In this document: piece after piece, positions 1 through 35,842 of the stretch
Layout of the letters: the number at the start of each line of letters is the position of its first letter
How positions within the stretch are numbered: position 1 is the stretch's first letter
From: Syntrophobacterales bacterium GWC2_56_13
GTDB lineage: Bacteria > Desulfobacterota > Syntrophia > Syntrophales > UBA5619
Assembly (NCBI GenBank): GCA_001830835.1
Contig: MICJ01000037.1
Span: 112-35,953 of the forward strand
Reading direction: 5' to 3'
DNA length: 35,842 bases
Translations under genes and position numbers: made by a program
The notes under the pieces: generated by a model
Told to the model about the DNA's origin: nothing
Databases searched by the model: none
Seen by the model: the letters and a program-made list of their open reading frames with translations, nothing else

Positions 1-334
1 AAACCTTCGCCGCCCCCGCCTGGAGAAGGCAGTCGGTGAAGCCGCCGGTGGAGGCCCCCACGTCCAGCGCTATGAGTCCCTGCACAGAGAGACCGAAGGC
101 GTCGAGAGCCCCCCGGAGCTTGAGACCCCCCCGGCTCACATAGGGATTATCCTCGCCCTTGATCCGGATCTCCGCATCGGCAGGGACGAGCATCCCCGCC
201 TTGTCCGCCGGCCGGTCGCCGACGAGAACCGTCCCCGTGAGAATCAGCGCCTGCGCCGGCTGCCGACTCCCGGCCAGTCCCCTCTCGACGAGCAAGCAAT
301 CCAACCGGATTTTCGGTGTTCTCGTATTTACCAT
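1..334 (-). CDS. tlyA: TlyA family rRNA 2'-O-methyltransferase (3' part cut by window edge)
   Basis: This is the N-terminal ~111 codons of a TlyA-type S4/FtsJ-fold protein, which runs off the left edge. Reading from the ATG at 334, an S4-like start ([20 protein letters not shown]) is followed by [11 protein letters not shown] and the SAM-binding segment [15 protein letters not shown]. These are diagnostic for the TlyA/hemolysin A family, which 2'-O-methylates 16S and 23S rRNA; hemolysin labels in databases are historical. The ATG lies directly after the dxs stop (TAG at 337-335), with a G-rich Shine-Dalgarno stretch inside the dxs end, so the two are translated from one mRNA. The xseAB-ispA-dxs-tlyA order is common in deltaproteobacteria. 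The catalytic C-terminal half is outside the window, so intactness cannot be judged. Confidence 0.93.
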
Positions 335-2230
335 CTACCCCCCAACCATCTCCCTCGCCGCCGCGGCGATCCCCTCGGCATCGATCCCGTAGAGCCGCCG
401 GAGCTCCTTCTGCGTCGCATGCTGGGCAAACTCATCCGGGATGCCGAGCCGCCGGACAGCAACGCCGGAAATCCCCGCATCGGCGAAGAGTTCGAGAACG
501 GCGCTGCCAAACCCCCCCATCAGGGTGTTCTCCTCGACGGTAATGACCCTTCTCAGCTTCTCAGCCGTGCCGCAGAGGAGCTTTCCGTCGAGCGGCTTCA
601 CGAAGCGGGCGTTGATGACCCGGATGAGGATCCCCTCGGCTTTCAGGAGTTCGGCGGCGGCCAGCGCCGGATGCACGCAGGCGCCGATGGCGACGACGGC
701 AAGCGCAGCGTCCGGCGGATCGAGCAGGATCTCGCCCTTCCCGACGGGGAGGAATCGGGGATGCTCGTCCAGCGGCACACCGGCCCCCGCCCCCCGGGGA
801 TAGCGCAGGGAGACGGGACAGCCGCAGGTCACGGCGGTCTTCAGCATGTGCTGGAGCTCGTTTTCGTCCTTCGGCGCCATGACGATGATGTCGGGGACGG
901 TACGGAGAAAGGCGAAGTCGAAGAGGCCGTGGTGGGTGGGACCGTCCGCCCCCACGAAGCCTCCGCGGTCCATCGCCAGGACCACGGGCAGTTTCTGCAG
1001 ACAGACATCGTGGATGATCTGGTCATAGGCGCGCTGCATGAAGGTCGAATAGATCGCCACGACCGGGACGAACCCCTGGGTGGCGAGCCCTGCAGCAAAG
1101 GTGACCCCGTGCTGTTCGGCCATCCCCACATCATAGAACCGCGTGGGGAACTCCAGTGCGAATCGGTCGAGTCCGGTCCCCTCGGACATCGCCGCCGTGA
1201 TCGCGACGATCCGCGGATCTTCGTGAGCCAGCGCCACGATCGTCCGGCCGAAAACATCGGTGTATGAGGGGGCAGGCGACCGACCGGCGGCGACGGATTC
1301 CCCCGTGTCGATGTCGAACGGGGGGATTCCGTGAAACCGGGAGGGATCACCTTCGGCAAATCTGTAACCCTTTCCCTTCTGCGTCACGACGTGGACGAGG
1401 ACGGGCCCCTCAAGCTTTCTCACATTTTCCAGGTTTTTGATGAGGTGGTCGAGGCGGTGCCCCTCCAGGGGTCCCACGTAGGTAAAGCCCAGCTCCTCGA
1501 AGATGGCGCCCGGTACGAAGAAGGTCTTCAGGGACTCCTCCACCTGGCGGGAGAACTTCAGCATCTGTTCGCCGATGCCGGGCACCGATTTCAGGAAGGT
1601 CTTGACCTCCGTCCTGATGCGGGTCACCGTCTGGCCGGTCATGATCCGGTTCAGATAGGAGGAAAGAGCGCCGACATTGGGGGAAATGGACATCTCGTTG
1701 TCGTTGAGGATGATGACCATCTTCTTGCGGCGGTCTCCGGTCCAGTTGAGCCCCTCGAACGCCATCCCGGTGGAAATCGCACCATCGCCGATGACGACGA
1801 TGATCCGGAAATCATCCCCCTTGAGGCAGCGCGCTTCCGCCATTCCCGCCGCCGCGGAGATGGAAGTCCCGCTGTGTCCCACATCGAAGACATCGTAGAG
1901 GCTCTCCGCCCGCTTCGGGAAGCCGCTGATCCCGCCCTTCTGCCGGAGGGTGTCGAAGCATTCTTTCCGGCCGGTGATGATCTTGTGGGCGTAGGCCTGG
2001 TGCCCCACGTCCCAGACGAGCCGGTCCCGCGGCGTATCGAAGACGTAGTGGATGGCAAGCGTCAGCTCCACCGTTCCCAGGGAGGAGGCCAGGTGGCCGC
2101 CTCGCCGGGAGACGGTTAAGATCATCATCTCCCGAATCTCCCGGGCGAGGTCATTGAGCTCCGCCAGGCCGAGACGCCTGATGTCCTCGGGAAAATGGAC
2201 CTTCGCCAGTATACTCTCTTTTTCAGACAT
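335..2230 (-). CDS. dxs: 1-deoxy-D-xylulose-5-phosphate synthase
   Basis: Condenses pyruvate and glyceraldehyde 3-phosphate to DXP using thiamine diphosphate, the first step of the MEP isoprenoid pathway; cytosolic homodimer. The ~631-residue length fits the family. Visible signatures are DVGHQAYAHKIITGRK and FDVGHSGTSISAAAGMA near the N-terminus, the ThDP/Mg motif GDGAISTGMAFEGLN, and the transketolase-like middle domain with DVGMAEQHGVTFAAGLA, FMQRAYDQIIHDVCLQ and DRGGFVGADGPTHHG. The frame is open upstream to a GTG at 2257, but the ATG at 2230 (MSEKESILAK) gives the normal family N-terminus and is preferred. It lies ~130 bp downstream of ispA, which makes the prenyl diphosphates from the same pathway, and abuts tlyA. 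Nothing looks broken. Confidence 0.97.
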   Translation of the reverse strand: MSEKESILAKVHFPEDIRRLGLAELNDLAREIREMMILTVSRRGGHLASSLGTVELTLAIHYVFDTPRDRLVWDVGHQAYAHKIITGRKECFDTLRQKGGISGFPKRAESLYDVFDVGHSGTSISAAAGMAEARCLKGDDFRIIVVIGDGAISTGMAFEGLNWTGDRRKKMVIILNDNEMSISPNVGALSSYLNRIMTGQTVTRIRTEVKTFLKSVPGIGEQMLKFSRQVEESLKTFFVPGAIFEELGFTYVGPLEGHRLDHLIKNLENVRKLEGPVLVHVVTQKGKGYRFAEGDPSRFHGIPPFDIDTGESVAAGRSPAPSYTDVFGRTIVALAHEDPRIVAITAAMSEGTGLDRFALEFPTRFYDVGMAEQHGVTFAAGLATQGFVPVVAIYSTFMQRAYDQIIHDVCLQKLPVVLAMDRGGFVGADGPTHHGLFDFAFLRTVPDIIVMAPKDENELQHMLKTAVTCGCPVSLRYPRGAGAGVPLDEHPRFLPVGKGEILLDPPDAALAVVAIGACVHPALAAAELLKAEGILIRVINARFVKPLDGKLLCGTAEKLRRVITVEENTLMGGFGSAVLELFADAGISGVAVRRLGIPDEFAQHATQKELRRLYGIDAEGIAAAAREMVGG

Positions 2231-2359
2231 CGTTGTCGCTCTTCTTTTTCCATTCACGGGAATTCCCCCGCCCTATACGCTGATTCTACGTGCAATTCAA
2301 CACGATTTTAACGGCCGGCGGGGGGCGCTCCAGACCCTCCGACAGCTTTTGCATCCCTT

Positions 2360-3268
2360 TCAGGAATTTCGCACCAGGATGTACCGGGCGATAGCGCGGA
2401 GAGGCGCCGCCCGGTCGTCGAAGGAGGCCAGCGCGGCAAGCGCCTCGATGATGAGCGCCTCGGCCCGGGCGCGCGACGCCTCGATCCCCAAAAGGGCGGG
2501 AAAGGTGACCTTTCCCCGGGCCGCATCGCTCCCCGTTCCTTTCCCTAAAAGCGCCCGGTCCCCCTCCACGTTCAGGATGTCGTCGGCGATCTGGAAGGCA
2601 AGGCCGATCTGACAACCGTAGTCGGACAGAGAAGCGAGTTCCGTCCCCGCAGCGCCGGCCAGGATCGCCCCCGCCCGGAGAGAGACGCGGATCAGCGCCC
2701 CCGTCTTCAGCCGGTGGATCAGGTGGAGGGTTTCCAGGTCGACAGGTTCCCCTTCGGAACGGACGTCCAAGACCTGGCCCCCGATCATGCCGAAATATCC
2801 CGCCGCTTCCGCGATCTCGCCCGTAACATGCAAGAGCAACTCCGGCGAGATGCCGGGCATCAGCTCCCGGCGGGTGAGGAGGCGGAAGGCCTCAGTCAGG
2901 AGGGCGTCGCCGGCCAGGATGGCGATGCCCTCGCCGAAGACCTTGTGCGAGGTCAGCCTTCCCCGGCGGTAATCGTCGTTGTCCATCGCGGGCAGATCGT
3001 CGTGGATGAGCGAGTAGGTATGGATGAGCTCCAGGGCGCAGGCGACCGGCAGAAGCGCACCGGCCTCCCTCCCGACCGCCTCCGCGGCGGCCAGACAGAG
3101 GATCGGCCGGAGCCTTTTCCCTCCCGCAAAGAGGCTGTAGCGGACAGCCTGGAAGATCACCGGCTGCCCGTTCCCCTCGCCGGGGAGATAACCGGCGAGA
3201 GCCCGATCGATCAGCGCCTTCCGCTCGACAAGGTATTCCTTCAGCGAAAAGCCGTCATTGGGTTTCAC
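2360..3268 (-). CDS. ispA: Polyprenyl synthetase (farnesyl/geranylgeranyl diphosphate synthase)
   Basis: Short-chain trans-prenyltransferase that joins IPP units to an allylic diphosphate to supply quinones and bactoprenol. The first Asp-rich motif (LIHDDLPAMDNDDYRRG, DDxxxxD near residues 90-96) and the second (FQIADDILNVEGD) are intact, as are GGKRLRP and the conserved GQ segment (MIGGQVLDV). I place the start at the GTG at 3268. It overlaps the xseB stop by 14 bases and follows a strong GGAGGAGG site, giving 302 residues, very close to the ~300 of E. coli IspA; the open frame upstream lies inside xseB. Product chain length (C15 or C20) cannot be told with certainty. Translational coupling with xseB is likely. 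Confidence 0.94.
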   Translation of the reverse strand: MKPNDGFSLKEYLVERKALIDRALAGYLPGEGNGQPVIFQAVRYSLFAGGKRLRPILCLAAAEAVGREAGALLPVACALELIHTYSLIHDDLPAMDNDDYRRGRLTSHKVFGEGIAILAGDALLTEAFRLLTRRELMPGISPELLLHVTGEIAEAAGYFGMIGGQVLDVRSEGEPVDLETLHLIHRLKTGALIRVSLRAGAILAGAAGTELASLSDYGCQIGLAFQIADDILNVEGDRALLGKGTGSDAARGKVTFPALLGIEASRARAEALIIEALAALASFDDRAAPLRAIARYILVRNS

Positions 3269-3491
3269 GTTCCTCCTCCGCAAACGGCCGGGTGGTGAAC
3301 TCGTCCTCCTGTCGGAGGAGGAGATCAACGCGCCGGTCGGCCTCGTCGAGTTTTTTTGTGCACAGGCGGGAGAGCTTGATCCCTTCCTCGAAGGCCTTGA
3401 GGGATTCCTCCAGGGTCATATCTCCCGCTTCCATTCTGCGGACGATTTCTTCGAGTTTTTCCAGCGCTTCTTCAAATTTTTCCTTGGCCAT
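3255..3491 (-). CDS. xseB: Exodeoxyribonuclease VII small subunit
   Basis: Small subunit of exonuclease VII, which degrades single-stranded DNA to oligonucleotides together with XseA. The 78 residues start MAKEKFEEALEKLEEIVRRM and continue with the family pattern GDMTLEESLKAFEEGIKL, forming two helices; length and pattern are typical. The ATG at 3491 is chosen because an AAGGAG site lies about 9 bases upstream and because the longer open frame only adds xseA coding sequence. It overlaps the xseA 3' end by about 20 bases and the ispA start by 14, so translation of the three is probably coupled. Its C-terminus (DEFTTRPFAEEERETQ) is acidic and not recognisable beyond the family. Confidence 0.95.
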   Translation of the reverse strand: MAKEKFEEALEKLEEIVRRMEAGDMTLEESLKAFEEGIKLSRLCTKKLDEADRRVDLLLRQEDEFTTRPFAEEERETQ

Positions 3492-4839
3492 CGGACTGCT
3501 CCTTGAAGATTTTTGTGATTTTTGCATGCAGACTGCCCGCGGCAAGGAGGATTGCTACCTCCTGTCCGGCAACGACATCCTCGGCGCGCCGGAGGGTGAG
3601 ACCGTCCGGAAGACGCCGCGTGATGGTGTAGCCCCGTCTGAGGACGGCAAGGGGGCTCAGGGAATCGAGAAGGGCAATAGCGGAGCCCACGCGACTCTTC
3701 CGCTGTTCGGCCTGTTTTTCCCGGACCGCACTCAGCGCCTTCCCGAGAGCGCCCAGCAATGTGTGCCCTGCGATGATCCGCAAGCGGGGGTTTAGGCGCT
3801 CCAGACGGGCGGCAAGGTTGAGCCATTCCTGACGGCGGACCGCCCGCAGGTGGCCGAGGGAGATCCTCATCCGCTCGACGTTTTCATCCAGGGCAATGCG
3901 CATGTCGGCGAGGCGGCGCTTCGGGTCTCGCAGCCTTCCCGAGAGTCCCGCGAGGCGTTCCCGGAGGCGTTCGGTTTCCCGCCGCCGGCAACGGATCAGC
4001 CGGAGGCGGAGCGTTTCGATGGATTCCATGAGCTCCGCCCGTAGGGGCACGGCGAGCTCGGCCGCCGCGGAGGGGGTAGCGGCGCGGAGGTCCGCAGTGA
4101 AATCGGCGATGGTGAAATCCGTCTCATGACCGACAGCCGAGATGACGGGGATCCGGGAACGGGCGATCGCCCGGGCCACCCCTTCGTCGTTGAACGGGGC
4201 GAGGTCCTCCAGCGAGCCGCCGCCCCGGGCCAGGATGATCACCTCGACGCCCTGGGCGATCTGAAGATCGCCCAGGGCCCGGATGATCTCCGCCGGGGCC
4301 TCCGTCCCCTGGACGCGGACCGCGGCGATCAGGACGTCCACCGAGGGAAAGCGGCGGCGGGTGACGGTCAGGATGTCCCGGATGACGGCGCCGGTCGGCG
4401 AGGTGACGACGCCGATCCTTGCCGGCAGGAAAGGGAGGGGTTTCTTGCGGACCGCAGCGAAGAGCCCCTCCGCCTCGAGACGGACCTTGAGCTGTTCGAA
4501 GGCCTTCTGGAGGACGCCCAACCCCCTCGGCTCCACCGCATCGACGACGAGCTGGTATTCGCCGCGGGGAGGATAGACGGTGAGGCGCGCCCGGCAGACG
4601 ACGCTCATCCCCTCTTCGACCTCGAAACCGGAGGTCCGGCCCCAGGAACGTGCAAAGGGGTTTCGGAAGATCACCGCCCGGATCTGGCTTTTGGCATCCT
4701 TGAGGGTGAAGTAGATATGACCTGAGGCCGGCCGTCGCAGGTTGGACACCTCGCCCTCCACCCAGACGACGGCGAAACCCTCCTCCAGGAGCGACTTGAT
4801 CCGTTCGTTGAGCTTTGAAACGGTCAGAATATCCCTCAT
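3472..4839 (-). CDS. xseA: Exodeoxyribonuclease VII large subunit
   Basis: Catalytic subunit of exonuclease VII. The N-terminal OB fold (LTVSKLNERIKSLLEEGF, VWVEGEVSNLRRPASGHIYF) is followed by the catalytic core with ARIGVVTSPTGAVIRDIL, ILARGGGSLEDLAPFNDE and ISAVGHETDFTIADF, where the conserved Gly, Asp and His residues are all present. A long Arg/Leu-rich helical arm follows, with the C-terminal LRRGYTITR motif that contacts XseB. Two ATGs are possible, 4854 and 4839; 4839 (MRDILTVSKL) has the better spaced AGGGGA site and matches the family start, leaving 455 residues. It appears to be the first gene of the five-gene minus-strand operon. I could not find a convincing promoter for it in the 200-bp divergent region. 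Confidence 0.95.
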   Translation of the reverse strand: MRDILTVSKLNERIKSLLEEGFAVVWVEGEVSNLRRPASGHIYFTLKDAKSQIRAVIFRNPFARSWGRTSGFEVEEGMSVVCRARLTVYPPRGEYQLVVDAVEPRGLGVLQKAFEQLKVRLEAEGLFAAVRKKPLPFLPARIGVVTSPTGAVIRDILTVTRRRFPSVDVLIAAVRVQGTEAPAEIIRALGDLQIAQGVEVIILARGGGSLEDLAPFNDEGVARAIARSRIPVISAVGHETDFTIADFTADLRAATPSAAAELAVPLRAELMESIETLRLRLIRCRRRETERLRERLAGLSGRLRDPKRRLADMRIALDENVERMRISLGHLRAVRRQEWLNLAARLERLNPRLRIIAGHTLLGALGKALSAVREKQAEQRKSRVGSAIALLDSLSPLAVLRRGYTITRRLPDGLTLRRAEDVVAGQEVAILLAAGSLHAKITKIFKEQSDGQGKI

Positions 4840-4945
4840 GTTTCCCCTGTCCATGGCGGGGAAGTATCAGATATCGGCCGCCATGACAAGGCCGAATTTG
4901 GGGGAGGATCGGGCAAAGGTCTCGCTGCCGGAGAATAGAGTTTCA

Positions 4946-4975
4946 TTGACTTTTGCCCGCCCCTCCTCTTATAAT
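4946..4975 (+). promoter_or_regulatory. Sigma-70-type promoter of the deoxyhypusine-synthase-like gene
   Basis: TTGACT (4946-4951) and TATAAT (4970-4975) are separated by 18 bp, so 11 of 12 consensus positions match. Transcription would start near 4982, giving a ~75-nt leader that contains a GGGGACAG hairpin-type repeat before the AGGGGAGG ribosome site. Confidence 0.75.
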
Positions 4976-4992
4976 GCCGCCCGCTGGAACCG

Positions 4993-5022
4993 AAAAGGGG
5001 GACAGCTCCCCTATTTATCTCC
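4993..5022 (+). repeat. GGGGACAG-type interspersed repeat copy 1
   Basis: A stretch reading AAAAGGGGGACAGCTCCCC followed by TATTTAT and TCC. It closely resembles a second segment at 31368-31399 (AAAGGGACAGCTCCC, then GTTTATTCC). Both lie outside coding DNA. The pattern recalls the short GGGGACAG...CTGTCCCC repeats scattered in many deltaproteobacterial genomes near REP-type (TnpA-REP) transposases. This copy sits in the 5' leader of the downstream gene. The assignment to a repeat family is from memory of such elements and was not computed. Confidence 0.5.
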
Positions 5023-5055
5023 GGCAGGCCCAATAAAGATCACACAGGGGAGGCC

Positions 5056-6075
5056 ATGAAAAAGAAAGACTATTTGCAGATTCCGGTCCGGCACATCGAC
5101 ATCACTTCGTTCGACGCCACGCCCATTATCGAGGCAATGAAAGGAATGTCTTTCACCGCCCGGGACCTGGCGACGGCCGCCGGAATCTACGACCGGATGC
5201 TCTCCGAAAAGAAGTGCGGCATCATCCTGACTATCGCGGGCAGCACCAGCGCCGCGGGCTGCATGCAGATCTACGTGGAGATGGTGAAGAACAACATGGT
5301 GGATGCCATCGTCGCTACGGGGGCAACGGTGGTGGACATGGATTTCTTCGAGGCCCTGGGCTTCCGCCATTATCAGGGAACGCCGTTCGTCGACGACCGG
5401 GAGCTTCGGCGCCTTTACATCGACCGGATCTACGATACCTACATCGATGAGGAGGACCTCCAGGTCTGCGACCGGACAATCCAAGCCATCGCCGACGGAC
5501 TCCCCCCCCGCCTCTATTCCTCGCGGGAGTTCATCCGGGAGATGGGACGCTACCTGACCGGACACGCAGTGAAGAAGGATTCCCTCGTCCAGGCGGCTTT
5601 CGAGCGCGATGTGCCGATCTTCTGCCCCGCCTTCTCGGACAGCAGCGCCGGCTTCGGTCTCGTCCTCCACCAGGAGAAGCACCCGCAGGCGCACGTCTCC
5701 ATCGACTCGGTGAAGGACTTCCGGGAACTGACCCAGGTCAAGATCAAGGCGGGGATGACAGGCCTCCTGATGATCGGCGGCGGCGCGCCGAAGAACTTCG
5801 CCCAGGACACGGTCGTCTGCGCCGAGATCCTCGGGAAAAAAGTTCCGATGCACAAGTACGCAGTCCAGATCACGGTGGCCGACGTCCGCGACGGCGCCTG
5901 CTCCAGCTCCACGTTGAAGGAGGCCAATTCCTGGGGGAAGGTGGACAGCAGCTGCGAGCAGATGGTCTATGCGGAGGCCACCTCCGTACTCCCGCTTCTG
6001 GCGAGCTACGCCTGGCACCGGGGGAACTGGAAGAAACGGAAACCCCGGCGGTTCACGAAGCTCTTCAAGGACTGA
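5056..6075 (+). CDS. Deoxyhypusine synthase-family protein (possible homospermidine synthase)
   Basis: A 339-residue member of the deoxyhypusine synthase fold, which transfers the aminobutyl group of spermidine via an NAD-dependent Lys-imine intermediate. Family landmarks are GIILTIAGSTSAAG (NAD site), MVDAIVATGATVVDMDF, VPIFCPAFSDSSAGFG, GLLMIGGGAPKNF and the catalytic segment EANSWGKV, whose Lys295 corresponds to the active-site lysine of eukaryotic DHS. The start is fixed by AGGGGAGG 5 bases before the ATG. Bacteria normally lack the eIF5A substrate. Known alternatives for DHS-like proteins are homospermidine synthesis or unknown polyamine transfer, and the sequence alone does not choose. 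It appears monocistronic behind its own promoter. The family call is firm; the reaction is not. Confidence 0.88.
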   Translation: MKKKDYLQIPVRHIDITSFDATPIIEAMKGMSFTARDLATAAGIYDRMLSEKKCGIILTIAGSTSAAGCMQIYVEMVKNNMVDAIVATGATVVDMDFFEALGFRHYQGTPFVDDRELRRLYIDRIYDTYIDEEDLQVCDRTIQAIADGLPPRLYSSREFIREMGRYLTGHAVKKDSLVQAAFERDVPIFCPAFSDSSAGFGLVLHQEKHPQAHVSIDSVKDFRELTQVKIKAGMTGLLMIGGGAPKNFAQDTVVCAEILGKKVPMHKYAVQITVADVRDGACSSSTLKEANSWGKVDSSCEQMVYAEATSVLPLLASYAWHRGNWKKRKPRRFTKLFKD

Positions 6076-6415
6076 AAACTCACACCCCGCGGCCCTTACT
6101 CAGGCAGGAACCTTTGCAGTGTGTTGCGTAACCATGTCGAACCGCGGGATCCATATTTATCTTGACTTCTCGGAATTCTTCAGTTTAAATGAAAGCGTAA
6201 TCACTCTGTTCTCCACTGGCTGGCCCGGGGTTTTTTGCGGCTGTGCTATCGCTCCGTTGCTCTGCATTCAAGACGGGCTTCTTTCTTTTTACCAGATCGT
6301 AAATATTTAAAGAAGTTAATTCCATATAACACCCTTACCCCAGGCGCCGGAAGAGGATCAATGATGTGTTGATTTTCTGCCATAGCTTCGCTTGGTATAG
6401 TGAGGAGACAGGGGC
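6076..6415. other. 340-bp non-coding stretch between DHS-like and PilZ genes
   Basis: No convincing gene. An open frame on the plus strand (to ~6310) has no ribosome site or recognisable protein. A TTGACT at 6163 has only a poor -10 (TTAAAT) 17 bp downstream. I see no terminator hairpin after the DHS-like stop. Confidence 0.5.
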
Positions 6416-6811
6416 ATGGCCAATATCTTTAATATCTGGCGGAGGTTATTCAAGCATCGGCAGCACCAGCGGTTCGCCGTCCGGAGCGGCACCTTTGTCA
6501 TCGTGTCGCCCGCCACAGATGGGGGAGGGGAACGGAAGGTCCAGCTTGTCGACATCAGCCTGGGCGGCGCTGCCTTCATTTATCAGGGGTCCCCGACAGA
6601 GCTCGAGGCAGCCGGCTTCCTCAAAATGTTCGCCGAAACGCCGAACGCGGGAAGAGTGAAATTCGAGACTGTTTCAGATATCCCGGCCCCCGGATCTACG
6701 CAAACATCGGCACCCCTCCGGCGCCGGGGCGTGAAGTTCGCGTGGATGGGAATCCTGGGAAAAGCGGAGTTGAAGGAGTTCCTCGAAGAATTCAGCCTCT
6801 GTCAAAAATAA
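6416..6811 (+). CDS. PilZ domain protein
   Basis: A 131-residue single-domain protein with both halves of the cyclic-di-GMP-binding PilZ signature: RFAVR (R19-x3-R23) close to the N-terminus and VDISLGG (D46-x-S48-x2-G51). It should be cytosolic and bind c-di-GMP. Single-domain PilZ proteins commonly act on motility, pili or polysaccharide export. Its neighbours do not reveal the partner, though two PilT-type ATPases lie 11 kb away. The start is the ATG at 6416 after an imperfect AGGGG site; the basic N-terminal stretch (WRRLFKHRQHQRF) is usual for PilZ proteins. The C-terminal half has no further motif I recognise. Confidence 0.85.
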   Translation: MANIFNIWRRLFKHRQHQRFAVRSGTFVIVSPATDGGGERKVQLVDISLGGAAFIYQGSPTELEAAGFLKMFAETPNAGRVKFETVSDIPAPGSTQTSAPLRRRGVKFAWMGILGKAELKEFLEEFSLCQK

Positions 6812-6859
6812 ATCCCTTTGCAAAAAAGCTACAAAATCGGAGTTGAGCGCTTTGCCGTA

Positions 6860-6908
6860 ATTTCAGCTCCGGGTGCACCACTTTGTGTACAATCTCCGGA
6901 GCTGAAAT
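6860..6908. repeat. 13-bp perfect inverted repeat
   Basis: ATTTCAGCTCCGG at 6860-6872 and its exact reverse complement at 6896-6908, with a 23-nt loop. It lies between the convergent ends of the PilZ gene and the tRNA gene, so it may act as a bidirectional transcription barrier or be a mobile-element relic. It has no U-tract on either side, so it is not a canonical intrinsic terminator. Confidence 0.7.
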
Positions 6909-6921
6909 CTGATGAAGCAGT

Positions 6922-6946
6922 AGAAACCTGATGGTTTCTTCTTTTT
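6922..6946 (+). terminator. Weak hairpin with T-tract
   Basis: AGAAACC-TGAT-GGTTTCT (7-bp stem, 4-nt loop) followed by TCTTTTT. It could end the PilZ transcript. The stem is AT-rich, so confidence is modest, and the T-tract runs up to the CCA end of the tRNA gene on the other strand. Confidence 0.4.
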
Positions 6947-7021
6947 GGTGGAGATGAGGGGGATCGAACCCCTGGCCTCGGCGTTGCGAACGCCGCGCTC
7001 TCCCAGCTGAGCTACATCCCC
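6946..7021 (-). tRNA. tRNA-Ala (anticodon CGC)
   Basis: A complete 76-nt tRNA with an encoded CCA end. Acceptor arms GGGGATG/CATCTCC pair with one G-U; the D-arm is GCTC...GAGC; the anticodon stem CGGCG/CGCCG encloses the loop TTCGCAA, giving anticodon CGC for the codon GCG (alanine). The T-arm is AGGGG-TTCGATC-CCCCT. No intron and no mismatch that would suggest a pseudogene. Confidence 0.95.
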
Positions 7022-7075
7022 ATCTTTTTAATGAAATAGCGTGGTAACGAACTCCCCTTCCAGTTCGCGGCGGAG

Positions 7076-7103
7076 CATATAGGATTCGCGGGGAAACTGT
7101 CAA
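7076..7103 (-). promoter_or_regulatory. Sigma-70-type promoter of tRNA-Ala
   Basis: On the minus strand TTGACA (7103-7098) and TATATG (7081-7076) are 16 bp apart. The -35 is perfect and the -10 is 4/6. A start near 7069 would give a ~48-nt 5' leader before the mature tRNA end, which is normal for processing by RNase P. Confidence 0.55.
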
Positions 7104-7187
7104 GAAATAGTTGCTTTCCTGATTCATCGCCTCCTTGGGTAACCTTAATTTGAGGCAATTCGTCCAATATGATATCGAACATCCGTC

Positions 7188-7216
7188 TTGACTATCATTC
7201 TTGCGTAAATTAAGAT
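7188..7216 (+). promoter_or_regulatory. Candidate sigma-70 promoter of the heme sensor kinase
   Basis: TTGACT (7188-7193), 17-bp spacer, TAAGAT (7211-7216). It leaves a leader of about 70 nt before the TTG start codon at 7291. The -10 is only 4/6. Confidence 0.45.
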
Positions 7217-7290
7217 GAACAACCTCCATAGCGCTCATGCGTTAAAGACCCAAATAACGGAGCTCACGTCCTTCTCGGGGAGCAAGACAC

Positions 7291-8883
7291 TTGCGTATCA
7301 GCCTGATTTCCAAATTGACCATCGGCACCAGTCTCATCCTGCTTGTCTTCATGGTGTTTTTTGCTTACATCAATATCGCCGCCCTTAAAACCATACTTCT
7401 GGATGCAGCCATCTCCGATGCCGACAAATTAAGCGAAACCATCATCAAGACCACCCATTATGAAATGTTGGAGGATAACCGGAAAAGGGCCTATGAAATG
7501 ATCGAGGAAGTAGGCACGCTGCAGGGGGTCGATCATATCAGGATGATCAATAAAAGCGGCAATATAACCTTCTCGACCGAAAAAGATGAAATCGGCGGCA
7601 CTCTCGACAAAACAGCGGCCGGTTGCAACATGTGTCACACCAGTGGTGAAACGAAAGTGCACGCCTCCACGATGAACAGGAGCCGGGTTTTTTTCGATAA
7701 GCAGGGGAAGCAGGTGGTAGGCATGGCCAAGGCCATCTACAATGAAAAAAGCTGTTATCTGTCATCATGCCACTTCCACCCGCCCCAGCAGAAAATCTTA
7801 GGCGTCCTGGATATCACCGTTTCCCTGGAAAACATGCATACGCTGATAGGCTATTACCGTAACAAAATCATTTTTCTGATGATGCTTCTGTTGTTGTTCA
7901 TTTCTATGTCCATCACCTTTTTCACCCATCGCCTGGTAAATCGTCCCGTAAAGAACCTTTTGACGCAAACCAAAAAAATAGCCCGGGGAGATCTCGATGC
8001 CCGTGTGCAAAATGTGTCGCACGATGAAATTGGTGAACTTTCCGACGCCTTCAATCAGATGACGGCCAGTCTCAAAAGCGCCAGGGTAGAGCTGGAAGAA
8101 TGGGGGAAAAATCTCGAGGCAAAGGTTACAGAAAGAACGCGCGAAATTAAGCAGATGCAGAACCAGTTGATCCGTTCGGAAAAATTGGTTTCCCTCGGAA
8201 GACTGGTGGCCGGCATTACCCATGAGATCAATAATCCCCTCACGGGCATCCTGATGTTCGCCACCTTGACCAGCCGAAGTCCTCAGCTGGACCCGTCTCT
8301 TAAAAGCGACATGGATGTCATCATTAACGAAGCCAATAGATGTGCGAAGATAGTAAAGGGGTTGCTTGAGTTTTCCCGCGAATCGATACCGCAGAAGAAA
8401 CCGGCATCCCTTAACAAAGTCATGGAGGGCACCCTCGATCTTATCGGTCGCCAATCAAGCTTTCACAATATCGATATCGTCAAGGACTATCAGACGGATT
8501 TGCCGCTTATTCCGATTGATGAAAACCAGATGCAACAGGTTTTTATCAACATGTTGCTCAACGCCAGCCAGTCCATGCCCGGCGGCGGAAGCATCTGCAT
8601 CAAAACATATACGGAAAATGAAGAATACGTTTGCCTTAAAATAACCGATACCGGGACAGGTATCGCCGATGATGACCTTCAGAAGATATTTGATCCTTTT
8701 TTCACCACGAAAAGCGATAAGGGCACAGGATTAGGTCTTTCCGTTTCCTATGGGATCATCGAAAGGCATGGCGGCAAGATCGAAGTGCAGAGCAAACTGA
8801 GCGAGGGAACGACTTTCACCATCAAACTTCCTCTTCACCCGCAAGGCAGGGAGACCCCGGCCGCCAGCAGCCCTGCGAATTAG
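7291..8883 (+). CDS. Membrane sensor histidine kinase with two c-type heme motifs
   Basis: A 530-residue two-helix sensor kinase. TM1 is about 9-28 and TM2 about 191-213, and the ~160-residue periplasmic loop between them carries CNMCH (112-116) and a CX4CH motif, CYLSSCH (155-161). Both are covalent heme attachment signatures. HAMP follows at ~213-266, then a coiled coil, HisKA with the phospho-accepting H311 (AGITHEINNPLTG), an N-box (NMLLNAS), DTGTGI and GTGLGLSVSYG. It probably senses redox state or a small ligand through periplasmic heme and phosphorylates a response regulator, most likely the NtrC-type one at 13576-15018. The TTG at 7291 is the only start close to a GGGGAG site. It points at the quinol-oxidoreductase operon downstream but is separated from it by a sigma-54 promoter. 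Confidence 0.9.
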   Translation: MRISLISKLTIGTSLILLVFMVFFAYINIAALKTILLDAAISDADKLSETIIKTTHYEMLEDNRKRAYEMIEEVGTLQGVDHIRMINKSGNITFSTEKDEIGGTLDKTAAGCNMCHTSGETKVHASTMNRSRVFFDKQGKQVVGMAKAIYNEKSCYLSSCHFHPPQQKILGVLDITVSLENMHTLIGYYRNKIIFLMMLLLLFISMSITFFTHRLVNRPVKNLLTQTKKIARGDLDARVQNVSHDEIGELSDAFNQMTASLKSARVELEEWGKNLEAKVTERTREIKQMQNQLIRSEKLVSLGRLVAGITHEINNPLTGILMFATLTSRSPQLDPSLKSDMDVIINEANRCAKIVKGLLEFSRESIPQKKPASLNKVMEGTLDLIGRQSSFHNIDIVKDYQTDLPLIPIDENQMQQVFINMLLNASQSMPGGGSICIKTYTENEEYVCLKITDTGTGIADDDLQKIFDPFFTTKSDKGTGLGLSVSYGIIERHGGKIEVQSKLSEGTTFTIKLPLHPQGRETPAASSPAN

Positions 8884-8971
8884 GGGTTCTGCCAGCCTCG
8901 ACCGTATTTGAAAAATACAGGTTCCCCGCAATGGGTTGCGTGATGCTGTCCTCAAACGTTTCCCCCTTGGC

Positions 8972-8988
8972 GTATATAATTTTATACA
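8972..8988 (-). promoter_or_regulatory. Candidate enhancer dyad A
   Basis: Read on the minus strand it is TGTATAAAATTATATAC. It shares the 13-mer TGTATAAAATTAT with site B at 9072 but faces the other way. Its centre is about 229 bp upstream of the predicted sigma-54 start. Confidence 0.5.
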
Positions 8989-9071
8989 AAGCGGCGTTCT
9001 TCGACATCTCCCATGGTTATGGCAACTTGGCTCTCTGCGTTTCCGATTCCGATCCCCTGTCAAACTCAACC

Positions 9072-9090
9072 TGTATAAAATTATCATACA
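9072..9090 (+). promoter_or_regulatory. Candidate enhancer dyad B
   Basis: TGTATAAAATTATCATACA, a TGTAT-N9-ATACA inverted repeat. Its centre is about 128 bp upstream of the predicted sigma-54 start, the usual distance for an NtrC-family enhancer. The nearby NtrC-type regulator is the obvious candidate binder. Confidence 0.55.
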
Positions 9091-9182
9091 TTGCCGGCGA
9101 AAAAATCTTGCCCACGAATGTTCTTCTAAAAAAACATTTTTGAAAACAATATGATACGCCAATAAGCCGGAAATCCCCTTCA

Positions 9183-9198
9183 TGGCATGACCATTGCA
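9183..9198 (+). promoter_or_regulatory. Sigma-54 (RpoN) promoter
   Basis: TGGCATG-ACCA-TTGCA matches the -24/-12 consensus TGGCAYG-N4-TTGCW at every specified position. Transcription would begin near 9209, ~64 nt before the first gene of the operon. The linked NtrC-type activator makes this functionally credible. Confidence 0.85.
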
Positions 9199-9272
9199 AA
9201 AACGAAAGTTGAAAAGACGGCAATGGGTAAGAGGATTCGACGTAAGGAATAGGATAAGGAAAGGAGGAAGCC

Positions 9273-9518
9273 ATGAAATTCATAATAGCCCTCGTCATGG
9301 TGATGATGGTCAAAACGGTGCCGGCGTTGGCTTCCAGTGGACAAGAAACAATGGGACCCAGCCTGCTGCTGCTCCTTTTCTTCGGGTTTGGCGCCCTGAT
9401 TGTCGTGTGCCAGTTGATCCCCAGTTTGGTGCTCTTTTGCTCTATGATGAAAGGCCTGTTCGGCAAAGCCGTGAAAAATCCCATGCCCGTGATAGACGAA
9501 AAGAAGGAAACGGTCTGA
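9273..9518 (+). CDS. Small membrane protein, paralogue A
   Basis: An 81-residue protein with a signal-like N-terminal helix ending near VPALA (about residue 20), one strong hydrophobic helix (~29-58) and a short charged tail. It is clearly paralogous to the protein at 10029: both share the pattern GFxALxVVxQLIP followed by a KG dipeptide and a basic, Pro-containing tail. A strong AGGAGG-type site precedes the ATG. It is the first gene after the sigma-54 promoter, in the operon with the cytochrome/FeS/NrfD subunits. I do not recognise a named family. Possible roles are accessory subunit or assembly factor of the quinol oxidoreductase. Confidence 0.8.
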   Translation: MKFIIALVMVMMVKTVPALASSGQETMGPSLLLLLFFGFGALIVVCQLIPSLVLFCSMMKGLFGKAVKNPMPVIDEKKETV

Positions 9519-9563
9519 ATAAACGGATGACAAGCTGAATCCGAAAAAGGGGAGGGGAAAATC

Positions 9564-9950
9564 ATGTTAGGTCTTGTCATTGCAGCCAAAGATATTGAGA
9601 CTCGTAAGCAAATGGCAGATCTCCTTATCGATGCGGGTTACGACGTTATGGTGACCAACTCAGCCGCCAGAGCTATCGACAATGTTTTAAATAAAACCGC
9701 GCGGGTGTTGCTTTTAGGAACGGAAGTGGGTGAATTCACCTCTGCAGAGCTGGTGCCTCTGTTGAAGAAGTGCAACCGAAAACTGTCCATCATCCTGGTG
9801 TCCAACGATACCTCCCTGCCGTTGATCCGCAAGCTGCGCAGTGAAGGGATTTTTTATCATGCGCTTAAGCCGGTAAGCCGGGAAGACCGGGAAGAAATTC
9901 GCCAAGCAGTGCAGTGCGCATTCCAGAGGTTCAGTGAACAGCCGGGCTGA
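9564..9950 (+). CDS. Receiver-like (CheY-fold) protein lacking the phospho-acceptor Asp
   Basis: A 128-residue protein with the alternating beta/alpha pattern of a response-regulator receiver: LGLVIAAKDIETRKQMADLL, then ARVLLLGTEVGEF, then SIILVSNDTS, then HALKPVS. The switch Lys (K102 in ALKP) is kept, but strand 3 ends LLLGTE, so the usual Asp is absent, and the acidic pocket at the N-terminus is reduced to one D10. It is therefore a pseudo-receiver, expected to signal by binding rather than by phosphorylation. The ATG at 9564 follows GGGGAGGGG. It is embedded between the two small membrane protein genes inside the quinol-oxidoreductase operon, an unusual position for a cytosolic signalling domain. 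Confidence 0.75.
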   Translation: MLGLVIAAKDIETRKQMADLLIDAGYDVMVTNSAARAIDNVLNKTARVLLLGTEVGEFTSAELVPLLKKCNRKLSIILVSNDTSLPLIRKLRSEGIFYHALKPVSREDREEIRQAVQCAFQRFSEQPG

Positions 9951-10028
9951 TTGAGCGATGGCGCCGGAAAGAGGTGCAACACATTGCCGGACCGCCCCAA
10001 GGCCCAGCCAACAAACAAGGAGGACGTC

Positions 10029-10271
10029 ATGAGAAAGCAATATTTGTTAATCAACACGCTGGCAGTATGGTTGGCAACGATCACCAACGCCTATGCGGCC
10101 GAAACCACCAAGGTGTACAGCAGCGGCATCCTGGTGCTCATTTTCATCGGCTTCTGCGCTCTGGTCGTCGTCGCCCAGTTGATCCCTGCAATTCTTGTTC
10201 TGATGGGAGTGATCAAGGGCTTTGTCAAAGGGAGCAAAGAAAAACCGATCGAGGTTGAAGCAAACAAATAA
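10029..10271 (+). CDS. Small membrane protein, paralogue B
   Basis: An 80-residue protein with a signal peptide-like start (cleavage plausible after NAYA, about residue 23), one hydrophobic helix (~34-62) with GFCALVVVAQLIPA, and a basic tail (KGFVKGSKEKP). It is the second copy of the family seen at 9273. The ATG at 10029 sits 6 bases after an AAGGAGG site; the open frame extends upstream but without support. It is followed by a 59-residue membrane peptide, the pentaheme cytochrome, the FeS protein and the NrfD-like subunit. Duplication within one operon suggests the two copies occupy distinct positions or form a heteromer. Confidence 0.8.
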   Translation: MRKQYLLINTLAVWLATITNAYAAETTKVYSSGILVLIFIGFCALVVVAQLIPAILVLMGVIKGFVKGSKEKPIEVEANK

Positions 10272-10332
10272 AAGAGGTGGCAGCTGTCGGTTCCGCAATC
10301 GACTGCCTGCCCACAAGAACAGGAGGCTCAAC

Positions 10333-10512
10333 ATGTTAGATATACTACAGTCCGTAGGCGAATTTAAAACGGTCTATACCATGGTTGATTTCTACCAGTA
10401 CATCAAAGGGGTGGAATACCTTATCTGCATAGGTTTCTTCGTAGGGTTCCCCGCTTTCTACAAATACATCAACACAACGGTAGATACACCGGAAGAGCGC
10501 TCCACGCACTAG
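10333..10512 (+). CDS. 59-residue membrane peptide, HmcD-like
   Basis: A short protein with one hydrophobic segment (about residues 27-45: YLICIGFFVGFPAFYKY) preceded by DFYQYIKG. The FYQ..KG-hydrophobic-YK layout recalls the very small HmcD subunit of the Desulfovibrio Hmc complex, but a peptide this short cannot be assigned with certainty. The start is fixed by AGGAGG 6 bases before the ATG at 10333. Its place directly upstream of the cytochrome, FeS and NrfD genes supports a structural role in the same membrane complex. Confidence 0.65.
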   Translation: MLDILQSVGEFKTVYTMVDFYQYIKGVEYLICIGFFVGFPAFYKYINTTVDTPEERSTH

Positions 10513-10616
10513 AATCGGGGCTGATTTTCCACAGTGGTAAAAACCGGAAAGTCGTGATAAATGTCGGGCTAGTACCGTGATGAAAAATACCATCTCTAAT
10601 CAAGGGGAACTCCACC

Positions 10617-11144
10617 ATGCACGTTGTCAGAAACTGGCTTATCAGAGGTGTCTTAGTGATCGCGCTGACCATAGCCCCGGCCGACAGTCGCGCCCAAAAC
10701 ATGCCGGATTCCATAGACCTGGATTCTCTGGTACAATTTTACGAGAAAGTGAGCTTCGACCATGCCAAGCATATCGGGCTCAGCAAAGATTGCTCGGTGT
10801 GCCATCACCATACGACCGGGACACCGACGGAAGACGCCAATTGTATTAGATGTCATAAAAACAGCGCCGCGACCGCTGTTGTGGCCTGCACGGCCTGCCA
10901 CTCCGCCCAGCCTTTCTCTGCCGAAACCATAAAGAAAAACAAAAGCAACGTAAAAAGCTACCACAAAGACATGCCGGGGCTCAAGGGCGCCTATCATCAG
11001 AGTTGCGGGGGATGCCACGCCAGGGATGGCGGGCCGACCGGGTGCCAGGATTGTCACCCGCGGAAAAAATCGGGCGATGCATTTTATCATGCCGGTGAGT
11101 ACGCACCCAAAACCCCAAAGAACGGGAAAAGCCGCGGCCGTTGA
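10617..11144 (+). CDS. Periplasmic pentaheme c-type cytochrome (Cbc/Hmc-type subunit)
   Basis: A 175-residue protein with an N-terminal Sec signal (cleavage plausible after SRA, near residue 26) and five CxxCH motifs at 59-63, 76-80, 91-95, 130-134 and 143-147. The remaining His residues (FDHAKHIG, HHH, SYHKD, AYH) can supply distal ligands, as in class III cytochromes. It should accept electrons in the periplasm from the downstream FeS/NrfD pair. The layout cytochrome - ferredoxin-like - NrfD matches Geobacter Cbc4-type and Desulfovibrio Hmc/Nrf-type menaquinol oxidoreductases. A Lys/Arg-rich tail (KTPKNGKSRGR) ends the protein. I cannot say which named complex it belongs to. Confidence 0.88.
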   Translation: MHVVRNWLIRGVLVIALTIAPADSRAQNMPDSIDLDSLVQFYEKVSFDHAKHIGLSKDCSVCHHHTTGTPTEDANCIRCHKNSAATAVVACTACHSAQPFSAETIKKNKSNVKSYHKDMPGLKGAYHQSCGGCHARDGGPTGCQDCHPRKKSGDAFYHAGEYAPKTPKNGKSRGR

Positions 11145-11206
11145 TGAAACATGACCGGGGCACGCATTCCTGTAAATTCCAGTTCGACGTTTAAGGAGAG
11201 TTAAAC

Positions 11207-12127
11207 ATGAAACGGAGAGATTTCCTAAAGGCTTGGATGATATGTGGAGCTTCGACTACGTTTGGCATCACAAGAAACGCCTGGGGGGGCGCCTCTTTTG
11301 AAGGGTATCCCGAAAGAATGGGGGTTCTGGTGGACCTGACCCGCTGCGTCGGCTGCCGCAGCTGCGAGGCTGCATGCAACAAGGAACAACAGCTTCCCGC
11401 CCCGTCGGCGCCATTTGACGATCTATCGGTATTCGACAGAAAACGTCGCCCCACTGAAAAGGCCTACACCGTCATCAACCGCTACGAGACTACAAAAGCG
11501 GGCGGCCCTGTCTATCGCAAGATCCAGTGCAATCATTGCAACGAGCCGGGCTGCCTCTCTTCCTGTCTTGTCAATGCCTACACCAAAACCCAAGAGGGGG
11601 CGGTGATCTACAATCCCAAGGTCTGCATCGGGTGCCGTGCCTGCATGGTGGCCTGTCCTTTCAACATCCCGGGCTACAGTTATTCCAGCGCCTTCAATCC
11701 TCTGGTCAAGAAATGCGTATTCTGCTACGACACCCGCCTGAAAAACGGCAAGTCCCCCGCCTGCGTGGAGATCTGCCCGCAGGAAACCCTTACGTTCGGC
11801 CATCTGAACGACCTGATCAAGATCGGTCACGAGAGGATCCGGGAAATGCCGGACAAATATATCGATCACATTTACGGCGAAAAGGAGGTGGGGGGGACCG
11901 GTTGGATATATCTCTCCGGCGTGCCGTTCGACAAGGTCGGCTTCGATACGACCCTGGGGAACGAACCGATCATCTCCAATGTCAAGGAGTTTCTCGGCCT
12001 CATACCCATGGTGCTTGCCATCTGGCCGGCACTTTTTACCGGCTTTCATCTGCTGTCGACCCGCAATAATAATGACCCTTCCAAGCAAGGAGATTCCCAT
12101 TCTTATCGAGAGGATGCCAAACCATGA
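11207..12127 (+). CDS. Tat-exported 4x[4Fe-4S] ferredoxin-like electron transfer subunit (HybA/HmcB type)
   Basis: A 306-residue iron-sulfur protein. The N-terminus MKRRDFLK is a twin-arginine signal. Sixteen Cys in four clusters are visible: 47/50/53/57, 108/111/116/120, 140/143/146/150 and 170/173/186/190, the arrangement of DmsB/NrfC/HybA/HmcB proteins. A hydrophobic helix near 270-292 (IPMVLAIWPALFTGFHLL) anchors it on the periplasmic face, as in HybA and HmcB. It should relay electrons between the NrfD-like quinol site and the pentaheme cytochrome. The stop overlaps the next start in ATGA at 12124, so it is translationally coupled to the NrfD-like subunit. A GGAG site precedes the ATG. 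Confidence 0.92.
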   Translation: MKRRDFLKAWMICGASTTFGITRNAWGGASFEGYPERMGVLVDLTRCVGCRSCEAACNKEQQLPAPSAPFDDLSVFDRKRRPTEKAYTVINRYETTKAGGPVYRKIQCNHCNEPGCLSSCLVNAYTKTQEGAVIYNPKVCIGCRACMVACPFNIPGYSYSSAFNPLVKKCVFCYDTRLKNGKSPACVEICPQETLTFGHLNDLIKIGHERIREMPDKYIDHIYGEKEVGGTGWIYLSGVPFDKVGFDTTLGNEPIISNVKEFLGLIPMVLAIWPALFTGFHLLSTRNNNDPSKQGDSHSYREDAKP

Positions 12128-13434
12128 ACAAATTAAAAGCGCAAGAGGTAACAATCGTCGACTCCCCTTACAAGGATCCGGGAAAGACCAAATGGAGCGT
12201 GCAAGAAAAGTTGCTGCTCGGTCTGACCCCACAACAGTATGTTGCCCAAGCCCTGCGCAATCCCTTCAACTGGCTTCTGGCCATCATCTTTGCCATAGGG
12301 CTCCCTATTATCGCTGGCCGATTTCTATTCGGCCTCTCCTGGGTCACTGACAGCTCTTACGACTACCCGTGGGGGCTTTTCTTAGGATTTGGCCTGTTCA
12401 CCTTGGTTCCTCTCTCTTCGTCTGGTTTTCAACTCGGCACAGCCGTGGAACTCTTCGGACGTCACGATCTCAAACCGATCGAACGTCTCGCCCTGTTGAA
12501 CGGCCTGCTGGGCTATTTTTTCGCCGTCTGTTACCTGTTGGTCGACCTGGGCCAGCCCTGGCGACTCCCCTATCCGATGCTGATCGCGTTCGGTCCCGCC
12601 GCGGTCCTGTTTCTGGTCGCCTGGCATGTGGCTACCTATCTTTCCGTACAGATCGCGGAGGTGTCGGTGTCCTTTTTTGAATGGATCGGTTTCCCAATGG
12701 GCAAACAGGCGGTGCGTAAGATCACCCTCGGTCTCACCGTGGCGGGAATCATCCTCTCCACCCTCCACCAAGGGGCGTTGGGAGCTCTCTTCACTTATGC
12801 CCCCGGCAAGGTTCACCCTCTATGGTACTCGGCCTCGTTTCAGTGGCTCCACTTCTTCGTTTCATCCATGCCGGCCGGGCTTTGCATGGTGATCGTGGTC
12901 GGCAGCATCGTCAAAAAGACGATGGCATGGCGCTGTGACGACAACTTCATGAAGAATGTAGACAAGCTCTCGATCACCCTCGCCAGGGGCGCCTGCATGG
13001 GGTTGGCCACCTATCTCACGATCAAACTGATCGGCGTGGCCCATGACAACAAGTGGGAATACCTGGCCAGCGGTTGGGGGCTGTGGTACCTGTTTGAAAT
13101 CGGCGTCGGCGTCATCCTGCCGCTTGTACTCATCTCTTTCGCCATTAGGAACAACAAGATCGGGCTGGTCCGCTTCAGCGCGCTTCTCACCATCTTCGGC
13201 CTGGTGCTCAACCGGTTCAATACCGCCCTGATCACCTTTAACTGGAAACTGGGTGAATGGTTTATCCCCCACTGGCGTGAGGTAATGATCACCGTCACCA
13301 TCTTCGCCATCTATATAATGGTCTACCGTTTCATCCTCTACCGTCTACCGATCCTCTATACATGGAAGACAGCCGATGAACCCGTGCACGTCACGGAACC
13401 GATAAAAGAATCGGCCACCTATGTGACAGGATAG
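12124..13434 (+). CDS. NrfD/HybB/HmcC-type integral membrane quinol oxidoreductase subunit
   Basis: A 436-residue polytopic protein of the NrfD superfamily with about ten hydrophobic segments. The family hallmark (YPWGLFLGFGLFTLVPLSSS) comes after TM1, followed by LDLKPIERLALLNG-like and YLLVDLGQPWR segments typical of HybB/HmcC. These subunits bind (mena)quinone from the periplasmic side without heme. An N-terminal ~50 residues are cytosolic. Together with the preceding FeS and cytochrome subunits it forms a complete quinol:cytochrome c oxidoreductase module. It is the last gene of the operon; I see no convincing terminator in the 140 bp before the convergent regulator gene. The electron transfer direction cannot be read from the sequence. 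Confidence 0.92.
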   Translation: MNKLKAQEVTIVDSPYKDPGKTKWSVQEKLLLGLTPQQYVAQALRNPFNWLLAIIFAIGLPIIAGRFLFGLSWVTDSSYDYPWGLFLGFGLFTLVPLSSSGFQLGTAVELFGRHDLKPIERLALLNGLLGYFFAVCYLLVDLGQPWRLPYPMLIAFGPAAVLFLVAWHVATYLSVQIAEVSVSFFEWIGFPMGKQAVRKITLGLTVAGIILSTLHQGALGALFTYAPGKVHPLWYSASFQWLHFFVSSMPAGLCMVIVVGSIVKKTMAWRCDDNFMKNVDKLSITLARGACMGLATYLTIKLIGVAHDNKWEYLASGWGLWYLFEIGVGVILPLVLISFAIRNNKIGLVRFSALLTIFGLVLNRFNTALITFNWKLGEWFIPHWREVMITVTIFAIYIMVYRFILYRLPILYTWKTADEPVHVTEPIKESATYVTG

Positions 13435-13575
13435 ACAGCAATGACGGCGCCGGGGGGAAGACCACTTGGCCACGAGGAAGAAAGGAATGTGAACCAAACG
13501 CGAACCGTTTGCCCGGGAAGGAAAAGCGACACCGTTACTTCTAGCGAAGCCCCGCGCGATTGGCGACGGGAAACT

Positions 13576-15018
13576 TCACTGGTTCTTTTGCTCATCTCTA
13601 ACGGATATTCCTAACTTTTTCAGGAGGGCATGAAAATTCGGCCTCAGCATCCCCGTTTCTTCAGCCGCCTGGGTAATGTTCCAGTTGCTCCTTTTAAGCG
13701 CGTTTATCACGAACGCCTTTTCAATATGCTCTATGGCCCGCTCCCGTATCTGTCTTTTTGTTTCCTTGAGTTCTTCCAGGCTTTGGGGAACAAAACCCTG
13801 CTCCGTATATACCCCATTCCCCTCTGTTTTGAGCTCCAGATCCGCTATGTTGATGATGCTTCCCTCACAAAGCACCACGGCTCTTTCTACGATGTTTTCA
13901 AGTTCTCTCACATTTCCGGGGAAATTATATTCCATTAAAAAGACTATGGCGTCAGGCGCCAGCCCGCGAACGTCCTTCCCAATCTCTTCGGAAAATTTTC
14001 TTAAAAAATGAGCGGTTAAAAGTTTAATATCCTCCCTTCGTTCTCTGAGCGGGGGGAGAGGGACGGGAATGACATTGAGACGGAAAAATAGGTCGTCGCG
14101 GAAAGACCCCTCGGCAACTATCACGCCAAGGTTCCTGTTGGTTGCCGCCAACAGCCGGATATCTATGGGCACAGGTCGGGTGTCCCCTATCGGGGTGATG
14201 ACCCGCTCCTGTAAAACCCGGAGAAGTTTTGCCTGGGTGGCAAGGCTGATATTGGAAATCTCGTCCAGAAAAAGAGTTCCCCCGTCGGCCACCTTGAAAA
14301 GCCCTGTCTTGCTCTGGATTGCTCCGGTAAAGGAGCCCTTGACATGGCCGAAAAGTTCGCTTTCCAGTAGGTTTTCTGCAAGCGAAGTACAGTCTACCGC
14401 AACAAAGGGATGGTCACGCCTTGGGCTGTTTTTATGTATGGCTCGGGCCACCAGTTCCTTACCGGTTCCGCTTTCTCCGGTGATAAGAACGGTGCTGTCG
14501 GTAGGGGCCACCTGCATTATCCGGCGATATACCTTTTGCATCCCCAGGCTCTCGCCGATGAAATTCTCAAACCCGTGATACTTTCCGATCTCCTTTTTCA
14601 GACTGGCGCTTTCCAATAACATCGCCCGTTCAGCAATCGATTTCTGCACCTTTTCGGTGATCTGTTCAGAGGTGAAGGGTTTGGCAATATAGTCAAATGC
14701 CCCGTTTTTCATCGCCTCCACCGCCGTGTCAACGGTGGCATAACCAGTGATGATGATGACAGGCACATCGGGCTGTAATATTTTGATTGCTTTGAGCACC
14801 TCAATGCCGTCCATCCCAGGCATCTTTAGATCAGTGATAACAACGTCGAATTCTCGCTCCTGTATCTTTTCAACAGCCGCCCTTCCGCTAGCCGAGGTCT
14901 CCACCCGAAAGCCCTCACTCTCGAGGATGCGCCTCATGCCTTCCCTGATGACAGCCTCGTCGTCAACGACCAGAATGTTGGATACCCCGGCGTTGCTTTC
15001 TTGTTTGCCTGACACCAT
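13576..15018 (-). CDS. NtrC-family sigma-54-dependent response regulator
   Basis: A 480-residue three-domain activator. The receiver (~12-125) has DD at 19-20, phospho-Asp D63 (ITDLKMPGMDG), T91-equivalent in IITGYA and K113 (IAKPF), all intact. The AAA+ domain has Walker A GESGTGKE (181-188), a sigma-54 contact loop written GSFTGA (228-233) instead of the usual GAFTGA, and GTLFLDEI as Walker B. The C-terminal Fis-type helix-turn-helix (~430-475) contains WNITQAAEETGM. It most likely partners the heme sensor kinase at 7291 and activates the sigma-54 promoter at 9183 through the dyads upstream. GAGGA lies 7 bases before the ATG. It is transcribed toward the operon it presumably controls. Confidence 0.93.
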   Translation of the reverse strand: MVSGKQESNAGVSNILVVDDEAVIREGMRRILESEGFRVETSASGRAAVEKIQEREFDVVITDLKMPGMDGIEVLKAIKILQPDVPVIIITGYATVDTAVEAMKNGAFDYIAKPFTSEQITEKVQKSIAERAMLLESASLKKEIGKYHGFENFIGESLGMQKVYRRIMQVAPTDSTVLITGESGTGKELVARAIHKNSPRRDHPFVAVDCTSLAENLLESELFGHVKGSFTGAIQSKTGLFKVADGGTLFLDEISNISLATQAKLLRVLQERVITPIGDTRPVPIDIRLLAATNRNLGVIVAEGSFRDDLFFRLNVIPVPLPPLRERREDIKLLTAHFLRKFSEEIGKDVRGLAPDAIVFLMEYNFPGNVRELENIVERAVVLCEGSIINIADLELKTEGNGVYTEQGFVPQSLEELKETKRQIRERAIEHIEKAFVINALKRSNWNITQAAEETGMLRPNFHALLKKLGISVRDEQKNQ

Positions 15019-15206
15019 TCTTTTATCCTCGAAAACCTCACATTCCTGTCGGTAAGGAGAAAATGAACGACCTATATCGTTGATTTTTTGCCAATGATTT
15101 TAAATTACCTCAATCAATCTTCCAAGTCAATTGAAGATCTCCGCAGCAGGCTTAGGAGAATGTTCGATCCTGAAAAGGAACAAACCATTTCGTTTTCACC
15201 CGCTTA

Positions 15207-15226
15207 CCCCGCGGCAAGCCACGGGG
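15207..15226. repeat. REP-like GC-rich palindrome
   Basis: CCCCGCGGCAAGCCACGGGG: the CCCCG/CGGGG arms and GGC/GCC inner pairs give a near-perfect 20-nt hairpin with a minimal loop. It resembles the CCCCGCGGC-type extragenic palindromes common in deltaproteobacterial intergenic DNA. Only one copy was noticed here. Confidence 0.45.
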
Positions 15227-15276
15227 AATGCGCTCGCTGACGGATTCAATAATTGAGAATAATAGCACAATAAGAA

Positions 15277-15305
15277 TTGACTATTTGCCTGCATTTTCTT
15301 ATAAT
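15277..15305 (+). promoter_or_regulatory. Sigma-70-type promoter of the nonaheme cytochrome
   Basis: TTGACT (15277-15282), 17-bp spacer, TATAAT (15300-15305): 11/12 consensus positions at ideal spacing. Start near 15312, leaving a ~130-nt untranslated leader. The gene therefore seems not to depend on the sigma-54 system next door. Confidence 0.75.
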
Positions 15306-15440
15306 ACAACGATCATGCGCGATGCGGGGCCAGTTTGCTGCTCACGCCTGTTTCGATGTTCCCGAAAAAGCACACGAAATAGTCAATGCCGGACAGCGTC
15401 GCAGATCGGATATTGTTGTTATTGTTTTCTGGAGGCAATC

Positions 15441-16205
15441 ATGAAGCAGCGGTACGCGTTTTTCATCCTGATCTTGACGATTTTAACCGGCTCCTTCGGT
15501 CATGCAATTGACATCAAAGATGTCACCTTTAAGACAGCCAATTTCGGCAAGGTGATATTTAGCCACAACCAGCACTTCAGACAAGAAGGCATTAAAAATA
15601 ACTGCAAGACCTGCCATAATGCCATTTTCAACCTCAGAGGCAAGACCCGTTACACCATGGCAGATATGGGAAAAGGCAAGTCCTGCGGCGCCTGCCACAA
15701 CGGCAAACGGGCCTTCGATCTCAATGATTGCATCCAATGTCACAAGGTTGCGAATGTAACTATTAAAGTAAAAGAAACGGGACCGGTGACCTTCAGTCAC
15801 AAGAAGCATCTCAGCGCTTATAAATGCGCCGTCTGCCACCCCAAGATCTACGATATGGCTGCAAAAAAGCCGGCCACCATGGCCCAGATGGAAAAAGGGA
15901 AGTCCTGCGGCGCCTGTCATAACGGCAAAGACGCCTTTAAGACTGAAGAATGTATAAAGTGTCATCCCGTCAAGGATGTAGATTTCAAGCTGAAGGATTC
16001 GGGGGACGTCAAATTCAGCCACGAATTTCACACGGGCATGTACAAGTGCGGCGATTGCCACGTCAAGCTCTATCTTCCCTCTGCGAAGAATAAGAGAATG
16101 ACGATGGCGGAGATGGAAGCGGCCAAATCATGCGGCGCCTGTCATAACGAAGGCAAAGAAGCCTTTACCGTAAAGGAAAATTGTGACCGCTGCCACAAGA
16201 TGTAG
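15441..16205 (+). CDS. Periplasmic nonaheme cytochrome made of three c7-type triheme modules
   Basis: A 254-residue exported protein: signal peptide 1-22 (cleaved after GHA), then three repeats of ~75 residues, each with three CxxCH motifs. Each repeat follows the same plan: VxFSHxxHF/T ... C..CH ... MxxGKSCGACHNGK.AF ... C..CHK. The nine motifs begin at about residues 55, 82, 97, 129, 157, 171, 203, 231 and 248. This is the triheme c7 (PpcA-like, nanowire-type) domain strung together, as in the modular dodecaheme cytochromes of Geobacter. It should ferry electrons across the periplasm from the inner-membrane quinol oxidoreductases nearby. The ATG at 15441 follows GGAGG by 5 bases. No cell-wall or lipid anchor is visible. 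Confidence 0.92.
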   Translation: MKQRYAFFILILTILTGSFGHAIDIKDVTFKTANFGKVIFSHNQHFRQEGIKNNCKTCHNAIFNLRGKTRYTMADMGKGKSCGACHNGKRAFDLNDCIQCHKVANVTIKVKETGPVTFSHKKHLSAYKCAVCHPKIYDMAAKKPATMAQMEKGKSCGACHNGKDAFKTEECIKCHPVKDVDFKLKDSGDVKFSHEFHTGMYKCGDCHVKLYLPSAKNKRMTMAEMEAAKSCGACHNEGKEAFTVKENCDRCHKM

Positions 16206-16337
16206 CGCAGCGCGGGAGAGAGATATCTGATGTCAAGGCAACAAATGCATGTAAAAAATAATTTGACAAAAGGGATTTTATTATTAACTTAAGTAAAATT
16301 TGACGGACCGGAAGCAGGTCCAGAAAAGGAGATAAAC

Positions 16338-16655
16338 ATGTTTTCCGTATCTGAAAAAGCAAGCGAGATGATCAAGGAATTTCTTAAGAATCGTTCAGCG
16401 GCCGCCTCCATCCGGGTCCTCATGCAGGAGGGCGGCTGAGCGGGGCCCTCTCTGGGCATGGCTCTGGATGAGTCAACAACGAACGATGAGGTATTCGAGG
16501 ATGGGGGGGTCAAATTCCTGGTCGAAAAGACCCTTTTTGAAAAGGTCAAACCAATCGCAGTCGATTTTATCACCACCCCGCGGGGGGGCGGATTCAAGCT
16601 TGCCTCCAGCCTGAGTAAGGAAAGCGCCTGCGGCTCCTCATGCAGCAGCTGCTGA
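16338..16655 (+). CDS. HesB/IscA-like selenoprotein (in-frame UGA = selenocysteine)
   Basis: Read through the UGA at 16437-16439, the frame gives 105 residues of a HesB/IscA-like (A-type iron-sulfur carrier-related) protein: MFSVSEKASEMIKEFL, then IRVLMQEGG-U-AGPSLGMALDE, then VDFITTPRGGGFKL, and a Cys-rich end CGSSCSSC. Sec34 takes the place of the first conserved Cys of the IscA motif (GGCSG). This matches the HesB-like selenoprotein family known from Geobacter, Syntrophobacter and relatives. A hairpin follows the UGA at once. AGGAGA precedes the ATG by 6 bases and a strong terminator follows. A naive gene finder will report two fragments or only the 65-residue C-terminal part. Its exact role in iron-sulfur or redox chemistry is not established. 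Confidence 0.88.
16438..16464 (+). promoter_or_regulatory. Predicted bacterial SECIS element
   Basis: Directly after the first base of the UGA, GAGC (16438-16441) pairs with GCTC (16461-16464) and GCCC with GGGC inside, around a TCTCT loop with a GGG/ATG internal loop. Bacterial SECIS hairpins sit within ~10-30 nt of the UGA, in the coding region, as here. Pairing was done by eye. Confidence 0.6.
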
Positions 16656-16663
16656 GATCATGC

Positions 16664-16699
16664 CCCGGAGGCCCATGCGGGTCTCCGGGTTTTTTCTTT
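16664..16699 (+). terminator. Rho-independent terminator of the selenoprotein gene
   Basis: CCCGGAG-G-CCC-ATGC-GGG-T-CTCCGGG followed by TTTTTTCTTT: a ten-pair GC-rich stem with one bulged pair and a U-tract, starting 8 bases after the stop codon. Confidence 0.92.
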
Positions 16700-16739
16700 G
16701 CGCGCTACCGGCAAAAAAGCGCGTATCTCCTTTAATCCA

Positions 16740-17720
16740 ATGACGGAAAATTCAATTTCCTCCGACCGGAACCGCGCCGACGCCCTGATCCGGGATGGTC
16801 GTTGCGAAGAGGCCATCGAGATCTATCGGAGGCTGACGGAAGCCCGCCCGGAGGAGGATTCCCACCTCCTTGCCCTGGCCTGGGCGCTCCACGACAGCGG
16901 GAGGCCGGAGGAGGCCACCCGCTGTTTCGAACGCCTCTTCGAGAAGGAACTCGCCCGCAGGCTCTTCACCGGCTTTGCCTATGACGAACTGGTCCGGATC
17001 TACCGGGAAGGGAAAGAGTGGGAAAGCCTTATTTCGGTCTGTGAGCGGGCCGCGGACGTACAGCCGGAGGATGCCGGCCTGCTGCGAACACTCGGCGAGG
17101 CCTGTCTTGCGGCGGGGAAGGCAGAGAGGGCTCTGCACGTCTTTGAGAGGCTCACCGCCCTTGAACCGGATTCTCCGGATCACTGGTGTTCCCTGGGCGA
17201 CGCGTGGCTGGCGGCGAGCGACCCCGGTAACGCCGATGTCGCCTATTTACGGGCCGCGGAGATCGAACCTGCGGATGCACCGGTTTTCTTCAGCCGGCTG
17301 GCAGTCGGCTGTCTCCGAGCCGGCCATCTGGAAAAGGCGCGGGCGGCCTTTGCGCGGTGTCTGGCTGCGCGTCCCGCTGAACCTGTTTTTTGGATAGGTC
17401 TCGGCGATGTCCTGATCCGTATGGGAGAACCGGAAGCGGCGGTGGACGCCTATGGCCGTGCGGCATCTCTCAATCCCGCGACTGCGGGAAGCTGTTACTG
17501 CCGCCTCGGCAATCTCCTTACCAGGGAGGGCTTCCATCCCTTGGCGTCGGAGGCGTTTACAAAAGCCGTTGCCGCCGAACCGGGAAACCCCCGCTTCCTC
17601 CTTCACCTGGCTGCATCATACACCGCCCGGGACCTGGCCGACCTCGCGGCTGCTGCGCTCCGCAGGGTGGAGGCTCTGACCGGTAGCGCGTTAGGGAAGC
17701 CCCGCCCGGCGGCCGGGTAG
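16740..17720 (+). CDS. Tetratricopeptide repeat protein
   Basis: About 326 residues of consecutive TPR helix pairs covering almost the whole chain. The repeats are recognisable from A..L...G...EAI..Y.RL..A.P spacing: RCEEAIEIYRRLTEARPE, RPEEATRCFERLF, KAERALHVFERLTALEPDS, HLEKARAAFARCLAARPA, EPEAAVDAYGRAASLNPA, and further copies. No signal peptide or membrane segment, so probably a cytosolic scaffold. The open frame extends back into the terminator of the preceding gene; the ATG at 16740 is the first sensible start, though its ribosome site is poor. GC content returns to the high value of the flanks here. It converges with the receiver/pilus genes and shows no clear link to the selenoprotein. 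Confidence 0.85.
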   Translation: MTENSISSDRNRADALIRDGRCEEAIEIYRRLTEARPEEDSHLLALAWALHDSGRPEEATRCFERLFEKELARRLFTGFAYDELVRIYREGKEWESLISVCERAADVQPEDAGLLRTLGEACLAAGKAERALHVFERLTALEPDSPDHWCSLGDAWLAASDPGNADVAYLRAAEIEPADAPVFFSRLAVGCLRAGHLEKARAAFARCLAARPAEPVFWIGLGDVLIRMGEPEAAVDAYGRAASLNPATAGSCYCRLGNLLTREGFHPLASEAFTKAVAAEPGNPRFLLHLAASYTARDLADLAAAALRRVEALTGSALGKPRPAAG

Positions 17721-17755
17721 TTTCCCGGCGACACCGCCGACCGTAAAAGAAGGGC

Positions 17756-18271
17756 TCAGGCCTTTCCTATCTTCTGCAGCGTCTCCCGGAAAACATGGTA
17801 AAAGGCGGCGTTGTCGCTCACGCCCTGCTTGACGATCTTTCCCGTTTCATCGATATTCTTGAGATTGAGGACGAGATTGACGCTCCGGTTGAAGGCGGCC
17901 ATGTTGTCCAGCGTCCGGTATTGTCCGCTGACCAAGACAACAAAGATTCTCCGCCGCGTCGTCGTGGCCAGGCTTTCCAGATACATCAGGACGTCGTTTG
18001 CCGCCGGATTCTCCGTGTCGAATAGTTCGTCCAGGACCACGACATCGTAAACGTGGAACCGCATGTACTTGATAGCTTCCTTGGCAGTTGCAGGTTCCGT
18101 GACCTGATAGTTTAGCCCCCGGAGGGCGCCGACGATTTTCTCCCGGACGGCCGGATCGGGTTCGCACACCAGGGCTGTCGCGCTCCCCTCTCCCACGAAG
18201 TCGAACGGCCTATCCGCAGCGTCGTACCCCTCCGCTGCCACCTCATTCAATAGCGTCTTATTTTCTTCCAT
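17756..18271 (-). CDS. Receiver-domain protein linked to pilus ATPases
   Basis: A 171-residue protein with a single receiver-like domain from about residue 30: TALVCEPDPAVREKIVGAL (E37/D39 acidic pocket), DVVVLDELF with phospho-Asp candidate D81, FVVLVSGQ with S115, and LNLKNI with K138. Residues 1-29 are unstructured-looking, and the C-terminal ~30 residues form a helix. Unlike the protein at 9564, the key residues are present. It lies 12 bases downstream of a PilU/PilT-like ATPase gene in the same orientation, which suggests a role in regulating twitching or pilus retraction. No output domain is present. Confidence 0.72.
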   Translation of the reverse strand: MEENKTLLNEVAAEGYDAADRPFDFVGEGSATALVCEPDPAVREKIVGALRGLNYQVTEPATAKEAIKYMRFHVYDVVVLDELFDTENPAANDVLMYLESLATTTRRRIFVVLVSGQYRTLDNMAAFNRSVNLVLNLKNIDETGKIVKQGVSDNAAFYHVFRETLQKIGKA

Positions 18272-18283
18272 GACACGCCTCCC

Positions 18284-19459
18284 TTACCAAGGCCTCTTCG
18301 GTTTTCCGTAATCATTATCCACCTCGAGCTTGCCGAGGTCCGTCGTGGACTGCCCCCGCGCGCTCTTCACCGTGTCGATGCCTCGGCCGACGATCCCCTT
18401 GTTGGAGGCGTAGGCCTTCCCGGTCTCCTCGCTGATCAACCCCTGCTTGAAAAGCTCGATGATGTAGTCGTCAAAGGTGATCATCCCGAAGGCCTTCCCC
18501 GCCTGGATGATCTCATAGAAGGTCTTTCCCTCCGATTCTCCATGGAGGATGGCATCCTTCACCCGGAGGTTAGCCCCCATGACCTCGAAGGCCGCCACGC
18601 GTCCCCCCCCTTCCTTGGGGAGGAGGCGCTGGCAGACGATCCAGCGGACCGTATCGGCCAGCCGGATCCGGACCTGATTCTCCTCCTCGGTGGAGAACAT
18701 GCCTAAGATGCGGTTGATGGTCTGCCCCGCATCCACCGTATGGAGCGTGCTCAAGACAAGATGGCCCGTCTCCGCTGCGGACAGGCCGATCTCCACTGTC
18801 TCCCGGTCCCGCATCTCGCCGACGAGGATAATCTTCGGCGCCTGACGTAGCGCGGCGCGGAGCCCGCTTGCGAAGGTGTCAAAATCACTACCCATTTCCC
18901 GCTGGTTGAAGGTGGCCTTCCGGTGGGAATGGGAATATTCCACCGGATCCTCGAGCGTGACGACATGGACCGACTTCTTGTCGTTGACCTCATTGAGGAG
19001 CGCCGCGAGGGACGTCGATTTCCCGCTCCCCGTGGCGCCGGTCACTAAGATGATCCCGTTCTTCTCCTCGGCCATTTTGCGGAAGGCCTCGGGAAGGTTC
19101 ATATCCTCGAAGGACGGGATCTTGGACTCCAGTTTTCTCAGGACGATGGAGTAGTTGCCCCGCTGGGAGAAGATGTTCACCCGGAAGCGGGCCCTCCCCG
19201 ACAGTTCGTACGAGGAATCGCACGACCCCTGGGACAGAAGGTTCTCCGTCAGCCTCCGGTCCTGATTGATCAGGTTCAGGGCGAACGTCTCCGTCTGGAA
19301 GGGGGTCAGTTTCTCGAAGGGCAGGTCCATCTTCACGCCGATGAGCTGGCCCGCGCTCTCCACCTGAAAGGGCCTCCCCACCGTGATGTTCAGGTCCGAT
19401 ACATTCTTATGGGCATCGAGCATCTTACCCAGGATATAATCGACCTCCTGAATTCTCAT
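18284..19459 (-). CDS. PilT/PilU-type retraction ATPase (second copy)
   Basis: A 391-residue hexameric secretion-type ATPase. An N-terminal PAS-like domain (~1-120) precedes the RecA-like core: Walker A GATGSGKST (141-149), Asp box VTLEDPVEY, Walker B ILVGEMRDRET and His box TGHLVLSTLHT. The AIRNLIRE-type motif typical of PilT is absent (here KDAILHGESEGK), and the C-terminus is longer than in PilT, so PilU is the better comparison. It would act at the base of a type IV pilus on the cytoplasmic side. GGAGGTGAACG precedes the ATG. It follows the PilT gene with a 38-bp gap, in one operon with the receiver gene downstream. Confidence 0.9.
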   Translation of the reverse strand: MRIQEVDYILGKMLDAHKNVSDLNITVGRPFQVESAGQLIGVKMDLPFEKLTPFQTETFALNLINQDRRLTENLLSQGSCDSSYELSGRARFRVNIFSQRGNYSIVLRKLESKIPSFEDMNLPEAFRKMAEEKNGIILVTGATGSGKSTSLAALLNEVNDKKSVHVVTLEDPVEYSHSHRKATFNQREMGSDFDTFASGLRAALRQAPKIILVGEMRDRETVEIGLSAAETGHLVLSTLHTVDAGQTINRILGMFSTEEENQVRIRLADTVRWIVCQRLLPKEGGGRVAAFEVMGANLRVKDAILHGESEGKTFYEIIQAGKAFGMITFDDYIIELFKQGLISEETGKAYASNKGIVGRGIDTVKSARGQSTTDLGKLEVDNDYGKPKRPW

Positions 19460-19497
19460 CGTTCACCTCCAGTAAAAAATAGAAAAACCGGCGGCCG

Positions 19498-20580
19498 CTA
19501 CACCTCGGTGAAATCCGTCGGCGGAGTCTTCAGTAACTGCCGGAACCGCTGTTTGTCGTTCGCCTTCATGTAGGCCTCGTCCGGACCGATCCACCCTTTG
19601 TCGAGGAGCCCCTGGATCGCATCATCGAGAAGCATCATGCCGTATTTCTTCCCCGTCTGGATCATGGAGGGGAGCTGGAAGGTCTTCGATTCGCGGATCA
19701 GGTTGCGCACCGCGGAGTTGGCGATCAGGATCTCCAAGGCGGCGCAGCGCCCCTTCCTGTCGACCCGCTTGAAGAGGACCTGGGCGATTACCGCCCTGAT
19801 CCCGTCGGCGAGGGTGGAGCGGATCTGCATCTGCTCGCCGGCAGGGAAGACCTCGATGATCCGGTCCACGGTCTTGGCGGCGCTCGTCGTGTGGAGCGTG
19901 CCGAAGACGAGATGGCCCGTCGAGGCCGCTTCGACGGCGAGCGAGATCGTCTCCAGATCGCGGAGCTCCCCGACGAGGATGATGTCGGGGTCCTCGCGCA
20001 GGGCGCCGCGCAGCGCCGCCGTGAAGGATTTCGTATGCCGGCCGACTTCCCGGTGATTCACGATGCAACTCTGGCTTGCGTGGACGAATTCGACCGGATC
20101 CTCGATCGTGATAATGTGGTCCTTCCGGGTCCGGTTCGCCTCGTCAATGATCGCCGCGAGCGTGGTGGATTTGCCGCTTCCCGTCGGTCCGGTGACCAGG
20201 ACCAGACCCCGGGGTAGGGAGGCCAGTTTGGGGATGACCGGCGGGAAGCCTAATTCAGCGCAGGTGACGATCTTGTTCGGAATCTCCCGGAACACCGCCC
20301 CGCAGCCGAACTGCTGCTCGAAGAAGTTGGCGCGGTAACGGGCAAGTCCCGGAATCTCATAGGCAAAATCGACATCACCTGTCTCTTCGAACTGCTTGAC
20401 CTTGTGTTCAGGGGCGATCTCATAGATCATCGCCTTCAGGCCGTCGTTGGTTAGGACGTCGAACTTGATCCGCTCCAGGTCGCCCCGGAGCCGGAGCGCC
20501 GGCTGCTGACCGGAGACGAGGTGCAGGTCCGACGCCCCCTGGTCGTGCATCAGCTGGAAGAATGCATCGATTTTTGCCAT
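19498..20580 (-). CDS. pilT: Type IV pilus retraction ATPase PilT
   Basis: A 360-residue PilT: MAKIDAFFQLMHDQGASDLH start, Walker A GPTGSGKST (131-139), Asp box ITIEDPVEFVH, Walker B ILVGELRDLET (201-211), His box TGHLVFGTLHT (221-231) and the C-terminal AVRNLIRESK signature that distinguishes PilT from PilB. It powers disassembly of the pilus during twitching. The ATG at 20580 has a perfect AAGGAGG site; the open frame beyond it has none. It is the first gene of a three-gene minus-strand operon driven by a strong sigma-70 promoter at 20724-20752, with tandem repeats immediately upstream of the -35. No pilin or assembly genes lie in the window. Confidence 0.95.
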   Translation of the reverse strand: MAKIDAFFQLMHDQGASDLHLVSGQQPALRLRGDLERIKFDVLTNDGLKAMIYEIAPEHKVKQFEETGDVDFAYEIPGLARYRANFFEQQFGCGAVFREIPNKIVTCAELGFPPVIPKLASLPRGLVLVTGPTGSGKSTTLAAIIDEANRTRKDHIITIEDPVEFVHASQSCIVNHREVGRHTKSFTAALRGALREDPDIILVGELRDLETISLAVEAASTGHLVFGTLHTTSAAKTVDRIIEVFPAGEQMQIRSTLADGIRAVIAQVLFKRVDRKGRCAALEILIANSAVRNLIRESKTFQLPSMIQTGKKYGMMLLDDAIQGLLDKGWIGPDEAYMKANDKQRFRQLLKTPPTDFTEV

Positions 20581-20723
20581 GAATGACCTCCTTGGGGATA
20601 TTTGCGATTTGACTCTTTCGGGAACACTGTTCTTCTCCCGTCTTGAGGGATATTTCAGCGTAACACGGACGTACCGCAAGAACAGCCGGATCGTTTCGGA
20701 TATCCGGCATCGCGATTGCCGAG

Positions 20724-20752
20724 AGTATAGGGAAAGACCGTTTGTTTGTCAA
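20724..20752 (-). promoter_or_regulatory. Sigma-70-type promoter of the pilT operon
   Basis: On the minus strand TTGACA (20752-20747), 17-bp spacer and TATACT (20729-20724): 11/12 consensus positions. Transcription would start near 20717, with a ~135-nt leader before the pilT ATG. Confidence 0.8.
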
Positions 20753-20782
20753 GGTTAAAGCGGACAAAAAGGTTAAATCGGA
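20751..20782 (-). promoter_or_regulatory. Tandem repeats abutting the pilT -35 box
   Basis: On the plus strand AAGGTTAAAGCGGA (20751-20764) and AAGGTTAAATCGGA (20769-20782), 13/14 identical with an 18-bp period. On the pilT strand they occupy roughly -36 to -66, a place typical for an activator. Confidence 0.5.
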
Positions 20783-20827
20783 TAGTGTTAACTCCGAGAA
20801 GCAAATTTTTATTGCTTTTTACCTTCC

Positions 20828-20847
20828 CATGTATTAGGGAGTACATG
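20828..20847. promoter_or_regulatory. Inverted repeat upstream of the CbcL-like gene
   Basis: CATGTA-TTAGGGAG-TACATG, a perfect 6-bp dyad with an 8-bp spacer, ~110 bp before the start codon of the cytochrome. It could be an operator for a dimeric regulator. Confidence 0.4.
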
Positions 20848-20957
20848 ACTTTTGCCATAGTGCAGCTATATCAAATTCACCGCACAGGAACTGCTCCTAA
20901 CACAACATGTTTTGCAATGCCATGTTTCTTAAATTTCTGTTTTGCAGGAGGATCAGC

Positions 20958-22808
20958 ATGTTGAAAATGTTTTCCCGCATTGCGTCCGTGATCTTGCTTG
21001 TCCTGCTGTCTGCTTACCCCCTGTGGGCTGAGCGGGGCATGGCCATTGATCCGGCCATCTGCCTCGGCTGCCACGGCGACAAGATCTCCGCCGCTTCTTT
21101 TGTCGCTTCCGTTCACGGTAAAAATGGCTGTAACAGCTGCCATATCCAGCTTACCGACCTTTCCAGACACGTGAAAGGTGAAATCAAAATGGAGAAGGTC
21201 AGGTGTGAACGCTGCCACAAAAGGGAAAATGCCGAGCATTATGCCAGTGTGCATATCCAGAAGGATGTACAATGCGCCGATTGCCACACCGATATACACA
21301 CGCACCGTTACTGGAAAAAGGATAAACGCATTGTCGTCGCCAAGTGCATCCAGTGCCATGACCACGAGGCCGTTTACCGGCAATCCATTCACGGCAAAGC
21401 GGTGGCGGCAGGCAATCAGGATTCCGCGGCCTGTCATGATTGCCATAATCTTCATGATGTCAAGCCGATGAATGACCCAAAGTTCCATACCGACCGGGTA
21501 TTCCATACCAAAGTCTGCCTGAGATGCCACAGTGACGAGGAGATGATGAAGAGAAACAGTGTCTTCACTGTGGCAACCCAGACATACATGAACAGCTATC
21601 ACGGGAAAAACTACCGGCTCGGTTATCCGGAAAAGGTCGCCGGTTGCGCCGATTGTCATACGGCCCATGCAGTGCTGAAAGCGTCGGATCCCCGCTCCAC
21701 CGTCAATCCCGCGCATCTTGTGGCAACGTGCAAACAGTGCCATAAGCACGCCACTTCAATGTTTACGAAATTCTACGCCCACGGGGAACATACGGACAGG
21801 GGAAAATACCCGCTGCTTTACTGGACATTTGTCAGCATGATCGGCCTCCTGTGGAGCACCTTCGCCGTCTTCTGGGTGCATACGATCCTGTGGATGTACC
21901 GGGGCTTTGTGGAAAACCGGGAAAAAGCGGCGCTTCTTGCGGAAGGGGCCATCAAACCCGTGCCCGACGGCTTCAAGCAGTACCGCCGTTTCAAAGCCCG
22001 CCACATCATCCTGCATATCCTGGTTATCGTCAGTTTTCTTGGTCTTGCCCTGACCGGCTTGCCGCTTAAATTCAGCGATCAGGAACTGTCAAAGCTTCTG
22101 ATGGCGCTGTACGGCGGCACCGCCAACGCCGCTCTGATCCACAGAATATGCGCCGTGATTACCTTTGGTTACTTCCTTTCGGCTATTGCCATGAGCATCC
22201 ATTTCCTTTTCATCAGGAAGGATATACGGGGGAACTGGCTGGAAAGACTGCTCGGTCCCGACTCCCTCTGTCCCAATCCCCGGGATGTCAGGGATATCAC
22301 CGGGATGATCCGCTGGTTCTTTTTCAAGGGGCCGAAACCCACGTTCGAGCGCTGGAGTTACTGGGAGAAGTTCGATTTTCTGGCGGTCTTCTGGGGCATG
22401 TTCGCCATCGGCGGCTCCGGTCTGATGCTCTGGTTCCCGGAGTTTTTCGGCGGCTTCCTGCCCGGCTGGATGTTCAACGTGGCGACCATCGTCCATTCCG
22501 ACGAGGCCCTGCTTGCCACGGGATTCATCTTTACGGTGCATTTCTTCAATACCCACTTCCGCCCCGAGAAATTTCCCATGGATTTTGTCATTTTTAACGG
22601 TCAGATATCGAAACATGAGTTTATAGAAGAACGCCGCGATCAGTGGCAGCGCTACGAACGGGAAGGGATCACCGAGCAGATCAGGGTTAAGAAGCGAAGC
22701 GGCGTTTTCTTCGACTTCTTCTTCAAGGGATTCGGCTTTTTGGCCCTTTTCCTGGGGATTGCCCTGCTGTTCATGATGCTTTATACCTTTTTGGCCGCAC
22801 CGCATTAG
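20958..22808 (+). CDS. CbcL-like nonaheme c / cytochrome b fusion quinol oxidoreductase
   Basis: A 616-residue protein. Residues 1-25 form a signal peptide or signal anchor. A periplasmic domain to ~285 carries nine CxxCH motifs (starting near residues 35, 58, 83, 106, 130, 159, 187, 230 and 258). A membrane domain of the HydC/FdnI/b561 type follows (segments near 289-312, 349-370, 392-418, 470-492 and 590-612), with His candidates for two b hemes. This nine-heme plus cytochrome-b layout is that of Geobacter CbcL, an inner-membrane menaquinol dehydrogenase needed for reduction of low-potential extracellular acceptors. The ATG at 20958 follows GGAGG; the longer open frame has no support. An ImcH-like gene follows 140 bp downstream. 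The family match is strong; the physiological role is inferred. Confidence 0.88.
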   Translation: MLKMFSRIASVILLVLLSAYPLWAERGMAIDPAICLGCHGDKISAASFVASVHGKNGCNSCHIQLTDLSRHVKGEIKMEKVRCERCHKRENAEHYASVHIQKDVQCADCHTDIHTHRYWKKDKRIVVAKCIQCHDHEAVYRQSIHGKAVAAGNQDSAACHDCHNLHDVKPMNDPKFHTDRVFHTKVCLRCHSDEEMMKRNSVFTVATQTYMNSYHGKNYRLGYPEKVAGCADCHTAHAVLKASDPRSTVNPAHLVATCKQCHKHATSMFTKFYAHGEHTDRGKYPLLYWTFVSMIGLLWSTFAVFWVHTILWMYRGFVENREKAALLAEGAIKPVPDGFKQYRRFKARHIILHILVIVSFLGLALTGLPLKFSDQELSKLLMALYGGTANAALIHRICAVITFGYFLSAIAMSIHFLFIRKDIRGNWLERLLGPDSLCPNPRDVRDITGMIRWFFFKGPKPTFERWSYWEKFDFLAVFWGMFAIGGSGLMLWFPEFFGGFLPGWMFNVATIVHSDEALLATGFIFTVHFFNTHFRPEKFPMDFVIFNGQISKHEFIEERRDQWQRYEREGITEQIRVKKRSGVFFDFFFKGFGFLALFLGIALLFMMLYTFLAAPH

Positions 22809-22845
22809 ACGCTCCGTTGGGTATGAAACACAGCCTCTTTTTAAT

Positions 22846-22873
22846 TTGACAAAACGAGAGGTAGTGTTATACG
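22846..22873 (+). promoter_or_regulatory. Candidate promoter of the ImcH-like gene
   Basis: TTGACA (22846-22851), 16-bp spacer, TATACG (22868-22873). The -35 is perfect and the -10 is 4/6. It would allow expression independent of the CbcL-like gene. Confidence 0.5.
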
Positions 22874-22948
22874 TGAATCGGCGTTCAGCAGCCGCTCAAA
22901 GCGTTACAAGTTACTATAAATACTGCATAAAAGAAGCGAGGAGGAGAC

Positions 22949-24472
22949 ATGCCTGAGAATAGAAACAACATCATGGGGTATTTCTTCAATATGATAAGCC
23001 TCATTGGAATGATACTGGCCGTGGTGGCCGCCGGTCTCATCATTGTCTTGCTTTCCGTGGAGCTGATTACCGGCGTGGAGAGCCCCTACCTGGGAATCAT
23101 GGTTTATTTTATTTTTCCCGCCATGCTGATCCTGGGCCTGCTCCTGGTGCCCATAGGCGCTTACCGTGTGAGAAAGCAGCGCCGCCTGGCAAGACCGGAC
23201 GTCATTCCGCCCTATCCGGATATGGACTTGAATGACCGCCTCAAGCGACGGTTGTTTGTCTTTTTCATCTTCGGCACCGTCATCTTTGTTCTCATTATTT
23301 CCATCGCGGCAGTCAAGGGTTACCATTTTACCGAGTCTGACGAATTTTGCGGAAAGCTTTGCCACGTGGTCATGGCCCCGGAACACACTGCCTGGAGCAA
23401 ATCTCCCCACGCCAGGGTTCGCTGTGTGGAGTGCCACATCGGACCGGGGGCAAAATGGTATGTCAAGGCCAAGATTTCCGGCCTGAAACAGATCTATGCC
23501 GTGCTGGCTCACACCTATGCGATTCCCATCGAAACTCCCGTCGTGAATCTCCGTCCTGCGCGCGATATCTGCGAGCGCTGCCACTGGCCGGAAAAGTTTT
23601 ACTCGGGTCGTCAGAGGGTATATTACCATTACGCACCCGATGAAAAGAACACGCCCCGGGAGATCAACATGCTGATCAATATCGGCGGCACCCCGAAAAG
23701 CCCGACGGCGACCGGCATTCACTGGCATATAGGCAGCGAGGTCTATTACATCGCCAGGGATAACAAACGTCTCGACATCCCCTATGTCGCCGTCAAGGAT
23801 AAAAACGGCAAGATCATCGAGTATAACGATGAGGATAGTCCGCTTTCCAAGGAGGAGATCGCCAAAGGGGAAAAGCGCCTCATGGACTGCATCGACTGTC
23901 ACAATCGTCCGACCCATATTTACCGTTCACCCGGTCAGGAGATGGACGAAAACTTTGTCTCCGGCCATATCGATCCCACCCTGCCCTTCATCAAGAAGAT
24001 CGCCGTGGAACTCCTTACCAGGCCTTACAAGACCGCAGAAGAGGGCAGGTCTGCTATTGCCGGCGGCATAGAGGAATTCTATGCCAAGAATCACCCGACG
24101 GCGGCCAGTGATAAGGCCGCTGCCATCAGGCAGGCCATCGAGATGGTGCAGGACATTTATGACCGAAACTTTTTCCCGAAGATGAAAGTGTACTGGAATA
24201 CCTACCCCGACCATATCGGTCATTTCTATACGCCCGGCTGTTTCCGTTGTCACGGGGGGAAGCACAAGTCAGAAGACGGCAAGGTCATTTCCAAGGATTG
24301 TGACCTCTGCCATACCGTTCTTGGCCAGAAACAGGAAAACATACGGCAGGGGGCGAAGGTGAATAGTTTTGTCCACCCGACGGATATCGGGGACAGCATG
24401 ATCGCACTGAATTGCAGCGAATGCCATTCAGCCGGCGGTGAAGATGTGCCGGGTGGAGGCAAGGGCAAGTAG
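22949..24472 (+). CDS. ImcH-like NapC/NirT-family heptaheme quinol dehydrogenase
   Basis: A 507-residue inner-membrane cytochrome. Three hydrophobic segments (about 15-40, 47-71 and 102-122) precede a periplasmic domain with seven heme motifs: CGKLCH (CX3CH, 134-139), CVECH (159-163), CERCH (208-212), then CIDCH, CFRCH, CDLCH and CSECH. The first two hemes and the SPHARVRCVECHIGPG stretch are typical of NapC/NirT quinol dehydrogenases. Three TM helices plus seven hemes is the layout of Geobacter ImcH, which oxidises menaquinol when high-potential metal acceptors are used. The start ATG at 22949 follows GAGGAGG. It lies next to the CbcL-like gene, the alternative low-potential enzyme. Other NapC-family roles cannot be excluded. 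Confidence 0.88.
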   Translation: MPENRNNIMGYFFNMISLIGMILAVVAAGLIIVLLSVELITGVESPYLGIMVYFIFPAMLILGLLLVPIGAYRVRKQRRLARPDVIPPYPDMDLNDRLKRRLFVFFIFGTVIFVLIISIAAVKGYHFTESDEFCGKLCHVVMAPEHTAWSKSPHARVRCVECHIGPGAKWYVKAKISGLKQIYAVLAHTYAIPIETPVVNLRPARDICERCHWPEKFYSGRQRVYYHYAPDEKNTPREINMLINIGGTPKSPTATGIHWHIGSEVYYIARDNKRLDIPYVAVKDKNGKIIEYNDEDSPLSKEEIAKGEKRLMDCIDCHNRPTHIYRSPGQEMDENFVSGHIDPTLPFIKKIAVELLTRPYKTAEEGRSAIAGGIEEFYAKNHPTAASDKAAAIRQAIEMVQDIYDRNFFPKMKVYWNTYPDHIGHFYTPGCFRCHGGKHKSEDGKVISKDCDLCHTVLGQKQENIRQGAKVNSFVHPTDIGDSMIALNCSECHSAGGEDVPGGGKGK

Positions 24473-24511
24473 CGCCTCAGGGCTGGGCGGCTACCCATAA
24501 GAGGCGCGCTT
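24472..24511 (+). terminator. Hairpin directly after the ImcH-like gene
   Basis: GCGCCTC (24472-24478, starting at the last base of the stop codon) pairs with GAGGCGC (24501-24507), followed by GCTTTT. The loop is long (22 nt) but holds a GGG/CCC inner pair. It probably acts with the better terminator 60 bp further on. Confidence 0.5.
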
Positions 24512-24567
24512 TTCATGAAACCAGCGGCTATGCTTGCCGGAGATAGATAATTCCAGGGTACAGCAGG

Positions 24568-24593
24568 AAAGCGGAGGCCTCCCCGCTTTTTTT
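24568..24593 (+). terminator. Rho-independent terminator
   Basis: AAAGCGG-AGGCCTCC-CCGCTTT followed by an uninterrupted T-run, i.e. a 7-bp stem merging with the U-tract. It separates the cytochrome pair from the DUF2339-like gene. Confidence 0.85.
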
Positions 24594-24650
24594 GCTCCAG
24601 TGCGCGTACACCTCGCAAAGCAGCAAAACACATGATGCCAGGAGGAGAAG

Positions 24651-26444
24651 ATGACAGACAAGCCATCATCTCTTGAATCCCGCGTGGAACAACTCGCCGC
24701 ACAGGTAGAGGCGCTGACCCTTAAAGTGGACGCGCTTTCGGGAAAAATCGCCCTTTTCAGCGCCAGACCAGCCATGAACGGGGCTGCATCCAGGGATGAC
24801 GACTTCCCCGACCCATCGGAAGCCCTGCTGTCGTGGGTTGGCCGCTCCTCACTCCTCCAGCGCCTTTCAACTATTTGTTTCCTCCTGGTCGTTGCCGTGG
24901 TCCTGCGCACAGTCACGGACAACGGCATGGTCAACCTCCAACTCGGCTACATCATCGGCATGAGTTACGCCGCCGCCCTGATGTTCATGGGCTGGCGGAG
25001 GTACCGGAGAGCCAACCCGCTGGCGCCCATATTCACCGCATGCGGGACAGTCCTGATGTTTGCCATCGTTGTGGAAACGCACGCCCATTTCGATGCCCTC
25101 CCCTCCGTCCCGGCCTATATCCTCCTGATGCTGACCGGCCTCGGCACAGCCGTGATCAGTTATGTCTACCGGGCGCCGGCGCCGGTTGCCGTGGGCAATC
25201 TCGGCATGTGCATCGCCGGGGCGGCGATCGATTACCCCAATCCGTTTTTCCCCTACCTGGGGATCGTACTCATCACGGCCAACCTGCTGGGTTATTTTAC
25301 CGCCCGGGCCCATAGATATTCCTGGCTCCGCTGGATACTGCTCCTGGTGACCCTGTTCATGATCAATCTGTGGGGGATCAAACTGGGGATGACTTTGCTT
25401 GGCGGTGAAGAACCGCCCCGGATACTGGCGCCGGCTTGGTTCCTGCCGCTTTTGACCATTTTCACGACAATATACGTGACAATGGCCTTTATGGGCATCA
25501 TCCGCAGTCTTCCTGGCAAGATAAGCAGATTTGAACTCGTCCTCCCCACAATCAATGTGGCCTGGGCTTTCGTGCTGGTCCAGTACGTGGTGTTCGCCAT
25601 GGGCGGCAGTAAAATCATGCTCGGCGCCATCGGTGTCATTGCCGGAGCGGGACATCTCTCAGTAGCAATGTGGTTGGCAGGCCGGGACCCGAAAGGCGCG
25701 CGCGGAACCAATGCCTTTCTCTTTGCCGGTTCCGTGTTGCTGGCGCTTGCCCTGCCCTTAGCCACTGGCAGTATTTTACTGTCTCTTCCGATCTTGGCGG
25801 CGGTTGCATTCTGGGCGGCGGTCATGTCGGCAAAGTGGCACAGCGGAAGCGTTCGCTTAACGTCATATCTCCTGCAGATTTATGCGACCGTGGCACTGGC
25901 GGTGGTACTGCTCGGCTGGGAAACGATCTCCTCTTTTCCGGCAAGTGCTGTGTCGGCCGGCGGGATCGCCTGCCTGGGTCTTATGCAATACAGGTGGTGC
26001 CGCAGCCGGAAGCCGCCCGAAGAATCGGCCTTTTTTTCCAGGATTGATAAAGGCGACTTCAGCGCCGTCGCCATTTTCCTGGCTGCGCTCATGAGTGCAT
26101 TTTTCCTGCTGCGGGTGATTGCCCACCGGCTCTTGGAAATGACCCTCGCACCGGCCGACCTGAACAACGCCCTGCACTGCAGCCAGTCGGTCATCATCAA
26201 CCTGTCCGCCATCGTGCTGATGTTTTTTGCCCAGGCGTACCGCAACAGGGAGGTGCGCAACGTGGCAATCCTGGTGACGGTGATCGGCGCCGTCAATGTT
26301 TTCCTGTACGATCTCATCAAAGCGCATGGAATGCCGCTGGTAATCAGCGTATTGTCCTTCGGCCTGGCCACAGCCGTGGAATCGGTCATCCTGGGGCGCT
26401 GGCAGCGTCCATCGCCGCCGGCGCAGGATAATGACCGTTCATGA
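24651..26444 (+). CDS. DUF2339-like polytopic membrane protein
   Basis: A 597-residue protein with a short coiled coil at the N-terminus (residues 8-35, ESRVEQLAAQVEALTLKVDAL) and then about fifteen hydrophobic helices to the end. This layout, with a leading helix then a helix-dense body carrying few charged residues, resembles DUF2339 proteins, whose function is unknown. No catalytic motif is visible. AGGAGGAG precedes the ATG. It is isolated: two terminators lie upstream, and the next gene has its own promoter. The cysteine content is low and there are no heme motifs, so a direct part in electron transfer seems unlikely. Confidence 0.6.
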   Translation: MTDKPSSLESRVEQLAAQVEALTLKVDALSGKIALFSARPAMNGAASRDDDFPDPSEALLSWVGRSSLLQRLSTICFLLVVAVVLRTVTDNGMVNLQLGYIIGMSYAAALMFMGWRRYRRANPLAPIFTACGTVLMFAIVVETHAHFDALPSVPAYILLMLTGLGTAVISYVYRAPAPVAVGNLGMCIAGAAIDYPNPFFPYLGIVLITANLLGYFTARAHRYSWLRWILLLVTLFMINLWGIKLGMTLLGGEEPPRILAPAWFLPLLTIFTTIYVTMAFMGIIRSLPGKISRFELVLPTINVAWAFVLVQYVVFAMGGSKIMLGAIGVIAGAGHLSVAMWLAGRDPKGARGTNAFLFAGSVLLALALPLATGSILLSLPILAAVAFWAAVMSAKWHSGSVRLTSYLLQIYATVALAVVLLGWETISSFPASAVSAGGIACLGLMQYRWCRSRKPPEESAFFSRIDKGDFSAVAIFLAALMSAFFLLRVIAHRLLEMTLAPADLNNALHCSQSVIINLSAIVLMFFAQAYRNREVRNVAILVTVIGAVNVFLYDLIKAHGMPLVISVLSFGLATAVESVILGRWQRPSPPAQDNDRS

Positions 26445-26528
26445 AGCGCCCTTCGGCGGCCGATTTTTCCACCGCGGCCTGCTCCTTCGGCGTCACCTTC
26501 ACTGAGATGATTCGCCCCACCAAAATGA

Positions 26529-26558
26529 TTGACACGAATCGACCCGTTCTTTTATGAT
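26529..26558 (+). promoter_or_regulatory. Sigma-70-type promoter of the pyruvate-kinase-domain protein
   Basis: TTGACA (26529-26534), 18-bp spacer, TATGAT (26553-26558), 11/12 consensus positions. Start near 26565, ~50 nt before the ATG. Confidence 0.7.
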
Positions 26559-26616
26559 ATACTTCGACGTCGTGCGGACATCACTCCGTTTTCTCAGAAT
26601 CAGGAGGTCAGAAGAG

Positions 26617-27207
26617 ATGGAAGCAAACGACTTGTTCCGGGAGGTACCCTGCCGGTACTTCACGAAACCCGGTCCCGCCAATACCGGGGCCGTCCTTGAG
26701 GCCGCAGGCCGGCGGGCCAAAGATCTCACCATCGGCCGGGTGGTCGTGGCATCGTGCACCGGCGGAACCGCCTTTGCGGCGCGGAAAATATTCGCTCCGT
26801 CGGCCAGGATCATCGCCGTCACGCATGTGACGGGTTTTGCAGAGCCCAACGTCCAGGAGTTGAGCGAGGAGGACCGCCGGGCGCTCCAGGAGCAAGGAGT
26901 GGAGGTCCTGACCTGCGCCCACGCCTTCGGCGGCGTCGGACGCGGTGTGAGAAACAAAGTCGGTACGTATCAGATCGATGAGATCATGGCATTTACTCTC
27001 CGGACCTTCGGCCAGGGGACGAAGGTAGCCGTCGAGATCGCCCTGATGGCCGCCGATGCGGGGCTCATCCGGACCGATGAGGACGTGATTGCTATCGGCG
27101 GTTCCGGGAAGGGGGCGGATACGGCCCTTGTCCTGCGGCCGGCCACGAGCTCCCATATTTTCGACCTGAACGTCAAAGAGGTGATCTGCAAACCGGCGAA
27201 TCTGTAA
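26617..27207 (+). CDS. Stand-alone pyruvate kinase C-terminal (alpha/beta) domain protein
   Basis: A 196-residue protein resembling the regulatory C-terminal domain of pyruvate kinase without the catalytic barrel: KPGPANTGAVLEAAGRRAKDL, VVVASCTGGTAFAARKIF, IIAVTHVTGF, and GSGKGADTALVLRP. Such single-domain proteins occur in archaea and anaerobic bacteria, usually annotated as pyruvate kinase alpha/beta domain proteins; their function is unknown. The ATG at 26617 lies after AGGAGGTCAGAAGAG. It has its own promoter and appears to be monocistronic, with a GAAGAGC/GCTCTTC hairpin at 27221-27243 just after the stop. The Rossmann-like GxGKG stretch could bind a phosphorylated ligand, but this is a guess. 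Confidence 0.8.
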   Translation: MEANDLFREVPCRYFTKPGPANTGAVLEAAGRRAKDLTIGRVVVASCTGGTAFAARKIFAPSARIIAVTHVTGFAEPNVQELSEEDRRALQEQGVEVLTCAHAFGGVGRGVRNKVGTYQIDEIMAFTLRTFGQGTKVAVEIALMAADAGLIRTDEDVIAIGGSGKGADTALVLRPATSSHIFDLNVKEVICKPANL

Positions 27208-27380
27208 GCCCCCTGTACATGAAGAGCCTTGAAAATGCTCTTCACCGGGTCGTGGGATATTTTTCGCCTCTTTGCAAAAAAATGTTTTCATTTCTTCATG
27301 TTCTCGGATTATACTTCAATCCTGAACCACCGACCTGTCCGGCGGAGGTCTTCTGCATCCGCCTGAGCAAGGAGATGGAG

Positions 27381-29087
27381 ATGAAAAGGCTGCTCGGTGC
27401 GATTTTTGGTGTGATTCTCAGCGCAATCCTTTCAGGGGCTCTCCCCGCCCGGGCGGAGAACTACACGATCCGGGGCGATATGGGAGCGGAGATCCGCTAC
27501 GAACTGCGGGAGAGGATCACCGGCGGGACGGGTGTCAGGGAGACCACGCTGAGCGTCGTCATACCGGAGAGCTTCAAGTCGCCCACCTTCCGCCAGGAGG
27601 TCCGGGACGTCGATCTCTCCTTCGTCCCCCGCCCCGATGAGCAGAAAAAGACGGAGGACGGCCGGGGAAACAGGATCATCACCGCCGCCTGGAATGGCTC
27701 CCCCGCTTTTATCGACGTCAGGCTGACAGTCAATGCGATCAATACGACGGGCCTCGAGACGATCGAGACGACCGCCCCCTTTCCGCCGGGGGCAGTCACA
27801 GGCGACATCAGGGATTATCTTCGAGCGACGGAACAGGTTCAGTCCGATCATCCGCAAATCCGAGCTCTGGCGGGCGACCTGACACGGGGGGTCGCCACCC
27901 AGTTCGACGCCGTCCAGCGGTTGATCTCCTGGGTGGTGGATCACGTCTCCTACGTCAATCCCCCCTTGAATTACGATGCCCTCTACTCACTGGAATCGGG
28001 AAAGGGGAACTGCCAGAATTTCTCCCACCTGAGCGCCGCGCTCCTCCGGGCCGTCGGCATCCCCGTCCGGATCGTCAACGGCATGACCCTTAACCGGCCC
28101 TTCGACGTGCCCTGGCAGCAGGGGATGATGACCTTCAAGATGGGCCAGGGGCGTCACTCCTGGATCGAGGTCTGGTTCCCCGATCTCGGGTGGGTGCCTT
28201 TCGATCCCCAGAACTCCGAACTCTTCGTTTCCAGCCGTTTTATCCGCATCGAGGTGGGCGTCGACAACAACGAGACAAAAAACGACGGCCTGCTCCGCTG
28301 GACCCAGACCCGGAACGCCGTCCTGAAACCCAGGCTCCAGGAGACCCTCAGCGCTGACTTCCTGAAGGATCAGATCAGCCTCCGGGGCAACCGGGAAGCC
28401 TACGGACCCCGGAACCTCCTCCTCTGCCCGTCCGTCCGGGCGTCATTCCAGCCGCTGGCGATCAAACCCCTCCCGCCCCCGCCCGTATTTACCGAGGCCG
28501 AGAAGCGCGCCTTCCTCTACGAGTTGCCCTTTGTCTACGGCAATCTGGAGTTTCCCGAGGATGTCGATTTTGCCTTTCCTCGGGTAACCCTCTCGGCCGG
28601 CGGCGACGCCTTCGAGATGCGCCGCAATTTCCTCGTGGAAACCGCCGAATATGTGACCACCAACCTGACCCAGTACGCCCAGGTGGTCATATTGCAAAAA
28701 CCTCTCCGGCTGGATAAGGTAGGACTTGCCCTCCACAACTTCGGGGGTGGCGGGTGGCTCTGGGTGGATCTCTTTGCGGACCGGGACGGAAAACCAGGCC
28801 CCCTGATCGGGGCGAGCGTCCTCGTAAATATCGAGGAGATCTCCACGCGACCGGGTTATCGGTGGGTCGATTTCGATTTCAGCCGGGAGAACCCCATCCT
28901 CATGCCGGGCGCCTACTGGATCGCCCTCGGATTCTCAGGGAGTCCCGTCGTCAACTGGTTTTATACCTACGGCAAGCCGGTAGGCCCCGTGCATGGCACC
29001 CGCTACAAGGGGGTTTTCGCGCGGGATTGGAGCGGCGCCCTCAATTATGAATTCAATTACCGGCTCAGCGGCCGGACGATGAAATAG
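27381..29087 (+). CDS. Exported transglutaminase-like (cysteine peptidase fold) protein
   Basis: A 568-residue protein with a cleavable signal peptide (MKRLLGAIFGVILSAILSG..., cleavage near PARAEN) and a transglutaminase-like domain in the middle. The catalytic triad is visible as C211 in GKGNCQNFSHLSAALLRA, H259 in GRHSWIEVWFPDLGW and D275 in PFDPQN. A beta-rich N-terminal domain (~25-160) precedes it. The C-terminal ~230 residues look like a beta-sandwich (VGLALHNFGGGGWLWVDLF, PGAYWIALGFSG), which I do not recognise by name. It would act in the periplasm on protein or peptide substrates. AAGGAG lies 7 bases before the ATG; the frame upstream is open but unsupported. A strong hairpin follows the stop. 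Confidence 0.85.
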   Translation: MKRLLGAIFGVILSAILSGALPARAENYTIRGDMGAEIRYELRERITGGTGVRETTLSVVIPESFKSPTFRQEVRDVDLSFVPRPDEQKKTEDGRGNRIITAAWNGSPAFIDVRLTVNAINTTGLETIETTAPFPPGAVTGDIRDYLRATEQVQSDHPQIRALAGDLTRGVATQFDAVQRLISWVVDHVSYVNPPLNYDALYSLESGKGNCQNFSHLSAALLRAVGIPVRIVNGMTLNRPFDVPWQQGMMTFKMGQGRHSWIEVWFPDLGWVPFDPQNSELFVSSRFIRIEVGVDNNETKNDGLLRWTQTRNAVLKPRLQETLSADFLKDQISLRGNREAYGPRNLLLCPSVRASFQPLAIKPLPPPPVFTEAEKRAFLYELPFVYGNLEFPEDVDFAFPRVTLSAGGDAFEMRRNFLVETAEYVTTNLTQYAQVVILQKPLRLDKVGLALHNFGGGGWLWVDLFADRDGKPGPLIGASVLVNIEEISTRPGYRWVDFDFSRENPILMPGAYWIALGFSGSPVVNWFYTYGKPVGPVHGTRYKGVFARDWSGALNYEFNYRLSGRTMK

Positions 29088-29099
29088 TCGTTCCCTTCG

Positions 29100-29143
29100 C
29101 CGGGAGCCTGATCCATCCAGACAGGCCCCCGGTGAACGGTTTT
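29100..29143 (+). terminator. Hairpin between convergent genes
   Basis: CCGGG-A-GCCTG / CAGGC-C-CCCGG with an 11-nt loop (29100-29132), then GGTTTTA. A ten-pair stem with one mismatch, placed between the transglutaminase-like gene and the convergent desulforedoxin-like gene, so it may serve both. Confidence 0.55.
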
Positions 29144-29162
29144 ACCATGATCGGGAGCAGGA

Positions 29163-29471
29163 TCACTTCTTCGCCCGCGCCGGCTTTTTCCCTGCCGGTT
29201 TAGCCTTTGCGGCCGCCTTGGCCGGGGCCTTTGCCGTGGCTTTCGCCGGCGCTGCCTTGGCGGCTGCTTTTGCCGAGGCCTTTGCCGGTTTCTTCACGGG
29301 CTTCTTTGCAGCGGCCTGTTTTTTGACCGGGCCCGCCGCCGCCTTCACTCTGGCCATGGGCTTTTTGCAGCAGAGGAGCTCCGTCACAGCGCACCCGCAG
29401 CCCTCGTCGACGACCACCACCAGACCGCACACCTCACAACTCAGAGAATCGCCCTTCTTTGCCTTTGCCAT
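29163..29471 (-). CDS. Desulforedoxin-like metal site fused to a histone H1-like Lys/Ala tail
   Basis: A 102-residue protein in two unlike halves. Residues 1-40 carry C12-x2-C15 (CEVCG) and C34-C35 (LLCCKKPM), the four-Cys pattern of desulforedoxin and of the desulfoferrodoxin N-terminal domain, which bind one Fe; two more Cys (25, 27) sit between. Residues ~42-102 are almost only Ala, Lys and Pro (KKPVKKPAKASAKAAAK-type repeats), as in bacterial H1-like DNA-binding tails. The ATG at 29471 follows AAGGAGG at ideal spacing; the longer open frame is part of the upstream gene region. It lies 19 bp after the alpha/beta-hydrolase gene. The two-part structure suggests nucleic acid or polyanion association of a small redox or metal site. 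Confidence 0.75.
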   Translation of the reverse strand: MAKAKKGDSLSCEVCGLVVVVDEGCGCAVTELLCCKKPMARVKAAAGPVKKQAAAKKPVKKPAKASAKAAAKAAPAKATAKAPAKAAAKAKPAGKKPARAKK

Positions 29472-29490
29472 GTCTGCTTCCTCCTTTTCG

Positions 29491-30483
29491 CTAAAGATTA
29501 GATCCCGCTCTGCCGGAACCCCGGCCTGCCCGGGCTTCCCTGGCTGCAAAATCGTGTGATTCATCCTGCGAATGCTGCTGGCAGATCGACCTACCGACCG
29601 GCCCCTTTTCCTCCAGCCGCGGGGCGCTAAAGAATTCCCGGATGAGGAGGGTAACCTCCCGGGGACGTTCCATGGGGATCAGGTGGCCGGCGTCTTTCAC
29701 CAGGCGGCGTTCGCAGTTCGGGATAAGGGATTGGATACGGTCGAGATCGATGAAGCCCCTGTTTTCGCTCTTTTCCCCTTCGACGATGAGAACTGGGCAG
29801 GAAACTTTTGGGAGAAGGGGCCAGGGGTCGAACTGCCTCCCCCCCATGAAGAGAGCAGCCTCCCGCCGGGGACTGCAGACGAGCCGGAGCCCCCCATTTT
29901 CCCCGCCGGTCATGCCATGGTTGATGTAGAGCTCCAGCATCTCCTCGTCCCATCTCTGAAACAGTGCGCGGGAGTGGAGATAGGTCATGGCCTCGTCCCG
30001 GTCGCGCCAGAAGTCGATCCGCTTGATCGCCCTGGCAGCGATAGGGTGCTCGTCAACACGCATATGGCCCAGGTAGAATTCCCGGGGGAGGAGAATGGGC
30101 TCGATGAGGACCATGCCCGCCGCCGGGAGTCCATAGAAGGCATTGGCGATCATGTGCACTGTCGCCCCCATGGAATGGCCTACCAGAAAAGGCCTTGTTA
30201 ACTGCAGGGCGTCGCAGAGGCGTATGGTATCCTCCGCCAGGGTCGCCCAGCTGAGCCCCCCGTTTTCCGGATCTGACTCGCGGTGATCGCCGAAGGAGGG
30301 GGCAACGATACGGTAAGCGCCGGCGAGTTCCCGCGCAAGGGGATGCCAGAGCCAGGGCTGGAAGCCTGTGGCGTGGAGGAAAATCAGGGGTGGACCCTCT
30401 CCCTCATAGAGGAGATAAGAGATCTCCGCATCCCCGATATTCTGCCTGCAGATTTGCGGATGGTTGCCGTTCGTAGCCTTCAC
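29491..30483 (-). CDS. Alpha/beta hydrolase
   Basis: A 330-residue alpha/beta-hydrolase fold protein. The nucleophile elbow is GHSMG (FLVGHSMGATVH), the oxyanion loop segment is FLHATGFQPWLW, the acid probably lies near VEGEKSENRGF, and the His is in KDAGHLIPMERP. No signal peptide, so cytosolic. The start is a GTG at 30483. The last ~35 residues (SICQQHSQDESHDF...) extend beyond the usual fold and may be disordered. Substrate cannot be inferred: the family includes esterases, C-C hydrolases and haloperoxidase-like enzymes. It is flanked by a nitroreductase upstream (40 bp) and the desulforedoxin-like gene downstream, all on one strand, so the three could be co-transcribed. Confidence 0.82.
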   Translation of the reverse strand: MKATNGNHPQICRQNIGDAEISYLLYEGEGPPLIFLHATGFQPWLWHPLARELAGAYRIVAPSFGDHRESDPENGGLSWATLAEDTIRLCDALQLTRPFLVGHSMGATVHMIANAFYGLPAAGMVLIEPILLPREFYLGHMRVDEHPIAARAIKRIDFWRDRDEAMTYLHSRALFQRWDEEMLELYINHGMTGGENGGLRLVCSPRREAALFMGGRQFDPWPLLPKVSCPVLIVEGEKSENRGFIDLDRIQSLIPNCERRLVKDAGHLIPMERPREVTLLIREFFSAPRLEEKGPVGRSICQQHSQDESHDFAAREARAGRGSGRAGSNL

Positions 30484-30523
30484 CTTTGCTGCACCCTTTC
30501 CAAGGTTTCGAATGCGTCACCGT

Positions 30524-31189
30524 TCACCTGACCCAGGTGGTAAATTCGTCCGGGATTGCCCGTTCCCTTGTAAAATTGTTGATCGGCGCCTCAGAGTCGG
30601 GATAGCCCAGCGTGACGCCAATGATGACGGCCTTCTCCTCCGGGATCGGGATGGTCTCCCGGATCAGCTCCGGATATCTGGCCGATACGGCCAGAATGCA
30701 GCTCCCCAGGCCGCGGGCGTGGGCCAGCAGGCAAACCGTCTGCTGGATCGCACCGATGTCCAGCATCGCATATTCCCGGGCGAGACTTCTATCCACGCAG
30801 AAGAGGAGGAGACAGGGAGCGTCGAAGAGGGCGAACGTATCTCCCGCATAGCGGAGACGCCCCTCCTTATCCTCGCGGGGGATCTCCATGGCGGTCAAGA
30901 GCCTTTTCCCTATCTCCGTGTATCGCCTCTTCAGGGTCTCCGGCCAGACTTCGGGCATCGGGGTGTCCGGTGCGGCAATGGCGCCGTCCAGGAACCGCTG
31001 CCGGTTGGCTTTTTTGAAGCGTTCCAGGGGTTCGCCGACAACCACCCAGATCTCCCAAGGCTGGGTATTCGCCCAGGAGGGCGACCAGCGGGCCGCTTCT
31101 ATGATCTCCCGGATGAGCCCCTCTGGAACGGGATCCGGCCTGAACTTGCGAATGCTCCTTCTCGTTGTGACCGCCTGAAAAATCTCCAT
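30524..31189 (-). CDS. Nitroreductase-family flavoprotein
   Basis: A 221-residue FMN-dependent nitroreductase-like protein: MEIFQAVTTRRSIRKFRPDP at the N-terminus (phosphate-binding RRSIR), IIEAARWSPSWANTQPW, and the C-terminal DIGAIQQTVCLLAHARGLGSC and GVTLGYPDSE typical of the family. It should be a cytosolic homodimer using NAD(P)H; the substrate is unknown. GGAGGG is placed 7 bases before the ATG. The first gene of a minus-strand group with the alpha/beta hydrolase and the desulforedoxin-like protein. No metal- or cluster-binding extension is present. Confidence 0.9.
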   Translation of the reverse strand: MEIFQAVTTRRSIRKFRPDPVPEGLIREIIEAARWSPSWANTQPWEIWVVVGEPLERFKKANRQRFLDGAIAAPDTPMPEVWPETLKRRYTEIGKRLLTAMEIPREDKEGRLRYAGDTFALFDAPCLLLFCVDRSLAREYAMLDIGAIQQTVCLLAHARGLGSCILAVSARYPELIRETIPIPEEKAVIIGVTLGYPDSEAPINNFTRERAIPDEFTTWVR

Positions 31190-31367
31190 TGTTCTCCCTC
31201 CCTCTTAATTTTTTACGCCCTGCATGCGGCAAATGTTCGCGAGAGATATACCAAGATTTACGGGTAAATGCCATAAAAAATTTCCCCTCTGTCCGGCATG
31301 ATCACCCTGAAAAAGATTGCAGAAATCCCGAAAAATCTCTACACTCAGAACAATCGCAACGGAAAGC

Positions 31368-31399
31368 AAAGGGACAGCTCCCTGTTTATTCCCTGTCCC
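31368..31399 (+). repeat. GGGACAG-type interspersed repeat copy 2 (hairpin)
   Basis: AAAGGGACAG (31368-31377) pairs through GGGACAG with CTGTCCC (31393-31399) around CTCCCTGTTTATTCC. It matches the copy at 4993-5022 in its first half (GACAGCTCCC then TTTAT). Here the palindrome is complete. It lies upstream of the SH3-NlpC/P60 gene. Confidence 0.55.
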
Positions 31400-31451
31400 G
31401 ACGGAAACTCGTTTCCTCTATCGTCACGAAAAGAATGCGGGGGATGGATTC

Positions 31452-32819
31452 TTGAGAACAAAGAAATACTGTCTGCTCCTGATGCCCTTTCTGCTCCTCG
31501 CCCTAGGCGGGGGCAATGCCCGGGGGGCGGTGATCCGGGATCTTGACGAGCTCAGCCAGAAACCCCTCTCCTATGTCGACCGGGGTACGGCTGATCTCCC
31601 CCTCTTGCCGGCCGGGGAACAGGCCCGTCTGAACGCCGAATACGACGCCCTGCACTTTGCACCCTGGCATCAGGAAGCCCCCCGCCACCGCCCCGACCAG
31701 GTCACCTGGGGTTTCCGTAAATACGCCGGCAACCCCGGCTACGGCAGGGGCGGTCGCAGGCATCCGCCGGATTGGATCCGGAAAATGGCGGCCAACGCCC
31801 ACCTCGACGATTATCCACAGGGAGGTTTCCCCGCTATAACCGTGACCCGGACCGATTTCCGTCTCCTCCCCACCCGGGAACCCCATTCCCGCTACCCGAA
31901 GAACCAGGGCAAGGGGTATTCGTTTGACAACCTCCAGGAATCTTCCGTGCCGGAAGGCGCCCCCGTTTTTGTGATCCATGTCAGCCGTGACCGGAAGTGG
32001 CTCTTAGTGGAGACGAGTTACGTCCTCGGCTGGGTGCCGCCGGAAGCGGTGGCGGCAGTGAGTCCGGAATTCGTTAAGAGCTGGGAGAACGGCCGCTATG
32101 CAGCGATCGTCAGGGACAAGGCTCCGGTCCGTGACGAAAAGGACTCTCTCCTTTTCCGGGCGCCCTTAGGATCGCTCTTCCCGAAGGTCGGGGAGGATGC
32201 GAAGCGCGCCTGGATCTGGACGGCGGTGCGCGACTCTAAGGGAATGGCGATCCTCCGGAAGGCATCAGCGCCGAAGGCCGCGGCCGCGGAAAAGCCTCTG
32301 TCAATGACTCCCCGTCGTGCGGCGCAACTCGCCGGAGAGCTCGTCGGCGAACCTTACGGCTGGGGCGGGATGGATGGGAAACGGGACTGCTCTTCGACGA
32401 TACGGGATCTTTTCGCACCCTTCGGCCTGTGGCTGCCCCGCAATTCCGCCGAACAGGCGATCTTCGGAAAATTCACCAGTTTCCGGGACCTCTCTCCGGC
32501 GGAGAAGGAGACGCTGATCATCGGTCGGGGGGTGCCTTGGCGGACCCTCCTCTGGACGCCGGGTCACATCACGCTCTACATCGGGGTCCATCAGGGGAAG
32601 CCACTGATCTTCCACAATTTCTGGAGCATCAAGACGCGGGATGCTCAGGGAAAACGGGGCAGGATCCTCGTGGGGCGCACGGCGATCACAACGCTGCACC
32701 CCGGCCGCGATCTCTCCATCCCTGATACCACCCGGGACGATCTCCTCTCCAGTCTCGAGGGGATGGTCCTCCTGGGTGAGCCGCCGGAGAACGGCGAGTC
32801 GAACCCGCCCCGTAGGTAG
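31452..32819 (+). CDS. Exported SH3-NlpC/P60 cell-wall peptidase (DvLysin-like)
   Basis: About 455 residues. A hydrophobic export signal (CLLLMPFLLLALGGGNARG) starts near the TTG at 31452, which I prefer because upstream codons have neither ribosome site nor sense. Then come an N-terminal stabilising domain (residues ~30-150), two SH3-like stretches (FPAITVTRTDFRLLP and WLLVETSYVLGWVP) and the NlpC/P60 domain: C313 in GKRDCSSTIRD, H372 in TPGHITLYIG and H388 in FHNFWS. This order is that of the gamma-D-Glu-diamino acid endopeptidases structurally known from Desulfovibrio vulgaris. It cleaves peptidoglycan stem peptides in the periplasm. The 262 bp before it hold the GGGACAG hairpin but no clear promoter. 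Confidence 0.85.
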   Translation: MRTKKYCLLLMPFLLLALGGGNARGAVIRDLDELSQKPLSYVDRGTADLPLLPAGEQARLNAEYDALHFAPWHQEAPRHRPDQVTWGFRKYAGNPGYGRGGRRHPPDWIRKMAANAHLDDYPQGGFPAITVTRTDFRLLPTREPHSRYPKNQGKGYSFDNLQESSVPEGAPVFVIHVSRDRKWLLVETSYVLGWVPPEAVAAVSPEFVKSWENGRYAAIVRDKAPVRDEKDSLLFRAPLGSLFPKVGEDAKRAWIWTAVRDSKGMAILRKASAPKAAAAEKPLSMTPRRAAQLAGELVGEPYGWGGMDGKRDCSSTIRDLFAPFGLWLPRNSAEQAIFGKFTSFRDLSPAEKETLIIGRGVPWRTLLWTPGHITLYIGVHQGKPLIFHNFWSIKTRDAQGKRGRILVGRTAITTLHPGRDLSIPDTTRDDLLSSLEGMVLLGEPPENGESNPPRR

Positions 32820-33142
32820 CGTTTGACCGGCTTTGCGAGGGCATTCACCTGATCCCAAGACGTTTCCGTCGGGCAAGCAGAGGGCAAACAATGGCTCCCA
32901 ATCCTCATAAATACAGGCTGACGGCCGATATCGAGCGGCTGCTGGCGCACGCCTCGACGCTCCCCGCACAGTGCACTGCGCCCCCCTCAGGTCTCTTCCT
33001 GGCCCAGGTACTCTATGAGGGGGATCGCCTGGCGCCCCTTACCCTCCCGCCGTTTCCGCTTCTGCTGGGGAAAGGTTGAGATGTTTAACGTCGGCCACTC
33101 TGCGCGAGGGATGAACACTCTCGACAGCCTCCCCAGCTATTT
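32820..33142. other. 323-bp stretch before the BASS transporter gene
   Basis: No convincing gene. A 62-codon plus-strand frame (32891-33079) has no ribosome site and no family I recognise. A 21-codon frame at 33081-33146 begins MFNVGHSARG, faintly like the start of DUF488 proteins, then stops. This may be decayed coding DNA, but the match is too short to claim. No terminator hairpin was found between the convergent genes. Confidence 0.4.
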
Positions 33143-34069
33143 CTAAAGAACCGGCGCCCCCCGATTCCGGCGGCGGTACTGGAATATCCGCATCGGGACG
33201 ATCAGGCCGTAGAAGGGGATAAGGTACATCGCCGCCACCGTCGATTCAAGCGGACCGAAAAACCGGGCGGCAAAGACCAGAACGAGTACATTGTTGATAT
33301 TCGCCATCGAAATGGCCGCCGCGAGACGATCCTCCACGGAAGCCTTCCCCAGAGCGAAAAACCCCGGGACAAGAAAGATACCCCCCAGCAGGATGGAAAC
33401 CCCGGTCGCCTCAAGGATTGTCCCTGGATTCCGGTAGAAAAAATCGGAGTATTGCGAAAACACCCCCATGTTAGTTCCCGCGAAAATCATCAGGGAAATG
33501 ACGTAACGCGCCTTCAGGATCGGGCGGACCGCCTCCGGGATGAAACGCTGCACCGCCAGAACCGCCGCGACGGGAATGAAAATGACCAAGGCCAGCATCC
33601 GAATCATGACCAGCAGTGAAATCTCCAAGGTCTGTCCGAGAAGGAGCTTCACGAGCAAGGGAAGGGTAAACGGCAGGAGGATAGAGGTGATGACGACGAT
33701 GACAAGAACCAGCGGCGCGTTTGCGGAAACCAGCGTGGAGATGAAAGGGGCGATGACGCCCGTTGAAACGCCCGCGAGCAGCAGAGCGGCCGGCGCATAG
33801 GAGGGAAGAAAGGTCCGGAAGAGAAGATAGACGCCGATGGGAAAGGCGATCAGCTTCAGAAAGGAGAGCCACAGGACGGCTCTTCCTTGATCCCGGAAGA
33901 GACGCCGGATGTCCTCCTGCCGGATCGTCAGGAAACTGAGGAAAAGGATGGCCATCAGAAAGATGAGGATAAACGGCTGAAACAGCGTCCCGAAGCGGGG
34001 GAGCAGGATCCCCGCCACGAACGAGGCGAAGACGACGCAGAAAAGGATGATGTCTTGTATCGTAAACAT
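33143..34069 (-). CDS. BASS/SBF-family transporter (bile acid:Na+ symporter-like)
   Basis: A 308-residue protein with about nine to ten hydrophobic segments of the sodium/bile acid cotransporter fold. Recognisable features are an early loop [21 protein letters not shown], the unwound-helix region [21 protein letters not shown], and [11 protein letters not shown] and [20 protein letters not shown] near the C-terminus. The substrate is probably an organic or keto acid carried with Na+, but cannot be inferred from the fold. Start at 34069 (MFTIQDII), with GGA-rich DNA before it; the frame is open upstream to 34210 and a second ATG exists at 34096. It is divergent from the ABC-F gene. No neighbouring enzyme suggests a substrate. 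Confidence 0.75.
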
Positions 34070-34187
34070 GCAGGGTTCATATCCTTTTTTCGCCATAATA
34101 TCCAGCCCGAATCTCTTGCATGGAAACACTTCCCTCCGGGCGAATTTGCTGATAATATCTTCCCATTCCTGCACGAGGAGGAACGCT

Positions 34188-35842
34188 ATGGCGAACGAGC
34201 CTGCAAACAAGGTGATCTACTCCATGATCGGGGTGAGCAAGGTCTATGACAAGAAACCGGTCCTGAAGGAGATCTACCTTTCCTATTTCTACGGGGCGAA
34301 GATCGGCGTCCTGGGCCTCAACGGCTCGGGCAAGAGCTCCCTGCTGCGGATCCTGGCGGGCGTCGACGCGGATTTTATCGGCAAGACGATCCTTTCCCCG
34401 GGCCATACCGTCGGTTTTCTGGAACAGGAACCAAAGCTGGACGACACGAAAACGGTCCGCGAGATCGTCGAACAGGGGGTACAGGAAACCGTCAACCTCC
34501 TCAACGAATTCAATGAAATAAACGAGAAATTCGCCGAACCGATGGACGACGCGGTAATGAACAAGCTTCTCGACCGCCAGGCGAATGTCCAGGAGAAATT
34601 GGAGGCCGTGAACGCCTGGGACCTCGATTCCCGGCTGGAAATGGCGATGGATGCGCTCCGTTGCCCACCGGGCGAGACCCCGGTGAAGGTACTCTCCGGA
34701 GGCGAGAAGCGGCGGGTCGCCCTCTGCCGGCTCCTCCTCCAGAATCCCGACATCCTTCTTCTTGACGAACCAACGAACCACCTCGACGCCGAGTCGGTTG
34801 CCTGGATGGAGCACCACCTCCAGTCCTACGCGGGTACCGTTATCGCCGTGACCCACGACCGTTACTTCCTCGACAATGTCGCCGGTTGGATCCTCGAGCT
34901 GGATCGCGGCCAGGGGATCCCCTGGAAGGGAAACTATTCCTCCTGGCTCGAGCAGAAGCGGAACCGCCTCCGGCAGGAGGAAAAATCGGAAAGCGAGCGG
35001 CAGAAAACCCTCCAGCGGGAACTGGAGTGGATCCGGATGTCTCCCAAGGGGCGCCACGCCAAATCCAAGGCCCGGATCAGCTCCTACGAAAACCTTCTTT
35101 CCCAGGAGACGGACGCCCGTACGAAAGAGCTTGAAATCTACATCCCGCCCGGACCCCGCCTGGGGAAGTTCGTCATTGAGGTGGAAGGGGTAAGCAAGGC
35201 CTACGGCGACCGCCTCCTGGTCGACAAGATGTCTTTCTCCCTGCCGCCCGGTGGGATCGTCGGGATCATCGGCCCGAACGGCGCCGGGAAGACGACCCTT
35301 TTTCGGATGATCACCGGCCAGGAAAAGCCCGACTCAGGTACGATCCGGATTGCCGATACGGTCAAGCTGGCGTATGTGGACCAGAGCCGCGACGTCCTGA
35401 ACCCGGAGAAGTCGATATGGGAGGTGATATCCGAGGGACGGGATATCGTCCTGCTCGGAAACCGCGAGATGAACTCCCGGGCGTATGTCTCCCGCTTCAA
35501 CTTTTCGGGAACCGACCAGCAGAAGAAGGTAAGCCAGATCTCCGGAGGTGAGCGGAACCGCGTCCATCTCGCCCGGATGCTCAAGGAGGGGGCAAACGTC
35601 CTGCTCCTCGACGAGCCGACCAACGACCTCGACGTGAACACAATGCGCGCCCTCGAGGAGGCGCTGGAGAACTTCGCCGGCTGCGCGGTCGTCATAAGCC
35701 ACGACCGCTGGTTCCTGGACCGGATCTCCACGCACATCCTGGCCTTCGAGGGGGAGAGTTCAACCGTCTGGTTTGAGGGGAACTACTCCGAATACGAGGC
35801 GGACCGGAAGGCGCGACTGGGCGCCGCGGCGAGCCAGCCGCA
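34188..35842 (+). CDS. ettA: EttA-like ABC-F translation factor (3' end cut by window edge)
   Basis: 551 residues are visible up to the right edge, close to the full ~555 of EttA, so little is missing. Two ABC domains without membrane segments: Walker [10 protein letters not shown] with signature LSGGEKRR and Walker [12 protein letters not shown] in the first, and [17 protein letters not shown] and [11 protein letters not shown] in the second. Between them is the long charged linker ([20 protein letters not shown]). The toe-like insertion [20 protein letters not shown] and the [15 protein letters not shown] motif are specific for EttA (energy-dependent translational throttle A), which binds the ribosomal E site. 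The ATG at 34188 follows GAGGAGG. It is divergent from the BASS transporter. No promoter better than a weak GATAAT at 34151 was seen. Confidence 0.93.

Follow-up and report, generated by a model that had tools for sequence, protein, structure and literature searches.

Gene layout and surroundings

The window, i.e. the whole stretch of 35,842 nucleotides analyzed here from Syntrophobacterales bacterium GWC2_56_13, contains a reading frame that opens with an ATG, passes an in-frame TGA and continues for 71 further codons to a closing TGA at 16653–16655 (Table 1). Taking the first TGA as an amino acid, translation gave a product that begins with MFSVSEKASEMIKEFLKNRSAAASIRVLMQEGGUAGPSLGMALDES and ends in ACGSSCSSC. 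The coordinates of the gene and of its internal TGA, and the length of 105 residues, had been given exactly by an earlier sequence-only reading, which proposed a HesB-like selenoprotein at this position. The flanking signals it described were also recovered: a ribosome binding site precedes the ATG, with a purine-rich site of similar kind in the homologues read, and a strong terminator (11-pair stem, folding z = -4.3) with a T-rich tail follows the gene.

Table 1. Features of the predicted selenoprotein gene and its transcript (positions in the window).
Feature	Position	Strand	Basis and remarks
Ribosome binding site AAGGAG	16326..16331	+	sequence; 7–12 bases upstream of the ATG
Predicted HesB/IscA-like selenoprotein CDS	16338..16655	+	105 aa plus stop; NF038090 match and pN/pS
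In-frame TGA, inferred selenocysteine codon	16437..16439	+	residue 34, motif GGUAGP
Smaller conserved hairpin GCCC/GGGC, between UGA and SECIS	16445..16457	+	93% of cells paired; consensus fold
Putative bacterial SECIS hairpin UGGCUC-UGGAU-GAGUCA	16459..16475	+	pairing conservation, compensatory changes, synonymous constraint; stem 16459–16464/16470–16475 (6 pairs), loop 16465–16469 (UGGAU)
C-terminal Cys cluster CGSSCSSC	16629..16652	+	residues 98, 102 and 105; translation
Intrinsic terminator stem-loop	16664..16689	+	T-rich tail to about 16699

A gene for a TPR protein (16698–17717) lies downstream in the same direction, as in most Syntrophales loci. It is followed on the opposite strand by a receiver-domain protein and then by PilT-like ATPases. 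This order of HesB-like selenoprotein, TPR, receiver-domain and PilT-like genes (16698–20676 downstream of the selenoprotein gene in the window) was kept in many Syntrophales loci (L041–L056, L064), and the window locus has two PilT-like genes in tandem. The upstream neighbor encodes a cytochrome c7-type multihaem protein. Multihaem c-type cytochromes are clustered in the window together with Fe-S and NrfD-like membrane genes (10617–13431, 15228–16202 and 20907–24472), and this cluster probably serves as a module for respiration or for electron transfer to the outside of the cell. Elsewhere in the window, a deoxyhypusine synthase-family protein is encoded at 5056–6072 (PF01916, 314.6 bits), in a bacterium.

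Homology, conservation of the TGA and selection

Under the standard code TGA terminates translation; were this one a genuine stop, or the result of a sequencing or assembly error, the gene would be a pseudogene or two fragments. Joined open frames of this kind are common by chance: by frame count only, 27 ATG-started frames of the window have a single TGA preceded by at least 30 codons and followed by at least 60, because the DNA is GC-rich. The open frame across the TGA is therefore by itself not beyond chance, and the decisive evidence for the predicted gene is its homology.

In profile searches the read-through product, with the TGA taken as Sec or Cys, matched the NCBIfam model NF038090 IscA_HesB_Se (IscA/HesB family protein) with 112.4 bits at a cut-off of 85 (105.1 in the six-frame search). 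Residues 1–103 aligned to positions 1–100 of the 101 profile positions, and nothing substantial sets the protein apart from other members, among which the spacing of the C-terminal cysteines varies. As this model is named for the family, the gene is in principle not hidden from current annotation, contrary to the sequence-only reading. The TIGR01911 model HesB_rel_seleno, under which a 2026 review places the HesB-like selenoproteins (PMC13188914), scored 38.9 bits and did not reach its curated cut-off of 66.35. Pfam Fe-S_biosyn scored 22.7, under its cut-off of 26.3, and the equivalog cut-offs for IscA, SufA and ErpA were not reached by the protein in the profile search.

Sequence matches in the PDB were structures of E. 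coli IscA (yfhF) with E values of about 5e-10. Homology to the A-type Fe-S carriers IscA, SufA and ErpA (PDB 1s98, 1r94 and 1nwb) extends over residues 3–101 and includes the first ligand position: in the alignment the TGA-encoded residue 34 falls on E. coli IscA Cys35, the first conserved cysteine, as had been proposed from the sequence. In contrast to these carriers, the window protein would have Sec in place of the first Cys and has a C-terminal CxxxCxxC instead of CxC. Cys98 aligns with Cys101 of IscA, the position of IscA Cys99 is occupied by serine, and Cys102 and Cys105 are extra. The UxGP motif of HesB-like selenoproteins is present as UAGP (16437–16448). Sec in this motif and interchange of Sec with Cys are shared with the HesB-like selenoproteins of the literature, although the present species is not among the named carriers (PMC1794560, PMC13188914).

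Homologues with 49–85% identity were found in GTDB genomes of Syntrophaceae/Syntrophales and in other deltaproteobacterial MAGs, nearly all with the same TGA. A class-level survey of 155 genomes gave 140 matches over the cut-off. Counted by rows, 125 of the 140 had exactly one in-frame TGA, at the same codon, and 15 had none; the seven TGA-less copies that were read carry TGC or TGT at this position. In the homologues, the conserved TGA or Cys codon is followed by conserved coding sequence; a true stop at this codon, which would have spoken against the sequence-only reading, was not what they showed. Across 28 UGA homologues pN/pS was 0.30 upstream of the UGA and 0.40 downstream of it, so both halves of the gene are under protein-level constraint (purifying selection). 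The earlier claim of coding on both sides of the TGA thus holds by homology and selection, but not by the open frame considered alone. A pseudogene or true stop was rejected because the TGA is conserved and interchanges with Cys. Purifying selection on both sides and the Sec machinery of the genome (see below) likewise speak against a stop or an error, which retains a negligible probability.

Structure and constraint of the RNA following the UGA

In codons 35–47, the synonymous codon was shared in 0.77 of same-residue pairs, compared to 0.34 (sd 0.016) when codons were shuffled within genes. From codon 48 onward the values were 0.49 and 0.41, which gauges the excess due to mere relatedness. 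Mean pS among the 28 homologues was 0.32 in codons 35–47 and 0.68–0.69 on either side. A separate constraint acts on the RNA that follows the UGA.

In the putative SECIS hairpin 96.7% of cells were paired, with a double change from C-G to U-A (GGUUC...GAACC) and alternation of G-U and G-C pairs. Three more distant copies have the paired variant UGUCUC...GAGGCA or GAGGCU. At least five of the six pairs and the GG of the loop were kept in all 45 UGA homologues examined. The bacterial SECIS model requires a loop of 3–9 nt with a G in the first two positions, a stem of 4–16 bp, a loop position 16–37 nt past the UGA and an energy of at most -7.5 kcal/mol (PMC13188914). With a 5 nt loop, G in second position, 6 bp and a distance of 25 nt after the UGA, the geometry of the hairpin is within this model (PMC13188914), but its energy of -7.3 kcal/mol falls marginally short. 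Folding of the window gene's sequence alone preferred a competing hairpin (-15.7 versus -7.3 kcal/mol), and the fold after the UGA was no more stable than those of shuffled sequences (z = -0.9 to -0.2). The hairpin is therefore judged to matter because it is conserved, not because of thermodynamic stability. A GC-rich hairpin immediately next to the UGA, the lowest-energy fold of the window gene's own sequence, was also considered as SECIS; synonymous constraint and compensatory changes favored 16459–16475. A hairpin after the UGA, as noted in the sequence-only reading, exists, but its stability does not exceed that of shuffled sequences, and conservation places the SECIS further downstream, at 16459–16475. 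The SECIS folding it had suggested as a check came out favorable in geometry and borderline in energy. An Rfam search of the window at gathering thresholds gave no SECIS match and only a tRNA-Ala.

Several Cys-coding copies (L021 and L037, also L067, L071 and L084) still have a largely intact SECIS-like hairpin, which points to a conversion from Sec to Cys. In keeping the hairpin, L021 and L037 resemble the Cys-containing HesB-like protein of Desulfitobacterium hafniense, for which a fossil SECIS has been described (PMC1794560). Two genomes of the class carry a Cys copy as well as a Sec copy (L066/L067, with G040:C9 and G041:C6).

Predicted selenocysteine decoding and possible function of the protein

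The Sec-decoding trait is complete in the genome: selA (569 bits), full-length selB (375.6 bits), selC, i.e. a tRNA-Sec (74.6 bits) with the anticodon TCA (UCA), and selD (397 bits) were all found, including the genes whose absence would have spoken against the sequence-only reading. Within the family, selB was over the cut-off in 17 of 21 genomes. The selD gene has an in-frame TGA of its own in GAG*ACK (L019), which we take to be the usual Sec site of SelD; SelD is thus a predicted selenoprotein of this genome as well.

Read-through of UGA is known in general, and the codon might be read as a residue other than Sec, e.g. as Trp by code reassignment or by near-cognate read-through. The window gene itself and many homologues end in TGA (16653 in the window), hence UGA is a working stop here. 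Code reassignment was rejected on this ground and on the interchange of residue 34 with Cys in homologues, and a Sec-specific tRNA and SelB are present; decoding as another residue is accordingly very improbable. Taken together, the sequence comparisons support the selenoprotein interpretation of the earlier reading, and the gene almost certainly encodes a HesB/IscA-like selenoprotein in which UGA 16437 is read as Sec.

As a strong inference, the ribosome would decode this UGA by means of the organism's own SelB and tRNA-Sec, with Sec insertion guided by the putative SECIS hairpin, the loop of which is located 25 nt downstream. Sec34 would replace the first cluster- or iron-ligating cysteine of IscA, and Cys98, Cys102 and Cys105 near the C-terminus are the likely remaining ligands. 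Its probable task is to bind Fe-S clusters or iron and hand them on, or to perform a redox variant of that job. A carrier role appears reasonably likely. We hold it with less confidence than the identity as a selenoprotein, because CxxxCxxC stands where IscA has its canonical C-terminal CxC. This replacement, with a spacing that varies across the family, would also fit a genuine selenoprotein with a redox role (oxidoreductase or metal/metalloid handling) instead of Fe-S or iron delivery, and a redox role is assumed for the majority of selenoproteins (PMC13188914). The fold family, Sec at the position of IscA Cys35 and the finding that the window protein is the sole IscA-family protein found in the genome argue against a purely redox function, which we regard as possible but rather unlikely. 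The genome also encodes a NifU/IscU scaffold domain; SufB/D was not found. Absences are no proof in this assembly, as it is 90.8% complete and about 9% is missing.

HesB-like selenoproteins were listed in surveys of 2005–2006 (PMC1242214, PMC1794560) and occur in Syntrophus aciditrophicus, a named carrier from the order of the present organism, and in Syntrophobacter fumaroxidans (PMC1794560, PMC13188914). This kind of selenoprotein is therefore already known, and the known picture of selenoproteins is unchanged by the gene. The family gains a well-supported member whose putative SECIS is clearly conserved, and the gene supports the prediction that this organism decodes UGA as Sec. In an IscA-like protein, Sec may serve as cluster ligand or in redox chemistry. 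A more speculative scenario, to which we assign little weight, is that a strict anaerobe uses a selenoprotein as the only A-type Fe-S carrier found, such that some Fe-S maturation would be selenium-dependent, possibly with the downstream TPR protein as partner. If this is true, the selenium dependence of Fe-S maturation and the TPR partnership would be new, the selenoprotein itself being known.
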